From Halarcobacter mediterraneus (GTDB lineage Bacteria; Campylobacterota; Campylobacteria; Campylobacterales; Arcobacteraceae), in NCBI RefSeq assembly GCF_004116625.1, contig NZ_NXIE01000003.1:310001-374000 (forward strand): DNA of 64,000 nucleotides. The letters run 5' to 3'. The notes below the pieces were generated by a model. That model saw only the letters and a program-made list of their open reading frames with translations, was not told the origin of the DNA and made no database searches. The position numbers were made by a program, and so were the translations under genes. Shown in pieces: positions 1 through 64,000 of this stretch (position 1 is the first letter of the stretch; each line of letters starts with the position of its first letter).

Positions 1-1214
1 TTCTTTTTTTTACTTTTTTTTTATTATCAACTAAACTTCTTGCAGAAGAAAATACTTATGAGTTTGTAGATACTTATAATGGTTTTAATGATAAATTAAA
101 ATGGGTAAATCTAGATAAAGAAGAAGCTGAATTTAAAATGGGTAAAGAAGATGACTTTTTCAAATATATGCTAAATTATAAGCTTAAAAAAGCTGGTTAT
201 CAAAGTGACGACAATACTTATACTAAATATAATGATTTATATGATGAAGAAAATATGTATAATCTTTTATTCAATAATTATATGTATCTAAATAATGAAA
301 TCTGGTTAGATATTAATATGCAATATAAAGACTCTATAGGAAGTAACTATATTGCTAGCTCTATTTACAGAAAAAAAGATATTTCTCAAGAGTCTAATAT
401 AAAACTATACTATAAACCCTACTCTTTTCTTACTACAAGTTTAAGTTTTGAAGGAACAAATATAGACACGATAGGTCATAAATCAGACTACAAAGTTTTT
501 AAAGATAATAAAAACAAAAAGTTTAGTTTTAATGTAAAAAGTGATTTTGATTTTTTTTCCATTGATACCTCTTTATATCAAATCAATCGAGACTATATAT
601 ATAGAAAAGAAAAAGAACTAGACAATGATTATATAGAAACAAGCGATAAAAGATATAAAGGAATTAGTCTTTCACTATCAAAAGAAGTTCAAAACTCATA
701 CTCTATAAAAACTTCATTTTTTAAAGTAGATCGGGATTATAATTATATCTATGATGAAGAAGAGGATAATAGTTTTAAAAATATTGAAGAAGACTATCAA
801 GGAGTTGAACTTTCTTTGTCAAAGAATTTAAGTGAAGATATTAAAGTAACCACCTCAGCAAAGGTTACTGATATTGAAGTTACGAATAGTAATTTGGATT
901 ATCTAATAGGTAAAAAACCTAAATATTCTCCTGAAAAAAAAGCCGATGTAAGTTTAGAATATAGTTTAAAAAATATAAAATTTATAAGTAAAGTTTCACA
1001 TGTTGCAAAAAGGTATAGTGATAGTTCAAACAATGAAGAACTCGATAGTTATACAATAGGAAGTATTGGTGCTTCTTTTTTCACGCAGTTTAGAAATAAA
1101 GACTTGAGAATTGATTTAGATATAAAAAATATACTAAATGAAGAGTATTATATTTATTCTGATACGCAAGGGGATCCTAGAACTTTTCTTTTTAATATAA
1201 TGCTTGAGTTATAA
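1..1214 (+). CDS. TonB-receptor-like outer-membrane beta-barrel protein, 5' end cut by window
   Basis: The reading frame is open from base 3 and runs through the ATG at 138 to the stop at 1214. The first visible residues (LFFTFFLLSTKLLAEE) look like the hydrophobic core and cleavage site of a signal peptide, so the true start probably lies only a few codons outside the window. The rest is alternating polar/hydrophobic barrel-like sequence ending NILNEEYYIYSDTQGDPRTF...MLEL. This is the NxxNxxYY...GxPR signature with a terminal hydrophobic/aromatic residue pattern seen in TonB-dependent receptors. At about 400 residues it is much shorter than a normal receptor (650 or more), and no plug domain or TonB box is visible. 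It may be a plug-less barrel or a degraded receptor. Family assignment is moderately sure; substrate unknown. Confidence 0.6.
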   Translation, partial: LFFTFFLLSTKLLAEENTYEFVDTYNGFNDKLKWVNLDKEEAEFKMGKEDDFFKYMLNYKLKKAGYQSDDNTYTKYNDLYDEENMYNLLFNNYMYLNNEIWLDINMQYKDSIGSNYIASSIYRKKDISQESNIKLYYKPYSFLTTSLSFEGTNIDTIGHKSDYKVFKDNKNKKFSFNVKSDFDFFSIDTSLYQINRDYIYRKEKELDNDYIETSDKRYKGISLSLSKEVQNSYSIKTSFFKVDRDYNYIYDEEEDNSFKNIEEDYQGVELSLSKNLSEDIKVTTSAKVTDIEVTNSNLDYLIGKKPKYSPEKKADVSLEYSLKNIKFISKVSHVAKRYSDSSNNEELDSYTIGSIGASFFTQFRNKDLRIDLDIKNILNEEYYIYSDTQGDPRTFLFNIMLEL

Positions 1215-1223
1215 AATTTCATT

Positions 1224-1245
1224 AAGAAGAGGTTACCCTCTTCTT
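1224..1245. terminator. Bidirectional terminator-like hairpin
   Basis: A perfect 9-bp stem (AAGAAGAGG / CCTCTTCTT) with a TTAC loop lies between the convergent barrel gene and the small minus-strand gene. It begins 10 bp after the barrel stop codon. The flanking T-runs are short. Confidence 0.6.
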
Positions 1246-1253
1246 GTTATTCA

Positions 1254-1463
1254 TTAGTTGTAGTAGTTTTTTAAAGTTTTTTTAGCTTTTCTATAAGCAG
1301 TTTTAAAATCTCTACCAAAACCTCTAAAAGCACCATCTTTATTAAAAAATTCAATACTGTTTAGATTTCCTTTTTTCATTGTGATTACTCTAAACACATC
1401 AAATTCTTTTTTAACCTTTTCTATCTTTGTAGAATCTTTACTTCTTAAGATTGAAATGCTCAT
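1254..1463 (-). CDS. Small basic hypothetical protein, 69 aa
   Basis: I do not recognise this gene. It encodes 69 residues rich in Lys and Arg with no signal peptide or membrane segment. A clear Shine-Dalgarno (GGAGAA) sits just upstream of the ATG, which supports it being real. The C-terminal half (FNKDGAFRGFGRDFKTAYRK) resembles no family I can name. It is a single-gene unit, convergent with the barrel gene and divergent from the phosphate permease. Confidence 0.55.
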   Translation of the reverse strand: MSISILRSKDSTKIEKVKKEFDVFRVITMKKGNLNSIEFFNKDGAFRGFGRDFKTAYRKAKKTLKNYYN

Positions 1464-1722
1464 ATTTTCTCCTTTTTAATTTAGTTTCTCTATATTTTAT
1501 TACTATTCTATAGAAAAAAAACTATTTTGTCAAGTAATATTATTTAAATTGTATAAAAATTTAATATTATTTAGAAATTTAGAAGAATATATTATAGAGA
1601 TATGAAATAATATAGCTAGATTAGTAATATAAAACTTAAGCTTATTTAAAGGTTGTATAAGGAATTACCCAATAAAATCATACCAACACTAAATTACAAA
1701 ATAGTTACACAAAAGGGAAACT

Positions 1723-3303
1723 TTGGATATTAAAACACTTCATAAATTTGAAAAAGCTACAGATGAAACACTACCAAGCTTTGCAAAATTTTCTTTAGCA
1801 CTTATATTCGTTGTACTTGTATTTTTATGGAGCTATACTTCACATGGCAATGTTCATAACAATACTTTCTTAATCATTGGAGCAGTATTTGGTGCTTATA
1901 TGGCTATGAATATTGGAGCCAATGATGTTGCAAATAATGTTGGTCCAGCTGTTGGCTCAAAAGCGATGACTCTTATGTGGGCAATTATTATTGCTGCCGT
2001 ATTTGAAGCCGCTGGAGCTTTTATTGCAGGTGGAGATGTTGTAAAGACAATAAAAAAAGGCATTATTGATCCAGCATTAATAACAAATCCTGAAATATTT
2101 ATTTGGGCTATGACTGCTGCTCTTTTGGCGGCTGCTCTTTGGTTAAACTTCGCAACATCTATAGGAGCACCTGTTTCGACAACACACTCAATTGTAGGTG
2201 GAGTAATGGGAGCTGGTATAGCAGCTGCTGGCTTTTCCATAGTTTCTTGGGGAACAATGGCTAAAATAGCAGCTTCTTGGGTTATTTCTCCATTATTAGG
2301 TGGAATTATTGCTGCTAGTTTTCTTTATTTTATTAAAAAGAAAATCATTTTTAAAGAGGATTTACTGGAATCTGCTAAAAAATTTGTGCCTATTTTAGTA
2401 GCTGTTATGTCTTGGGCATTTTCAACTTACTTAATTCTGAAAGGTGTTAAAAAACTAATAAAACTTGATTTTTTAACTGCTTCCCTTATTGGACTAATTA
2501 TTGCTATTTGTATTTACTATTTTGTTAAACCACTTGTTATAAAAGCATCTTCAAAAATAGCTAATGATAGAGAAGGGGTTAACTCTTTATTCACAATACC
2601 ACTTATTTTTGCAGCTGCATTACTATCTTTTGCCCATGGAGCAAATGATGTAGCAAATGCAATTGGACCACTTGCTGCTATAAATGATGCAATAATGCAT
2701 GGAGGTATTTCTCCAAAAGTTGATATACCTTTTTGGGTAATGGCAGTAGGAGCGATTGGTCTTGCAGTAGGTCTTGCTTTATATGGTCCAAAGCTAATCA
2801 AAACTGTTGGCTCTGAAATTACTGAGTTAGATCAAATAAGAGCCTTTTCTATCGCAATGGCTGCAGCTGTAACTGTGATTTTTGCTTCACAATTGGGTCT
2901 TCCTGTTTCTTCTACTCATATTGCAGTTGGTGGAGTATTTGGAGTTGGATTCTTAAGAGAGTGGATTGATTCATCAGAAACAAGATTTATAGCAGATACA
3001 AGAAAAAAATTTAAAAAAGATAAAAAAATTCTAGATGATTATGAAGAAGAGCTAACTACACTAGAAGCTTTATCAGAAAAAAAGAAATCAGATTATATTA
3101 GAATTGCTGAACTTTATAAAAATATTGAAGAAAAAATAGAACAAGTTAGAGAAGATAAAAGAAATTTCAAATCTGCAAAAAAAGTAAAATATGTAAAAAG
3201 AGATGCTGTTAAGAAAATAATTGCTGCTTGGATTATTACTGTTCCTACGGCTGCTTTATTATCTGCTGCTATCTTTTTTATGATAAAAGGTATTATGACT
3301 TAA
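1723..3303 (+). CDS. pit: Inorganic phosphate transporter, PiT family
   Basis: This is an inner-membrane low-affinity phosphate permease of the PiT/PHO4 family. The two inverted family repeats are visible: GANDVANNVGP at residues 65-75 and GANDVANAIGP near 306-316. Each is followed by a hydrophobic block with the PVSTTHS / PVSSTHI motif. About ten membrane segments can be traced. A charged, probably coiled-coil cytoplasmic insert of about 75 residues (roughly 420-495) precedes the last membrane segment. The start is TTG, with an AAGGGA ribosome site upstream. About 260 bp of very AT-rich DNA lies upstream and must hold the promoter. Metal-phosphate symport is expected from the family; the ion coupling cannot be read from the sequence. 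Confidence 0.9.
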   Translation: MDIKTLHKFEKATDETLPSFAKFSLALIFVVLVFLWSYTSHGNVHNNTFLIIGAVFGAYMAMNIGANDVANNVGPAVGSKAMTLMWAIIIAAVFEAAGAFIAGGDVVKTIKKGIIDPALITNPEIFIWAMTAALLAAALWLNFATSIGAPVSTTHSIVGGVMGAGIAAAGFSIVSWGTMAKIAASWVISPLLGGIIAASFLYFIKKKIIFKEDLLESAKKFVPILVAVMSWAFSTYLILKGVKKLIKLDFLTASLIGLIIAICIYYFVKPLVIKASSKIANDREGVNSLFTIPLIFAAALLSFAHGANDVANAIGPLAAINDAIMHGGISPKVDIPFWVMAVGAIGLAVGLALYGPKLIKTVGSEITELDQIRAFSIAMAAAVTVIFASQLGLPVSSTHIAVGGVFGVGFLREWIDSSETRFIADTRKKFKKDKKILDDYEEELTTLEALSEKKKSDYIRIAELYKNIEEKIEQVREDKRNFKSAKKVKYVKRDAVKKIIAAWIITVPTAALLSAAIFFMIKGIMT

Positions 3304-3329
3304 AAGCAAATAGACTACTTTTTTTTGAT

Positions 3330-3357
3330 AAGATTCTTTTTTAAGAAAAGGAATCTT
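3330..3357 (+). promoter_or_regulatory. Hairpin that buries the Shine-Dalgarno of the AEC carrier
   Basis: AAGATTCTTTT (3330-3340) can pair with AAAAGGAATCTT (3346-3357) across a 5-nt loop, with one bulged G. The 3' arm contains AAAAGGA (3346-3352), the only plausible ribosome site for the gene starting at 3360. It lies just after the phosphate permease stop, so it could instead act as a weak terminator, but there is no T-run after it. Confidence 0.5.
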
Positions 3358-3359
3358 AC

Positions 3360-4274
3360 ATAGAAGCATTAATATCTGTTAGTACTATTTATCTTTTTAT
3401 TGTTATTGGTTTTATTTTTAAAAGAGTTTTCAAAAATGAAGTAAAAGAAAAAAGCTTTGTACTTTTAAATCTATACTTTTTACAACCAGTACTTATTTTT
3501 TGGGGTTTAACAAGAGCTCCTATCAATAATGAGTTTTTAATATCTCCTCTTATTTATTTTATAGCTATTTTTATTACCTTGATTATTGCATTTTTTTATT
3601 CGAAAAAGATTTTTAAGAATTATCAAGACCGTTCAATATTTTTGGCATCTTCTCTTGTAGGAAATACAGGAAACTTAGGTATTCCACTTGGAATTGCTCT
3701 TTTTGGAGAAGCTTCTGTTCCTTATACTTCTATTTTAAATATTGCTAATATATTTTATATCTATATTTTTTCTGTTTATTTTTTTGCAGGAGAAAAGTTT
3801 AAATTTACAGATGCGTTAAAAGAGATTTTTAAAATACCAGCTATGCATTCAGCAATATTAGCACTTTTATTTAATTATTATGGTTTTTCATTAAATGAGG
3901 ATTTAGATAAAGTATTTAATATGGGTGCTTATGCAGCTATTGTTATGCAACTTATTGTATTTGGTATATTTATGTCTCAAGTTAAAGTAAAAAGTGCTAA
4001 TTGGAATTTATCTATAAATATAACTCTTTTTAAACATATTATTTTACCTATTATTGGTTTATTTGTAATTGTTTATTTTAAAATTGATCCATTTGTTGGT
4101 GCAATCATTTTCCTAGAATTAATTGTGCCACTTGCCGTAAATAATGTAAACCTATCTTCACTTTATAACTGTAAGCCTATTGATACAACTTTTGCAGTAA
4201 TTATTAGTACACTTTGCTTTGTAGCTTTTATGGCTATTTATGTAATTGTAATAAATAAATTCTTTGGACTATAA
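3360..4274 (+). CDS. AEC-family (auxin efflux carrier-type) permease with apparent ATA start
   Basis: This is a ten-segment membrane transporter of the AEC family, whose members export or import small organic acids; the substrate is unknown. Typical AEC features are the GNTGNLGIPLG motif in the first half and a second glycine/asparagine segment near LAVNNVNLSSLYN. The only canonical in-frame start is a TTG at 3579, which would delete about 73 residues including the first two membrane segments. The frame is open back to a stop at 3342, and no ATG, GTG or TTG lies between. An ATA codon at 3360, 7 nt after AAAAGGA, gives a full-length 304-residue protein beginning (M)EALISVSTIYLF. I therefore place the start there. 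asnB begins one base after the stop, so the two are probably cotranscribed. Confidence 0.75.
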   Translation: MEALISVSTIYLFIVIGFIFKRVFKNEVKEKSFVLLNLYFLQPVLIFWGLTRAPINNEFLISPLIYFIAIFITLIIAFFYSKKIFKNYQDRSIFLASSLVGNTGNLGIPLGIALFGEASVPYTSILNIANIFYIYIFSVYFFAGEKFKFTDALKEIFKIPAMHSAILALLFNYYGFSLNEDLDKVFNMGAYAAIVMQLIVFGIFMSQVKVKSANWNLSINITLFKHIILPIIGLFVIVYFKIDPFVGAIIFLELIVPLAVNNVNLSSLYNCKPIDTTFAVIISTLCFVAFMAIYVIVINKFFGL

Positions 4275-4275
4275 A

Positions 4276-6054
4276 ATGTGTGGTATTTTAGGAAGTAATT
4301 TTTTATCAAATAATTTTAAAGAAGCTTTAGAGAATTTATACAATAGAGGTCCTGATTTTAGTTCTTCTTTAAAAATAAAAGATAAAGAGTTCGGACATAC
4401 AAGATTAGCAATTATTGATTTAGACAATGAAGCAAATCAACCAATGGTTTTTGATGATATTTTAATTGTTTTTAATGGAGAAATTTATAACTATAAAGAA
4501 CTTATACAAGAAGAAAATTTAAAATGTAAAACCTTATCAGATACAGAGGTTTTAATAAGACTATATCAAAAGTATGAAGAAGATTTTTTAAACAAAATAA
4601 ATGGGATGTTCTCTTTTTGCATTTTTGATATGAAAAAAGAGAAATACTTTTGTGCTAGAGATAGATATGGGAAGAAACCCTTTTTTTACTATTTAAAAGA
4701 CAATAAATTTATCTTCTCTTCTTCAATTCATTCTATTATAAAACTCTTAGGAAGTACTCCAAAATTAAATAAAGTAGCCTTAAGTCAATATGTACAATAT
4801 TTTGTTCCAATATCTCCAAATACTTTCTATCAAGATATAAATTCCCTTGAAGCAGCAACTTACTTTACTTTACAAAATAATGATTTAAAAAAGAAAAGAT
4901 ACTATAAAATCAATACCTACAAAGCTATAAAAGAGGAAGATGAAGCCTTAGAAAAGATAGAAGAGGCTCTAATAAAAAGTATTGAAGCAAGACTAGTTTC
5001 TGATGTAGAAGTTGGAAGTTTACTTAGTGGTGGGCTTGATAGTTCACTTGTATCTGCTTTATACTCTAAAATTACAGATAGTAAAATAAACACTTTCTCT
5101 GTAGGATATAGTGAATATAAAAACTATTGCGAATTAGATTATGCAGAGATTACAGCAAAACATATAAACTCAAATCATACAAGACTTGAAATAGGAAAAG
5201 ATGATTTTATAAACTATTTTGAAGATACTTTAACAGCATTGGAACAACCTCATGCAGATAGTGCAGCGGTTCCACTTAATATTCTTACAAATAAAATACA
5301 TAATGTAGGAATAAAAACTGTTTTAAGTGGAGAAGGAAGTGATGAACTCTTTTTAGGATATGATAACTATGCTAAGTTTTTAGGATACTATGATTTTGCA
5401 AAAACTTTAGATAGTGGACAAAATGAGTTTTTAGACTCCATTATTGGTGCCTTACAAAACAATACTAAGGAGAGTGAATATTTAAGAAGAGTTGTAAAAA
5501 AACAAAATATCTATAACTCTTTTGGTGAGATTTATTCAGATATTCAAAAAAGAAAACTATTTAAGAAAGTTCCTACTTTCAAAACAGAGACCCCAAAAAA
5601 AGACCCTGTAGATTGGATGAGTTATATTGATTTAAAAATATGGCTAGGAGAAGCATTACTTAGTAAGATTGACCGTATTTCTATGAAGAACTCTTTAGAG
5701 CTTAGAACTCCCTTTTTAGACTATAGATTAGTTAATCTTGCCTTTAGTATTGATTCAAAACTTAAAGTTGGAGATACAAATAAATATCTTCTTAAAAAAA
5801 TAGCTTCTAAATATATACCTAAAGAGATTGTTCACAGAACAAAGAAAGGTTTTAATTCGCCATTTAATGAGTGGATTCAAGAAGAGTATAAAGATTCTAT
5901 TTTAGAAATAATATTGAAAGTAAATAAAGAAACAAAACTATTTAATGAAGAATATTTAAAACATATTTATACTTTAGCTTCACAAAAAAAGTTTAAACAA
6001 CACCTTTGGACTATCTTTATTTTTTCGAAATGGTTTGAAAAAAATTACTTATAG
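4276..6054 (+). CDS. asnB: Asparagine synthetase (glutamine-hydrolysing)
   Basis: This enzyme converts aspartate, glutamine and ATP to asparagine. The ATG at 4276 is chosen over the TTG at 4264 because it places Cys2 (MCGILG) at the mature N-terminus, where the class II glutamine amidotransferase nucleophile must be. The amidotransferase domain covers about residues 1-200, with the NGEIYNYKEL and RDRYGKKP motifs. The synthetase domain follows, with its pyrophosphate loop SGGLDSSL at about 250-258 and SGEGSDELFLGYDNY. The product is 592 residues, normal for AsnB. Some family members in polysaccharide clusters modify other substrates, but no such cluster surrounds this gene. Confidence 0.88.
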   Translation: MCGILGSNFLSNNFKEALENLYNRGPDFSSSLKIKDKEFGHTRLAIIDLDNEANQPMVFDDILIVFNGEIYNYKELIQEENLKCKTLSDTEVLIRLYQKYEEDFLNKINGMFSFCIFDMKKEKYFCARDRYGKKPFFYYLKDNKFIFSSSIHSIIKLLGSTPKLNKVALSQYVQYFVPISPNTFYQDINSLEAATYFTLQNNDLKKKRYYKINTYKAIKEEDEALEKIEEALIKSIEARLVSDVEVGSLLSGGLDSSLVSALYSKITDSKINTFSVGYSEYKNYCELDYAEITAKHINSNHTRLEIGKDDFINYFEDTLTALEQPHADSAAVPLNILTNKIHNVGIKTVLSGEGSDELFLGYDNYAKFLGYYDFAKTLDSGQNEFLDSIIGALQNNTKESEYLRRVVKKQNIYNSFGEIYSDIQKRKLFKKVPTFKTETPKKDPVDWMSYIDLKIWLGEALLSKIDRISMKNSLELRTPFLDYRLVNLAFSIDSKLKVGDTNKYLLKKIASKYIPKEIVHRTKKGFNSPFNEWIQEEYKDSILEIILKVNKETKLFNEEYLKHIYTLASQKKFKQHLWTIFIFSKWFEKNYL

Positions 6055-6127
6055 CAAAGAAGTAAAGTTTTAATAAGTTGTAAAAATATATAATACCACC
6101 TAAAAATAAAAAATTGAGGAAAATAGT

Positions 6128-6430
6128 ATGTGTTTACTAATCCCTGTAGATTCGGATAGAAGATATGAAGCACTGTTAACAACACTTGATAATTGTAAGT
6201 ATTGGGCTTTTATTGAGCTTGATGAGGGAAGAATAGTAAATTGTAAATTCCACAAAAACAAAGAAGATGTTAATGCCTATATAGAAACAGTTGTTGTTGA
6301 AAATGACCAAGAATATGTTTGGCAATTTCAAGAAGAAAATATGACTGTTTTAGTTGCTCCAACACAAAGAAGTATAGATGAAATTGTTGAAGCATATTTA
6401 TTAAATACACTTCATGAAATAAAAAAGTAA
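6128..6430 (+). CDS. Conserved-looking hypothetical protein, 100 aa (weak NifX-like resemblance)
   Basis: This is a 100-residue acidic soluble protein with a GAGG ribosome site before the ATG. The N-terminus CLLIPVDSDRRYEALLTTLD followed by a beta-rich stretch resembles the dinitrogenase Fe-Mo cofactor binding (NifX/NifB C-terminal) fold, whose members begin with a similar IPVD strand. That resemblance is weak and by eye only. It contains two cysteines (C2 and one near residue 23) and a third near 39. tRNA-Val starts 15 bp after its stop, so the two may share a transcript. Confidence 0.6.
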   Translation: MCLLIPVDSDRRYEALLTTLDNCKYWAFIELDEGRIVNCKFHKNKEDVNAYIETVVVENDQEYVWQFQEENMTVLVAPTQRSIDEIVEAYLLNTLHEIKK

Positions 6431-6445
6431 TTTTTATATTAATTT

Positions 6446-6521
6446 GACCGTGTAGCTCAGTTGGTAGAGCACTACGTTGACATCGTAGTTGTCGTTGGTT
6501 CAAGCCCAATCATGGTCACCA
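6446..6521 (+). tRNA. tRNA-Val (GAC)
   Basis: The cloverleaf can be drawn. The acceptor stem is GACCGTG / CATGGTC. The D arm contains AGCTCAGTTGGTAGAGC. The anticodon stem is CTACG / CGTAG around the loop TTGACAT (anticodon GAC). The T loop is GGTTCAAGCCC, and the discriminator A is followed by an encoded CCA. The length is 76 nt. Confidence 0.95.
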
Positions 6522-6529
6522 TTACTTTT

Positions 6530-6937
6530 TTACTTTTCCCAAAACTCTTTTAAGGGTTCTTCTTCATTTTTTATTTCTTCTTCTATTATATCATCAACTG
6601 TAATTTCTATATTCTTTGTACTGCTAACAGTTCTAGGTTCTAGATTCAATTTTTCAATTTCATCAAAAGCCTTTTGTATATCTTCTTCTGCAATTTCAGT
6701 ATTTTCTAGAACTTCTTCTTTTTTTATTTTCTCTTTGTTTTCTTTAAAAGATAAATACTCAGTCATTAGTTTTTCATAAGTTTCAAAATCAAGTAGCATA
6801 AATTGAGGTTTCCCATCTCTTAAAATAACTGCTTTTTCAATCTCTTTTTTTTGTATTTTATTAAAAATACTTTTACTCTTTCTTATCAATTCTGTTGAGG
6901 ATATCATCTCATTTGATTTATACTGCAAAAGATTCAT
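6530..6937 (-). CDS. Phd/YefM-type antitoxin-like protein without an adjacent toxin
   Basis: Residues 1-60 (ISSTELIRKSKSIFNKIQKKEIEKAVILRDGKP...LLDFETYEKL) match the N-terminal DNA-binding domain of Phd/YefM antitoxins. The remaining 75 residues are highly acidic, rich in Glu and Ile, and probably disordered or coiled. A good ribosome site (GGAG) precedes the ATG. No short toxin-like gene (RelE, Doc or similar) lies on either side: tRNA-Val is 9 bp downstream and a dehydrogenase lies upstream. It may be an orphan antitoxin recruited as a regulator, or may have a distant partner. Confidence 0.7.
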   Translation of the reverse strand: MNLLQYKSNEMISSTELIRKSKSIFNKIQKKEIEKAVILRDGKPQFMLLDFETYEKLMTEYLSFKENKEKIKKEEVLENTEIAEEDIQKAFDEIEKLNLEPRTVSSTKNIEITVDDIIEEEIKNEEEPLKEFWEK

Positions 6938-6968
6938 TTATGTACTCCTATACAAATTACAATACGTA

Positions 6969-7898
6969 TTATAATACAAATTTTTTTATATTGTCAAATA
7001 TTCTATCTACTAAGGTTATTCTTGCTTCTATTGAGCTCCATGCAATATGTGGTGTTAATACAAGTCTGTCTTTATTTTTGATTTTTAGTAAAGGATTATC
7101 TTTTACAATTGGTTCTTTTTCTATAACATCTAGCCCACAATATAAGCTTTTTTGAGAATCTAGTTTCTCTGCTAAATCTTTCTCATTTATTATTCCACCT
7201 CTTCCAACATTTACCAAGATACAATCCTTTTTCAACAAATTTAAATTAGTCTTATTTAACAAATTGTGTGTTGTTTTATTTAATGGAGAATGAATACTAA
7301 TAATGTCTGATTGCTTTAATAATTCTTCTAAACTAAGATGCTTATAGTTTGTATCTAAATTCTTACCTGAAGTAGAATAGTAATTTACTTCACATCCAAA
7401 AGCTTTTGCTATTTTTGCAACTTCTTTTCCAATATTTCCAAGTCCAATTATTCCCCATTTTTTGTTTTTTAACTCAAAGAATGGTTTGTCTACATTAGTA
7501 AATAATTTTCCATTTGACCAGCTTAAACTTTCAACATATTGTTTATAATAATCTAATTTATGTATTAAATCCAAAGTAAGAGTAAAAGTCATTTGTGCAA
7601 CACTTGATGTTGAATAATCACTTACATTTTTTACTTCTATATTTGCCTGTTTTGCTGCTTCTATATCTATATTGTTTATTCCAGTAGCAGCAACACATAT
7701 AAGTTTAAAGTTTGAGTTTTCTATTATTTCTTTTGTGATTTCTACTTTATTTGTAACTACAACATCACAATTTTTAACTCTTATTAATGTTTCTTCAGGA
7801 TTTGTATCTTGATATTTAATTACTTCACCAAAAGAATCAAATTTATCTAAAGAGATATCTTCTCCCAAAGTTTCTGCATCTAAAAATACTATCTTCAT
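6969..7898 (-). CDS. D-2-hydroxyacid dehydrogenase, NAD-dependent
   Basis: This cytosolic oxidoreductase of the D-isomer 2-hydroxyacid dehydrogenase family interconverts 2-hydroxy and 2-keto acids; glycerate/hydroxypyruvate is a likely substrate. The Rossmann motif GLGNIG lies at residues 152-157. The catalytic Arg is in the NVGRGG motif, the Glu in GLDVIEKEP and the His in TPHIAW. I start at the internal ATG (7898) because AAAGGT lies 5 nt upstream of it. The longer version from 7937 adds 13 residues with no ribosome site. At 309 residues it has normal length. Confidence 0.82.
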   Translation of the reverse strand: MKIVFLDAETLGEDISLDKFDSFGEVIKYQDTNPEETLIRVKNCDVVVTNKVEITKEIIENSNFKLICVAATGINNIDIEAAKQANIEVKNVSDYSTSSVAQMTFTLTLDLIHKLDYYKQYVESLSWSNGKLFTNVDKPFFELKNKKWGIIGLGNIGKEVAKIAKAFGCEVNYYSTSGKNLDTNYKHLSLEELLKQSDIISIHSPLNKTTHNLLNKTNLNLLKKDCILVNVGRGGIINEKDLAEKLDSQKSLYCGLDVIEKEPIVKDNPLLKIKNKDRLVLTPHIAWSSIEARITLVDRIFDNIKKFVL

Positions 7899-7950
7899 AT
7901 GTTTACCTTTACGTATTTTAATACATAAAGGTATCATATTTTAAATAAAA

Positions 7951-9366
7951 TTATCTATTTTTTGTAGAAAAGATTTGTTCAGCCCATTCTGTAATTGGAC
8001 CTCTTAATACTTTTTGTAGTTTTATTGCAAAAATATTGATTAGTGAATTTTCATTTTTTGTTGACTTTAAAAGAGTAGTCAAAGCATTTGTATGTTTATT
8101 TACATAAAAGTTATCAATTTGTTTATTACTTCCTAAAATTACTACTTTACAAGTGTTATCAACTCTTGATAAGACCATTTGCATTGTCTTATTTGACATA
8201 TTTTGTGCTTCATCGATTATAACAAAAGCATTTGAAAGAGTTCTTCCTCTCATCTCACCTACCCACATTGTTTCGATTCCATAGTTTTGTATAAGTTGTT
8301 CAATTCTTTGAGTAACCTCTTGATCATCTAATTCTTGGATATTATCTGTATTCTTTTTATTTGTTTGTTTTCTTTTATGTTCACTTCTTACAATATAGTC
8401 TAAACTATCCATTAAAGGATGATTATATATTTTAAATTTTTCTTCATATCCTGGTAAATATCCAATATCTTCACCTTTATCTAAAGATTCAATTGAATTT
8501 CTAATATATATAATTCTTTGAAAATATTTTTGTCTTACTAGTTTTAATGCTCCACTTAAAGCAAGCAAGGTTTTACCTGAACCTGCTTTAGCTTCTACTA
8601 TTAATACATTATAAAAATGAGATAAAATTCCAGATGAAAAGAAAAGTTGCTCTTTATTTAAAGGTGTTATTATCTGATTTCTCATTTCACCTTCATCTAA
8701 TAAAACAACTCTATTATTTTGAACTGTTACAAGTATTACTTGATCTGATCCTTTTACTTTAAAACAGTAATTAAAATTATATGGTTTATACTCTTTATCA
8801 TAATCAGTAATTAAGGCATTATCTAAATGTTCTGTATCTTCAAAATTTATTTCTATTGTTTTAATAAACTCATAATTAAAAGTATCATTATCTGAGCCTA
8901 ATAAAGAATCTGTTTTTATATCAAGTGATACGGCTCTTGTTCTTGCCATAATATCTAAAGAAAGAAAAGTACTTTCCTCTTTATAGTTTTCTTTACAGAA
9001 TTTTGCTATTTCTAGTATTTTTCTATCATTAATTATATTGTTTGCAACATTTTTTGTATTTATTGCATATTCTTCACAAGAAATCACATCAATTATTGCT
9101 TCTTTTTGAGAAAGAATTTCTAAACTTACTATTTTAAAATTTCCATCTTTTCTTGTGTTAATAATAGTTGAATTCTCTAAGATTCTAGCGAATTCTCTTG
9201 CTTGAAAATTTATTTCATCAAAACCACTTTTTTTACTATCTATTTCATCTAAAACAGTCTCAGGTAAAACAATTAGATTTTTCTTTTCATCACTCAATTT
9301 AAATATATTACTTGCATCTTCAAGTAATATATTTGTATCTAAAATATATACTTTTTCAAAATTCAT
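7951..9366 (-). CDS. PIN domain-PhoH ATPase fusion protein
   Basis: Residues 1-150 form a PIN-type RNase domain (ILDTNILLED near the start, with conserved acidic residues). Residues 230-471 form a PhoH-type P-loop ATPase, with Walker A AKAGSGKT at 259-266 and Walker B FVIIDEAQN near 380-388. PIN-PhoH (PhoH2/YlaK-like) proteins are reported as ATP-dependent RNA helicase/ribonucleases, which suggests an RNA-processing role. The gene is 2 bp from hemJ and probably cotranscribed with it. Classic phoH regulation by phosphate is not implied. Confidence 0.85.
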   Translation of the reverse strand: MNFEKVYILDTNILLEDASNIFKLSDEKKNLIVLPETVLDEIDSKKSGFDEINFQAREFARILENSTIINTRKDGNFKIVSLEILSQKEAIIDVISCEEYAINTKNVANNIINDRKILEIAKFCKENYKEESTFLSLDIMARTRAVSLDIKTDSLLGSDNDTFNYEFIKTIEINFEDTEHLDNALITDYDKEYKPYNFNYCFKVKGSDQVILVTVQNNRVVLLDEGEMRNQIITPLNKEQLFFSSGILSHFYNVLIVEAKAGSGKTLLALSGALKLVRQKYFQRIIYIRNSIESLDKGEDIGYLPGYEEKFKIYNHPLMDSLDYIVRSEHKRKQTNKKNTDNIQELDDQEVTQRIEQLIQNYGIETMWVGEMRGRTLSNAFVIIDEAQNMSNKTMQMVLSRVDNTCKVVILGSNKQIDNFYVNKHTNALTTLLKSTKNENSLINIFAIKLQKVLRGPITEWAEQIFSTKNR

Positions 9367-9367
9367 A

Positions 9368-9901
9368 TTAACTCTTTTTCTCTTTTGGTTTTTGTTTTAG
9401 TACTTTATATATTATAAAACTTCCTATTAATAAAGTAATAATTGTAAAACTAAGAGAAAAAGTTTTTGTCACTACATAGCCTACTATTAATACTGCTAAT
9501 ACAGTTGGAACTTCATTATATGCTCTAAAGAAGCTTCCTTTTTTTGAATAATTACCTTTTGCTAATTCTTTCATAAAATAACCCAAAGAAAAAGAATATG
9601 CAATTAAAAGTAAAGCAAAAAATATTTTTGCATGAAGCCAACCATCACCTTTTAACATATCAGGTTGTAAAGCAATCATCAAAATTCCACTAGCAATTGA
9701 AGCCCACATTGCAGGCATTCCTATATATTTATACATTTTATATTCTTGAATCTTAACAACTTCTACAAAATCTTTTTTATCTTTATGTTCTGTATGATAT
9801 ACATAAAGTCTAGGTTGATAAAATAACATTGACATCCATGACATTACAGCAACAATATGAAATACTAATATCCATAAGTAATATTCTAAAAGAAAATCCA
9901 T
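9368..9901 (-). CDS. hemJ: HemJ-type protoporphyrinogen IX oxidase
   Basis: This small inner-membrane protein oxidises protoporphyrinogen IX to protoporphyrin IX in heme biosynthesis. The family signature WILVFHIVAVMSWMSMLFYQPRLYVYH is visible near the N-terminus in two blocks, with His15 and Arg31-His36 as the conserved residues. Four or five membrane segments are present. At 177 residues it is slightly longer than usual (about 145-150), with a Lys-rich tail. The ATG follows a GGG-containing ribosome site. Confidence 0.85.
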   Translation of the reverse strand: MDFLLEYYLWILVFHIVAVMSWMSMLFYQPRLYVYHTEHKDKKDFVEVVKIQEYKMYKYIGMPAMWASIASGILMIALQPDMLKGDGWLHAKIFFALLLIAYSFSLGYFMKELAKGNYSKKGSFFRAYNEVPTVLAVLIVGYVVTKTFSLSFTIITLLIGSFIIYKVLKQKPKEKKS

Positions 9902-9919
9902 CTAAACCCTTTTAATTTA

Positions 9920-11107
9920 CTAATCTTTATTTTTGATTTTTTTTAACCATTCATTCAAAGTTTTTTCATATCCAATATTTAATGATTCATAATATATTAA
10001 ATCTTCTTTTAAATACTCTTGTTCAACCCAACCACCAAAATCATGTGGGTATAAATAACCTTCGTGTTTATTATCAAGATGTTTTGGAATATTTAATATC
10101 TTACCATTTTTTACTTCATGTAATGCTTTATTTATAGCTGCATAAGCACTATTAGATTTGGGACAAGAAGCTAAATAAACTACACATTGAGCTAAAATTA
10201 TTCTACTTTCTGGATATCCTATTTTAGATGTAGAGATCATAGTATTTACTGCTAAATTGAAAGCATTTGGATTTGCATTACCTATATCTTCACTTGCAAA
10301 AATTACTAATCTTCGAGTTATAAACTCTACACTCTCTCCTCCAGCAATTAGTCTTGATAAATAGTATATTGCAGCATCCACATCAGAACCCCTCATAGAT
10401 TTTATCAATGCACTTGCTAAATCATAATGAGAATCCTTAGAACTCACTCCATCAACAATACTATCTTTTCTTAAATCTTTCAATACTTCAATATCAATTT
10501 CCTTTGATATTTTAGAAGCAAAATTAAGCAAATTTAACATAGCCCTTGCATCACCACCACTTGAATTGATTAAATACTCTCTACACTCTTTATTTATCGT
10601 TAAATCTGCATTATTAACTGCACTATTAAGAACTTGATCTAAATCTTCATTTGTAAGGGATTTAAACTCAAAAAGAAAAGACCTTGAACGAATTGCATTA
10701 GTAAGGGTAAAAAATGGATTTTCTGTACTTGCACCAATTATTATTGCATCATAATTTTCCATTATAGGAAGTAAAACTTCCTGTTGATTTTTAGATAATC
10801 TATGTACTTCATCAATAAAAACAATAGGTTTGATTAAAGCATTTTTGTATCTATCAAAGACTTTTCTTAGTTCATCTATTTTAATTGTTGTTGCATTAAA
10901 ATAATAATAATCTGTATTTATTGTTTTTGCAATGATTTTTGCTAGTGTTGTTTTTCCAGTTCCTGGTTTACCATAGAAAAAAAGATGTGGTATCTCTTTT
11001 TTTTCTATAAGTTTGTATAAAGTTTTATCTTTCCCTATTATATGTTTTTGTCCCACAAACTCAATTAGCTTTTGTGGTCTTAAAATATTCGATAAGTCAG
11101 TCATCAT
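9920..11107 (-). CDS. rarA: Replication-associated recombination protein A (MgsA/RarA AAA ATPase)
   Basis: This clamp-loader-like AAA+ ATPase acts at stalled replication forks. Walker A GKPGTGKTTLAK lies near residues 46-57 and Walker B VFIDEVHRL near 94-102. The C-terminal MgsA/WHIP-like oligomerisation region is present (SRLIAGGESVEFITRRLVIFASEDIGNANP, read in two halves). Three start codons sit in a row (TTG, ATG, ATG); I use the first ATG. The start overlaps the end of the upstream pseudouridine synthase gene, implying translational coupling. Confidence 0.88.
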   Translation of the reverse strand: MMTDLSNILRPQKLIEFVGQKHIIGKDKTLYKLIEKKEIPHLFFYGKPGTGKTTLAKIIAKTINTDYYYFNATTIKIDELRKVFDRYKNALIKPIVFIDEVHRLSKNQQEVLLPIMENYDAIIIGASTENPFFTLTNAIRSRSFLFEFKSLTNEDLDQVLNSAVNNADLTINKECREYLINSSGGDARAMLNLLNFASKISKEIDIEVLKDLRKDSIVDGVSSKDSHYDLASALIKSMRGSDVDAAIYYLSRLIAGGESVEFITRRLVIFASEDIGNANPNAFNLAVNTMISTSKIGYPESRIILAQCVVYLASCPKSNSAYAAINKALHEVKNGKILNIPKHLDNKHEGYLYPHDFGGWVEQEYLKEDLIYYESLNIGYEKTLNEWLKKIKNKD

Positions 11108-11891
11108 CAACTTTTAAGAAAGACCTTAAGTCTCTATATTCATCCTTTGTTAAGTATCTACTTTTACCAGTAGGAAGATTATTTAGAGTCATCCCTCCAA
11201 ATTCAAATCTTTTTAAATCCATTACATTTAAACCAAAATGTCCGAAAAATCTTCTAAGTTCTCTATTTTTACCTTCTGATATTGCAACTTTTAGTTTAGA
11301 GAAGTTTTTATTATTTGTAAGAACTTGATATGCAATAAAAGGTTCAAAACTCATTGCTTTTATTTTTGATTTTTCATGGGCTCCTGAACTTGCATCTTCA
11401 AGTTCTAAACCATTTAACATGGCTTCTTCAACTTTAGGATGTATTTCTCCATCTACTTTTATTTTATAAATTCTTTCTAGTTTTGAATGCATTAATTTAT
11501 TAGCCACATCAACAGAATCAGTTAAAAGAATTAAACCTTCACTAGCATAGTCAAGTCTACCAATTGGTAGAAAATGTTTATATTTTTGTCCTAAAGTATC
11601 AAAAATAGTTTTTCTTCCTTGAGGATCATTTTTTGTAACCAATTCACCTTTAGGTTTATTGTACATAATTACTGTGTACATTCTATTTTTATCTTCTTTA
11701 ATTAATTTTTTACCTATTTTTACTTCATCATTAATTGATACTTTTGTAGCAAGATTTGTGACTACTTTTCCATTGACAGATACTCTTCCTTCTTCAATTA
11801 TTTTATCTGCTTCTCTTCTAGAATAGTTGCTATTATGAGATATAAATTTATTAAGTCTAGTTAGTTCTATTATTTCTTCTTGATTTTTCAT
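11097..11891 (-). CDS. rRNA pseudouridine synthase, RluB/RsuA family
   Basis: An N-terminal S4 RNA-binding domain (LNKFISHNSNYSRREADKII, about 13-60) is followed by the RsuA/RluB-type catalytic domain. The catalytic aspartate is Asp114 in GRLDYASEGLILLT. The family isomerises uridine in 23S (RluB, RluE, RluF) or 16S (RsuA) rRNA; the target here is most likely 23S but cannot be told from sequence alone. The gene overlaps kdsD by one base and rarA by about 11 bases, so kdsD-rlu-rarA form one operon. Confidence 0.85.
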   Translation of the reverse strand: MKNQEEIIELTRLNKFISHNSNYSRREADKIIEEGRVSVNGKVVTNLATKVSINDEVKIGKKLIKEDKNRMYTVIMYNKPKGELVTKNDPQGRKTIFDTLGQKYKHFLPIGRLDYASEGLILLTDSVDVANKLMHSKLERIYKIKVDGEIHPKVEEAMLNGLELEDASSGAHEKSKIKAMSFEPFIAYQVLTNNKNFSKLKVAISEGKNRELRRFFGHFGLNVMDLKRFEFGGMTLNNLPTGKSRYLTKDEYRDLRSFLKVDDD

Positions 11892-12856
11892 TATTTGATT
11901 CCTGCTTCAATTAAATCATGAATATGTAAAATTCCTTGAACTTTACCCTCTTCATCTGTAACTATTAACACTTGTATTTTATAATCTTCTATAATTCTTA
12001 GTGCATCACTTGCTAGTATATTTTTATCATTTATAGTTTTAGGATTTTTATTTGAAATTGACTCAACATCACACTCTAAAGTAAAGTTTTTATCCATTAG
12101 TGCTCTTCTTAAGTCACCATCACTTAAAACTGAACTTAATTTTCCATCTTCATCAACAACAAAAACATTTCCCAATCTACCTTCACTCATTATAACAATT
12201 GCATCTTTTAGTTTTGTTTCACGTGAAACAATTGGTAAATTTTCTTTTCTCAGTAAGTCTGAAACTTTTACAAAAAGTTTTTTACCAAGACTTCCTCCAG
12301 GATGAAATGATGCAAAGTCTTCTTTTTTAAAATCTCTTTTTTTCATTAAACAAACAGCTAAAGCATCACCCATAGCCATTGTTAATGTTGTAGAAGAAGT
12401 AGGAGCAGTATCTAAAGGACAGGCTTCTTTAGATACAGAAATATTAATAAAGAAATCAGAATACTTTCCAAGAGTTGATTCTTTTGTTTTTGCCATTGCT
12501 ATTAATGGTATATCAAATCTTTTTAAATGTGGTAAAAGTTGGATTAATTCTTCACTCTCCCCACTATATGATATTGCTAAAACAATATCATCTTTACCTA
12601 TCATTCCTAAGTCACCGTGCATAGCTTCAGTAGGATGTAAAAAGAAAGAGGATGTTCCAGTACTAGCTAGTGTTGCAGCTATTTTAGCTCCAACTAAACC
12701 AGATTTTCCTACTCCTGTAACAATAAGTTTTCCTTTACAAGAAACAACTAAATCAACTGCTTTTTCTATATCAAAATCTTTTATATTATTAGCAGCTATT
12801 AATAATTCATTAGCTTCAGTTTTTAATACATCAAAAGCAATCTCGTTAAAATTCAT
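11891..12856 (-). CDS. kdsD: Arabinose-5-phosphate isomerase (KdsD/GutQ family)
   Basis: This enzyme converts ribulose-5-phosphate to arabinose-5-phosphate, the first step to the Kdo sugar of lipopolysaccharide. A SIS isomerase domain (residues 35-190, VTGVGKSGLVGAKIAATLAS) is followed by two CBS domains (about 205-321). The length (321) matches the family. The ribosome site is AAGGAA. A perfect parS site lies inside the coding sequence at 12215-12230, in the codons linking to the CBS region, so the centromere site is fixed within an essential gene. Confidence 0.88.
   Translation of the reverse strand: MNFNEIAFDVLKTEANELLIAANNIKDFDIEKAVDLVVSCKGKLIVTGVGKSGLVGAKIAATLASTGTSSFFLHPTEAMHGDLGMIGKDDIVLAISYSGESEELIQLLPHLKRFDIPLIAMAKTKESTLGKYSDFFINISVSKEACPLDTAPTSSTTLTMAMGDALAVCLMKKRDFKKEDFASFHPGGSLGKKLFVKVSDLLRKENLPIVSRETKLKDAIVIMSEGRLGNVFVVDEDGKLSSVLSDGDLRRALMDKNFTLECDVESISNKNPKTINDKNILASDALRIIEDYKIQVLIVTDEEGKVQGILHIHDLIEAGIK
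12215..12230. promoter_or_regulatory. parS chromosome-partition site (intragenic)
   Basis: The 16-bp palindrome TGTTTCACGTGAAACA is identical to the bacterial parS consensus bound by ParB. It lies inside kdsD, about 50 kb from dnaA. No parA or parB gene is in the window. Confidence 0.85.
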
Positions 12857-12865
12857 TTATTTTCC

Positions 12866-14770
12866 TTATTGAACAAATAGTGTTGGTACAATCATTGGGT
12901 ATTTTTTATATTTTCTAATACAGTGTTTTCTAACAACTTTTCTAATCTCATCTTCAACAATTCTATTATTTTTAAATATACCCTCTTTTGCATTTTTTAA
13001 GAATGTATCTAATAAATCTTCTATCTCTTTTGAAAAAGCTCTATCTTGTTTATTAGGAACAAGTCCAAATGATGTAACTCTAGGTCTTTGTTCCATTTTT
13101 CTATCATTTTCATTAACTTGAGCAACAATCATAACAACACCTTCATTTGCCATGGTTTGTCTATCAATTACAATGTCATCTGCAATTTTATTATTAAGTT
13201 GATTGTCAATATAAACTTTACCAGTTTTAACAGATTTCACTTTTTTAAGATATTTTGGAGTAACTTCTACTTGTTCTCCATCACTCATAATATAAGTATT
13301 TCTTTCTAATACACCACAATCAATACCTGTCCTTGCATGTCTTAATGCATGATTATATTCACCATGAATAGGCATAAAGAATTTAGGTTTAACTAATCTT
13401 AACATTAATTTTTGTTCCTCTTGAGCAGCATGTCCAGATACATGAATTTCACTAAAATCTTGATATGCTACTTGTGCACCAGCTTTAAGTAAATGATTAA
13501 TAATAGCAGATACACTTGCTTCATTTCCAGGAATTGCTTTTGCAGAAAGAATAATTTGATCCCCTGGCTTAATTTTAATATGTCTATGCTCATGGATTGA
13601 CATTCTATATAAAGCACTCATAGATTCACCCTGACTACCAGTTGTTACAATAAGAACTTCTTTATCATCATATTTATTTACTTCATGTGCTTCAATAAAT
13701 TGATCCCTTGGGAATTTTATATATCCTAAACTCATAGCAATTTCAAGGTTCTTTTCCATTGATCTTCCAATAACACATACTTTTCTACCATATTTAATTC
13801 CATGTTCAATTGCTTGAGAAACTCTATGAATATTAGATGAGAAAGTAGACATTATCACTCTACCTTTTGCAGAAGAAAATAATCTATCAAATGTAGGTCC
13901 TACTGTTCTTTCTGATTTTGTAAATCCAGGAGAGTGAGAGTTTGTTGAATCAGACATAAGTAATAGAACACCTTTTTCTCCATAGTGTGCAAATCTATGT
14001 AAATCTGTTGGAAAGCCATCTATTGGAGTATGATCTATTTTAAAATCTCCTGTATGAATAATAGTACCAGCTTCTGTAGTAATAGCTAAAGAAGATGAAT
14101 CAATAATAGAGTGAGTAATATGAATCCATTCTATTTCAAAATCTCCAATTTTGACTGGTACTCTTTTTTCAATAGGTCTAAATAGTTTTCTATATTCTCT
14201 CATCTTATGTTCATCAAACTTTGAACCAATCATTTCTAATGGTAATGATGTTCCATAAATAGGAAATTGCATCTCTTTATATAAATATGGCATAGCACCA
14301 ATATGGTCTTCATGTCCATGGGTAATAATTACAGCTTCAATTTTATTTTTAATTTCTCTTATATAAGAGAAATCTGGAATTAAAATATCAACACCATGCA
14401 TATCTTCATCAGGGAAACTCATTCCTACATCAACAATAATTGCACTCTTTTCAGTTTCAACTACCATCATATTTCCACCAATTTCACCTAAACCACCAAG
14501 AGGTGTTATCCTAATTTTTGCATTTGTTGAAAGGTTTAATTTATTATGTGGATTTAATCTATTTTTATGAGACTTTTCATTTATAATATATGCTTTTTTT
14601 AAGTCTGTTAACCAACTTTTATTAGTTTTACTGCTATTTGTTCTAGCTCTAGGATTTGGTTTTCTTCTTTTATTATATGGTTTCTTCTCAGAAGACTTTT
14701 CTTGTTTCTGAGTACCATTTTTTTGTTCAGTATTTTCTTGTTCTACTTTATTTGTTTCGTTGTTTTCCAT
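12866..14770 (-). CDS. rnj: Ribonuclease J
   Basis: This is a metallo-beta-lactamase/beta-CASP ribonuclease with 5'-3' exonuclease and endonuclease activity, the central mRNA decay enzyme in Campylobacterota. The zinc motif HGHEDH is at 151-156. SDSTNS and further beta-CASP His motifs follow (IIHTGDFKID, HVSGHA, FMPIHGEYNH). A low-complexity, basic, Asn/Gln/Lys-rich extension of about 80 residues precedes the catalytic domain, as known in Helicobacter RNase J. The start overlaps the end of rsmA by 23 bp, which implies coupling between ribosome maturation and RNA decay genes. Confidence 0.92.
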   Translation of the reverse strand: MENNETNKVEQENTEQKNGTQKQEKSSEKKPYNKRRKPNPRARTNSSKTNKSWLTDLKKAYIINEKSHKNRLNPHNKLNLSTNAKIRITPLGGLGEIGGNMMVVETEKSAIIVDVGMSFPDEDMHGVDILIPDFSYIREIKNKIEAVIITHGHEDHIGAMPYLYKEMQFPIYGTSLPLEMIGSKFDEHKMREYRKLFRPIEKRVPVKIGDFEIEWIHITHSIIDSSSLAITTEAGTIIHTGDFKIDHTPIDGFPTDLHRFAHYGEKGVLLLMSDSTNSHSPGFTKSERTVGPTFDRLFSSAKGRVIMSTFSSNIHRVSQAIEHGIKYGRKVCVIGRSMEKNLEIAMSLGYIKFPRDQFIEAHEVNKYDDKEVLIVTTGSQGESMSALYRMSIHEHRHIKIKPGDQIILSAKAIPGNEASVSAIINHLLKAGAQVAYQDFSEIHVSGHAAQEEQKLMLRLVKPKFFMPIHGEYNHALRHARTGIDCGVLERNTYIMSDGEQVEVTPKYLKKVKSVKTGKVYIDNQLNNKIADDIVIDRQTMANEGVVMIVAQVNENDRKMEQRPRVTSFGLVPNKQDRAFSKEIEDLLDTFLKNAKEGIFKNNRIVEDEIRKVVRKHCIRKYKKYPMIVPTLFVQ

Positions 14771-15554
14771 TATTCACCTTTGTATACATTTGGCTATACA
14801 AAGATGCGCTTAACTCATGAGGTCTTAAAGTTTCTATTAAATCAAGATCACTATAAATATTAGATAAAAGTTCTTTATCATAAATATTGGATAAATTTTT
14901 AAAAAGCTTTTTTCTTGGTTGAGAAAAACAAACTTTTAAAAATTTTAAAAAACCTTTATCTAGTTTTACACCCATATCTTTTTTAATATATAGTATTGAA
15001 GACATAACTTTTGGCGGAGGGTCAAAAGACTCAGGAGGAACATCAAATAATATCCCATTTTCTTTCGAACATAGACTTGCTATAACACCCAAAGAAGAAA
15101 ATTCTTTTTCATTTTCTTTTGCAGAAAACTTTAAAGCTACTTCTTTTTGAATCATCACAAGAATATTCTCACAATTATCATCTTCAATTGCTCTTAATAT
15201 AATATTCGTCGCAATATAATAAGGAAGATTAGCTACTAAGTCATATTTATTTTCATATAGACTACCAGCTTCTTCCCATGCCGTTAAAACATCTGTGTGG
15301 ATAAGTTGAAATCGGCCATTATCAAGTTCTATTGCAAACTTTGACTTTAAAATACTAATTAAATCAGTATCTACTTCATACGCTAGCGTATCTTTGTACT
15401 TGACTAACTTTTCTGTCAAATCACCTAAGCCAGGCCCAATTTCAACTAATTTATTACTATTATTGGGCATCGATTGGATGATTCTATTTAATATTGATTT
15501 GTCGATTAAAAAGTTTTGTCCAAACTTTTTCTTTGCTTTTATTAACTTTTTCAT
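14748..15554 (-). CDS. rsmA: 16S rRNA dimethyladenosine transferase RsmA (KsgA)
   Basis: This enzyme dimethylates the two adjacent adenines of helix 45 in 16S rRNA using SAM. The SAM-binding motif [10 protein letters not shown] lies at 38-47, and the catalytic NLPYYI motif at 109-114. The N-terminal KKFGQNFL signature is intact. The length of 268 is normal. The ribosome site is weak. It is divergent from hisF, with about 70 bp between the starts. Confidence 0.93.
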
Positions 15555-15627
15555 AAGAATAAATAGTATAGCTTCATTTAACTTACAATTAGATAAGATT
15601 TTACTTAATTTTAAGAAGGAATTTATA

Positions 15628-16389
15628 TTGAGTTATTTTGCAAAAAGAATTATACCTTGTTTAGATGTAAAAGACGGAAGAGTTGTAAAAGGTGTAAATT
15701 TTATTGGATTAAGAGATGCTGGAGATCCAGTTGAAGTAGCTAAACGATACAATAATGAAGGTGCTGATGAAATTACATTTTTAGATATTACAGCAAGCCA
15801 TGAAAATCGAGATACTATAGTTGATATAGTAAAAGATGTAGCTAAAGAAGTCTTTATCCCTCTAACTGTAGGAGGAGGCATAAGAAAGCTCGAAGATATC
15901 TACAATTTGCTTAATGTAGGTTGTGATAAAGTATCCATAAACTCTTCAGCAGTTGTTAATCCTGACTTTATTAATGAAGGTGCAAAACGATTTGGCTCAC
16001 AATGTATTGTTGTTGCTATTGATGTAAAAAAAGTAGCAGATGGTTCATACCACGTTTTTGTAAAAGGTGGTAGAGAGGATACAAGAATTGATGCAATTTC
16101 ATGGGCAAAAGAAGTATATGATAGAGGAGCTGGAGAAATTTTACTTACATCAATGGATACAGATGGAGCTAAAACAGGTTTTGAGTTAGAAATAACTTCA
16201 AAAATCTCTAGTATTGTTGATATCCCTGTCATTGCCAGTGGCGGTGCAGGAACAATGGAACACATAAAAGAAGCTTTTGAATGCGGAGCAAGTGCAGCAC
16301 TTGCAGCATCAATTTTCCATTTTAAAGAAATTGATATTATGGAATTAAAAAACTACTTAAGAGAAAATAATATACCAGTAAGGATTTAA
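15628..16389 (+). CDS. hisF: Imidazole glycerol phosphate synthase cyclase subunit
   Basis: With HisH this (beta/alpha)8 enzyme closes the imidazole ring in histidine synthesis and releases AICAR. The N-terminus [20 protein letters not shown] contains the catalytic Asp13; the second catalytic Asp lies in [11 protein letters not shown]. The start is the TTG at 15628, preceded by AAGAAGGA. A longer open frame upstream runs across the divergent rsmA promoter and is not coding. At 253 residues it has normal length. No other his gene is nearby, as is common in this phylum. Confidence 0.93.
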
Positions 16390-16390
16390 T

Positions 16391-17056
16391 ATGAAAAAAA
16401 TTTGTTTATTAGCAGCAGTGCCAGCTTTATTATTCTCATTTGATGTGAATTTTAATAAAAAATTTTCTAAGACACTAGTTCAAGATACACTCACAACAAA
16501 TTTAAGTATTGTAATTAAAGATGATAGTGAAAAAAAGATAAACAAAACACTTGAAAAATTTAATAAAAAAATAAAGTCTTATAATAAAGTTGAAAAAGAT
16601 TATGGAACATTAAATATTAGACCTGATTACAGAACTTCAAACAATGTTCCAAAGATTATTGGATACAGAGGAGAATTAAGATATAAAGTAAGTTCAACTA
16701 AAGCAAGTAATATTAATGAATTTATAAGTCAATTAATAGATTTAAAAAAAGATAGAGATACAAATATTATTATTAATAATTTAAGTTGGACAGTAAAAGA
16801 AGATAAATATATTAAAGCTCAAGAAGAATTAAGATTAACTTCAATTCAATGGCTTAGTAATTATGCAAATGAGTTATCAAATACTTTAAATAAAGAGTGT
16901 AAAATAAAAAATATAAGTATTAATACTAACTCATATAGACCAATTGCAAGAATGGCTTATAATTCAGAATCTTCATTTAGTACAAAAATTGCTGTTCCTG
17001 AATCAAATGAAGAAGAAGTATCAATTACTCCATCTTTTACTTTAGAGTGTAAATAA
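16391..17056 (+). CDS. SIMPL-domain (DUF541) periplasmic protein
   Basis: The 221-residue protein starts with a signal peptide (MKKICLLAAVPALLFSF). The body has the alternating pattern of SIMPL/DUF541 proteins, with a conserved region IIGYRGELRYKV followed by INNLSWTVKEDKY and a helix-rich middle. The biochemical role of this family is not established. The gene follows hisF by 1 bp and overlaps the next gene by one base, so the three are one operon. Confidence 0.72.
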   Translation: MKKICLLAAVPALLFSFDVNFNKKFSKTLVQDTLTTNLSIVIKDDSEKKINKTLEKFNKKIKSYNKVEKDYGTLNIRPDYRTSNNVPKIIGYRGELRYKVSSTKASNINEFISQLIDLKKDRDTNIIINNLSWTVKEDKYIKAQEELRLTSIQWLSNYANELSNTLNKECKIKNISINTNSYRPIARMAYNSESSFSTKIAVPESNEEEVSITPSFTLECK

Positions 17057-17592
17057 TGATAATTTGTGCAGGGAGAAATGAAACTTTTAATTTCGCAAAA
17101 GAAATGGGAGTAGGATTAATTGAGACGGCAATTAATCTTACAAGACAATGTTTATTTGACAAACCTGATTTTTTACTTTTTATTGGAAGTGCAGGAAGCT
17201 ATGGAAATCATGAAATTTTTGATATAGTAGAATCAAAAAGAGCAGCTAATATTGAACTATCATTTTTAGAAGACAACTCTTATACTCCACTTGATAATGT
17301 ACTTGAATCAGAAAATAAAATGGTACGAAATGATACCATCATAAACTCTTCAAACTATATTTCTAAAAACTTTGAATTATCAAAAAACTTTAATGAGTAT
17401 GGAATCGGATGTGAAAATATGGAGTTTTACTCTATTTTACAAGTAGCCAAAGAGTTTGAAATTCCAGTTGCGGGAATCTTTGTTATTACAAACTATACAA
17501 ATGAAAATGCTCACGAAGACTTCTTAAAAAACCACAAAGCAGCAATGCAAAAACTAACTTCTTATTTACTAGAAAAACAAATTATTAAATAG
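17056..17592 (+). CDS. Nucleoside phosphorylase-fold protein (PNP/MTAN-like), short form
   Basis: The protein has 178 residues. FLLFIGSAGSYG is the phosphate/ribose loop, and GCENMEFYSILQVAKEFEIPVAGIFVITNYT contains the ENME ribose-binding motif of purine nucleoside phosphorylases and MTA/SAH or futalosine nucleosidases. It is about 50 residues shorter than typical MTAN, mainly at the N-terminus. It could act in purine salvage or in the futalosine menaquinone pathway used by Campylobacterota; the sequence alone does not decide. The ATG overlaps the preceding stop (TAATG). Confidence 0.7.
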   Translation: MIICAGRNETFNFAKEMGVGLIETAINLTRQCLFDKPDFLLFIGSAGSYGNHEIFDIVESKRAANIELSFLEDNSYTPLDNVLESENKMVRNDTIINSSNYISKNFELSKNFNEYGIGCENMEFYSILQVAKEFEIPVAGIFVITNYTNENAHEDFLKNHKAAMQKLTSYLLEKQIIK

Positions 17593-17611
17593 TATTTTAC
17601 AACAGCCTAAT

Positions 17612-17722
17612 AAAATGTTTCTCTAGTTACGTGGGTGCAAGCTTGCACACCACTCCACTTTCAACACCGAAAAATGTAAAACTATTTACATTTTTTTTAC
17701 GGTGTTTCACGTGAAACATTTT
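17612..17722. repeat. Nested inverted repeats around a parS site
   Basis: Three palindromic elements share 111 bp. An outer perfect 10-bp inverted repeat pairs AAAATGTTTC (17612-17621) with GAAACATTTT (17713-17722). A near-perfect 23-bp palindrome is centred on AAGCTT (17631-17653). A long hairpin (17665-17704) has arms CACCG and CGGTG plus AAAAATGTAAA / TTTACATTTTT. The last hairpin ends inside the parS site. No coding potential was seen. The rest of the gap (17723-17868) holds only the AT-rich rlmN promoter region. Confidence 0.7.
17703..17718. promoter_or_regulatory. parS chromosome-partition site (intergenic)
   Basis: This second exact copy of TGTTTCACGTGAAACA lies 5.5 kb from the first and about 45 kb from dnaA. 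Two perfect copies this near the origin, one of them intergenic, make chance occurrence very unlikely in AT-rich DNA. Confidence 0.88.
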
Positions 17723-17868
17723 AACAAGAATATCATATATTAATATACATCTTTAATTTCTACACGACAGAACTACAACAATAATATAAACTAAGCTATT
17801 TATTTTAACTGTTACAAATAAAAGATTTTGTACACTTCAAAATAAGTTTAAAGCTTAAAAGGAAAGCT

Positions 17869-18936
17869 ATGAGTACAATCTATGATTTCACATTAGATGA
17901 ATTAAAAGAAAAATTAAAACCAAGCTTCAGAGCAAAGCAAGTTTATAATTGGATATATAAAAAATATGTAACATCTTATGATGAGATGAAAAATATCCCA
18001 AATGATTTAAAAGAGCAATTAAAAGAAAACTATGAAATAGATATTCTAAAAATAGTTAAAAAAGAAAAAAGTCTTGATGGAAGTATTAAATATCTTTTTC
18101 AATTAAAAGATAGACACACAGTTGAATCTGTTTTATTACTTATGAAAGAAAAAAAAGTAAATGAAGATGGTTCTATTGAAAGAGGAGAAAAATATACTGT
18201 CTGTATATCAACACAAGTTGGATGTAAAGTTGGATGCACTTTCTGTTTAACTGCAAAAGGTGGTTTTGTTAGAAACCTTTCAGTTGGAGAAATAGTAAAT
18301 CAAATTGTTCAAATCAAAAAAGATAACCAAATCCCTGAAAATAAAACACTTAATATTGTCTTTATGGGAATGGGAGAACCACTTGATAACTATAAAAACT
18401 TTGTTCACTCTGTAAAGGTATTTTCTGAAGAAGAAGGTTTAGCTATTTCAAGAAGAAGACAAACAGTATCAACATCTGGACTATCTTCAAAAATTGAAAA
18501 ACTAGGGAATGAAGATTTAGGAATACAACTTGCTATTTCTTTACACGCTGTAGATGATGAACTAAGAAGTGAACTTATTCCAATGAATAAAGCATACAAT
18601 ATTAAATCAATTATTGACGCAGTAAGAAAATTTCCAGTTGATGCAAGAAAAAAAGTTATGTTTGAATATCTAGTTATAAAAGATAAAAATGATGATATAT
18701 CATCTGCACAAAAACTTTTAAAACTTCTTGATGGAATAAAAGCAAAAGTAAACCTAATTTATTTTAATCCATATCCTGGTACATCATATCAAAGACCACA
18801 AAGGGAGGATATGGTAAAATTTCAAGAATATTTAACCTCAAGAGGTTTATTATGTACAATTAGAGAGTCAAAAGGATTAGATATTTCCGCTGCATGTGGA
18901 CAACTAAAAGAAAAGGAAACTAATGGAAGCTCTTGA
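17869..18936 (+). CDS. rlmN: 23S rRNA (adenine2503-C2)/tRNA(adenine37) methyltransferase RlmN
   Basis: This radical-SAM enzyme methylates C2 of A2503 in 23S rRNA and A37 in some tRNAs. The cluster cysteines are C119, C123 and C126 (CKVGCTFC). The methylated/catalytic cysteine is near residue 346 in SAACGQL. The other motifs FMGMGEPLDNY and QLAISLHAVDD are intact. The length of 355 is normal. AAGGAA precedes the ATG. The 3' end overlaps the start of a small membrane-peptide gene. Confidence 0.94.
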   Translation: MSTIYDFTLDELKEKLKPSFRAKQVYNWIYKKYVTSYDEMKNIPNDLKEQLKENYEIDILKIVKKEKSLDGSIKYLFQLKDRHTVESVLLLMKEKKVNEDGSIERGEKYTVCISTQVGCKVGCTFCLTAKGGFVRNLSVGEIVNQIVQIKKDNQIPENKTLNIVFMGMGEPLDNYKNFVHSVKVFSEEEGLAISRRRQTVSTSGLSSKIEKLGNEDLGIQLAISLHAVDDELRSELIPMNKAYNIKSIIDAVRKFPVDARKKVMFEYLVIKDKNDDISSAQKLLKLLDGIKAKVNLIYFNPYPGTSYQRPQREDMVKFQEYLTSRGLLCTIRESKGLDISAACGQLKEKETNGSS

Positions 18937-19024
18937 TTTAGCAATGTTAATCTTCATTGCAATAGTTGCAATATTTTCTGCAATTGGCTTTTTCAAAAAC
19001 TACAAAAATAAAGACGATAATTAA
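18923..19024 (+). CDS. 33-residue single-pass membrane peptide
   Basis: A short frame starts with ATG at 18923, 6 nt after AAGGAA, and ends at 19024. It overlaps the last codons of rlmN. It encodes a Glu/Asp-containing N-terminus, one hydrophobic segment of about 20 residues (LAMLIFIAIVAIFSAIGFF), then a charged tail NYKNKDDN. The ribosome site, membrane segment and tight fit between rlmN and gltX suggest a real gene. I recognise no family. Confidence 0.6.
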   Translation: MEALDLAMLIFIAIVAIFSAIGFFKNYKNKDDN

Positions 19025-19035
19025 GGAATATAAAA

Positions 19036-20448
19036 ATGGCAATTACTAGATTTGCTCCAAGTCCAACAGGATACTTACATATAGGTGGCCTAAGAACAGC
19101 TTTATATAGTTATTTATGGGCAAGAAAAACAAAAGGAACTTTTAGACTTAGAATTGAGGATACTGATACTCAAAGAAATAATGAAGCAGCAATGGATGCT
19201 ATTTTAGAAGCATTCGATTGGGTTGGATTATCTTATGATGGTACAGTTGAATATCAGTCAAAAAGATTAGATATATATAAAAAATATATTCAACAATTAC
19301 TTGATGAAGGTAAAGCGTATTATTGTTATATGTCAAAAGAAGAACTTGATGCTTTAAGAGAAAAGCAAATGGCAAATAAAGAAACTCCAAGATATGATGG
19401 AACATGGAGACCAGAAGTAGACAAAACTCTTCCTGAAATACCTCAAGGTGTTGAACCAGTTGTAAGAATAAAATCTCCAAATGAAGGTATAATAACTTTT
19501 ATTGATGGAGTTAGATCAGTTATGAATTTTGATTGTGCAGAAGTAGATGACTTTGTAATTGCAAGATCTAATGGAATGCCAACATATAATTTTGTTGTAA
19601 CTATTGATGATGCACTTATGAATATGACTGATGTAATTAGAGGTGATGACCATTTAACTAATACAGCAAAACAAATTGTAATTTATGAAGCTTTAGGATT
19701 TGATGTTCCTAAATTTTATCATGTTCCTATGATTAATAATCCTCAAGGTAAAAAATTATCTAAAAGAGATGGTGCACTTGATGTTATGGATTATAAAAGA
19801 AAAGGTTATCTTCCTGAGGCATTATTAAACTTTCTTGTTAGATTAGGTTGGTCAAATGGAGATCAAGAAATTTTTTCAATGGAAGAAATGTTAGAATTAT
19901 TTAATCCTGAAAATATAAATAAATCTGCTTCGTCATATAATGAAGAGAAATTATTATGGTTAAATGCTCATTATATTAAAAATGTTTCAAATGATAGATT
20001 AGCCAAAGAATTAGAATTCTTTGATTGCCATTTAAATGGACATGACAAAAAAGAAATGTTATTAGATCTTTGTAAAGAAAGAGCACAAACATTAATTGAA
20101 TTAAAAGAAGCCATAGAAAAGATTTTGAAAGTTCCTACTGAATATGAAGTAAAAGGAACAAAAAAATTTGTAAAAGAAAATACTATTAAAATTTTAGAAT
20201 CTTATGTACAAATTTTAGAAGAAAATAAAGATAAACTTCATTTAGCTTGTGATTATGAATTAATTACAAAACCTTTCATTGAAGAGTTTGAATTAAAATT
20301 TCCTCAACTTTTCCAACCAATTAGAATTGCTTTAACAGGAGGAACACAAGCTCCATCAGTGTATGATATTATGGCAATTTTAGGAATTGAAGAGGTTAAA
20401 AGTAGACTAAATTCTGCAATTAATGTAAATTTTAATAAAGAATTGTAA
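19036..20448 (+). CDS. gltX: Glutamyl-tRNA synthetase
   Basis: This class I synthetase charges tRNA-Glu, and possibly also tRNA-Gln, since many Campylobacterota carry two GltX paralogues and use the amidotransferase route. The HIGH-type motif is HIGG at 15-18. The KMSKS-type motif is KLSKR near 240. The length of 470 fits the family. AAGGAA lies just upstream. Whether this copy is the discriminating or non-discriminating form cannot be told here. Confidence 0.92.
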   Translation: MAITRFAPSPTGYLHIGGLRTALYSYLWARKTKGTFRLRIEDTDTQRNNEAAMDAILEAFDWVGLSYDGTVEYQSKRLDIYKKYIQQLLDEGKAYYCYMSKEELDALREKQMANKETPRYDGTWRPEVDKTLPEIPQGVEPVVRIKSPNEGIITFIDGVRSVMNFDCAEVDDFVIARSNGMPTYNFVVTIDDALMNMTDVIRGDDHLTNTAKQIVIYEALGFDVPKFYHVPMINNPQGKKLSKRDGALDVMDYKRKGYLPEALLNFLVRLGWSNGDQEIFSMEEMLELFNPENINKSASSYNEEKLLWLNAHYIKNVSNDRLAKELEFFDCHLNGHDKKEMLLDLCKERAQTLIELKEAIEKILKVPTEYEVKGTKKFVKENTIKILESYVQILEENKDKLHLACDYELITKPFIEEFELKFPQLFQPIRIALTGGTQAPSVYDIMAILGIEEVKSRLNSAINVNFNKEL

Positions 20449-20468
20449 GATTTACTTGCTAATTATTT

Positions 20469-20500
20469 TTAATTAAGGCATAATATTATTACTTAATTAA
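20469..20500 (+). promoter_or_regulatory. Inverted repeat next to the rbp ribosome site
   Basis: TTAATTAAG (20469-20477) and CTTAATTAA (20492-20500) form a perfect 9-bp inverted repeat with a 14-nt spacer. The 3' arm runs directly into the AAAGGA ribosome site (20498-20503). A weak AT-only stem here could form a temperature-sensitive structure or be an operator. It may also mark the end of the gltX transcript. Confidence 0.45.
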
Positions 20501-20514
20501 AGGATAGTATAGTA

Positions 20515-20781
20515 ATGAATATTTATGTAGGAAACCTGTCTTATAAAATGATTGACAGTGACTTAGAAAAGTTATTCGCAGAATTTGGCGAAGTAAAAAG
20601 TGCGAAAGTAATCGTAGATAGAGATACAGGAAGATCAAAAGGTTTTGGATTTGTTGAAATGCAAACATCAGAATCTGGTTCTGAAGCAATCGAAGCTTTA
20701 AATGGTAAAGATTGTGAAGGTAGAGCTTTAAGAGTAAATGAAGCAAAACCAAGAGAAGAAAGACCTAGAAGACAATTCTAG
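20515..20781 (+). CDS. RNA-binding protein, single RRM domain
   Basis: This 88-residue protein is almost entirely one RNA recognition motif. RNP2 is IYVGNL at residues 3-8 and RNP1 is KGFGFVEM near 43-50. A short Arg/Glu-rich tail (PREERPRRQF) follows. Small bacterial RRM proteins of this type are known in cyanobacteria and Campylobacterota, where they bind RNA and can be cold-induced. It is a single gene with its own promoter region and a hairpin at its stop codon. Confidence 0.9.
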   Translation: MNIYVGNLSYKMIDSDLEKLFAEFGEVKSAKVIVDRDTGRSKGFGFVEMQTSESGSEAIEALNGKDCEGRALRVNEAKPREERPRRQF

Positions 20782-20787
20782 TCTTCT
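20767..20787 (+). terminator. Hairpin over the rbp stop codon
   Basis: AGAAGAC (20767-20773) pairs with GTCTTCT (20781-20787) across the 7-nt loop AATTCTA, with the TAG stop at the loop edge. A pyrimidine-rich run follows rather than a pure T-run, then the perfect palindrome TCTCAATTGAGA. It is a moderate terminator candidate. Confidence 0.5.
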
Positions 20788-20819
20788 TCTCTCAATTGAG
20801 AAATAATCATAAAAACTAA

Positions 20820-20950
20820 CTACAGTTGATATAATGGAACTTTTACTCATAAGGAGAAGTCTCTTTGCTGGTTGTTGGTTATATTATGTTTAAGTGAGCG
20901 CAAGTTCCACTATATCTGCTAAAACTGTAGAACAATTCTACACCTTTTTT
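20820..20950 (+). ncRNA. Candidate structured RNA of unknown class
   Basis: CTACAGTT (20820-20827) pairs perfectly with AACTGTAG (20923-20930). Just inside, GATATAATGGAACTT (20828-20842) pairs with AAGTTCCACTATATC (20902-20916) with a single A-C mismatch, leaving a 6-nt one-sided bulge TGCTAA. Within the 59-nt interior, AAGGAG pairs with CTCTTT. A terminator-like stem GTAGAA / TTCTAC followed by ACC and six Ts (20927-20950) shares bases with the closing stem, so the two are mutually exclusive. No protein-coding frame is evident. I could not match it to 6S, SRP, tmRNA or any riboswitch I know. The plus strand is favoured by the T-run. Confidence 0.5.
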
Positions 20951-20992
20951 GTGTAGTTATCGTGTGATAAATAACACAATTTATAAAAAATA

Positions 20993-23900
20993 TTAATTTC
21001 CATAATTTTTTCTTCTTATTGTTACCAAAATATAAAAAATTGCAGGTATTATCACTAATGTTAATATTGCTGAAGAAATCATTCCTCCAATCATAGGTGC
21101 AGCAATTCTTTGCATAACTTCACTCCCTACTCCATCAATATACATAATAGGAATAAGTCCTCCTAAGATAGCAAATAGTGTCATAAGTTTTGGTCTAAGT
21201 CTTAAAACTGCACCTTTATAAACTGCATGGAAAATATGAGTATTATTAAGTTCCTCACACTTATCTGGTAGCTCTTTCATAGCTTCATGTAAATATACAA
21301 GCATTACAATAGAAGTTTCTGCTGCAACTCCAAGTAAAGCTAAAAAACCAACAACAACTGCAATTGACATATTAAAATTTAAAACTTCCAAATAAAATAT
21401 TCCACCCGTTAAGGCAAAGGGCAAAGTAAAAAATATAATAAAAGTATATGTGATATTTTTAAGTGCAAAATATATAAGAATAAATATAAGTACAAAAGTT
21501 AGTGGAATAATAAAGACAAATTTATTCATTGCTGATTCCAAATATTCACTCTGCCCTGCCCATTCATAATAGAAGCCTTCAGGAAGCTTCATATCAGCAA
21601 GAATCTCTTTTGCTTCATCCTTGTATTGTTTTGATGAGATATCCGCTTTAGGAGTAATATAAATGAAGTTAACGTTAAGTGCTTTCTCTGATTTTATTAC
21701 AGAAGGTCCTTCTTCATAGTTTAAATCTGCAAACATCTGTAAAGGTTGAAATCCAAGTTTTGTTTTTACTCGAAGATTAACTAAAGCATTTATATCTTCC
21801 CTTTGACTTGTTTCAAATCTTAAGCTAATAGGATATCTTTCTAATCCATCAAAAAGTGTTGTAACTTTTGAACCAGCAACGCCTAAAGAGATTGTTGAAA
21901 GAATATCATTTTTTGTAATACCATATCTAGCTAACATTAATTCATCAAGTTTTATATTTAAATAGTATCCAGAGTTTATTTTATCAGTTGATACTGATAA
22001 AGTTGAATCTAATTTTTTAAGTCTTTTCTCAAACTCTAAAGCAGTATCTTCTAACTTTTGATGATCATCTCCATAAAGCTTTATTCCTAAAGGAGTTCTA
22101 ATACCTGTAAGAAGCATATCGATTCTTCCACGGATTGGATATGTCCACGAATTAATAAGCCCTGCAACTTTTAGCTTTTGGTCCATCTCTTGCATAAGCT
22201 TTTTATATGTCATTCCTTCACGCCATTGATTTTCTGGCTTGAAAGTAACTATTGTTTCGATCATAGCTAGTGGTGCTGGGTCAGTTGCAGTATCTGCTCG
22301 CCCTGCTTTACCAAATACTGTATCAACCTCTGGAAAAGACTTTAATATTTGATTTGTTTTTTGAGTTAATTCCTTTGATAAATCAACTCCAATTCCATAA
22401 GGAGTTACAGGCATATACATAAAAGTTTGCTCATTCATCATTGGCATAAATTCCCAATTTAACTTTTTATATACAGGATAAGAAAGAGCCAAAGTAAAAA
22501 CAAAAAAAGCAACAATTAAATATCTAAATTTAAGTGATAATTTTAAAACAGGAGAATAAAGTTTCACAAAAAACCTATTTAAGATATTTTTATCTTCCTT
22601 TAGGATTTTTCCTTTTATAAAAAAAATCATTAAAATAGGAACAATCGTAATAGATAAAATTGCTCCTGCTACCATTGCAAATGTTTTAGTAAAGGCTAAA
22701 GGTGTAAACAATCTTCCCTCTTGTCCTGTTAAAACAAAGATTGGTAAAAAAGAGACTACTACAAGAACTAGTGCAAAGAAGATTGGTCGCCCTACTTGCT
22801 TTGAAGACTTGATTATAATATCAATTCGTTCTTTATTGGAAATGTTTTCTTTGCCTTGAAGATGTTTATGGGCATTTTCTACCATAACAATTGTTGCGTC
22901 AACCATTGCTCCAATTGCAATAGCAATACCACCTAGACTCATAATATTTGAACCTAAGTTAAAAAACTTCATTAATAAAAAAGTAATCATAACTGTAAGT
23001 GGCAAAGTAATGATAATAATAAGTGCTGACCTGAAGTGGAATAAAAATAGTGCCACAATAATCATAACTATAATTGACTCTTCAAGAAGAGTATTTTTAA
23101 GTGTATCAATTGCTTTATCAATAAGTGAACTTCTATCATAAACTTCAACAACTTCTACATCATTTGTTTTTAAAGTATCAAGTTTTTCTTTAACTCTTTT
23201 TATTACAGAGTAAGGATTTTCACCATATCTTACAACTACAATTCCACCAACAGTTTCACCCTGCCCATTTAAGTCAGCCATACCTCTTCTATTTGATGAA
23301 GTGATATTAACACTTGCAATATCTTTTACAAATAAAGGATTAGCATCAAAAGTTTTTATAGTAATATTTTCAATATCTTCAACAGTTTTTAAAAAGCCTT
23401 TTGCTTGAATCATATGTTCAAAACCATTTTCTAAAATGATTCTTCCACCTTTTTCATCGTTGTTAGATTCTATTGCTTTTTTCAAATTAGCAATTGAAAT
23501 ATCATATTGCACCATCTTATCTTGGTCAATAGTAATCTCATAGTTTTTAATAAATCCACCAATAGATGCAATCTCACTAACTCCATCAACACCCAAAAGT
23601 GCAAACTTATAATAGTAGTCTTGTAATGTTCTTAACTCATCAAGGGATTTAGTATCAGATTTTAAAGCATATTGATAAGCCCATCCTACACCAGTTGCAT
23701 CTGGACCAATTGCTACATCAACACCTTCGGGGAATGCTCCTTGAAGTTGTGAAAGCTGTTCTAAGATTCTATTTCTAGAATCATAAAGGTCTGTTCCATC
23801 TTTAAAGATTACATAAATAAGTGCATTTTGAAATGAACTCATTGCTCTTACAGTCTCAATATTTGGAAGGCTCATAAGGTTTGAAATAAGAGGATATGAA

Positions 23901-24094
23901 ACTTGCTCTTCTATAGTCTTAGGACTTTGCCCTGCCCACTTCACTTGTACAATTACTTGTGGAGGGGACAAATCAGGTAGTGCATCTAAGCTTGTATTTT
24001 TTATTGCCCAAATTGAGCCAATAGCTAATACAAGCATTGTAAAGATGACTAAAAATTTGTTCTTTATACTTTGAGAGATAATTGATTCAACCAT
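20993..24094 (-). CDS. Heavy-metal efflux RND permease (CusA/CzcA family)
   Basis: This inner-membrane proton-driven RND pump is of the heavy-metal family, with 1033 residues and twelve membrane segments. Typical features are the N-terminal NTSLDALPDLSPPQVIVQVKW region (split across the first loop), MVDATIVMVENAHKH in membrane segment 4, and the C-terminal DGVGSEVMQRIAAPMIGG signature. The porter domain has a Met-rich stretch (FMPMMNEQTFMYMPVTP), which favours Cu(I)/Ag(I). It ends the operon kinase-(YtkA-like)-TolC-adaptor-pump, transcribed on the minus strand. Confidence 0.9.
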   Translation of the reverse strand: MVESIISQSIKNKFLVIFTMLVLAIGSIWAIKNTSLDALPDLSPPQVIVQVKWAGQSPKTIEEQVSYPLISNLMSLPNIETVRAMSSFQNALIYVIFKDGTDLYDSRNRILEQLSQLQGAFPEGVDVAIGPDATGVGWAYQYALKSDTKSLDELRTLQDYYYKFALLGVDGVSEIASIGGFIKNYEITIDQDKMVQYDISIANLKKAIESNNDEKGGRIILENGFEHMIQAKGFLKTVEDIENITIKTFDANPLFVKDIASVNITSSNRRGMADLNGQGETVGGIVVVRYGENPYSVIKRVKEKLDTLKTNDVEVVEVYDRSSLIDKAIDTLKNTLLEESIIVMIIVALFLFHFRSALIIIITLPLTVMITFLLMKFFNLGSNIMSLGGIAIAIGAMVDATIVMVENAHKHLQGKENISNKERIDIIIKSSKQVGRPIFFALVLVVVSFLPIFVLTGQEGRLFTPLAFTKTFAMVAGAILSITIVPILMIFFIKGKILKEDKNILNRFFVKLYSPVLKLSLKFRYLIVAFFVFTLALSYPVYKKLNWEFMPMMNEQTFMYMPVTPYGIGVDLSKELTQKTNQILKSFPEVDTVFGKAGRADTATDPAPLAMIETIVTFKPENQWREGMTYKKLMQEMDQKLKVAGLINSWTYPIRGRIDMLLTGIRTPLGIKLYGDDHQKLEDTALEFEKRLKKLDSTLSVSTDKINSGYYLNIKLDELMLARYGITKNDILSTISLGVAGSKVTTLFDGLERYPISLRFETSQREDINALVNLRVKTKLGFQPLQMFADLNYEEGPSVIKSEKALNVNFIYITPKADISSKQYKDEAKEILADMKLPEGFYYEWAGQSEYLESAMNKFVFIIPLTFVLIFILIYFALKNITYTFIIFFTLPFALTGGIFYLEVLNFNMSIAVVVGFLALLGVAAETSIVMLVYLHEAMKELPDKCEELNNTHIFHAVYKGAVLRLRPKLMTLFAILGGLIPIMYIDGVGSEVMQRIAAPMIGGMISSAILTLVIIPAIFYILVTIRRKNYGN

Positions 24095-24108
24095 AACTAA
24101 TCCTAGCT

Positions 24109-25113
24109 CTACCAGTCGCCATCATCATCTGAACTATAAAGTCCATTTGTGATTGCATCTGAATCAAGTAAAAATAAAGCATTATTAATAACTCTTTGCC
24201 CTTCTTGGATTCCCTCTAGAATCTCATATTTATTTGATGAGATTCTTTTTGCAGTAACTTCAATAGGCTCATATTCTGTTTTTGAAAGATATTGAAAAAC
24301 ATAGTATTTACTTCCTTTTTGTAAAACTGCTGTTTTTGGTAAAGTTAGAATTTCTTCTTTAATTTGCTTTATATCAACTTTAGCAAACATGTTTGGTGAG
24401 TACTTTAAATCCTCATTATCAATAAGAAACCTTACATCAACACTTTTATTTGTCTCATCTATTGTAGGGTAGATATAATCAACTCTTGAGATAACTGCTT
24501 CATCAAAGCCATCAATATAAACTTTTGCTTTAAGACCTTTCTTTACAAAAGATAAATCCTTTTGATATACACTTGCAATAACCCAAAGTTTTTCTAATGA
24601 TGCAAGTTGAAGTAAAAGACTTCCTTTTTTTACAAAACTACCATTATTAATCTCTTTTTTTATAACCACTGAATCAAAAGGAGAATAAAATGAAATATCA
24701 GAGATTTCTTCTTTACCTTTTTTAATTCTTTCTATCTCTTTTTTATTCACAGCTAAAGCTTTTAATTTGTTTACATTACTTTTTACTAAATTCTTATTAA
24801 ATTTTTTTGCAATATTAATTTCTTGAATTATTGAACTTACCTCATCGGAGTAAATTGAAAAAAGAGCTTCATCTTTTTTTACTCTTGAATAAAGCTTATT
24901 AGCATCTAATTTTGTTATATATCCATCAAATCTACTTACAACATCAAATGTCAAAGACTCGTCAAAGGCAAGACGTCCATAAAAGCTTTTTAATGCCCCT
25001 ATTTGCTCTTTTTGTACTTTGACAAGCTTTCTATTGAATAACTGCTTTACTTCAAGAATTTCAGCATTTAATATGCAGGCGCCTAAAAATAGGACTAGTA
25101 AGTACTTTTTCAT
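24109..25113 (-). CDS. RND efflux periplasmic adaptor (CusB/HlyD type)
   Basis: This membrane-fusion protein links the pump and the outer-membrane channel. It has a signal peptide (MKKYLLVLFLGACILNA), an initial beta-barrel/lipoyl half (FDGYITKLDANKLYSRVKKDEALFSIYS), a short helical hairpin, the second lipoyl half (FYSPFDSVVIKKEINNGSFV) and a C-terminal barrel. At 334 residues it is compact compared with E. coli CusB (407) and lacks the Met-rich N-terminal extension. The start overlaps the end of the TolC-like gene by 4 bp. Confidence 0.85.
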   Translation of the reverse strand: MKKYLLVLFLGACILNAEILEVKQLFNRKLVKVQKEQIGALKSFYGRLAFDESLTFDVVSRFDGYITKLDANKLYSRVKKDEALFSIYSDEVSSIIQEINIAKKFNKNLVKSNVNKLKALAVNKKEIERIKKGKEEISDISFYSPFDSVVIKKEINNGSFVKKGSLLLQLASLEKLWVIASVYQKDLSFVKKGLKAKVYIDGFDEAVISRVDYIYPTIDETNKSVDVRFLIDNEDLKYSPNMFAKVDIKQIKEEILTLPKTAVLQKGSKYYVFQYLSKTEYEPIEVTAKRISSNKYEILEGIQEGQRVINNALFLLDSDAITNGLYSSDDDGDW

Positions 25114-26312
25114 TTATCAACCTTTGTGTAGTAAATAGAATTTGCTAAATTTGTAAAATATTTTTGTTTTTCATCAATTGCTTTTAGTTTATACTTGATT
25201 AATTCATTTAGGTTTTTTATCAATTCCTTGGAGTCAATTTTTTTTAATGATGAAAATCTGTTATAGCTTTCAAGTGTTTTTTGAATTTGATTGTATTTTG
25301 GAATAATGTTTTCATTTAATTTTCTATATGAATAAAAAGCATTATTTATATTGTTTTGTAAAATTTTAATTTGATTTGTAAATTTTAGTTTTGAGTCTTC
25401 TAAAATATTTTTGTATTCATTTGCTTTATGCTTTGCTTTTCTTGATTTTATGTCTTCACTTCCATAAACAGAAAGTGGAATTGCTACACTTATATTTATG
25501 TAGTCTTCATATTTATTATCTCTTTGAAAATATTTAACTGCTAAATTTATATCAGAGTTTTTCTTTTGCTTTTCAAACTCTGATGTAGTATTAAATTTTT
25601 CAATATTTTTTTTAATCTGTAAAATCTTAGGATGTGTCTCTATACTAGTTGTAAAAGTAATTTTTTCTAACTTAGTACTTATATCTATATCTTTAAACTT
25701 TGTATATGTTAATTGCTCTAATTGGAGTTTGTAAATTTTAAGATTGTTTTTTAGTCTTTCTTCATTTATATCAAGTTCATCATATAAAGTTTGCACCTTT
25801 AATATATCAATCTGACTTGCTTTATTGTATTTATAGAACTCTTCTAAAAGTTTTTGTAGGTTTAAAACATTTTGTTTTAGTTGTGAATAAAGAGAGACTT
25901 TTTGTTCAACTAGCTTTATACTATAGATATACTCATATATTTTTGATTCTAATTGTAGTTTTTTATCAGCTAAGACTAGTTTTGAAAGTTCATAGTCATC
26001 TTTTGCAATCTCTTTTTCTAACTCTTTTTTATCTCCTATTGGTATAACTTGATTAAGACCAATAAACTGAGCTTGCATAGGTTCTAAATCTCTTTTTGAA
26101 ACATTATCAAATTGAATATCATTTGCCCCAAAATTTAAAACTGGATTTTGCCACTTTGAAGCTAAATTTATTTGCTCTTTTGTCAAAAGAATTGATTGAT
26201 TTAAAGCTTGTAAAGAACTATTTTTATTAATAGCTTCCTTTACTACTTGCCCTACTTCCTTTGCATAAATAGAACTTACTAAAAGAACGATAGTAAGAGA
26301 TTGCTTTAACAT
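25110..26312 (-). CDS. TolC-family outer-membrane efflux channel (CusC-like)
   Basis: The 400-residue protein has a signal peptide (MLKQSLTIVLLVSSIYA), followed by two long alpha-helical hairpin repeats typical of outer membrane efflux proteins. It is strongly Lys- and Asn-rich. No lipoprotein cysteine is visible at the cleavage site, unlike E. coli CusC. It overlaps both neighbours by 1-4 bp, so the channel, adaptor and pump are made from one transcript. Confidence 0.82.
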   Translation of the reverse strand: MLKQSLTIVLLVSSIYAKEVGQVVKEAINKNSSLQALNQSILLTKEQINLASKWQNPVLNFGANDIQFDNVSKRDLEPMQAQFIGLNQVIPIGDKKELEKEIAKDDYELSKLVLADKKLQLESKIYEYIYSIKLVEQKVSLYSQLKQNVLNLQKLLEEFYKYNKASQIDILKVQTLYDELDINEERLKNNLKIYKLQLEQLTYTKFKDIDISTKLEKITFTTSIETHPKILQIKKNIEKFNTTSEFEKQKKNSDINLAVKYFQRDNKYEDYINISVAIPLSVYGSEDIKSRKAKHKANEYKNILEDSKLKFTNQIKILQNNINNAFYSYRKLNENIIPKYNQIQKTLESYNRFSSLKKIDSKELIKNLNELIKYKLKAIDEKQKYFTNLANSIYYTKVDK

Positions 26313-26692
26313 TATAAATTCACACTAGATCTAAGCTTATGTACTTTTCCATCAGCAGTTTTAAACATCAGATGATATTGCCAAGTACCACTCATTGTTA
26401 AGTTGATTAACATTTTATATTTACCATCAACTAACTTTGCTTTTCCTACATATTCCATATATGGCATTCCAGGCATTTCAGGCATGAAAAATTTTGCTTT
26501 TACTTTTGCATTAGTTACAGACTTTCCATCTTTTGCAAGTGTTACATAAAAATAGTTATCTCCAACTACTAATGACTTCTCAGACTTTAAAGTCACCTCA
26601 TATCCATCTTTGCTACCACTTAAATCAATTGGGTCTGCATTTAATACACCTATTAAAAGTGCTATCATTGAAAATATTTTCAATAGTTTCAT
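26312..26692 (-). CDS. YtkA/FixH-like periplasmic protein with Met-rich motif
   Basis: The 126-residue secreted protein has a signal peptide of about 19 residues. The rest is an immunoglobulin-like beta sandwich of the YtkA/FixH type. The motif FMPEMPGMPYMEYVGKA places four methionines close together near the middle, a plausible Cu(I)/Ag(I) site. It is translationally coupled to the efflux operon. By position it could serve as a periplasmic metallochaperone handing copper to the pump, in the way CusF does; that role is inferred. Confidence 0.72.
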   Translation of the reverse strand: MKLLKIFSMIALLIGVLNADPIDLSGSKDGYEVTLKSEKSLVVGDNYFYVTLAKDGKSVTNAKVKAKFFMPEMPGMPYMEYVGKAKLVDGKYKMLINLTMSGTWQYHLMFKTADGKVHKLRSSVNL

Positions 26693-26753
26693 TTTGTCTC
26701 CTTGAGTTTTATTTCAAGAAGTTTAGTTTTTATTTATGGAAGATGTGTGGAAA

Positions 26754-27902
26754 TTAGAAAGTGAAAGTAAAAGTAGTACCTACTTTAATCTGTGAATCTA
26801 CATTAAATATTATATTATAAGTTTTACAAATATTTTGAACGATATTTAATCCTATTCCAAAACCACCCTGCTCTTTTGTAGCTCTGTAATATCTACTGAA
26901 AATATCATCTATTTTTTTGTTTTCAATACCAATACCTGTATCTTTTATACTAAGAGTAGAACCTTTTAAAGTAATAAATACTTCACCCTCTTTTTTATTG
27001 TATTTAATGGCATTTGAAAGTATATTGTTAAAAAGTCTTATAAAATCATTTTTATCTATTTTGTAGTTAAATTCTTCAAGTTCCGTGTGAATAGTTATCT
27101 TTCTTTTTAAAGCTATTACTTCAAAGTATTTAAGTTGCTCTTCTATTAAAGCTTTTAGTTCAAGTTCATGCAATACTCTATTTTCATCTTTCTCTTCTAA
27201 AAAAACATATGTTAAATCACTATAGATTTCTGAGATTCTATGAACTGCTAGTTTTACTCTTTCAAGTTGTTTCTTTGTAAGATTATCACTTTCTGAAGAC
27301 ATCAAAATAGCACTTATAGGAGTATTTAATTCATGGGTTGTATCTTTTATAAAGTTATTTAACTTTTCCCTTTCATTTTGTATTGGTTTAATAAATAGCT
27401 TTGCTAAGAAGTAAGCAATAAAAGAAATTAAAGAATAAATCATTAAAAAGATTAGTAAAACTCTTTTCTTAATATCTTCAATAAGTTTAAATACTTGTTT
27501 ATTTTTAATCACTGTATAGAAGATGCCTAAATGTCCAAAAGTAGAATTATCAACTAAGATATATTTATTATCATTTTGATAGAAACCTTTCTCTAACTTT
27601 ACATCTCCATTAAAATCCCCTAATATCTTCTGTTTATTTTTATCATAAAAAGCTATCTTATATTGAGGCATTTTTAAATAATTTTCTATTTCTAGTTTTC
27701 CATCCATCATATGTGCAAATATAATTTTTGAAGAGAGTTGAGAAGAGATATTCTCCATTTTTGTCTTTTCTAAATCAAGATGTAGAGTTTTTTCATTTTG
27801 ATAATATAACAAGGATAAAAGAACTAATAAAATAAAAGATGAACCTAAATATAAAGATAAAAACCTAATAAAAGTTACTTTTTCATTTCTTGTTAAATCT
27901 AT
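26754..27902 (-). CDS. Sensor histidine kinase of the metal efflux operon, apparent ATA start
   Basis: This membrane sensor kinase has TM1 just after the N-terminus, a periplasmic domain of about 110 residues and TM2. The histidine box FIKDTTHELNTPISAIL has its phospho-His near residue 190. The catalytic domain has N (NNILSNAIKYNKKEG), DTGIGI and GFGIGLNIV boxes. A GTG at 27941 is open in frame but has no ribosome site. AAGGAG (27909-27914) lies 6 nt before an ATA at 27902, giving (M)DLTRNEKVTFIRF, so I start there (382 residues). It is divergent from its response regulator and precedes the Cus-type genes. Copper or silver sensing is inferred from context. Confidence 0.82.
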   Translation of the reverse strand: MDLTRNEKVTFIRFLSLYLGSSFILLVLLSLLYYQNEKTLHLDLEKTKMENISSQLSSKIIFAHMMDGKLEIENYLKMPQYKIAFYDKNKQKILGDFNGDVKLEKGFYQNDNKYILVDNSTFGHLGIFYTVIKNKQVFKLIEDIKKRVLLIFLMIYSLISFIAYFLAKLFIKPIQNEREKLNNFIKDTTHELNTPISAILMSSESDNLTKKQLERVKLAVHRISEIYSDLTYVFLEEKDENRVLHELELKALIEEQLKYFEVIALKRKITIHTELEEFNYKIDKNDFIRLFNNILSNAIKYNKKEGEVFITLKGSTLSIKDTGIGIENKKIDDIFSRYYRATKEQGGFGIGLNIVQNICKTYNIIFNVDSQIKVGTTFTFTF

Positions 27903-27956
27903 GATATACTCCTTATGAAAATTAATTATAACATTTTCCACATAACTTACACGTGT

Positions 27957-27983
27957 AGTTTATATACTTAAACTTGGAGTTTA
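27957..27983. promoter_or_regulatory. Repeat array in the kinase/regulator divergent promoter
   Basis: AGTTTA (27957), TAAACT (27969) and AGTTTA (27978) lie in the 46-85 bp between the divergent genes. The two direct copies are 21 bp apart, two helical turns, the usual spacing class for OmpR-type regulators. A perfect palindrome TACACGTGTA lies just left of the array. This is a candidate autoregulatory operator. Confidence 0.45.
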
Positions 27984-27987
27984 ACAA

Positions 27988-28647
27988 ATGAAAATATTAT
28001 TACTTGAAGACGATACTTTGTTACATGAGATTATAGAAGAGTTTTTAGAGGAACTAACATATGATGTTGTAACAACTTATGATGGACAAGAAGCCTATGA
28101 ATTAATTTTTGAGAATCATTTTGATTTACTTATTTTAGATGTAAATGTCCCTTCTCTAAATGGTTTTGATTTGTTAGAAAATTTAAAAGCTAATGCTATG
28201 GATATTCCAACTATTTTTATAACTTCACTGCATACTACAAAAGATATGGAAAAAGGGTTTAATGTAGGAGCAGATGATTATATTAAAAAACCTTTTCACT
28301 TAAGTGAATTAAAACTTAGAATTGAAAATATAAAAAGACTAAGAAAAATAGAATCAAAAGAAGTAGAAAAAATAAATGAATCGATATCCTATAATTTTTC
28401 TTCAAAATCACTCATAGTAAATAATAATAAATTTCAACTCTCAAAAACAGAGTCAAAAGTTTTTGAATACTTGTTAAAACACTCAAATAAAGCAGTTTCA
28501 ATTGAAGAGCTTACTTTAAACAACTGGTTATATGATGAGCTTCCAACTGATACAACAATTAGAACATATATAAAAAATTTACGTAAAGTATTAGGAAAGG
28601 ACTCTATTATAAATATAAAAGGAATAGGATATAAATTTGAATTGTAA
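27988..28647 (+). CDS. OmpR/PhoB-family response regulator
   Basis: The receiver domain (1-115) has acidic residues EDD at 7-9, phospho-Asp51 (LILDVNVPS) and the Lys of KKPFH near 99. It is followed by a winged-helix DNA-binding domain (about 130-219, with TIRTYIKNLRKVLG recognition region). At 219 residues it is a standard OmpR-type regulator. It is divergent from the kinase gene and is its obvious partner. It is expected to activate the RND metal exporter operon, probably from the repeat array upstream. Confidence 0.9.
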   Translation: MKILLLEDDTLLHEIIEEFLEELTYDVVTTYDGQEAYELIFENHFDLLILDVNVPSLNGFDLLENLKANAMDIPTIFITSLHTTKDMEKGFNVGADDYIKKPFHLSELKLRIENIKRLRKIESKEVEKINESISYNFSSKSLIVNNNKFQLSKTESKVFEYLLKHSNKAVSIEELTLNNWLYDELPTDTTIRTYIKNLRKVLGKDSIINIKGIGYKFEL

Positions 28648-28723
28648 TAAGAAAATAAATTTATATTAATATTTCTTATTGTAAAATAATAAAAGTAAAT
28701 ATTTTGTAATATGAAGGACTCCT

Positions 28724-29599
28724 ATGCTTAATAGGTCATTAATTATAATACTTTTATTAGTAGTTAATATTTTTGCTCAGTACACTAACTTAAATAAAAA
28801 CATGCCATCTATAGTAAAAACTACATGGATAAAAAAGAATATCGATAATCCTAATTTGGTGCTATTAGATTTAAGAGATAAAGAGGCATATAAAAAAGGT
28901 CACCTTTTAAAAGCAGTGAATATTCCTGCATTAAAAAACCTCTTTGATGAAAAACTTTTTATGCCAGATATTGAAAAGCTTCAAAACCTATTTAGTAATG
29001 CAGGAATAAAAAATGATTCTTTAGTAGTTGCCTATGATGATGGAAGCTTTATCTGGTCAGCTAGGCTTTATTGGATATTAGAAATATTAGGACATAAAAA
29101 TGTTGGTATTTTAAATGTGGGGTATAAAAACTGGGAAGAAGGGACTCTTCCTATTTCAAAAGATGATTTTCTTCCAAATAAAACTAATTTTGTTCCAAAA
29201 GTTGATAATACAAAAATACAAACAAAACTAAGTACCCTACTTTCAATTGGTAAAAAAACTATCATAGATGGAAGAAAAGAATCACACTACTTAGGAAAAG
29301 AGTCTACAGCTACTAGATTTGGACATATACCTACAGCAAAAAACTATGCTTGTACTCAAAATTATCAAGTAACTAATACAGGAAATAAAATAAAAAATCT
29401 TGATGAGTTAAAAAAAGTATATAAAAATATACCAAAGGATAAAGAGATAATTCTATATTGTGACGGAGGAGCAGAAGCAGCATTAAACTACATAGTTCTT
29501 CAGGAATTAGGTTATAAAGCTTCAGTTTATGATGGTTCTTGGGTAGAATGGGGAAATGATACTCAAGTGCCTATAACAAACCCTTCAAAATTAAACTAA
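28724..29599 (+). CDS. Periplasmic two-domain rhodanese (thiosulfate sulfurtransferase)
   Basis: The protein has 291 residues with a signal peptide (MLNRSLIIILLLVVNIFAQ). The first rhodanese domain (LLDLRDKEAYKKGHLLKAVNIP) lacks the active cysteine. The second has the catalytic loop ILYCDGGAEAA with Cys near 246, which differs from the CRxGxx loop of classical enzymes. The catalytic subset is therefore uncertain. The next gene starts at its stop codon, so sulfur metabolism and c-di-GMP signalling appear coupled. Confidence 0.8.
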   Translation: MLNRSLIIILLLVVNIFAQYTNLNKNMPSIVKTTWIKKNIDNPNLVLLDLRDKEAYKKGHLLKAVNIPALKNLFDEKLFMPDIEKLQNLFSNAGIKNDSLVVAYDDGSFIWSARLYWILEILGHKNVGILNVGYKNWEEGTLPISKDDFLPNKTNFVPKVDNTKIQTKLSTLLSIGKKTIIDGRKESHYLGKESTATRFGHIPTAKNYACTQNYQVTNTGNKIKNLDELKKVYKNIPKDKEIILYCDGGAEAALNYIVLQELGYKASVYDGSWVEWGNDTQVPITNPSKLN

Positions 29600-31986
29600 T
29601 GACAAAAAAAGAGTACAAAGGGTCTATTAAAACTAGGCTAACCTTAATTATATTACTTGTTACTTTACTTACAGGAATATTCGGTTATAGCTCTTTTGTA
29701 TATTGGAATTTAAAATCTCAATATGACAATGCTGTAAACCTATCAAAAACTGTAGGTAATATTTTAGGTCAAGATATTGCAAAATTAATTCTTCTAAAAG
29801 ATATATCAAGTGCCGCAGATATCACAAGCAAATTAAAACACTTTCATAATTTAGATTCTATGGTTTTATATAAACTTTCAAAAGAGCCTATATTTCAATA
29901 TAGTAAAAATAATAAGCATAGAGAAATAAAACCTTTAGAAAAAGACAATAAAAGAAAAATGACAATAAATAAAAATCTTTTATCTTTGTTTGTCGATGCA
30001 ATTTACGAAGATAACCACTTAGGGTATGTCCAATTAAATTTCCAAGTGGTTACTATTTGGGATATTATAAGAAGAGATTTTTTTATGTTAATCTCTTCTT
30101 CCATCATCTTACTATTATTTTCATTTTCATTAGCAAATTTCTTTGCAAAAAAATTTACTAAACCCATTTTAAAGTTAGTATCTTTTTTAAATACCATAGA
30201 ACTTTTTGATTCCTTAAAACATAGAATTTATACAAAAGAAGATAATGAGTTTGGAAAACTTTATGATGAAGTTAATTATATGTTGCAAAGAGTTGAAAAA
30301 GCTCAAGAAACAGAAAAAATAGCAGCTGCTGCTTTTGAAATAACTAGTGGTATGATGATTACTGATGAGAATAAAAATATTCTACAAGTAAATAAAGCTT
30401 TTACTAAAATTACTGGATACAAAAAAGAAGAAGCTATAGGAAAATCACCTGCTTTATTAAAGTCCTCTTATCAAGATAAATTCTTTTATGAAAAAATGCA
30501 TAATACTTTAAACAAGTTCCATTACTGGAGTGGAGAAATCTATAATAAACGAAAGAATGGAACTATCTTCCCTGAACACTTAACTATTCAAGCTGTATTA
30601 GATGATAACTCTAAATTAATCTATTATGTTGCTTCATTTATAGACTTAACTGTTCAAAAAGAGAGTGAAGCAAAAATAAAATATTTACAACAATATGATT
30701 CATTAACAGGTCTGGCAAATAAAGATTTATTAATTAGTAAAATCCAAAAACATATTGATGAAAAAAAACAAGAAGATTGGGGAATATTACTTTGTTTAGA
30801 TTTTAAAGACTTTAAAATTATAAATGAAGCATATGGACACAATGTTGGGGACTTAATCTTACAAATTATTACAAAAAAACTTAAAGAAAGTTTTGAAGAT
30901 TCTGATTTAATATCTAGAATAGGCGCAGATGAATTTGTTATTTGGTTTTCAAGTATAGAAAAAAGTAAAAGTGCTGCTTCTATTGAAGCAAAAATATTAG
31001 CAGAATTTTTAGTTTCTAAGCTCTCTGAATCAATAGTTTTTGAAGATAAAGTCATAAATAATATCCCTTATGTAGGAATAGCTTTATATGATGAAGACCT
31101 CCTTAATGCCAATGAATTATTTAAACAAGCAGATACAGCTTTACATCTTGCAAAGAAAAATGAACAAAGTTTTGCTTTCTTTGATAGACAAGCAAATAAT
31201 ATCGCACAAGCTCATTTAGATACTTATTCACAACTTCATAAAGCAATAGAATATAAAGAATTTGAATTATACTATCAACTACAATATACAGAAGATAATA
31301 AAATATTTGGAGCAGAAGCTTTAATTAGATGGAATCATCCAACAAGAGGTCGTATTTCCCCTGATGATTTTATTCCTATTGCTGAAAAAACAACATTAAT
31401 TTTACCTATTACATCTTGGGTAATAAATACAGCTTGTATACAACTAAAACAATGGCAAAAAAATGATTATACGAAAGATTGGGTATTAGCAATTAATATA
31501 AGTGCAAAACAATTCTTAGAAGAAAATTTTGTAAAAGAAATGCAAAACTATTTAAACATCTATAAAATCAAAAAGAATAGTTTAAAACTTGAACTCACAG
31601 AATCTCTTCTTGTAAAAGATTTAGATACTACAAGAGATAAAATGAAAGCACTTAAAGATCTTGGTATTCAAATCTCCCTTGATGATTTTGGAACTGGTTA
31701 CTCTTCTTTACAATATCTTAAAAAACTGCCTTTAGACCAAGTTAAAATAGATAAAAGTTTTATAAAAAATATTTTAGAAGATAAAAGTGATATAGCCATA
31801 ATAAAAAGTGTGATTCTTCTTGCTGAAGCTTTAGATTTACAAGTTATAGCTGAAGGTGTAGAAACAAAAGAACACTATGAATTCCTAAAAGATTTAGGGT
31901 GTAAGCTATTTCAAGGTTTTTACTTTGCAAAACCACAAAGAATAAAGGATATAGTAGCTAATAATTATAAATTGCTAAATAAGTGA
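29599..31986 (+). CDS. Membrane PAS-GGDEF-EAL protein, probable c-di-GMP phosphodiesterase
   Basis: TM1 (about 12-33) and TM2 (about 155-178) bracket a periplasmic sensor domain. A PAS domain follows (about 245-355), then GGDEF (about 365-530) and EAL (about 545-795). The cyclase signature reads RIGADEF, with the second Gly of GGDEF replaced by Ala, so cyclase activity is doubtful. The EAL part keeps EALIRW near 571, DDFGTGYSSL and AEGVET, so hydrolysis of c-di-GMP is likely. The start overlaps the rhodanese stop by one base. Confidence 0.88.
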   Translation: MTKKEYKGSIKTRLTLIILLVTLLTGIFGYSSFVYWNLKSQYDNAVNLSKTVGNILGQDIAKLILLKDISSAADITSKLKHFHNLDSMVLYKLSKEPIFQYSKNNKHREIKPLEKDNKRKMTINKNLLSLFVDAIYEDNHLGYVQLNFQVVTIWDIIRRDFFMLISSSIILLLFSFSLANFFAKKFTKPILKLVSFLNTIELFDSLKHRIYTKEDNEFGKLYDEVNYMLQRVEKAQETEKIAAAAFEITSGMMITDENKNILQVNKAFTKITGYKKEEAIGKSPALLKSSYQDKFFYEKMHNTLNKFHYWSGEIYNKRKNGTIFPEHLTIQAVLDDNSKLIYYVASFIDLTVQKESEAKIKYLQQYDSLTGLANKDLLISKIQKHIDEKKQEDWGILLCLDFKDFKIINEAYGHNVGDLILQIITKKLKESFEDSDLISRIGADEFVIWFSSIEKSKSAASIEAKILAEFLVSKLSESIVFEDKVINNIPYVGIALYDEDLLNANELFKQADTALHLAKKNEQSFAFFDRQANNIAQAHLDTYSQLHKAIEYKEFELYYQLQYTEDNKIFGAEALIRWNHPTRGRISPDDFIPIAEKTTLILPITSWVINTACIQLKQWQKNDYTKDWVLAINISAKQFLEENFVKEMQNYLNIYKIKKNSLKLELTESLLVKDLDTTRDKMKALKDLGIQISLDDFGTGYSSLQYLKKLPLDQVKIDKSFIKNILEDKSDIAIIKSVILLAEALDLQVIAEGVETKEHYEFLKDLGCKLFQGFYFAKPQRIKDIVANNYKLLNK

Positions 31987-32120
31987 TTACTGCTGAACTA
32001 TAATATACAATTGATAAACTAAAAAAAAGTATTCCACTTTCATATTTTGAAATCATTTCTTATCCTTCTTTATATTTAGTAAGATTATTTTATAAAGGAT
32101 TGATTTCATTTGGATTACAA

Positions 32121-32155
32121 AAGAGGATACTTTTTTTAGTAAATAATATCCTCTT
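32121..32155 (-). terminator. Hairpin downstream of nrdB
   Basis: AAGAGGATA and TATCCTCTT form a perfect 9-bp stem with a 17-nt loop. It lies in the 195-bp gap between the convergent c-di-GMP gene and nrdB. On the minus strand it is followed by TTTT. A second short AT stem overlaps the nrdB stop. Nothing else was seen in the gap. Confidence 0.5.
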
Positions 32156-32181
32156 ATAAGAATAATTTTTTAGAAAAAATT

Positions 32182-33201
32182 CTAAAAATCGTCGAAGTCG
32201 ATAGAACCTTTTGAATAGTTTACAACATTACCCTCAAAAAAATTTGTTCTTTGATCATTAAATGAAGCATACCCATCAACCCAAGGGATTGGATGTTTTA
32301 CATTATACATTGGCGTATAACCAACTGCTTCAAGTCTTCTATCTGCTAGATATTGAATATATTGAGTAATAATTGCATCTGTAAACCCTAAAATCTGTCC
32401 TTGAGTGATATATGCACCCCATGAAGCTTCAAGTTCTACAGCTTTTTTAAACATATTTCTCACTTTTTCTTCTAACTCAGGAGTAAATAAATCAGGTCTT
32501 TCTTTTCTTGTAGAATTAATCATATTTTGGAATAAAAGTAAGTGAGTTACTTCATCTCTTTGAATAAATCTAATCATTTGAGAAGAACCTAGCATTTTCC
32601 CAGATTTTCCAAGGGCGTAAATAGCAGCAAAACCTGCATAAAAATATAAACCTTCTAAAATTTGATTAGCAAACATTGCTAATACAATTTTTTCATCAGT
32701 AATATCCCCTGCTAAGTTATGATAAACTTCGGCAATATAATTATTCTTTTCTTTAAGTTTTGCATCTGTTTTCCACATATCATATATTTCATCTGTATTA
32801 TCAGAAATCGATTCTACCATTACAGCATATGACTTTGAGTGATTTGCTTCTTCATATGATTGTCTTGACAAACACGCATTAATCTCAGGTACTGTAATAT
32901 ACGGATTGATATTATCCATCAAATTATTTGTTTGTAAAGAATCCATAAAGATTAATTGAGAAAGAACTAAATCATACATTCTTTTCTCTGCTACAGTTAA
33001 ATATTTATAGTCTTTAGCATCACCTGTCATTTGAACTTCCCTTGGAAACCAAGTATTAGCTTCCATCATATCCCAAAGGTTTAATGCCCATTGATATTTA
33101 ACTTTAGTAAAGTTAATCATTCCATCTGGATTACCTCCAAAGATTCTTCTTTCATTAAAAGTTTCTCTAGAGTCTGGGTTATATATTGTTTTTCTTCCCA
33201 C
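32182..33201 (-). CDS. nrdB: Ribonucleoside-diphosphate reductase beta subunit (class Ia)
   Basis: This is the radical-generating subunit of aerobic ribonucleotide reductase, with 339 residues. Iron ligands are visible in the helix EEANHSKSY, where the radical tyrosine corresponds to Tyr125, four residues after a ligand histidine as in E. coli NrdB (HSRSY). Further ligands lie in [13 protein letters not shown] and [10 protein letters not shown]. The C-terminal acidic tail SIDFDDF would bind NrdA. It follows nrdA by 73 bp. Confidence 0.92.
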
Positions 33202-33274
33202 TTAATATTCCTTGTTTTTTTTCATATATTATTTTTTCTACAAAACATTTGTATGAAAAAAATGGCAGTTTATC

Positions 33275-35659
33275 TTATTGACAACCTGCACACTCCATAC
33301 TTCTGTCTTCAACATCATTTGAAGCTTCTGGAGATTGTGATCTTAAATAATAAGTAGACTTAAGACCCAATTTCCAAGCTGTAGTATAAATCTCATGTAA
33401 ATATCTACCACTTGCTTTTTCTAAACTCATAAAAATATTTGTACTTTGCCCTTGATCTATCCATTTTTGTCTAACTGAAGCAGCTTTAATAATATCTATT
33501 TGATCTATTTCATAAGCTGGAGTATAAAACTGCCAAGTTTCAGGACTAAGATTTGGTACAACAACAGGAATTAGTCCTGATAAATTTTCTTCATACCATT
33601 TTCTTTTGTAAACTGGTTCAATAGCTTGCGTAGTACCTACTAAAATAGAAATTGATGATGTAGGTGCAATAGCCATTAAGTAACCATTTCTCATACCATT
33701 TGATTTAACTTGTTCTCTTAATGAGTCCCAATCATATCCTGCATCAAATAAATCTTTGTCTACAAGAGCATTTACAGCTTGAGGAGCATGATCATGAGGC
33801 ATAATACCTTTTGACCAGTTTGAACCTTCATAAGTAGGATAAACACCCTTCTCTACAGCAAGTTCAGAAGAAGATTTAATTGCATTATATGAAATAGATT
33901 CCATTATAGAATCTATTTTCTTAAGATGGTCTTTACTTCCCCAAACTACTTTATTTTCTGCAAGCATTTGAGATTCACCCATTACTCCTAAACCAATACT
34001 TCTTGATTTAAGATTTGTAGCTTTTACTTTTCTTAAAGGGTAAAAATTTAAATCAATTACATTATCAAGCATTCTAATTGCTGTTGGAACTACTCTTTCA
34101 ATATGTTCTTTTGTATTTACTCTTCCAAGGTTAATAGAAGCCAAGTTACAAACAGCTGTATCTCCATCTGTTTTTTCTTTTTCAACAATAAATACTTTTT
34201 TACCATTTATTGAATCTAAAGCAGTTACTTTATTAGCTTTTTTCTTTTGTCCACCATCAACCTCTACTAATTCTTGTTCTTCATAAGTCTCAATTGAACC
34301 ATCTTCAAATTCTAATTTTATTTTATAATGATTAGGATTTGTATTTTGGAAAATTTCTGTACAAAGATTTGAAGATCTAATGTGACCCACATGTGGATTA
34401 GGATTAGCTCTATTTGCATTATCTTTAAAACAAAGGAAAGGAGAACCTGATTCAAAATATGAAGTTAAAACTTTTTTCCATAAATCTTTCGCTTTAATTC
34501 TATCTTTAGTAATAGATTCATCTTGCTCATACTCTACATATCTTTTTTTGAATTCTTCCCCATTAAGTTCAGATAAGTCTTTTACTTCATATGGATCAAA
34601 TAAAGTCCAATGAGAATCTTCAAGAATTCTTTCCATAAATAAATCAGAAATCCATAAAGCAGGGAATAAATCATGAGTTCTTCTTCTTTCTTCACCCGAG
34701 TTCTTCTTTAAATCAATGAAATCTTTGATATCCATATGCCATGGTTCTACATAAACTGCAATTGCACCTTTTCTTGTACCTAATTGATCAACAGCAATTG
34801 CAATATCATTTGTAATTTTTAAGAAAGGAATTACCCCTCCAGCTGCACTTTTATGGTCATCAATTACACCACCTAAAGCTCTAATTTGGTTCCAGTCCCA
34901 ACCAATACCACCACCATATTTAGAAAGTAGTGCCATTTCTTTGTAACCATCAAAAATACCTTCTATATTATCTGGACTTGAACCAATATAACAAGAAGAA
35001 AGTTGATGTCTATTTGTTCTTGCATTTGATAAGGTTGGAGTTGCAAGCATCACTTCAAATTTAGATACTACATCATAGAACTCTTTTGCTCTTTCTTGTT
35101 TATTTTCTTCATTCTGAGCTAAGAACATAGCAATTGCCATAAACATTTGCTGTGGAAGTTCTATTGGATTTCCATCTCTATTTTTTATCAAATATCTATC
35201 ATATAAAGTTTTAATCCCTAAATAATTAAATAGTAAGTCTCTACTTGGATCAATATAATTATTTAAATCTTCTAAATCATAGCCCTCACCTAAACTAGGA
35301 ATTAGTCTCCCTGCTTCTTTTCCATATTTTAGATACTCTGATAAATGACAATATGGTTCACCTTTTATTCCATGAGTTGATTTTCCAACTCTATGATAAA
35401 GGTCAAATAAAAATAATCTAGCTGCTGTAAATGTCCAATTTGGAACATCAATATCAATTTTTTCAACTGCAGTTTTAATTAATGCATCCTGAATATCTGC
35501 AGAACCCATTCCATCTACAAACTTAATTTGAGCATCAAGTTCTAATTCACTTTGAGATACTCCATCTAAACCTTCTGTGGCTTCAATTGTCATTTTTTGG
35601 ATTTTAGTAATATCTAAAACTTCTTTTCTTCCATTTCTTTTTTGAATCATTATTGCCAT
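33275..35659 (-). CDS. nrdA: Ribonucleoside-diphosphate reductase alpha subunit (class Ia)
   Basis: This is the catalytic subunit reducing NDPs to dNDPs. A single N-terminal ATP-cone (about 4-95) is expected to give dATP/ATP activity control. The catalytic cysteines are near 223 (LSSCYIG), 432 (SNLCTEIF, with its Asn and Glu) and 503 (AVCNLASIN). The C-terminal redox pair is CAGC at 790-793. At 794 residues it has normal size. The long insertion near 450-490 (EEQELVEVDGGQKKKANKV) is charged and looks like a surface loop. Confidence 0.92.
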   Translation of the reverse strand: MAIMIQKRNGRKEVLDITKIQKMTIEATEGLDGVSQSELELDAQIKFVDGMGSADIQDALIKTAVEKIDIDVPNWTFTAARLFLFDLYHRVGKSTHGIKGEPYCHLSEYLKYGKEAGRLIPSLGEGYDLEDLNNYIDPSRDLLFNYLGIKTLYDRYLIKNRDGNPIELPQQMFMAIAMFLAQNEENKQERAKEFYDVVSKFEVMLATPTLSNARTNRHQLSSCYIGSSPDNIEGIFDGYKEMALLSKYGGGIGWDWNQIRALGGVIDDHKSAAGGVIPFLKITNDIAIAVDQLGTRKGAIAVYVEPWHMDIKDFIDLKKNSGEERRRTHDLFPALWISDLFMERILEDSHWTLFDPYEVKDLSELNGEEFKKRYVEYEQDESITKDRIKAKDLWKKVLTSYFESGSPFLCFKDNANRANPNPHVGHIRSSNLCTEIFQNTNPNHYKIKLEFEDGSIETYEEQELVEVDGGQKKKANKVTALDSINGKKVFIVEKEKTDGDTAVCNLASINLGRVNTKEHIERVVPTAIRMLDNVIDLNFYPLRKVKATNLKSRSIGLGVMGESQMLAENKVVWGSKDHLKKIDSIMESISYNAIKSSSELAVEKGVYPTYEGSNWSKGIMPHDHAPQAVNALVDKDLFDAGYDWDSLREQVKSNGMRNGYLMAIAPTSSISILVGTTQAIEPVYKRKWYEENLSGLIPVVVPNLSPETWQFYTPAYEIDQIDIIKAASVRQKWIDQGQSTNIFMSLEKASGRYLHEIYTTAWKLGLKSTYYLRSQSPEASNDVEDRSMECAGCQ

Positions 35660-35689
35660 ATTAATGCCTTATATTAGTTAAATATTGTT

Positions 35690-37021
35690 TTATTTTTTAA
35701 ATACTCTATCAAAAATTGCGTCTACGTTTTTAGTGTAATAATCATAGTTAAAACATTCTCTTATTTGTTCTTCACTTAATTTAGCTCTTAATTCTTCATC
35801 AGCTAATAAGTGTCCTAAGTATAATGATTCACCTTCTTCATTTATAGTTGGTTTACCTTGTTGGATTTCTTCCCAAACTTTCATTGCATTTCTTTGAACA
35901 ATTTTGTAAGCATCTTCTCTACTAACACCTGCTTTTGGAAGCTCTAATAATACTCTTTGAGAAAATACTAAGCCACCAGTTAAATTAAGATTTTTCATCA
36001 TATTTTCTGGCATTACAGTTAAGTTTGCAATTACATTATTCATTCTATGAAGCATAAAATCAGTTGTAATAAAAGCATCAGGTAACCAAAATCTTTCATT
36101 TGATGAGTGAGAAATATCTCTTTCATGCCATAAAGCGACATTTTCCATAGCAGGAGCAGCATATGCTCTTATTGTTCGTGCAAGTCCAGTTATGTTTTCA
36201 GTTAAAATAGGATTTCTTTTATGTGGCATTGCCGAAGAACCTTTTTGACCTTTCGCAAAATACTCTTCTGCTTCATAAACTTCGGTTCTTTGTAAATGTC
36301 TTACTTGTACTGCAAATTTTTCAATAGAAGAAGCTAATAAGGCTAAAGCTGTTGCTAATCTTGCATATCTATCTCTATGAACTACTTGATTTGAACAAGG
36401 TTCAGGTTTTAATCCTAATTCAGCCATTGCTAATTCTTCAAGTTCAAGGGGTGCATGGGCAAAATTCCCCATTGCTCCAGAGATTTGACCTACAGAGATT
36501 ACTTCCATAGTCTCTTCAAGATTTTTAAGATGTCTTGCAACTTCATCATACCAAACTGCTAAAGTTAAACCAAAAGTGATAGGTTCACCATGAATCCCAT
36601 GACTTCTTCCTACCATTAGTGTAAATTTATGTTCTTGAGCTCTTTTTTTAATAGATTCCATTAACATTTTTACATCTTCAATAACAATTTTTAAAGAATC
36701 TCTCATTTGTATTGCAACACCTGTATCAACAGCATCTGAAGAAGTCATTCCATAATGGAACCATCTTGATTCTTCCCCAAGTGATTCTGATACACTTGTG
36801 TTAAATGCAATTAAATCATGCTTAGTAACTGCTTCTATTTCTTCTATTCTTTCTACTGAAAAACTTGCATTTTCTACAATTTTTTTACAATCATCATCAG
36901 GGATAAGCCCTATTTTATTCCAAGCTTTAACTGCTGCTTTTTCAACCTCAAGCCATGCTGCGTATCTAGCATGTTGAGTCCAATGTCTGCTCATTTCTTC
37001 TCTTGCATACCTTTCAACCAT
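35690..37021 (-). CDS. purB: Adenylosuccinate lyase
   Basis: This enzyme acts twice in purine synthesis, cleaving SAICAR and adenylosuccinate to release fumarate. The fumarase/aspartase superfamily signature GSSAMPHKRNP is near residue 262. The catalytic His region (GRSHGIHGEPITFG) and MTSSDAVDTG are intact. At 443 residues it matches the bacterial short form. GGGG lies upstream of the ATG. The gene precedes nrdAB by 30 bp, so purine supply and dNTP synthesis may be cotranscribed. Confidence 0.94.
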   Translation of the reverse strand: MVERYAREEMSRHWTQHARYAAWLEVEKAAVKAWNKIGLIPDDDCKKIVENASFSVERIEEIEAVTKHDLIAFNTSVSESLGEESRWFHYGMTSSDAVDTGVAIQMRDSLKIVIEDVKMLMESIKKRAQEHKFTLMVGRSHGIHGEPITFGLTLAVWYDEVARHLKNLEETMEVISVGQISGAMGNFAHAPLELEELAMAELGLKPEPCSNQVVHRDRYARLATALALLASSIEKFAVQVRHLQRTEVYEAEEYFAKGQKGSSAMPHKRNPILTENITGLARTIRAYAAPAMENVALWHERDISHSSNERFWLPDAFITTDFMLHRMNNVIANLTVMPENMMKNLNLTGGLVFSQRVLLELPKAGVSREDAYKIVQRNAMKVWEEIQQGKPTINEEGESLYLGHLLADEELRAKLSEEQIRECFNYDYYTKNVDAIFDRVFKK

Positions 37022-37094
37022 CTAAAAATCCCCTATTATCTATATTTATAAATTTATTAAATTTTTCTCTTAATTTATGTATGATATCGTATCC

Positions 37095-37132
37095 AATTTA
37101 GGCAAAAGATATCATTAAAATTTGTCTAAATT
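37095..37132. promoter_or_regulatory. Imperfect inverted repeat in the purB/rluA-type divergent promoter
   Basis: AATTTAGGCAAA (37095-37106) and TTTGTCTAAATT (37121-37132) match at 11 of 12 positions around a 14-bp spacer that contains GATATC. The site sits in the 136-bp gap between divergent purB and the RluA-type gene, so it is a candidate operator. Confidence 0.4.
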
Positions 37133-37157
37133 TTAACTAAAATTTTAGGAATAATTT

Positions 37158-38060
37158 TTGCCATTTATTTTAAAGAAATTTCCAGTAACAAAAGGGAAAA
37201 AGATTCAAATTGCATTATTGCAAGACCTAACTCTAAAGCCCAAAATATCGAGTCGTATGCTAAGTAAGAGTAGGGTATTTAATAGTAATAAAATACCTTA
37301 CAAGATTTCACAAATAATAGAAGAAGATTACATATATATGGCTGTTTTTGAGGGCTACTCAAGAGGTCTAAAACCTCTTGTTACATTTAAAGATTTTGCT
37401 ATCTTTGATAAACCCTCTGGCTTAATGATTCATCCAATATCTAAAGATACAAAATATTCACTTTTAGATGAAATTCGTTTTCATTTTGGAGAAAAAGCAA
37501 ATCAAGCACATAGAATAGATGCAGAAACATCAGGTTTAGTTTTAGTAGGGAAAAATAATAAAACAACCAATGCTTTAGCAACAATGTTTGAAAAAAAAGA
37601 GTATAAAAAGTCATATATAGCAATTGTAAAAGGTAACTTAAAAAAAGAAATTATTATTGACAAAAACTTAAAAAAAGAAGGAAAAGCAATAGGTGTTAGA
37701 ATGACAACATGCTCAAAAGAAGAGGGGAAAGAATCAATAACAAAAATTAGACCACTAAGGTACAATGAAAAAAAAGATATAACTTTAGTAGAGGTAAATC
37801 CTATTACAGGAAGACAACATCAAATTAGAATTCATTTACACTCAATAGGGCATACAATATTAGGTGACCCTATTTATGGAGTTAAAGACAAAGTTGCTGA
37901 GGATTATTTAAATAAAACATTAAAAGAAGAAGAAAGGTTAGAAGAAAGTGGTTCTTTTAGATTATGGTTACAAGCAAATTATCTAGAATTTATTTACCAA
38001 AAAATAAATTATAAAATCTATTCAAAGAACAAAGATATATATAAATATTTTAACGACTAA
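37158..38060 (+). CDS. RluA-family pseudouridine synthase
   Basis: This 300-residue RNA pseudouridine synthase has the family motif HRIDAETSGLVLVGK, with catalytic Asp120, and GRQHQIRIHLHSIGHTILGDPIYG. No S4 domain is recognisable; residues 1-75 are a short, divergent N-terminal region. The start is TTG (37158) preceded by AGGAA. The family modifies 23S rRNA (RluC/RluD) or 23S and tRNA (RluA); which one this is cannot be decided. Confidence 0.85.
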   Translation: MPFILKKFPVTKGKKIQIALLQDLTLKPKISSRMLSKSRVFNSNKIPYKISQIIEEDYIYMAVFEGYSRGLKPLVTFKDFAIFDKPSGLMIHPISKDTKYSLLDEIRFHFGEKANQAHRIDAETSGLVLVGKNNKTTNALATMFEKKEYKKSYIAIVKGNLKKEIIIDKNLKKEGKAIGVRMTTCSKEEGKESITKIRPLRYNEKKDITLVEVNPITGRQHQIRIHLHSIGHTILGDPIYGVKDKVAEDYLNKTLKEEERLEESGSFRLWLQANYLEFIYQKINYKIYSKNKDIYKYFND

Positions 38061-40253
38061 TTATTTTTTAAAAACTATATCAAATCTAGCACCTTTATAC
38101 TGTTTATCTTTATATATAAAACTTTCATTAAAGGCTGCTATACTTGCATTGTGATGTTCTGTTAAAATCTGATAAACCATTGATAGACCTATTCCTGTAC
38201 CTATACTTTTATGTTTGGTAGTAAAATATGGTTCAAATATCTTATCAAAATATTTTTCATCAATACCATCACCACTATCTTTTATACTTAATATATTTTT
38301 ATCATCAAGCTTTTTAGTGTACACAAAAATTAACCTATCTTCTTCTTTTTTATCTTTTAATACATCTTTTGCATTATTTAATATATTAATAAGTGCTTGA
38401 ATAAGTTCATTTTCATAAGCATCAATATAAAAATCTTCTTTAGTATCTAAAATCACTGTGATATTATTGTTTGTAATTGTAGAGTTTACGATAGAAAAAA
38501 CTTTATCTAAAATTGTTGAAATTAATATATTATGTTTTTTATCACCTTCTTTAATAAAGTTTCTAAAGTCATCAATTGTTTTTGATAAATATTGAGTTTG
38601 AGCAATAATTATATCCATATCATTAATAATCTCATCTGTATTATCTAACATACCAAACTCATTTTTAACTTTAATTCCACTTGCAACAGTAGAAATTGCA
38701 CTTAAAGGTTGTCTCCATTGATGAGCAATATTACCTATCATTTCTCCCATTGAAGCAAGCTTAGCTTGAGATTCAAGAAGCTTCCTATCTGTGACATCCT
38801 TTGCACTTATTACTAATCTATTTCTATCAGGCAATAATGCAATTGACATATTAGTTATAACTATTTTTCCATCTTTTGATACACAAGGCTTTTCAAAATC
38901 ATAAATAAAACCTTTTTCAAGAACTTCTTCCAAAGCTTTTTTTGCATTATGTTTTTCTTCATTTATAATTAATTCTATACATGATTTTTTTAATAGCTCT
39001 TCTTTAGAATAACCTGTCATTTTTAAATAGGATTCATTAAACTCTAAAAAGTTTGTTTCTAAATCTAAAATAGCTAATCCATCTTTTGCATAATGAAAAA
39101 TTGTTTCAAACTCTTCTTTCTGATCATGTAAAATTTTTTCAAACTCTTTTCTTGCAGTAATATCAGTATGAGAACCAACCATTCTAATTGGATTATGGTG
39201 TTCATCAAAGTTTGCTTTTCCTCTTGTTAGAATCCATTTATAAGAACCATCTTTGCAACGCATCCTAACCTCTAATGCATAGATATTTTTTTCTGGGTCT
39301 TTAAAGTGCCTTTCTAAATGATTTTGTACAAGAATTTTATCATCATCATGTAAAAGATTAAAAAAAGATTCTGGTATATCTTCTAACTCATCTTCTTTAT
39401 ATCCAAGAATTTCTTTCCAATTTTTTGAAAAATAAGCTTTATCATTTTTTATGTGCCAATCCCAGATCCCATCATTAACACCATCCCAAGCTAAAAGTAA
39501 TCTTTCTTTTAAGTCATTTAATTGAGTATTTGACTTTCTTATTCCTACTATCATTTTATTTATAGTTAAACTTAATGCAGCAATTTCACTAGGACCACTA
39601 ACTTTTAGTAAAGAAATTGGTATCCCTTCTTTATCTCTTTTTTCCAAGCTTCTAACTATTCTAAATATATATTTTAATAAAAAGATTCTAATTGCCATAA
39701 ATAAGAAAATTGTCAAAAAAGTTGAAACAACAATTGCATTTTTTATATTCTCAATTATAATCTCTTTTAATCTTTTTTCCACTTCTTTATCAGAATTATA
39801 CATAGTAATACTGCCTATTACACCTTCACTATCACTTATAACATCAACTCTACTTGTATAATAACTATTTTTTAAAAGTTCCTTATGTATCAAATTTTCA
39901 TTATCATAGTCTACAATTAGTTCACTATCTACTTTGATTTTTCCACTAAAAAAGTTTGATTCACCTATTATTTCAGCCATTTTATAATCATTAACAATTA
40001 TTGCTATAACATTTGGATTATTAATTTCATTTGAGATTAGATGATTGTACTCATGAATTGAATAGGAAAGTATAAAATTTTTAATATTTCTATTTAATTT
40101 TGCTAAAGTTGAATCAGACTTATATTTTACTTCTTCAATCATCTCATTCTTAGCAGAAATATATCTATATGTAGAATAAGCTCCTGTTACTAATATTACA
40201 GTAGAAACAATAGTAAGAAATAAGATTATATATATTGAATTTCTATTTTTCAA
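38061..40253 (-). CDS. PAS-PAS hybrid-type sensor histidine kinase, membrane-bound
   Basis: The kinase has TM1 (8-28), a periplasmic domain of about 140 residues and TM2 (about 170-195). Two PAS domains follow (the first with a PAC segment, about 250-370, and the second about 375-490). The histidine box is MGEMIGNIAHQWRQPLSAI, with His near 510, and the ATPase domain has DSGDGI and GTGIGLSM motifs. The HQWRQPL box marks a kinase subgroup common in Campylobacterota. It overlaps the upstream binding-protein gene by 11 bp, so that protein is likely its ligand receptor. No response regulator lies nearby. Confidence 0.85.
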   Translation of the reverse strand: MKNRNSIYIILFLTIVSTVILVTGAYSTYRYISAKNEMIEEVKYKSDSTLAKLNRNIKNFILSYSIHEYNHLISNEINNPNVIAIIVNDYKMAEIIGESNFFSGKIKVDSELIVDYDNENLIHKELLKNSYYTSRVDVISDSEGVIGSITMYNSDKEVEKRLKEIIIENIKNAIVVSTFLTIFLFMAIRIFLLKYIFRIVRSLEKRDKEGIPISLLKVSGPSEIAALSLTINKMIVGIRKSNTQLNDLKERLLLAWDGVNDGIWDWHIKNDKAYFSKNWKEILGYKEDELEDIPESFFNLLHDDDKILVQNHLERHFKDPEKNIYALEVRMRCKDGSYKWILTRGKANFDEHHNPIRMVGSHTDITARKEFEKILHDQKEEFETIFHYAKDGLAILDLETNFLEFNESYLKMTGYSKEELLKKSCIELIINEEKHNAKKALEEVLEKGFIYDFEKPCVSKDGKIVITNMSIALLPDRNRLVISAKDVTDRKLLESQAKLASMGEMIGNIAHQWRQPLSAISTVASGIKVKNEFGMLDNTDEIINDMDIIIAQTQYLSKTIDDFRNFIKEGDKKHNILISTILDKVFSIVNSTITNNNITVILDTKEDFYIDAYENELIQALINILNNAKDVLKDKKEEDRLIFVYTKKLDDKNILSIKDSGDGIDEKYFDKIFEPYFTTKHKSIGTGIGLSMVYQILTEHHNASIAAFNESFIYKDKQYKGARFDIVFKK

Positions 40254-41190
40254 CTGTTAATCCTAATACATTTCTCTTTATTAAAGGAAGTTCTTTTTTA
40301 ATATTCTCTTTTGAAATAGCTAAAATAGGTAATTGTATATTTTTTTCTACTTTTTTTCCTTTTAAATATTTATCTAAAGTTTCTACAGCCTTTTCTCCCA
40401 TCAAGAAAGGTTGTTGCATAGCAGCCCCAACAAGAATGTCCTGAGGAATTAAATCTAAAAATTCTGGTTCTGCATCAAAAGTTAATAAAAGTATCTCTTT
40501 TTCTGATTCTTTTATAGCTTTCAAAGCTCCTTTATATTTATCTGAGCCTTGTAACCATAAAGCTTTCATATTAGGATTATCTTTAATAAGTTCTTTTGAA
40601 TATGTATATGTTTCTTCTAAAGAAAAGTCTATTTGCTGTCTAATATCAGCTGTTTTTATTTTATTTTCCTTTAATGCCTTCAAAAAACCTGCTGTTCTTA
40701 ACTTCCCATTAGTCCTTTTTTGAGGAATTGAAATAATACCAACACTTGAATCTACTAATCCTTTTTCATTCATTATTCTTGTAAGAACCTGTCCTATTTT
40801 ATAGGCACCTTTTTTATTATCGGAAGAGATAAAAGAAACATATTCTCCTGAGTTTGTTCCAATATCTGAAATAATCACTGGAATATTAGCTTTTTTTGCA
40901 AGTCTTAAAAGAGTTACACATTGAAAAGAATTTGTAGGGGAGATTATTAAACCTAGAGGTTTCTCCTTAATAGCTTTCACTAAATTTTCTAACTCTTTTT
41001 TTGAACTATTATATGCAGAAAAGATTTCTAACTTATAACCTAATTTTTTTGCTGAGAAATCAACACCTTTTGTCATTATTTGCCAAAAAGGTATAGAAGC
41101 ATCTGGGTTCAGATATATTAATTTCTTTTTATCTTCTGCATTTAAATGAAGTGTTAAAAAAAGAAGAAATAATATTTTTAGTGATTTCAA
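40243..41190 (-). CDS. Periplasmic sugar-binding-type protein, likely partner of the adjacent kinase
   Basis: The protein has 315 residues with a signal peptide (MKSLKILFLLFLTLHLNA). It has the two-lobe fold of ribose/LuxP/TorT-type periplasmic binding proteins (IYLNPDASIPFWQIMTKGVDFSAKKLGY; ALWLQGSDKYKGALKAIKESE). No ABC permease or ATPase gene is nearby. Instead it overlaps a sensor kinase, the arrangement of LuxP-LuxQ and TorT-TorS, so a signalling role is more likely than transport. The ligand is unknown. Confidence 0.8.
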   Translation of the reverse strand: MKSLKILFLLFLTLHLNAEDKKKLIYLNPDASIPFWQIMTKGVDFSAKKLGYKLEIFSAYNSSKKELENLVKAIKEKPLGLIISPTNSFQCVTLLRLAKKANIPVIISDIGTNSGEYVSFISSDNKKGAYKIGQVLTRIMNEKGLVDSSVGIISIPQKRTNGKLRTAGFLKALKENKIKTADIRQQIDFSLEETYTYSKELIKDNPNMKALWLQGSDKYKGALKAIKESEKEILLLTFDAEPEFLDLIPQDILVGAAMQQPFLMGEKAVETLDKYLKGKKVEKNIQLPILAISKENIKKELPLIKRNVLGLTVEK

Positions 41191-41251
41191 TTAGCAATTC
41201 CTATTACAAATAAATAAATTTTATCTTAATAAATTTAAACAAGTAATAAAA

Positions 41252-43915
41252 TTATATTAAAATAGTAAACTTTGCACCTTTATAAGTTGTTCCATTATAG
41301 ATATAAGTATCATTCTCTACCTTTATTGTAGCATGAACTTTTTTTATGATTTTATATGCCATATATAAGCCTAAACCTGTACCTTTTGATTGATGTTTTG
41401 TTGTAAAATAAGGTTCAAAGATTTTATTAATAATTTTTTCATCTATTCCACCTGCATTATCTTTAAACTCCAATAAAATCCTATCATTAAAGCTTTTCAC
41501 CTTTATAAAAAGTATTTTATTTTCTTGTTTTCTTAAAGCATCTATTGAGTTATTTACAATATTTATTAGAGCTTGTAACATTTCATTTTGACTACCTTTT
41601 ACTTTTTTCTCAATTTTATTTTCTAATACTAACTCTATTCTTTCATTTATAATAGAAGAATTCTCTAGTCTAATTAAATTATCAATTAAGTCTTTTATAT
41701 TATATTCTAAAATACTATCTTGTTTTTTTGCAAAAAGTCTAAAATCATCTATTGTTTGGGATAAATATTTTGCATTAGAAAGAATTACTTTTGATTCATC
41801 TAAAACTTTATCTTTATTAAAAGTACCAAACTCATCATAAACTTCCCAGCTAGTCGCAATAGTAGTGATTACACTTAAAGGTTGTCTCCACTGATGGGCA
41901 ATATGTCCTATCATCTCACCAAGTGCTGCCATTTTTGATTGTTCTGTTAAAAGCTGCTCTTTATTTTTAATATCAGAAATATCAATTAAAGAAGATATTC
42001 TTACTTTTTTTCCTGTTAATTTTAGATTTGTACCTTTACCTAAAGCTTTGATTTTAGTATTCTTTGAAGTTAAAATCTCTAGTTCATATGGTTCATTACT
42101 AGTGGAAAGTATTTTATTTTTTACTAACTTTCTTGACTCTTTTGAAATAAAGTTTAGCAAATCTTGTCCTATCATCTCTTCTTTTGAATCATACTGAAAT
42201 AGTTTTACTGCAGAATCATTTATATCTATACATTTTCTATTTTCTGTAATTATTATTGCTTCCATTGTAGAGTTCATAATATTTTGAATATCGTTATAAG
42301 AGTTTTTCAAATGTAAATTATAATTTTTAAGAATAATTTGTCTATAAATAAATACTGCAATAATAATTATAAAAATAAAAATAACTAAAAAAGCTATTTG
42401 ATAATCTAACTTTTCTTCTATAACTGTAGTTTGAATCCAATTAGAGTTTATCTCTTTTGTCTCCTTTATTGAAATAGACTCAAAAGCTTTATTTATAATA
42501 GATAAAAGTAAAGGGTATTTTTCTTGTATTAGATAATGGTGCTCCATACTAAAAGAAGTGGTTCCAGAAACTTTTAAATCCTTTAAATGTAATTGTGAAA
42601 TATAATACAAAGAAGTTGCAATATGACCTACAAAAGCATCTGCTCTTCCTTCTTCTACAAGTAAAAGTGCTTCTGGAATATCATTTGTAGTTAATAATTT
42701 AATATTAGGATATTTTTCTATAATAAAATTATAACTAGTATAGGATTTAGGAACGGCAATAACTCCATCTTCTATATCAAGTAGACTATCTAAATATCTA
42801 TATTTATCAGATGTTACTATTGCAAAAGGATATTTTGCATAACTTTTACTGATTAAGCCTAAACGTTTTTCTTGAGAACTAGAACCAGCTCCTGGAACTA
42901 TATCAATTTTTTTATTTTTAAACTGTTCTAAAACCTCTGTCCAAGAATCAGAAGGGATATATTTAAAGTCTAATCCTGTCCGTTCTGACACAAGATTTAA
43001 ATAATCCCCCATAATACCATTCATTTTATTATTTTCTATTATAGATAAAGGTTTCCAGTTGATTTCACTATATGTGATTATTGGATGTTTTTTAATAAAT
43101 TCTAACTCTTCAGAAGTAAAATTTATTTTTGCACCTTTATAATAACTATCATTTATCCATTTTTTAGCAAGAGTATTAAACTCTTCTATAGAAATTTTAT
43201 TTAAAGATTTATCTATTATTGATTTTAATAAAAAATTCTCTTTTTGAATCCCAAATCTTAAATCTTCTTTCTTTATATAAGAATACTCATCAATAACTTT
43301 TAAAGTATAAAAAGTATTATCACTTATAGCTTTTTGTCCTGTTGTATAAGAAGCAAGAAAATAATCAGCTTTTCCTGTTACAACAGCTTGGGCTTTTTTT
43401 AGGCTTGATTCTACTTCAAGAACTTTTACTCCATTCTCCTTTAATTCATCAATATAAAAAACACCTTTTGTAACAGCAACTACTTTTCCTTTTAAACTTT
43501 TATTACTCTCATAATTTTTGTCTGTTTTTAAACCAAAAATAAAAGTAGGAATTTCATAATAAGCTTTTGTAAAAGATGCAAACTCTTCTCTTTTTTTTGT
43601 ATATGAAATATCTGCAATAATATCAACATCTTTATTTTTAAAACTATTTAAAGACTCTTTCCATTTTGAAGTTTTTATATAAAATTTTAAACCACTAAAA
43701 TCTTCTATTCTTTTCAAAACCTCTAAAGAAAAACCTCTATGTTTAAGATTACTTCCATAAGAAAAAGGTTGAAAATTATTTAGCATAGCAACTGATATAA
43801 CAGGATTCTTTTCAATATAAGCTAATTCTTCTTTAGTAAAATAGTTTTTATTTGAAGCAAATAATGTAGAGGAAAAAATAATTATAAAGAAAAAATATTT
43901 ATAAATTACATTCAT
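41252..43915 (-). CDS. Sensor histidine kinase with two tandem solute-binding domains and PAS
   Basis: The 887-residue protein has a signal sequence followed by two periplasmic amino-acid-type solute-binding domains (SBP_bac_3; about 28-265 and 270-495), as in BvgS. TM lies at about 510-530, then a PAS domain (about 540-650). The histidine box MGHIAHQWRQPLSVI (in GEMIGHIAHQWRQPL) has His near 675. The catalytic domain has DNAGGI and GTGLGLYM. No receiver domain is fused and no response regulator is adjacent. The kinase part closely resembles the one in the neighbouring system, which suggests duplication. Confidence 0.86.
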   Translation of the reverse strand: MNVIYKYFFFIIIFSSTLFASNKNYFTKEELAYIEKNPVISVAMLNNFQPFSYGSNLKHRGFSLEVLKRIEDFSGLKFYIKTSKWKESLNSFKNKDVDIIADISYTKKREEFASFTKAYYEIPTFIFGLKTDKNYESNKSLKGKVVAVTKGVFYIDELKENGVKVLEVESSLKKAQAVVTGKADYFLASYTTGQKAISDNTFYTLKVIDEYSYIKKEDLRFGIQKENFLLKSIIDKSLNKISIEEFNTLAKKWINDSYYKGAKINFTSEELEFIKKHPIITYSEINWKPLSIIENNKMNGIMGDYLNLVSERTGLDFKYIPSDSWTEVLEQFKNKKIDIVPGAGSSSQEKRLGLISKSYAKYPFAIVTSDKYRYLDSLLDIEDGVIAVPKSYTSYNFIIEKYPNIKLLTTNDIPEALLLVEEGRADAFVGHIATSLYYISQLHLKDLKVSGTTSFSMEHHYLIQEKYPLLLSIINKAFESISIKETKEINSNWIQTTVIEEKLDYQIAFLVIFIFIIIIAVFIYRQIILKNYNLHLKNSYNDIQNIMNSTMEAIIITENRKCIDINDSAVKLFQYDSKEEMIGQDLLNFISKESRKLVKNKILSTSNEPYELEILTSKNTKIKALGKGTNLKLTGKKVRISSLIDISDIKNKEQLLTEQSKMAALGEMIGHIAHQWRQPLSVITTIATSWEVYDEFGTFNKDKVLDESKVILSNAKYLSQTIDDFRLFAKKQDSILEYNIKDLIDNLIRLENSSIINERIELVLENKIEKKVKGSQNEMLQALINIVNNSIDALRKQENKILFIKVKSFNDRILLEFKDNAGGIDEKIINKIFEPYFTTKHQSKGTGLGLYMAYKIIKKVHATIKVENDTYIYNGTTYKGAKFTILI

Positions 43916-43999
43916 TAAAAAGATCCTTATTATAAAACATATAATTTATTATAATAAAGCTTAAAAGTAAAATATTTTGATATTTTTAAGGTATTTTAT

Positions 44000-44476
44000 C
44001 TATTCTAAATTTAACATTATTTTTTTTAAAATGACTTTTAAGTTTTCTCTTTCTTCCTGTGAAAGAACATCAAACATAGGTTCTCTATCTTCAATGATAT
44101 CTTCTAAGCAATTTAACAAAATCTCTTCACCTCTTTGTTCTAATTTAACTAAATTACTTCTTTTATCATTTGGATTTGAAACCCTTGATATATAACCTAA
44201 ACATTCAAGTTTTTTTAATATTTTAGTCATTCCACCTGAAGAAAATATCATTGCTGAATATAGTTCAGTAGGAGAAAGAATTTTTCCATTAAAATATAAA
44301 GAAGCTAAAACATCTATATCAGAATGAAGTAAATCATATTTTTCTTTTGCCAACTGCTCAGTTGCATTAAAAGCACTTTTGTAAATTAAAGTTAAAGGTA
44401 AAGTTAAACTAAATAGTTCATATTGCTCCATTGTATCTATGCTTTTAAAGAATTCATTTATATATTTTTTATCCAT
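44000..44476 (-). CDS. MarR-family transcriptional regulator
   Basis: The 158-residue protein has a winged helix-turn-helix core (LSPTELYSAMIFSSGGMTKILKKLECLGYISRVSNPNDKRSNLVKL read in sections). The N- and C-terminal helices form the dimer interface. It is divergent from the RND exporter genes with 97-103 bp between, and a palindrome there is a good operator candidate. It probably represses the exporter and is released by its substrates. Confidence 0.87.
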   Translation of the reverse strand: MDKKYINEFFKSIDTMEQYELFSLTLPLTLIYKSAFNATEQLAKEKYDLLHSDIDVLASLYFNGKILSPTELYSAMIFSSGGMTKILKKLECLGYISRVSNPNDKRSNLVKLEQRGEEILLNCLEDIIEDREPMFDVLSQEERENLKVILKKIMLNLE

Positions 44477-44511
44477 TTGGGTATTGTATCAAAAATAAAA
44501 TTAAAAGAATA

Positions 44512-44529
44512 TATCTTTCTAGTAAGATA
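44512..44529. promoter_or_regulatory. Candidate MarR operator
   Basis: TATCTTTCTAGTAAGATA is an 18-bp palindrome matching at 16 positions, halfway between the divergent marR and tolC-like genes. A further half-site (CTTATCTTA) lies at about 44555-44563, close to the exporter's ribosome site. Confidence 0.55.
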
Positions 44530-44579
44530 CATTTAAGTTCTTCTATGTTACATTCTTATCTTAAAATAAAGGAGTGAAC

Positions 44580-45812
44580 TTGAAGAAGTTATATATTATT
44601 TTTTCTATTCCTGTTTTTTTATGGAGTCAAAACCTAAATGAATTATTAGATTTATCATTGAAAAATCAATTGGTAAATTCATATGAATATAATCTTGACT
44701 CAGTAAAAAAAGAATATGAAAGTGTTAAAAGTGGATACCTACCTAGTTTTGATGTATCTGGTAAATATGGTATAGCTGATAAAGAAACAGCAAGTTTAGC
44801 TAAAAAATCAGGAAATATTTCTGGAAGCTTAAATTATAAACTTTATGATGGTGGGAAAAAGTTTGATATCTATGATAGCTATAAATCAACTATAAAAAGT
44901 ACAAAAAAATCTGTGGAAGCTTTAAAGAATGATATTTCATTAACAGTAATTAATCACTATTTTAATTACTTATCATTAGTTTCACAAAAAGATGCAAAAT
45001 TAAAAGAGATTGAACAACTTAACTCTCAAATGAAAAGATTAAGTAGATTTCTTAATGCAGGGACAACAACTGAAGATGAAGTTCAAAAAATTATTTCTAG
45101 AGTAGAAAATGCAAAAGTTAACCTACAAGAAATTGAATTAGAAATTATTACTATTTTACATAAATTAGAATATATTACAGGTTCTAAGGTTAATATTACA
45201 GCAGGTTCAGCTATTGAAGAACTAACGAAAGTTTCAGAAGATGTAAGAAGATTCGATATTGAAGCTTTAGAGTATGACTTACAAACAAAACTTAGTAATT
45301 CAAAAGCTGAAAAAAGTGCTTATTTACCTACAATTATTTTAGATAATACTTACTCATATTATGATTCAGACTTTAATAACAAAGCTTACGAAAGTAATGC
45401 AATTGATCATCAAAATATTTTATCTATAAATTTACAATGGAATATTTTTTCTTTTGGTGAGACAAAAAATAAATATGAATCAAAATATAAAGAATATCTA
45501 GCTTCAAAATCAAATTATGAATATGAAAAAAATAAAGCAAATGTAGATTTACAACTTGCACAAAAAGCTTACAGAATCGCTAAAGCAAAAATTAAATCTG
45601 CAAAAGCAAATCTAAAAGCGGCACAAAGTGCTTATGAAGTAATCAAATCGAAATACGAAAATGGCTTAATTGATAATGTAGCTTATTTAGAAAGTTTAAG
45701 TGAAAAATTTGAGGCTATTAGTCAATTAAAAACTTCAATTAATGATTTAGAAATAAAAAAAGCAAATATTATTTATCAAAGCGGTGAAAAATTAGAGGAG
45801 TATATAAAATGA
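44580..45812 (+). CDS. TolC-family outer-membrane channel of the RND exporter
   Basis: The protein has 410 residues with a signal peptide (MKKLYIIFSIPVFLWSQ), followed by two long coiled-coil helical repeats (KSGYLPSFDVSGKYG; KAEKSAYLPTIILDNTYSYYD). I use the TTG at 44580, 5 nt after AAGGAG. The GTG at 44574 overlaps that ribosome site and cannot be served by it. The stop overlaps the adaptor start by 4 bp. Confidence 0.87.
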   Translation: MKKLYIIFSIPVFLWSQNLNELLDLSLKNQLVNSYEYNLDSVKKEYESVKSGYLPSFDVSGKYGIADKETASLAKKSGNISGSLNYKLYDGGKKFDIYDSYKSTIKSTKKSVEALKNDISLTVINHYFNYLSLVSQKDAKLKEIEQLNSQMKRLSRFLNAGTTTEDEVQKIISRVENAKVNLQEIELEIITILHKLEYITGSKVNITAGSAIEELTKVSEDVRRFDIEALEYDLQTKLSNSKAEKSAYLPTIILDNTYSYYDSDFNNKAYESNAIDHQNILSINLQWNIFSFGETKNKYESKYKEYLASKSNYEYEKNKANVDLQLAQKAYRIAKAKIKSAKANLKAAQSAYEVIKSKYENGLIDNVAYLESLSEKFEAISQLKTSINDLEIKKANIIYQSGEKLEEYIK

Positions 45813-46849
45813 TAAAGAAATCATTAGGTTTAATATCTTTCCTATTATTAGGATTTAATAATTTAATGGCAAATGAAGCGCCAGCTTTACCAGTTCAAAC
45901 TTTTAAAGTAGTAAAAGAAAATAATACTACTAATAAAACTTATCCAACTATTTTAAAAGCTTATGAACAAGTAGAAGTAATGGCAAGAGTTTCAGGGACA
46001 CTGGAAAAAAAATATTTTAAAGAAGGTGATTTTGTAAAAAAAGGTTCTCTTTTATATAAAATTGAGCCTGACTTGTATTTAGCAAATCTAAATATGAAAA
46101 AAGCTAATTTTACAAAAGCAAAAAAAGATTATGTAAGAGCAAAATCACTAGTTGCATCAAAATCAATTAGTCAACAAGCTTTTGATGAATATACATATCA
46201 ATATGAAAGCTCAAAAGCAGCTTTAGATGAAGCAAAAATCAATGTTAAATATACAAGAGTAACTGCTCCAATTGATGGAATTGTAGGTTTAAAAAGTCAT
46301 GATATTGGAAACTTAGTAGGAACAAATGCAAATAACACACACTTAGTTACAATTACAAATACTGACCCTATTCATGCTGAATTTTCTTTACCAAAAGATG
46401 ATATGAATAGCTTTTTACCTCAAATAAAAAATAAAAATATTAGTATTAAGTTAAAAGTGAATAATAAAACTTATGAAGATGGAAAGATAGATTTTATATC
46501 TCCAACAATAGATTCAAATACAGATACTTTACTTTTAAGAGCAAAATTCAAAAACCCTAATAAAGAGCTAATTGTTGGAAACTATACGGAAATAAAACTT
46601 TTAAATCTATCTTTAGGAAACGTTTTTATTATTCCTGAAAATGCTGTATTAAAAACAGCTCAAGCAAATATAGTTTTTGTTGTTGACGAAAATAATATTG
46701 CAAGAGTTAGACCAGTAACTACAGGTGCTTTAGTAAAAAAAGGTATAGTTATAAAAGATGGTATTAAAGAAAATGAACAAATAGTTATTAGCAACTTTGC
46801 AAAGTTAAGACCTGATACAAAAGTTCAAATAGTAAATAAAGAGAAATAA
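45809..46849 (+). CDS. RND efflux periplasmic adaptor (AcrA/MexA family)
   Basis: This 346-residue membrane-fusion protein has a signal peptide that lacks an evident lipobox cysteine. The lipoyl domain halves are VMARVSGTLEKKYFKEGDFVKKGSLLYKIEPD (read in two parts) and TRVTAPIDGIVG, with a helical hairpin between them (about 85-135). A beta-barrel and membrane-proximal domain follow. It is the middle gene of a TolC-adaptor-pump operon, overlapping the first and 2 bp from the third. Confidence 0.88.
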   Translation: MIKKSLGLISFLLLGFNNLMANEAPALPVQTFKVVKENNTTNKTYPTILKAYEQVEVMARVSGTLEKKYFKEGDFVKKGSLLYKIEPDLYLANLNMKKANFTKAKKDYVRAKSLVASKSISQQAFDEYTYQYESSKAALDEAKINVKYTRVTAPIDGIVGLKSHDIGNLVGTNANNTHLVTITNTDPIHAEFSLPKDDMNSFLPQIKNKNISIKLKVNNKTYEDGKIDFISPTIDSNTDTLLLRAKFKNPNKELIVGNYTEIKLLNLSLGNVFIIPENAVLKTAQANIVFVVDENNIARVRPVTTGALVKKGIVIKDGIKENEQIVISNFAKLRPDTKVQIVNKEK

Positions 46850-46851
46850 TT

Positions 46852-49800
46852 ATGATTTCTGCATTTTTTATTAGAAACCCAGTTTTTGCTGGGGTTTTAT
46901 CAATCATAATATTTCTAACAGGTTTAATCTCAATGTTCAACCTTCCTATTGAACAATATCCTAGAGTTTTGCCTCCCCAAATAATTGTTAGTACTTCATA
47001 CCCCGGAGCTAGTGCGGATACTATTGCTAAAACTGTTGCTGCACCTTTAGAAGAGCAGATCAATGGTGCAAAAGATATGCTTTATATGAACTCTGTTGCT
47101 GAAGACAGTGGAAGATTAAGAATTAATGTATTCTTTGAAGTAGGGACTGATCCAGATTCAGCAAAAATTGATGTAAACAATAGAGTTCAAGCTGCTTTAT
47201 CAAAAATGCCTGAACAAGTTCAAAGACAAGGGGTTGTTGTAGGAGAAAGATCTCCTAGTATTTTGATGTTTGCTATGCTTCAATCACCAAATAATACATA
47301 TGATTCAGTATATTTATCAAACTATGCTTTATTAAACTTAGTTGAATCATTAAAAAGGGTAAAAGGTGTTGGAGATGCAATGATTTTTGGGGCAAAAGAT
47401 TATTCTATTAGAATTTGGATTGACCCATTAAAATTATCAAAGTATTCACTTGCTACAACTGATGTAATAAATGCTGTACAAGAACAAAACAGACAATATG
47501 CAGCGGGGAAAGTTGCAGCAGAACCAATTGCAAATAAACAAATGTATACATATACAATTCAAACTCCTAATAGATTTGAAAGACCCGAACAGTTTGGGGA
47601 TATTATTATTAGAGCAAATGAGAATGGAAGTAGTTTAAGGTTAAAAGATATTGCAACTATTGAACTTGGAGCTAGTGATTATAGTGTTCAAACAAGATTA
47701 AACAATTCTCCTTCAATTCCAATTGGGATATTCTTACAAAGTGGGGCAAACTCTTTAGAAACAGCTGATGCAATTAAAAAAGCTTTAAAAGATGCAAGTG
47801 AGAACTTTCCAGAAGATGTAACTTATAGTATTCCTTATGATAGTACAGATTTTATTACAGCATCAATAACAGAAGTTGTTAAAACTTTTGCAGAAGCTTT
47901 AATTTTAGTTATTTTAATTATATTCTTATTCTTACAAAGTTGGAGAGCAACAATTATTCCATTTATTGCTGTTCCTGTATCAATTGTAGGTGCCTTTGCT
48001 GGTATGTATGCTTTAGGTTTCAGTATTAACCTATTAACTTTATTTGGTCTTGTTTTAGCAATTGGTATTGTTGTTGATGATGCTATTATTGTAATTGAAA
48101 ATATTGAAAGACATATGGAGGAGGGTAAAACTCCTAAAGAAGCTGCATTTATTGCAATGAAAGAAGTTACGGGAGCATTAATTGCTATTATTTTAGTTCT
48201 TGGAGCAGTATTTATTCCTGTTGCCTTTATGGGTGGCTTATCTGGAGAAATGTATAAACAGTTTGCTATTACAATTGTAATTTCCGTTTTTATTTCAGGA
48301 TTTGTTGCTTTAACATTGACACCTTCACTTTGTGTAAGAATATTAAAAAATAGAAAACATGAACCTAAAGGTTTTTTCAAATGGTTTAATAATATGTTTG
48401 ACAATGCTACAAAAGGATATTCATATTTAGTTAAAAAAACTATTAGATTCTCATTGATTTCTATTTTATTATATGGTGGATTAGTATTTATTTCATGGGA
48501 TATGTTCAAATCAATGAAAACAGGACTTATTCCTGATGAAGATCAAGGAACAATATTTATTTTCGGATTTAACCCCCCTGGATATTCATTATCAAAAACT
48601 TTAGAATTATCAGAAGAAATAAATGCAATTATTGAAAAAGAACCAAGTGTAAAAAATATCATTACTCTTGGAGGATATGACTTTACTACTTCTGCACAAA
48701 GAACTCACTCAGTTGCAACTATTGTTAAATTAAAAGACTGGAGTGAAAGACCAAATCCAGAACAACAAGCCCAAGCACTTTTAGGAAAATTTAGTAAACA
48801 ATTAATGGGAACAAGTGAAGGATTCTCTTTTGCAGTAATTCCACCTCCAATTATGGGTATGAGTGTTACTGGTGGATTTGATATGTATGTTCAAGATAGA
48901 ACAGGTGGTTCAATTGAGGATTTAGGAAAAATTGTTAATCAAATATTAGAAAAAGCAAAAACAAGACCTGAACTAGTAGGAACAAGAACTGCATTATCTG
49001 CAAATATTCCTCAATATAAAATTGATATTGATGTTGAAAAAGTAAAAGCTAAAGGTGTAAATATAAATGACATTTATAGTAGTATAAATGCTACATTTGG
49101 AAGTTATTATGTAAATGATTTTTCACTTTATGGAAGAACATATAAAGTAAACTTACAAGCCAATAGTGAAAGTAGAAATAATATTGATGATTTCCAACAT
49201 ATTTATGTGAGATCAAATAAAGGTGAACTTTTACCAATAAATTCATTTATTTCTTATAAAAAAATTGTAGGGGCTGACCTTGTAGAAAGATTTAATCTTT
49301 TCCAAGCAGCAAAAGTCTCAGGGCAACCAGCGCCTGGATATAGTTCAGGGGATGCCTTAAATGCAATTGAAGAGGTTGCAAATGAAGTTCTACCAGAAGG
49401 ATACACAATTAGTTGGACAGGAACTGCATATCAAGAAAAACAAATTGGTGGAAGTTCTGCTCAAGCATTTATTTTTGGTATCATATTCTTATTTTTAATT
49501 CTTTGTGCTTTATATGAAAAATGGTTACTTCCAATTTCAGTTGTATTAGCTGTACCATTTGCAGTTTTTGGAGCAATTATAGCTACTAACTTAAGAGGTT
49601 TAGATAATAATATTTATTTCCAAATAGGTTTATTAGTTCTTGCTGGTCTTGCAGCTAAGAATGCTATTTTAATTGTTGAATTTGCTTTACAAAAACAAAA
49701 AGAAGGTTTTAGTTTAGTTGATGCTGCTTTAGAAGCTGCAAAAATTAGGCTTAGACCAATTATTATGACTTCTTTAGCATTTACAATAGGAGTTATGCCA

Positions 49801-49959
49801 CTTGCAATAAGTAGTGGAGCAGGGGCTGCTAGTAAACACTCTTTAGGAACAGGAGTAATAGGTGGAATGTTAGCTGCAACTTTTATTGCAATTATATTTA
49901 TTCCATTATTTTATATTCTTATATCTAAAATAAGTAAAAAAGAAAAACCTAGTGAATAA
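46852..49959 (+). CDS. RND multidrug efflux permease (HAE1, AcrB-like)
   Basis: This is a 1035-residue proton-driven drug exporter of the hydrophobe/amphiphile efflux family. The proton-relay Asp pair is present in GIVVDDAIIVIENIERH near 407-408. The N-terminal FFIRNPVFAGVLSIIIFLTGLI (read in part) and PGASADTIAKTVAAPLEEQI motifs are typical of AcrB/MexB, and distinguish it from the metal-type pump at 21-24 kb. The operon ends with a strong terminator. Regulation by the divergent MarR protein is inferred. Confidence 0.92.
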   Translation: MISAFFIRNPVFAGVLSIIIFLTGLISMFNLPIEQYPRVLPPQIIVSTSYPGASADTIAKTVAAPLEEQINGAKDMLYMNSVAEDSGRLRINVFFEVGTDPDSAKIDVNNRVQAALSKMPEQVQRQGVVVGERSPSILMFAMLQSPNNTYDSVYLSNYALLNLVESLKRVKGVGDAMIFGAKDYSIRIWIDPLKLSKYSLATTDVINAVQEQNRQYAAGKVAAEPIANKQMYTYTIQTPNRFERPEQFGDIIIRANENGSSLRLKDIATIELGASDYSVQTRLNNSPSIPIGIFLQSGANSLETADAIKKALKDASENFPEDVTYSIPYDSTDFITASITEVVKTFAEALILVILIIFLFLQSWRATIIPFIAVPVSIVGAFAGMYALGFSINLLTLFGLVLAIGIVVDDAIIVIENIERHMEEGKTPKEAAFIAMKEVTGALIAIILVLGAVFIPVAFMGGLSGEMYKQFAITIVISVFISGFVALTLTPSLCVRILKNRKHEPKGFFKWFNNMFDNATKGYSYLVKKTIRFSLISILLYGGLVFISWDMFKSMKTGLIPDEDQGTIFIFGFNPPGYSLSKTLELSEEINAIIEKEPSVKNIITLGGYDFTTSAQRTHSVATIVKLKDWSERPNPEQQAQALLGKFSKQLMGTSEGFSFAVIPPPIMGMSVTGGFDMYVQDRTGGSIEDLGKIVNQILEKAKTRPELVGTRTALSANIPQYKIDIDVEKVKAKGVNINDIYSSINATFGSYYVNDFSLYGRTYKVNLQANSESRNNIDDFQHIYVRSNKGELLPINSFISYKKIVGADLVERFNLFQAAKVSGQPAPGYSSGDALNAIEEVANEVLPEGYTISWTGTAYQEKQIGGSSAQAFIFGIIFLFLILCALYEKWLLPISVVLAVPFAVFGAIIATNLRGLDNNIYFQIGLLVLAGLAAKNAILIVEFALQKQKEGFSLVDAALEAAKIRLRPIIMTSLAFTIGVMPLAISSGAGAASKHSLGTGVIGGMLAATFIAIIFIPLFYILISKISKKEKPSE

Positions 49960-49960
49960 A

Positions 49961-49982
49961 AAAGAGGCAATTTTGCCTCTTT
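49961..49982 (+). terminator. Rho-independent terminator of the RND operon
   Basis: AAAGAGGCAA / TTGCCTCTTT form a 10-bp perfect stem with a 2-4 nt loop directly after the permease stop. A-runs on the left and T-runs on the right make it bidirectional, also serving the convergent gene. Confidence 0.85.
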
Positions 49983-50404
49983 TAATCTAAGAAATAAAAA
50001 CTTACAAAAACAAGAAATACATACCTTGAGAATTTTGCTATAACAACTAAAATAATAAACTTTTTTAAATTATATTTTAATATTCCTGCAATAAAAGTCA
50101 AAGGATCTCCTATAATAGGAAGCCAAGAAAAAAGAAGACAGTAAGCACCAAATTTATCAAAGTATTTTTTATATTTAAGTATTTTTTCTTTTTTTAAATA
50201 AGCTTTATTCTCTAGATATTCTTCACCTTTTAAACCAATAATATAGTTAAATAAAGAACCTAAAGTATTACCCATAGTTGCAAATAAAAGAAGTAAATAA
50301 ACATTATAACCCTCTTGTAAATTATAAATTAATAAAGCCTCACTTCCAAAAGGAAATAAAGTAGCAGATAAAAAAGCTGACAAAAATAAAACAATATAGG
50401 TCAA
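49982..50404 (-). CDS. YqaA/DedA-like small membrane protein (SNARE-associated family)
   Basis: The 140-residue protein has four membrane segments. It contains the family core FPFGSEALLIYNL near the start and GNTLGSLFNYIIGLKGEEYL in the middle, then FSWLPIIGDPLTFIAGIL. Relatives (DedA/VTT superfamily) include flippases for lipid carriers. Start is TTG with an AAAGAAAG upstream region. Substrate unknown. Confidence 0.72.
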   Translation of the reverse strand: MTYIVLFLSAFLSATLFPFGSEALLIYNLQEGYNVYLLLLFATMGNTLGSLFNYIIGLKGEEYLENKAYLKKEKILKYKKYFDKFGAYCLLFSWLPIIGDPLTFIAGILKYNLKKFIILVVIAKFSRYVFLVFVSFYFLD

Positions 50405-50485
50405 GATATTTCTTTCTTTAATAATTAAAAACTATTATAACCCTTATAACTTAAATTTTTACACAAGTTTTAAGTTTTTTAAAGA

Positions 50486-50491
50486 TATAAT
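50486..50491 (+). promoter_or_regulatory. -10 element (TATAAT) for the SRP RNA transcript
   Basis: A perfect TATAAT lies in AT-rich DNA with T-runs upstream, as in Campylobacterota sigma70 promoters that lack a clear -35 box. It would start RNA near 50498, just before the long hairpin. Confidence 0.55.
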
Positions 50492-50501
50492 TTCAGTCTT
50501 G

Positions 50502-50547
50502 AAAGAAGAGCATAAAGAATATAAAAGTATTTTTTATGCTCTTCTTT
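50502..50547 (+). repeat. Perfect 15-bp hairpin in the SRP RNA leader
   Basis: AAAGAAGAGCATAAA (50502-50516) pairs perfectly with TTTATGCTCTTCTTT (50533-50547). Within the 16-nt loop AATAT and GTATT can extend the stem. It lies right after the -10 box and ends at the SRP RNA. No T-run follows, so it is not a classical terminator. It could be an RNase III-type processing signal or a separate small RNA. Confidence 0.65.
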
Positions 50548-50657
50548 AGACCCTTACAATCATTTTTAGAGATAACGCCCCAGGATGGGAACATAGCAAG
50601 GCACCTCTATCTTTGGTGTGTTTGGATATCTGGAGAAGAGTGCTATTAGCACTTTTT
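50548..50657 (+). ncRNA. ffs: Signal recognition particle RNA (4.5S type) with terminator
   Basis: The apical SRP helix 8 motif is present: CCAGG-ATG-GGAA-CAT-AGCA-AGG at 50580-50601, with a GGAA tetraloop and the asymmetric AGG/AGCA loop that binds Ffh. Below it GCC pairs with GGC, then AGAGATA pairs with TATCTTT. The terminator AGTGCT-ATT-AGCACT-TTTTT (50639-50658) ends the transcript. Exact 5' and 3' ends are uncertain. Confidence 0.8.
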
Positions 50658-51293
50658 TCAAATCAAATCTGAGAAATCTTCATTTAAAATCAATAATTTT
50701 TTATCTTTTCTATTATAAATAAATCTTGAATCTTGTTTTTGAATAGCTTTAAAAATAATAAGTTTTATATCTTTTTCATTTTTATGATGTTTTTTCAAAT
50801 ACAAAGTAAACTCTTGTAAAGAAATAAATTTTTCTTTTAGCTCTTCTTTTTCAACTTCTATATCACCACTTACAACTTCTTCTTTATGTATTGATTGGGC
50901 AACTTGTGGTTGTTTATAAATAGAACGCATCTCATTAAATGCACTTTGAAGTAATTCTATTTCTCTATTAAATACTGAAATTATTCTTTTTTGATTCTTT
51001 TCAAGTCTATGTATTTCAGAAGAGTATTGTTTTCTCATCCATTTTATTGATTTTTTTAAAATATCAATTTGTTCATTTTTTACATTTATTACATCTTCAA
51101 AAGTACTTTTTGTACTCTCTTTTAGTTCTACTTTTGCTTCTGCTTTATCATCTACATATTCACTAATATAAACATATGTTTTACCGGCTTTTTTAATTGA
51201 TTTTAATTGATTTTTTCTAATTCTATAATGAACACCTTGAAGGGATAGTCCAAGTATTTGTGCAGCCTGTGCTGTTGTAACTAATCTCTCCAA
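50658..51293 (-). CDS. MerR-type HTH protein with coiled coil
   Basis: This 211-residue soluble protein begins with a helix-turn-helix of the MerR/excisionase kind (VTTAQAAQILGLSLQGVHYRIRKNQL). A coiled-coil middle (about 60-130, DILKKSIKWMRKQYSSEIHRLEKNQK in part) and a basic C-terminal globular segment (about 155-211) follow. The start is TTG after TAAGGA. The function is unknown; it may bind DNA as a dimer. It lies 12 bp upstream-to-downstream of queF on the same strand, so they may be cotranscribed. Confidence 0.65.
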   Translation of the reverse strand: MERLVTTAQAAQILGLSLQGVHYRIRKNQLKSIKKAGKTYVYISEYVDDKAEAKVELKESTKSTFEDVINVKNEQIDILKKSIKWMRKQYSSEIHRLEKNQKRIISVFNREIELLQSAFNEMRSIYKQPQVAQSIHKEEVVSGDIEVEKEELKEKFISLQEFTLYLKKHHKNEKDIKLIIFKAIQKQDSRFIYNRKDKKLLILNEDFSDLI

Positions 51294-51304
51294 AGAATTA
51301 TTCC

Positions 51305-51682
51305 TTACATTTTATCACTATCTATTTCAATAACAGTGTGAACATTACCTCTTGGTTTAAAGTCTGCGATAACTTTCATCCATCTTGGCTGTAGTTTTTC
51401 ATATAAAGTATCAAAAATTTCATTTGCTGAATTTTCATGTGACACTTCTCTAAACATAAAAGAATTAATATATAGTTTTAATGCTTTTAACTCAATAACT
51501 TTTTCATTTGGCGTATATTGTAGTTTAATAGTTGCAAAATCAGGATATCCACTTCTTGGACATTTTGCCATAAACTCTGGAAGCTCTATATCTATAATAT
51601 AGTTTTTTTTATTTTTATTTGGCCAAAAATGTTCTTCTTTATTTATATCAAATTCTACAATCTCTTTTTCACCATATTTCAT
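51305..51682 (-). CDS. queF: NADPH-dependent 7-cyano-7-deazaguanine reductase
   Basis: QueF reduces preQ0 to preQ1 in queuosine tRNA modification. At 125 residues it is the short, unimodular form. The catalytic Cys41 and Asp48 lie in AKCPRSGYPDF. The substrate-binding Glu/His region is KALKLYINSFMFREVSHENSANEIF (read in part), and the NADPH motif is in the same helix. GGAAAA precedes the ATG. Confidence 0.93.
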   Translation of the reverse strand: MKYGEKEIVEFDINKEEHFWPNKNKKNYIIDIELPEFMAKCPRSGYPDFATIKLQYTPNEKVIELKALKLYINSFMFREVSHENSANEIFDTLYEKLQPRWMKVIADFKPRGNVHTVIEIDSDKM

Positions 51683-51761
51683 TTAAATTTTTCCTCTATA
51701 TTTTTTTAAATTAATAGATATTTTATCTAAACTATACTTACAATTTTTTTTACATTAAATT

Positions 51762-52631
51762 ATGTTATTATTAAATAAAAAGATTCTTATGCAATTTATT
51801 TTACTTAATGTATTAACTTTAATATTTTTAGCTGCAAACTCTATTTTATGTAGACTAGCTTTATTAGATAATACTATTGATGCATACTCTTTTACTTTTT
51901 TTAGATTATTTTTTGCTGTCATAACTTTAATTCTCATTATGCTATTTATAAAAAAACAAAATATTACCATAAAATTAAAAGATAATTGGCTAAATGCTTT
52001 TATGCTTTTTATATATGCTGCAACTTTTTCTTATGCATATTTAAATATGGATGCAGGAGTTGGAACATTAATTTTATTTGCTATAGTTCAATTAACTATG
52101 ATATTAAGTGCTATAAAAAATAGTGAAAAACTTACTTTGAAAGTTTTTTTAGGACTCATTATTGCTTTTCTAGGACTTATTTATCTTCTTTACCCAAAAG
52201 AAGAGTTTTCTTTATCTATAACACATACTATATTAATGATTATTTCAGGTATATCTTGGGCTTTTTATTCAATACTAGGGAAAGCTACTACTAAACCTTT
52301 AGAAGATACAACTATTAATTTCATAAAAACTTTACCCTTTTTAGCTATTTTATATCTATTTACAAATGATATTTTTATAACCAAAGAGGGTTTATTCTTA
52401 GCCTTTTTATCAGGAAGTATTACTTCTGCAATAGGTTATGTTTTATGGTATATCATAATAAAAAAGATAAGAATAGTTACAGCTAGTATAATACAACTTA
52501 TAATCCCTATATTTGCTATTTTATTAAGTGTAATTTTCTTAAATGAAGAATTAACATTTACCTTAATATTATCTACAAGTATAATTTTACTAGGGATATT
52601 TATAAGCCTTTATAAAAAAACACCAAATTAA
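51762..52631 (+). CDS. EamA/DMT-family transporter
   Basis: The 289-residue protein has about ten membrane segments and the two-repeat arrangement of the drug/metabolite transporter family (NSILCRLALLDNTIDAYSFTFFRLFFA in the first repeat; GISWAFYSILGKATTKPLEDTTINF in the second). The start is uncertain: the ATG at 51762 has no clear ribosome site and the ATG at 51789 is an alternative. Substrate unknown. Confidence 0.8.
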   Translation: MLLLNKKILMQFILLNVLTLIFLAANSILCRLALLDNTIDAYSFTFFRLFFAVITLILIMLFIKKQNITIKLKDNWLNAFMLFIYAATFSYAYLNMDAGVGTLILFAIVQLTMILSAIKNSEKLTLKVFLGLIIAFLGLIYLLYPKEEFSLSITHTILMIISGISWAFYSILGKATTKPLEDTTINFIKTLPFLAILYLFTNDIFITKEGLFLAFLSGSITSAIGYVLWYIIIKKIRIVTASIIQLIIPIFAILLSVIFLNEELTFTLILSTSIILLGIFISLYKKTPN

Positions 52632-52637
52632 AAATTT

Positions 52638-53114
52638 TTAGAATTTATAATTGAACTGTAAACCAATAAAGTCAATACCAGAATTTTTACTATTTAAGTT
52701 TGCATTTGAATAGTGATTATATTTTAAACTAGCATCCATTTTATCATTAAATTTATATAAAAAACCTATACTTTCTTTAAATTGAAAATGCATACCAAAC
52801 TCTTTGTGATCCAAATATTTTTCACTTAAATATGCAATACCTAAACCACCTTCTAAATACAAATCACCAATAAGATTATAATCAAGTAAAGGTTGTAAAC
52901 TTAAAATATACATATCATCATTTTTATATTCTGCATATTCACCTGAAAATTCAAAACTCAAATTAAAAATATCAAAGGGCTTATAATTTAAATTTTCTAT
53001 TAATGCTATTCCATAAAAGTTCGCACTACCTTTATATCCATATTTTAAAGCCACTTTATCAAAACCATAAGTAAAACTTACAAGTATAAAAAAAGTTAAA
53101 ATAAATTTTTTCAT
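52638..53114 (-). CDS. PagL-like outer-membrane lipid A 3-O-deacylase
   Basis: The 158-residue protein has a signal peptide (MKKFILTFFILVSFTYG) and an eight-stranded barrel pattern. The catalytic signature HYSNANLN...NSGIDFIG is present, with His134, Ser136 and Asn137 matching the PagL HxSN motif; the terminal residue is Phe. PagL removes the 3-position acyl chain of lipid A. I start at the second ATG (53114), as GGAG within the codon before it is its ribosome site. It is divergent from an AraC-type regulator. Confidence 0.75.
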   Translation of the reverse strand: MKKFILTFFILVSFTYGFDKVALKYGYKGSANFYGIALIENLNYKPFDIFNLSFEFSGEYAEYKNDDMYILSLQPLLDYNLIGDLYLEGGLGIAYLSEKYLDHKEFGMHFQFKESIGFLYKFNDKMDASLKYNHYSNANLNSKNSGIDFIGLQFNYKF

Positions 53115-53210
53115 TTTTATCTCCATAATATATATTATTTATTTTAACATAATTCATTTTTAAAACTAAAAAAATTGGAATCTAAATATTAATTACAATA
53201 TACTTTCATT

Positions 53211-54035
53211 ATGAAAGATAAAACTTTTACAAAAATTTTTACCCATGAAAAAATGCCTTATTTAGAACTTAGATATTCAAATAATACTAAACATTATAAA
53301 AAACATTTACATGATACTTTATCAGTAGGTATGAATATAAAAGGTAAAACTATTTATACAAATAAAGATAAGAAATATGATTTTGAAATTGGTATGTTAG
53401 CACTTGTAAATCCAAATGAAATTCATTCTTGTAATCCTATTGATAAAATACCAAACTTATATTATATGCTGTATTTAGATCAAAAATGGTGCTATGAACT
53501 TCAAAAAACTATTTGCAAAGAAATAATTGATTTTGTACCTTTTGAAAAAGAATTAATAACTGATAAAAGATTTTATGATGAATTTAAACTTTTATGTGAA
53601 AATCTTTTTAGTAATGTTACTAATGAAGAAAAAGAAGAAGAATTAATAATATTTTTTACAAAACTCTTTAAAACTTATTTAAAAGAGGATTATAATAAAT
53701 TATCAAAAAATGAAGAAAATATTTTTGAAAAGATAAAAATATATATTCAAGAAAACTATAAAGATAATATTTCTTTAGAAAATCTATCAAAGACTTTTAA
53801 TCTAAATAAATTTTATATAATTAGATTATTTAAAAACAATTTAAATATAAGTCCCCATTCTTATTTAATAAACCTCAAAATTAATGAAGCAAAAAAACTC
53901 TTAAAAAAAGGCTTTCCCCTTGCCGATACAGCTTTAGAGTGTGGTTTTGTAGACCAAAGTCACTTCCATAGAAATTTTGTAAAAATTGTTGCAACAACAC
54001 CAAAAGAATATCAACTCAATTTTGTACAAGACTAA
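53211..54035 (+). CDS. AraC-family transcriptional regulator
   Basis: The 274-residue protein has an N-terminal AraC cupin-type ligand domain (about 10-150, LHDTLSVGMNIKGKTIYTNKDKKYDFEIG in part, ending LVNPNEIHSCNP). A C-terminal double helix-turn-helix follows (about 170-270, ISLENLSKTFNLNKFYIIRLFKN and DTALECGFVDQSHFHRNFVK). It is followed 40 bp later by a LysE-type exporter, its likely target, and is divergent from pagL. Confidence 0.88.
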   Translation: MKDKTFTKIFTHEKMPYLELRYSNNTKHYKKHLHDTLSVGMNIKGKTIYTNKDKKYDFEIGMLALVNPNEIHSCNPIDKIPNLYYMLYLDQKWCYELQKTICKEIIDFVPFEKELITDKRFYDEFKLLCENLFSNVTNEEKEEELIIFFTKLFKTYLKEDYNKLSKNEENIFEKIKIYIQENYKDNISLENLSKTFNLNKFYIIRLFKNNLNISPHSYLINLKINEAKKLLKKGFPLADTALECGFVDQSHFHRNFVKIVATTPKEYQLNFVQD

Positions 54036-54075
54036 AAAAATATAAATATTTATAATTCCATAAAAAAGAGGATTT

Positions 54076-54714
54076 ATGGAAATTTATATTTATGGTTTTT
54101 TAACACTTGCTTTAGCACATTTTATGGCTTTATTAAGCCCTGGAGCTGACTTTTTTATTATTCTTTCAAATTCATCAAAATATGGAAGACTTAGTGGTAT
54201 ATTAACCTCAATTGGTATTGCTTTTGCAAATTTAGTTTATATTTTATTAGCTTTATTTGGTATATCTTTAATCAAAGATAACCAAGCTGTTTTTTTAATA
54301 ATTAAAACACTTGGCTCTTTTTATCTTTTATATCTAGGTTTTTTACTCTTAAAATCAAAAAAAAGAGATATTTTTAAAGAAAAAATAGAAAGAAAACAAA
54401 AAAGAAAAGATATTTTAAAATATTTTTCTCAAGGTTTTTTTTCCGCAATATTAAACCCAAAGAATTCCATTTTTTATTTCACTATGTTTTCTATATCCTT
54501 ACAAAATAATATTGGAATTTTTGTACAAAGTTTTTATGCAGCTTGGATGTTTTTTGCTGTACTTTTTTGGGATATATTCATTGTATATTTAGTTACAAAT
54601 AAAAAAAGTAAATCTTTCTTAGAAAAATATTCATATTATGTTGAAAAAGCTTCTGGTTTTATACTTTTTTTTATAGGAATCTCAATACTAATAGCTACTT
54701 ATATAATTGATTAA
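54076..54714 (+). CDS. LysE/RhtB-family amino-acid exporter
   Basis: The 212-residue inner-membrane protein has six membrane segments. The family signature is LLSPGADFFIILSNSSKYGRLSGILTSIGIA (read in part) near the N-terminus and GFFSAILNPKNSIFYFTMF in the middle. It exports amino acids or their derivatives; the substrate is unknown. GAGGA precedes the ATG. It lies between its probable AraC regulator and a dehydrogenase. Confidence 0.88.
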   Translation: MEIYIYGFLTLALAHFMALLSPGADFFIILSNSSKYGRLSGILTSIGIAFANLVYILLALFGISLIKDNQAVFLIIKTLGSFYLLYLGFLLLKSKKRDIFKEKIERKQKRKDILKYFSQGFFSAILNPKNSIFYFTMFSISLQNNIGIFVQSFYAAWMFFAVLFWDIFIVYLVTNKKSKSFLEKYSYYVEKASGFILFFIGISILIATYIID

Positions 54715-54760
54715 ATTTTTAACTAATTTAACTATAATATAAAAAACTAAAAGGATTATC

Positions 54761-55612
54761 ATGGCACTTGGATTTATAGGACTTGGAAATCTTGGTCAAG
54801 CTATAGCTAAAAGGCTTACAGATATGAGTGAAGAAATTATAGCTTTTAATAGAACAAAATCAAAAATTGAAGATTTAGGATATAAAATTGCAAATTCTCC
54901 AAAAGATTTAATTGAAAAGTGCGATATTGTTATTTTATGTCTTTTTGAATCAGATGCTGTAGAGAATATTTTTAATATGCAAGAAGGACTTTTAAGTGCT
55001 GATTTAGAAGGTAAAACAATTATTGATTTAACAACAAATCATTTTGAACAAGTATTAAACTTTCATAAAGTAATTGATGAAAAAGGTGGAGAATATTTAG
55101 AGTCACCTATTTTTGGAAGTGTTGCACCAGCTTTAGAAGGTCTCGTAACAATTGTGGCTTCTGGAAAAAAAGATACTTTTGATTCTTGTAAAACAATTTT
55201 AGAAAAAATTGGTAAAGAAATATTCTATTTAAAAGAGCCAGGGAAAGCCTCTAAAATGAAATTAATCAATAATCTATGTCTAGGGTCATTTATGGCTACG
55301 ATTGCAGAATGTACTGCTTTAGGAGACGCTTGTGATATATCAAGGGATAAGTTATTAGAAATTTTAGGAGTAGGTGGTGGACAATCACTTGTTTTAAAAG
55401 CTAAAACACAAAAATTATTAGAAGAAGATTATTCTCCTCATTTTTCAAATAATGCAATATACAAAGACCTTCATACTTTACAAGATTTAGCTTACAGTTT
55501 GAATCAACCTTTATTTACGGCAGCTGTACCAAAGGAACTATTTGGAAAAATGAAAAAAGATGGAAAAGGTGAAGAAGACTTTTGTTCAATAGTTCAATTA
55601 TTTAAAGACTAA
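54761..55612 (+). CDS. 3-hydroxyisobutyrate dehydrogenase-type oxidoreductase
   Basis: This NAD(P)-dependent beta-hydroxyacid dehydrogenase (283 aa) has the Rossmann motif GFIGLGNLGQAIAKRL at residues 4-19. The substrate loop is ESPIFGSVAPALEG, and the catalytic Lys lies near 166 in GKASKMKLINN. Family members reduce glyoxylate/succinic semialdehyde or oxidise 3-hydroxyisobutyrate. ZupT follows 2 bp later, and they share a transcript. Confidence 0.85.
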   Translation: MALGFIGLGNLGQAIAKRLTDMSEEIIAFNRTKSKIEDLGYKIANSPKDLIEKCDIVILCLFESDAVENIFNMQEGLLSADLEGKTIIDLTTNHFEQVLNFHKVIDEKGGEYLESPIFGSVAPALEGLVTIVASGKKDTFDSCKTILEKIGKEIFYLKEPGKASKMKLINNLCLGSFMATIAECTALGDACDISRDKLLEILGVGGGQSLVLKAKTQKLLEEDYSPHFSNNAIYKDLHTLQDLAYSLNQPLFTAAVPKELFGKMKKDGKGEEDFCSIVQLFKD

Positions 55613-55614
55613 AT

Positions 55615-56454
55615 ATGGAAAATCTTGAGTTTAGCCATTATCTAATAGCCTTTTCATTAACACTATTTGCAGGACTCTCAACTAGTATAGGAGCTATTTT
55701 AGCTTTCTTTTCAAAAAAGAAAAACTATACTATCCTTTCACTGGGAATGGGATTTTCTGCAGGGGTTATGATATATGTCTCTTTTATGGAAATATTAAAA
55801 AAAGCTCAAGACTCTTTTACTATTCTTGTATCAAATGAAGCCTATGCTGAATTATTAACTTTAATTTGTTTTTTTCTTGGAATTGCATTAAGTGCTATTA
55901 TTGATAGATTAATTCCAGAAGATGTAAATCCCCATGAACCAAAGTCTAATCAAGAATTAAAAGAACTTAAAACTGATCATAAAACTATAAATGCTAATGC
56001 TTTAAAAAGAACAGGACTTTTTACAGCTTTAGCTATTGGTATTCATAATTTTCCAGAAGGATTTGCCACTTTTATTTCTGCACTTGATAGTTTAACATTA
56101 GGAGCAACCATTGCCCTTGCAATTGCCATACATAATATTCCTGAAGGAATGGCAGTAAGTTTACCAATTTATCATGCTACAGGAGAGAGAAAAAAAGCTT
56201 TCTGGTATGCAACACTATCTGGTTTTGCAGAACCTGTAGGAGCTATATTAGGATACTTTTTATTATTACCTTTAATGGGAGATGCAACCTTAGGAATAAC
56301 CTTTGCAATAGTCGCTGGAATTATGATTTATATATCTTTTGATGAATTATTACCAGCAGCTAGAGTATATGGAAATGCTCATACAACTATAGCTGGTTTA
56401 GTTTTTGGAATGTTTATTATGGCAAGTAGTTTACTACTATTTAAATTTATTTAA
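55615..56454 (+). CDS. zupT: Zinc transporter ZupT (ZIP family)
   Basis: This inner-membrane divalent-metal importer has 279 residues and eight membrane segments. The metal-binding motifs HNFPEG (about 143-148) and HNIPEG (about 173-178) are intact, with the third in DELLPAARVYG. A His-rich loop (EDVNPHEPKSNQELKELKTDHK in part, about 100-125) precedes the metal segments. ZupT takes up Zn and other divalent ions. It overlaps the end of the convergent gene by 4 bp. Confidence 0.92.
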   Translation: MENLEFSHYLIAFSLTLFAGLSTSIGAILAFFSKKKNYTILSLGMGFSAGVMIYVSFMEILKKAQDSFTILVSNEAYAELLTLICFFLGIALSAIIDRLIPEDVNPHEPKSNQELKELKTDHKTINANALKRTGLFTALAIGIHNFPEGFATFISALDSLTLGATIALAIAIHNIPEGMAVSLPIYHATGERKKAFWYATLSGFAEPVGAILGYFLLLPLMGDATLGITFAIVAGIMIYISFDELLPAARVYGNAHTTIAGLVFGMFIMASSLLLFKFI

Positions 56455-56846
56455 TAACTATATAAAGCACATAAATAAGCTTGCTCTTGATACTTTTTTA
56501 AAGAGTTTGGAAACTCTATTTGGTTTTTCTTTTCAAAGGAAGATATAGATTGAGCCGATATTAGTTCAACTTCACAAAGAGGATTAAGTTGGATCAAACC
56601 TTCTAATTTAAAAGTAACAGCTCCTCCAGCAAAATTACCTTTTTTTGCTCTTTTTTTAATAACAACTTTTTCTATATTTTCATTTTCCAAAAATAGTAAA
56701 AACTCATTACAAAATTTTCTAATATCTTCTTGTTTTTCATCATCTTCAAGGGTAAGCTTTTTTATTTTTAAGTCTAAAAAGTTTTTATTATCTAAAACAA
56801 CTAATATTATATTATTAGCTTTTAATTCAATTCCACAAATTTTCAT
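56451..56846 (-). CDS. DUF3010-family protein
   Basis: The 131-residue soluble protein has the N-terminal ICGIELKANNIILVVLD and the middle KRAKKGNFAGGAVTFKLEGLIQL characteristic of DUF3010. The strand-loop-Asp start resembles RNase H-fold/RuvC-like proteins, but catalytic residues are not all evident. Function unknown. AAGGT precedes the ATG. The stop overlaps the convergent zupT gene by 4 bp. Confidence 0.75.
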   Translation of the reverse strand: MKICGIELKANNIILVVLDNKNFLDLKIKKLTLEDDEKQEDIRKFCNEFLLFLENENIEKVVIKKRAKKGNFAGGAVTFKLEGLIQLNPLCEVELISAQSISSFEKKNQIEFPNSLKKYQEQAYLCALYSY

Positions 56847-56908
56847 TTAATACCTTTTTTAAATTTATGAAATTATAGAGTTTTTTTTTGATTAATATTA
56901 ATTTTATT

Positions 56909-57442
56909 TCAATTTGTAAGATTTTGATTTTTACTTAATTTTTTAAAAATCAGTCTTTGAATCTCTTTATTAACTAATTGAGAAGATTTTAATTTATTAT
57001 TTTCATTTGGTATTGAGCCCATTACTTTTTGGCAGTTATCACAAATAAAATCTATTTTACTAACTTTTAAAGTAAACTTTGAAGTTGTATCATCATAATA
57101 AAGCGTCTCACCACAAGTAGGGCAAAAACATTCTAAATCTGAAATATTATCTTTATTCCATTTCCATTTCCATTTTATATTATAAAAAACATCTTCTGTA
57201 TATTTTGATCTATTTTTTCTTATTAATTTAACAGAAACAATTAAAATAATTATTAATATTATTGGTAAAACTTGAATCCAAATAGGTATTTCAGAAAATT
57301 TTTCATCATAAAATAGAACTAGATTATTTTTAATTTCTATAAAGTTATCGTAAAAAGAAAAAGGTAAAAAAATAAATACTATTACAGCAATAATAGCTAT
57401 GATAACTTTAGCTTCATATGATAAAAAGCTTTTTTTTCTCAT
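56909..57442 (-). CDS. Membrane protein with C-terminal zinc ribbon
   Basis: The 177-residue protein has two membrane segments (about 13-32 and 52-72) and a basic linker. A C-terminal zinc ribbon follows (CPTCGETLYYDD...CDNCQ, about 108-142), spaced like a rubredoxin-type knuckle. I start at the second codon, ATG 57442, as GGAG lies 5 nt upstream. It follows gyrB by 57 bp on the same strand. Function unknown. Confidence 0.65.
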   Translation of the reverse strand: MRKKSFLSYEAKVIIAIIAVIVFIFLPFSFYDNFIEIKNNLVLFYDEKFSEIPIWIQVLPIILIIILIVSVKLIRKNRSKYTEDVFYNIKWKWKWNKDNISDLECFCPTCGETLYYDDTTSKFTLKVSKIDFICDNCQKVMGSIPNENNKLKSSQLVNKEIQRLIFKKLSKNQNLTN

Positions 57443-57501
57443 CAAAACTCCAAATAAAAATATGTAATAAAAGGGAAAAATAAAGAGGGAAATTCCCTCT
57501 T

Positions 57502-59835
<2,334 letters not shown>

Positions 59836-59841
59836 TTAAAT

Positions 59842-60912
59842 TTATTTTTCTAAAACAATTGGCATTACAATTGTATAAAACTTTTCATCTTCTAAGTAAA
59901 ATGGTAAATTTGATTCATTAAAGCCTACTTTAACATTTTCGTTATTTGTTTGGCTTAAAAAGTCTAATAAATATTTAGCATTTACTGCAAGATAAAATTC
60001 TTGATCAATATTTAATTCAATATCTATTTGTGTTTTTGATTCTGTATCTTCATCTAATGATTCAAATACAATAGATTGTGGTTTAAATGTAATTTTAATA
60101 TTTGAGAATAATGAAGTTACAAGTTTAATTGATTCTACTAAAATATTTTTAGGAATTGATAAATTGTATTTTAAACTTGGTGGAATAATTCTTTCATAAT
60201 CTGGGAATTTACCATTGAATAACTTAGTAAAAAATCTCATATTTTCTGTTGAAACTATTAAATTGTTTTCATCATATGTTATTTTTGCATTATCTAAAAA
60301 TAGTTTTTGTATTTCAATAATTGCCTTTTTAGGAATAATAATTTGACCTTCATTATTAGACATATTTTCTAAATAAGAAATTGCTAATCTTCTTGTATCT
60401 GTAGAAACAAAATTTATTTTTGAACTTTTTATATCAATTAATGCACCATTTAATTCAAATTTAGGATTGTTATTATCTATTGATGGTGTAATTTTTTTGA
60501 TTGAATTAATAAAATTAATTGTAGAAATACTTAAGTCTGTTAAGTTTTCATTTACAATTAAATTTGGATATTCATCTGCATCATACATTGGTAATTTGAA
60601 AGTTGATTTATTTTGTTTAATTATTAGATAGTTATCTGTTGTTTCAATTATAATATCTGCATCTTTTAATCTTTTAATTATACCTAATAAGTTAGAACCA
60701 TTTACTGTAGCTTTTCCATATATAGCTTCAGAAATTGAATCAATTTTTGATTCTAAACCAATTTCATAATCTGTAGCTTTTAATATTAATGATGATTCAT
60801 TTACTTCTAAATAAATATGAGAAGTAATTGAACTTGCATCTTTTTTTTCTAAAAATGGTTGCATAGATGAGATTACATTCTCAAATACACTTTTTGTAAT
60901 TATGAACTTCAT
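59842..60912 (-). CDS. dnaN: DNA polymerase III beta sliding clamp
   Basis: This 356-residue clamp has three topologically similar domains of about 120 residues (visible as three repeats of ...LIIKATDYEIGLESKI-type strands). The C-terminal MPIVLEK is the usual clamp end (MPMRL-type). It is shorter and more Asn/Lys-rich than the E. coli clamp, as in other Campylobacterota. The GAGC ribosome site precedes the ATG. Confidence 0.94.
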   Translation of the reverse strand: MKFIITKSVFENVISSMQPFLEKKDASSITSHIYLEVNESSLILKATDYEIGLESKIDSISEAIYGKATVNGSNLLGIIKRLKDADIIIETTDNYLIIKQNKSTFKLPMYDADEYPNLIVNENLTDLSISTINFINSIKKITPSIDNNNPKFELNGALIDIKSSKINFVSTDTRRLAISYLENMSNNEGQIIIPKKAIIEIQKLFLDNAKITYDENNLIVSTENMRFFTKLFNGKFPDYERIIPPSLKYNLSIPKNILVESIKLVTSLFSNIKITFKPQSIVFESLDEDTESKTQIDIELNIDQEFYLAVNAKYLLDFLSQTNNENVKVGFNESNLPFYLEDEKFYTIVMPIVLEK

Positions 60913-61079
60913 TTTATTAGCTCCTATTATATTTTATTAATTAGTGGAAGTAGTAGGCAATGTGAAAAGATGAAAACTTTAACGTTGACTCTAAAAGTAG
61001 GGACTTTAATAGAGTGAAAACATTTTGATAATAGTTCACATCTTTTCACACTTTGTACTGAAACTTTTTTTCCACTCCT
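60913..61079. other. Origin DnaA-box cluster, dnaA-dnaN gap (oriC2-like)
   Basis: Four TTCAC-core boxes occupy the gap. TTTTCACA on the minus strand lies at 60961-60968 and TTTTCACT at 61013-61020. On the plus strand GTTCACAT lies at 61034-61041 and TTTTCACA at 61043-61050. TGTGAAAAGATG (60961-60972) and CATCTTTTCACA (61039-61050) form a perfect 12-bp inverted repeat 66 bp apart. TTCAC cores are the known Campylobacterota DnaA target. Confidence 0.7.
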
Positions 61080-62387
61080 TTAATTTATGATTTTATTTTT
61101 TAAATTTTGAATGATTAATTTAAAATTTTCATCTGTTTCAATTAATTCATTTGTTTTTTGAATATTTTTTGAAATAGAACTATGATCTTTCATTCCTAAA
61201 AACTTAGCAATATCTGGCATAGAATTGTGTGTAAGTTCCCTTGCTAGGTAGATTACAACTCTTCTTGCATTTGCAACTGTTGCTGTTCTTTTTTTAGATT
61301 TAATATCACTTGGTTTGATATTTAATTCATTTGCAACAAGTGAAATAATATCTGGTAATTTGATATTATCCTTTTTTTCTTGTATTTGCTCTTTTAATAG
61401 ACTTTGTGCAAGTTCTAAATTGATTTCTTGGTTAAGTAAAGAAGCACTTGCATTAATTCTAATAAGTACTCCCTCAATTTCTCTAATAGAATTATCTAAA
61501 TTAGTTGCAATGTAGTTGATTATCTCTCTACTTAAATGAATACCATTTAGTTCACTCTTTTTTTCTATAATTGCAATTTTAGTTTCAAGACCTGGAATTT
61601 GGATATCTGCTGTTAATCCCCATTCAAATCTTGATTTTAATCTATCTACTAATCCTGCAATTTGTGAAGGGAGTCTATCTGAAGTCATAACAATTTGTTT
61701 TTTAGCATTATGCAATTCATTAAATGTATGGAAAAATTCTTCTTGAGTTTGTTCTTTTCCAGATAAAAATTGAATATCATCAATTAATAAAACATCGCAT
61801 TTTCGGTATTTACCTCTAAAATGTTCCATGTTTTTATTTTTAATTGAAAAAGTAAAATCATTCATAAACTGTTCAATTGTTACATAAATAACAGTTTTTC
61901 CTTTTTCAATTGCATCATTACCAATTGCTTGTAAAAGGTGAGTTTTTCCTAGACCAGTTCCCCCATAAATAAATAAAGGATTATACTGAACTCCTGGTTT
62001 TTCTGAAACTGCTAAAGAGGCATTATATGCCATCTGGTTGGAACTTCCTACTACAAATGAATTAAAAGTATATGAAGGATTTAATATAGTACTTTCGGCA
62101 GTTTCGTTTTTTGCTTTTTCTGAGATAATTTCTTTTTTACTCTTTTTTTCACCAGCAATTTTTATTTCAATATCTGGTTTTGTTCCATCATAAGTTTCAA
62201 AACATTGTTGAATTAAAGAGGTAAATTTACTTTTTATCCATGAGGCAATATATTTATTTGATACTTCAAATACAGCTATTTTATCATCTGAAGATATTTT
62301 TTTATAGGTTAATTGTTTTAAGTATCTTTTATAATCAGAAGGATTAGCTTCATTTTTGATAATTGATAAAAACTCTTTACTTGTCAT
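61080..62387 (-). CDS. dnaA: Chromosomal replication initiator DnaA
   Basis: DnaA opens the origin. The AAA+ core has Walker A GGTGLGKTHLLQAIG near 145-159 and Walker B VLLIDDIQFL. The DNA-binding domain has the recognition helix MPDIAKFLGMKDHSSISK (about 405-422), which contacts the 9-mer boxes. I use the ATG (62387). An in-frame GTG 12 bp upstream is also possible, but neither has an ideal ribosome site. DnaA boxes lie on both sides of the gene. Confidence 0.95.
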   Translation of the reverse strand: MTSKEFLSIIKNEANPSDYKRYLKQLTYKKISSDDKIAVFEVSNKYIASWIKSKFTSLIQQCFETYDGTKPDIEIKIAGEKKSKKEIISEKAKNETAESTILNPSYTFNSFVVGSSNQMAYNASLAVSEKPGVQYNPLFIYGGTGLGKTHLLQAIGNDAIEKGKTVIYVTIEQFMNDFTFSIKNKNMEHFRGKYRKCDVLLIDDIQFLSGKEQTQEEFFHTFNELHNAKKQIVMTSDRLPSQIAGLVDRLKSRFEWGLTADIQIPGLETKIAIIEKKSELNGIHLSREIINYIATNLDNSIREIEGVLIRINASASLLNQEINLELAQSLLKEQIQEKKDNIKLPDIISLVANELNIKPSDIKSKKRTATVANARRVVIYLARELTHNSMPDIAKFLGMKDHSSISKNIQKTNELIETDENFKLIIQNLKNKIIN

Positions 62388-62577
62388 TAAATTAAACACT
62401 CTTTTTATATAAATTGTTAGATTATAACTAAAAGTAGATTAAAAGTTTTTCACGTGTGAATACAATATTGATAAATAAGTGAAAAAAAAATCTTCTTTAA
62501 GTGAAAATTTATATATAATTGACCAATATTAAAGCAGTTTAATATGTGAATAAATAAAAAATAGGAAATGTGAAAAG
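62388..62577. other. Origin DnaA-box cluster, ruvC-dnaA gap (oriC1-like), with AT-rich tract
   Basis: Five to six TTCAC-core boxes are present: TTTTTCACG (62446-62454, facing an abutting GTGTGAA), and GTGAA on the plus strand at about 62479, 62501, 62546 and 62570. The AT-only stretch at 62506-62520 is a candidate unwinding element. The last box overlaps the leader of ruvC. This cluster contains both divergent promoters. Confidence 0.65.
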
Positions 62578-63045
62578 TTGAAAATATTAGGAATAGATCC
62601 AGGAACAAGAAATTGTGGATATGCAGTAATTGAAAAAAATGGAAGAGATATAAAACTTATTGAAGCAGGATTAATAAAAATAAAAACAAAAATACTTCAA
62701 GAACAGATTGTTGAGATGTGTGAAGGTTTAGAAATGATTTTTAAAAAATTTGATATAAACGAAGTTGCAATAGAAGATATGTTTTATGCTTTTAATCCTA
62801 AAACAGTTATTAAATTGGCCCAATTTAGAGGAGCAATTTCTTTAAAAGTATTACAAGAGTCTGGAAATTTTTCTGAATATACCCCCTTACAAGTAAAACA
62901 AGCAGTTACAGGAAATGGAAAAGCCCAAAAAGAACAAGTGGCTTTTATGGTAAAAAGACTTTTAGGAATAAAAAAAGAGATTAAGCCACTTGATATTACA
63001 GATGCAATTGCAGTTGCACTTACACATTGTCAAAGATTAAAATGA
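62578..63045 (+). CDS. ruvC: Holliday junction resolvase RuvC
   Basis: This endonuclease cuts Holliday junctions with RuvAB. At 155 residues it is normal. Catalytic acidic residues are visible: Asp7 in GIDPGTRN, Glu near 66 in AIEDMF and the C-terminal pair in [12 protein letters not shown] (near 138-141). The start is TTG (MKILGIDPG), as the family N-terminus requires. It is divergent from dnaA across the origin box cluster. Confidence 0.93.
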
Positions 63046-63056
63046 AGTTTTCATAA

Positions 63057-63650
63057 TTAAAACTTGTATATATTAATATATTCATCAGGAATTTTAATAG
63101 GATAAAATCCTTCTTGAAATATGTATATTAAAAAACATGCAAAAATAAAACCTAATATGTTTATTAAATAAAATAAAAATATATTTTTTCCTTTACTTAC
63201 TATTAAAAATAAACTAATAATTGCAAAAAAATAATAAATTATAAAGTAATAGGAAAAAGGTTTTATTTGTACGCCAGATAGGGCAAAATAAATATTAGTA
63301 TCGAGTTTAAATATGATTCTTCCTATTAAAATTGCAAAAATGTGGTTTATTAAAAAATAAACAATATAAATTTTTGAGAAAAAAACAAATTTTTCAATAA
63401 TAGTTTTTTTTAATTGTCGTTCATTCCATAATTTTTTTATAGTTATAAATAGTTGAAAAAGAAAACTAAGTATTAAAATTATTTCAATGAAAACATTTCT
63501 ATAAACAAGTCTAATTGTTTCCATAAAATTAATATGTTCATTTATTGAAATCATTAAAAATAAGTGATTTAATAAATGGAAAAAAATGAAAACTACAATA
63601 AGGTAAAAACTAAATTTATTAAAAAAATTATAGTATTTTGAGTCAGTCAT
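63057..63650 (-). CDS. Multi-pass membrane protein of unknown function
   Basis: The 197-residue protein has five predicted membrane segments and a good ribosome site (AAAGGA). Histidines sit at membrane edges (FFHLLNHLFLMISINEH near the first segment; FLINHIFAIL in the third), with ETIRLVYRNVFIE between. The spacing resembles small heme-b membrane anchors such as succinate dehydrogenase C-like proteins, but this is only a visual resemblance. It lies alone between ruvC and an AraC gene. Confidence 0.55.
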   Translation of the reverse strand: MTDSKYYNFFNKFSFYLIVVFIFFHLLNHLFLMISINEHINFMETIRLVYRNVFIEIILILSFLFQLFITIKKLWNERQLKKTIIEKFVFFSKIYIVYFLINHIFAILIGRIIFKLDTNIYFALSGVQIKPFSYYFIIYYFFAIISLFLIVSKGKNIFLFYLINILGFIFACFLIYIFQEGFYPIKIPDEYINIYKF

Positions 63651-63712
63651 GGATATCCTTTTTTATGAAATAATATAAAAAAAGATGATTTATTACTTGG
63701 AAAAAAGCGACA

Positions 63713-64000
63713 TTAATTTTTATATTTTTTAAATGAAAATTTTTTTGCCATTTCAAGTTTTTTTTGAAAATATTGTTTTGGAGTTTCTTTCATAAATGTT
63801 TTGAATTCATTAATAAAATGTGATTGATCAAAAAAACCTTTGTCATATGATATTGATGTAAAAGAATTAATCATTAAAGAACTCAATGTTTTTTTTGTAT
63901 CTTGTATTCTAATAATTCGACAATATACTTTAGGGCTTAGACCAACTTCTTTTTTGAATCTTCTTTGAACATGTCTTAAACTTAATGAAAACTCTTCACA
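63713..64000 (-). CDS. AraC-family regulator, C-terminal part, cut by the right edge
   Basis: The frame is open from the right edge of the window to a stop at 63713-63715, giving 95 residues. It contains the second half of the AraC double helix-turn-helix (SLRHVQRRFKKEVGLSPKVY; YDKGFFDQSHFINEFKTFMK; ETPKQYF). The N-terminal ligand domain lies outside the window, so regulatory role and start cannot be given. Confidence 0.8.
   Translation of the reverse strand, partial: CEEFSLSLRHVQRRFKKEVGLSPKVYCRIIRIQDTKKTLSSLMINSFTSISYDKGFFDQSHFINEFKTFMKETPKQYFQKKLEMAKKFSFKKYKN

Follow-up and report, generated by a model that had tools for sequence, protein, structure and literature searches.

The window analyzed here is a stretch of 64,000 nt from Halarcobacter mediterraneus. 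Within it, the feature at 20820-20950 is located between rbp (20515-20781, plus strand), which lies downstream of gltX and encodes an RRM protein, and the convergent cusA gene. The product of rbp passes the cut-off of the NCBIfam model Rbp_regulator. Beyond cusA, the minus strand carries a HlyD/CusB-type gene, an outer-membrane efflux gene, a YtkA-domain gene and a histidine kinase gene; the response regulator gene of this cus locus is divergent. A previous reading of the window from its sequence only (the sequence-only reading) had described a structured RNA candidate at this site with two stems, and both are present as described. The inner stem comprises 15 positions with a single mismatch on the plus strand (20834 A / 20910 C) and encloses an interior of 59 nt (20843-20901), and the plus-strand hairpin overlaps the closing stem. 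The positions of these and other features are summarized in Table 1.

Table 1 Features of the rbp-cusA region and its surroundings
Feature	Position	Strand	Remarks
Predicted small RNA	20811-20928	-	5′ end at about 20928, 3′ end at about 20811 or at 20787-20767; hairpin in 14/16 genomes of the genus, minus strand favored
Closing stem, 5′ side	20923-20930	-	8 perfect pairs; outer two pairs precede the predicted start
Closing stem, 3′ side	20820-20827	-	followed by TTAGTTTTT
Conserved 15-bp stem, 5′ arm (GAUAUAGUGGAACUU)	20902-20916	-	sequence and alignment
Conserved 15-bp stem, 3′ arm (AAGUUCCAUUAUAUC)	20828-20842	-	holds a G-U pair, which is an A-C mismatch on the plus strand
C/U-rich, anti-Shine-Dalgarno-like loop motif (UUCUCCUUA)	20850-20858	-	TTCTCC in 14/14
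A/C-rich loop motif (AACCAACAACCAGC)	20867-20880	-	12/14 (not G005, G008); unpaired probability 0.63-0.98
-10 box TAGAAT of predicted promoter	20935-20940	-	TATAAT or TAAAAT in relatives
Conserved operator-like element (CACGATAACTACACA) upstream of -10 box	20950-20964	-	alignment and matrices
Hairpin followed by T6 (20945-20950)	20926-20942	+	may end the rbp mRNA; overlaps the predicted -10 box
cusA, heavy-metal RND efflux pump	20993-24094	-	TIGR00914 over cut-off
OmpR-family response regulator of the cus locus, divergent	27988-28647	+	candidate activator

We searched 60 whole genomes, including that of the window, with the DNA sequence and obtained four close matches at 81-82% identity together with weaker ones. 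When the end of gltX was used as an anchor, 100 of the 104 genomes of the family were matched, and the loci of 50, including all 16 genomes of the genus, were read. The inverted repeat was present in 14 of the 16 genus genomes, always between rbp and cusA, and was absent from the other 34 loci read outside the genus. In the genome G003, the RNA is about 540 nt away from the cusA match, and the distance is smaller in the other genomes. The RNA is missing from two genomes of the genus (G011 and G013) in which cusA follows rbp, and also from the gltX-rbp loci of several genomes in other genera. In G013, neither the RNA (by covariance model) nor the promoter pattern described below was found. The sequence-only reading had proposed the RRM protein as a partner of the RNA; this idea rested on adjacency, and these genomes with rbp and no RNA speak against it.

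The inner stem is supported by the alignment of the 14 homologues: 98.1% of 210 cells are paired, while slid controls gave at most 45.7%. Compared with shuffled alignments, which according to the warning of the tool overstate significance for related sequences, the number of cells with double changes was high (13 versus a mean of 4.2; none of 500 shuffles reached it) and so was the covariation score (0.245 versus 0.134; again none of 500), while two weaker measures, the pairs with a double change (5 of 15 versus 3.1; 24 of 500 shuffles) and further pair types (11 versus 9.2; 70 of 500), were closer to the shuffles. One stem pair shows the series A-U, G-U and G-C across the homologues. Thus, the hairpin is real and is conserved in a group of Arcobacter-like bacteria. 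The compensatory changes bear out the proposal of a structured RNA, and covarying homologues downstream of rbp, suggested as a check by the sequence-only reading, do exist.

We built a covariance model (R1) from the 14 homologues. In the family genomes, R1 recovered the 14 members, and the other 88 genomes gave one weak match (G080, E 0.21); this search was run with stricter filters, by which weak relatives may be missed. Among 199 genomes drawn from the order, R1 matched the window's own genome only at E ≤ 0.01. We did not count the weak matches, namely a second site in G012 (E 0.06), the G080 match and four opposite-strand matches at the locus, the last of which are expected because the feature is an inverted repeat. 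One further locus that was read (L096) held nothing of interest. With Rfam 15, no family reached the gathering threshold at the window locus or in the 14 homologous loci. A permissive search of 20700-21100 gave eight weak matches far below the gathering scores (best E 0.1). The earlier statement that the RNA matches no known class therefore holds for Rfam at these loci. The Rfam 6S RNA model also gave no match at the window locus or the 14 homologous loci; in C. jejuni and H. pylori, 6S RNA is reported upstream of purD, unlike this locus (PMC3847290). Literature on Arcobacter small or noncoding RNAs and on copper-linked small RNAs contained no description of this RNA among the matches listed. 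Over the window, the Rfam search gave two matches, both away from the locus; an ordinary known RNA, the bacterial small SRP RNA (RF00169), is located at 50543-50639 on the plus strand (46 bits; gathering score 40).

The sequence-only reading had placed the RNA on the plus strand. Our results favor the minus strand. Folding of 20820-20950 gave a z-score of -4.34 on the minus strand, where none of 200 shuffles folded as well, and -2.19 on the plus strand, where 3 of 200 did. The mean z-scores over the 14 homologues were -4.28 (minus) and -2.30 (plus). Furthermore, the non-Watson-Crick cells of the stem in the 14 genomes, read on the minus strand, comprise 10 G-U, 2 A-C and 2 others. Because the 10 cells are G-U pairs on the minus strand and mismatches on the plus strand, they point to the minus strand; we regard this bias as moderate evidence, some of the changes being common by descent. 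A conserved promoter block on the minus strand, described next, points in the same direction.

A block of 42 nt (20966-20925), 26 nt from the stop codon of cusA, is aligned without gaps in all 14 homologues and reads CAC-N-N-T-W-ACT-M-CAC-R on the minus strand. The -10 box follows 10 nt past the second CAC, and after a further 6 nt there is ACA (14/14). The promoter type is CACGATTACTACAC-N10-TATAAT with fixed spacing, located just outside the hairpin and reading into it. In the window and in G004, G006, G012 and G015, its four closest relatives, the -10 box reads TAAAAT or TAGAAT; in the other homologues it is TATAAT. A sigma-70 scan, which also demands a -35 hexamer, found no promoter at the predicted -10 box. 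The promoter motif reported for C. jejuni and H. pylori is a -10 gnTAnaAT with T-rich positions upstream (PMC3847290), and the block fits it only in part. A start at 20928, as predicted, would place the conserved stem inside the minus-strand transcript, which would be at least about 118 nt long. The -10 box and the sequence TTAGTTTTT that follows the closing stem served to place the predicted ends. In a terminator scan, there was none at 20811 and one on the minus strand at 20787-20767. The latter is a terminator-like hairpin inside the end of rbp, and close relatives have a similar sequence there. The RNA may therefore end after the closing stem (about 20811) or at this site.

To see where else this promoter occurs, a matrix of the 42-nt block was run over 542 kb of loci (overlapping loci included). 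It found the members and two further places, which scored 27.3 and 23.5; the next score was 12.0, and three shuffled controls gave 10.0-11.6. One of the two places is after a copA-like gene in G011, and the other is in the rbp slot of G024, a genome of another genus. G011, which lacks the RNA after rbp, has a similar promoter after a copA-like gene instead. The meaningful neighborhood looks like the copper-efflux side. The G024 site (L048:2200-2296) appears to be a diverged copy of the RNA gene, in which the promoter is kept, the hairpin is shorter (ATATGAAAG/CTTTCATAT), TTCTCCTTT lies 3′ of the hairpin and the adjoining cus genes look decayed. The promoter matrix and our reading of the sequence are the grounds for this copy; when 36 loci of relatives were searched with the covariance model, the single match had E 1.1 and the G024 copy was missed.

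We then used the pattern CAYRNTYACTMCAY-N10-TATAATNC with at most one mismatch. It occurs at 35 places in 23 of the 104 family genomes, and the reversed control occurs at none. Eleven of the 35 belong to the small RNA's own promoter or to the two places in G024 and G011; differences in the -10 box or the operator keep the pattern from matching in the window and its four relatives. All of the other 24 places were read, with genes named mostly by sight. Six of them, in a genus designated g6 (G118, G119, G020, G121, G122 and G124), precede genes for a CGAGKCGG-repeat protein and a MNIO enzyme directly after cusA. Two places head a YtkA-efflux operon, two follow a copA-like gene and one lies between a response regulator gene and genes for small metal-type proteins. 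Thus, 11 of the 24 are copper-linked, and the small RNA promoter shares its operator-like element and spacing with promoters of copper genes. The remaining 13 are not, or not clearly, copper-linked: two each belong to TRAP transporter, cytochrome c and Met/His-rich secreted protein genes, one to an unknown secreted protein and one to a decayed gene, and five fall within genes, abut genes or precede an unrelated ORF. In L175 and L179 (G118 and G121), the pattern stands before genes that by sight encode TRAP-transporter-type solute-binding proteins, so the regulon of this promoter may extend beyond copper. The operator without the -10 box, searched genus-wide with at most one mismatch, gave 91 places versus 69 for the reversed pattern, and we therefore used only the combined pattern.

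In genus g6 (L174, L176, L177, L178, L170 and L171), a MNIO-RiPP operon fills the slot that is held by the small RNA gene in the window's genus. In 15 of the 16 genomes of the latter, a MNIO gene is present elsewhere. We read 18 MNIO loci (14 of the genus and 4 others) from 22 genomes with a match, and scanned 1.5 kb upstream of each MNIO gene with a matrix made from the small RNA promoters only. In all but one of the 18 loci, the best match stood 25-41 nt ahead of an ORF start, the exception being G020 (106 nt); the ORF behind it was yceI-like in 14 and a precursor in 3. The scores were 11.4-26.2, at least 12 in 17 of 18, while random 1.5-kb stretches of the window had a mean of 5.7 (sd 2.7) and reached 12 in 3.6%. 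It should be mentioned that most MNIO promoters of the genus match only in part: ACTTAACA replaces ACTACACA, and there is no TATAAT. The window's own genome has such a yceI-precursor-MNIO operon (L218; G000 C3:265868-269647), with a partial match before yceI; it is divergent from another OmpR-type response regulator gene, which resembles that of the cus locus. The MNIO enzyme of this genome passed Pfam PF05114 and did not pass the NCBIfam cut-offs for HvfB and BufB, so we call the operon MNIO-RiPP type only. For bufferins, chelation of excess copper has been reported (PMC12452194). Taken as a whole, the pattern proposes a regulon of cus, MNIO-RiPP and copA-linked genes.

We considered whether the cus regulator binds both the small RNA promoter and the cus regulator-kinase intergenic region. 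With a matrix made from the intergenic sites, the small RNA region ranked only 110th in the window. A matrix from eight sites at other genes placed the small RNA operator first and the cus-region sites 12th, 13th and 20th, but these eight sites had been found with the small RNA-derived pattern, so that the test is partly circular. With small RNA sites only, the cus-region sites ranked 46, 140, 165, 260 and 295, and with both site sets 20, 22, 29, 110 and 240. Operator-only matrices thus give a mixed picture for the cus locus, and the cus regulator is no more than a candidate for binding both promoters.

The conservation, the covariation, the strand bias, the conserved promoter block and the recurrence of the pattern at copper-linked genes are computed results. 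The feature is real and conserved and is probably the gene for a minus-strand small RNA with a copper-type promoter; its activation may rely on a promoter of the type that serves the nearby copper-defense genes. Its loop suggests how such an RNA might act. UUCUCC is inside the loop in all 14 homologues, and its mean unpaired probability is 0.73-1.00 in nine genomes and only 0.47-0.56 in the window and the four genomes closest to it. The RNA is predicted to have a single-stranded C/U-rich loop of the kind found in CJnc190 and RepG. In G009, the homologue (L036:981-1109) has an insertion of 23 nt on its 5′ side, in which the A/C-rich motif occurs a second time (ACAACAACCAACAC).

We propose, with moderate confidence, that the feature is a minus-strand small RNA gene with its own promoter, that its transcription is raised by copper and that the RNA blocks translation through its C/U-rich loop without Hfq. 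In this model, transcription would begin near 20928, immediately outside the conserved stem, from a promoter with the conserved upstream element. The transcript would fold into a long stem and a large loop that exposes the C/U-rich, anti-Shine-Dalgarno-like stretch. Copper or a related metal would raise transcription via an OmpR-family regulator, and the RNA would pair with ribosome-binding sites of target mRNAs, by analogy with known small RNAs, and block their translation. Hfq was not found in the 31 genomes searched, in a search that was positive in 5 of 14 control genomes. H. pylori is likewise reported to be without Hfq (PMC8322730). If the proposal is right, a small RNA gene family is tied to copper defense in Arcobacter-like bacteria, a lineage in which no Hfq was found.

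Candidate targets were sought in limited screens. The pattern AAGGAGAAGTCTCTT with at most two mismatches occurs at 115 places in five genomes, five of which are the locus itself. The counts exceed those of the reversed control in G004 (21 versus 15), G006 (26 versus 15) and G012 (40 versus 13), and are close to it in G000 (11 versus 9) and G015 (17 versus 11). We read the four places with a single mismatch (AAGGAGAAATCTCTT): in three genomes, they are antisense inside one gene, thiD-like by eye, and in G000 the place is inside another ORF. When the loop segment was paired with the starts of the 57 window ORFs of at least 110 amino acids, purB came first (-18.2 versus -13.7 for the next). Over the 14 genomes, pairing with purB was better than 266-290 of 300 shuffles in the window and the four closest relatives, but better than only 83-250 of 300 in the other nine. 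We therefore rejected purB as a conserved target. Thus, these screens (four of the 115 pattern places, 57 window ORF starts and purB over 14 genomes) yielded no conserved target.

The minus-strand RNA might have a plus-strand antisense partner transcribed convergently from a TATAAT in the left arm, as in the CJnc190/CJnc180 pair of Campylobacter (PMC8687705). By eye, T-rich sequence precedes this TATAAT on the plus strand in several species. However, the left arm is complementary to the right arm and would hold a TATAAT in any case, and the upstream plus-strand sequence is not conserved. We consider a convergent pair unlikely.

A plus-strand RNA, either the 3′ UTR of rbp or an independent transcript, might instead switch between the closed hairpin and the terminator hairpin and be bound by the RRM protein. 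The adjoining RRM gene, an AAGGAG element on the plus strand and the plus-strand TATAAT in the left arm fit this idea, and the mutually exclusive folds put forward by the sequence-only reading do both exist in the window. However, the overlap that the switch needs is not conserved: only the window and its four closest relatives retain the closing stem (7-8 pairs), its overlap with the terminator hairpin is clear only in the window, and in G004 and G012 the two hairpins have at most about 2 nt in common. We reject the switch because of this and the strand evidence given above. In addition, a transcript from the left-arm TATAAT would omit the left arm, in G001 and G005 a hairpin-T terminator, identified by eye, directly follows rbp and sets it apart from the RNA, and G011 and G013 have rbp without the RNA. 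A plus-strand RNA is therefore improbable in our judgment.

The inverted repeat might also act at the DNA level or as a bidirectional terminator, without RNA function. Its position between convergent genes, the plus-strand hairpin with its T-run and the two terminator-like sites nearby on the minus strand are what such an element would show. We give this idea little credence, since a loop that spans tens of nucleotides (59 in the window) and carries conserved motifs is unlike that of a terminator and the conserved 42-nt promoter block reads into the hairpin. Finally, a plus-strand short peptide or type I toxin of the AapA/IsoA kind is hardly credible: homologues do have a Shine-Dalgarno-like purine run (AAGGAG) with a downstream NTG codon in the loop, and some have short frames, but by eye these vary in sequence and length, stops break them in some species (G014, G010, G002 and G007 read TTG and then immediately TAG), and no conserved small hydrophobic ORF was found, so that we rejected both a toxin and a leader peptide.

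Our preferred reading, a minus-strand small RNA, can be compared with known systems. C. jejuni, the host of CJnc190, is in the same phylum. CJnc190 has a long stem-loop precursor, a C/U-rich loop and a possible antisense partner, like the RNA here, but it also has a proven target (ptmG) and is processed by RNase III (PMC8687705). Furthermore, in the family and order genomes that were searched, R1 gave no match at E ≤ 0.01 beyond the genus, and the promoter pattern of the RNA here recurs at copper-linked genes. RepG of H. pylori is a free-standing small RNA, as is proposed for the RNA here, and its C/U-rich loop acts at G-rich mRNA (PMC8322730, PMC8687705). Its target is a phase-variable G-repeat; in contrast, the RNA here has one long conserved stem and a large loop. 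MNIO-RiPP operons of the bufferin/oxazolin type (PMC12452194) share the promoter pattern and, in genus g6, the slot after cusA, but they encode peptides and enzymes, whereas the small RNA locus has no conserved ORF. Stav et al. (2019) analyzed intergenic regions of Arcobacter sp. L and left most novel ones unnamed (PMC6429828). Their motifs are, like ours, genus-restricted structured intergenic candidates in Arcobacter, and the locus may be among those unnamed motifs.

A second RNA candidate is located downstream of a copA-like gene. Among 14 copA loci read, a promoter-like motif related to that of the first RNA follows this gene in four, in G011, G003, G008 and G009 (loci L184, L185, L186 and L188). 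The motif begins 6-32 nt past the matched gene end and scores 27.4, 10.9, 11.1 and 12.4, respectively; as background, 6 of about 128,000 window positions score at least 10. The candidate is 75-84 nt long, with ends chosen by us, and ends in a strong hairpin and a T-rich tail. A C/U-rich stretch, unpaired in the predicted fold, stands just before the hairpin. The candidate has no Rfam match and by eye is unlike the first RNA. It is possible, though doubtful, that copper stress is answered in these bacteria by an RNA brake on translation, with two dissimilar small RNAs under copper-type promoters, after cusA and after copA, each with an anti-Shine-Dalgarno-like stretch, which in one genome reads CACCUCCUUU and resembles the 3′ end of 16S rRNA. 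Copper efflux would then be coupled to repression of selected mRNAs without Hfq. If so, the second, dissimilar RNA suggests that the coupling of copper efflux with RNA control arose more than once. In G008, the stretch of the second candidate, CACCTCCTTT, resembles the 3′ end of 16S rRNA.
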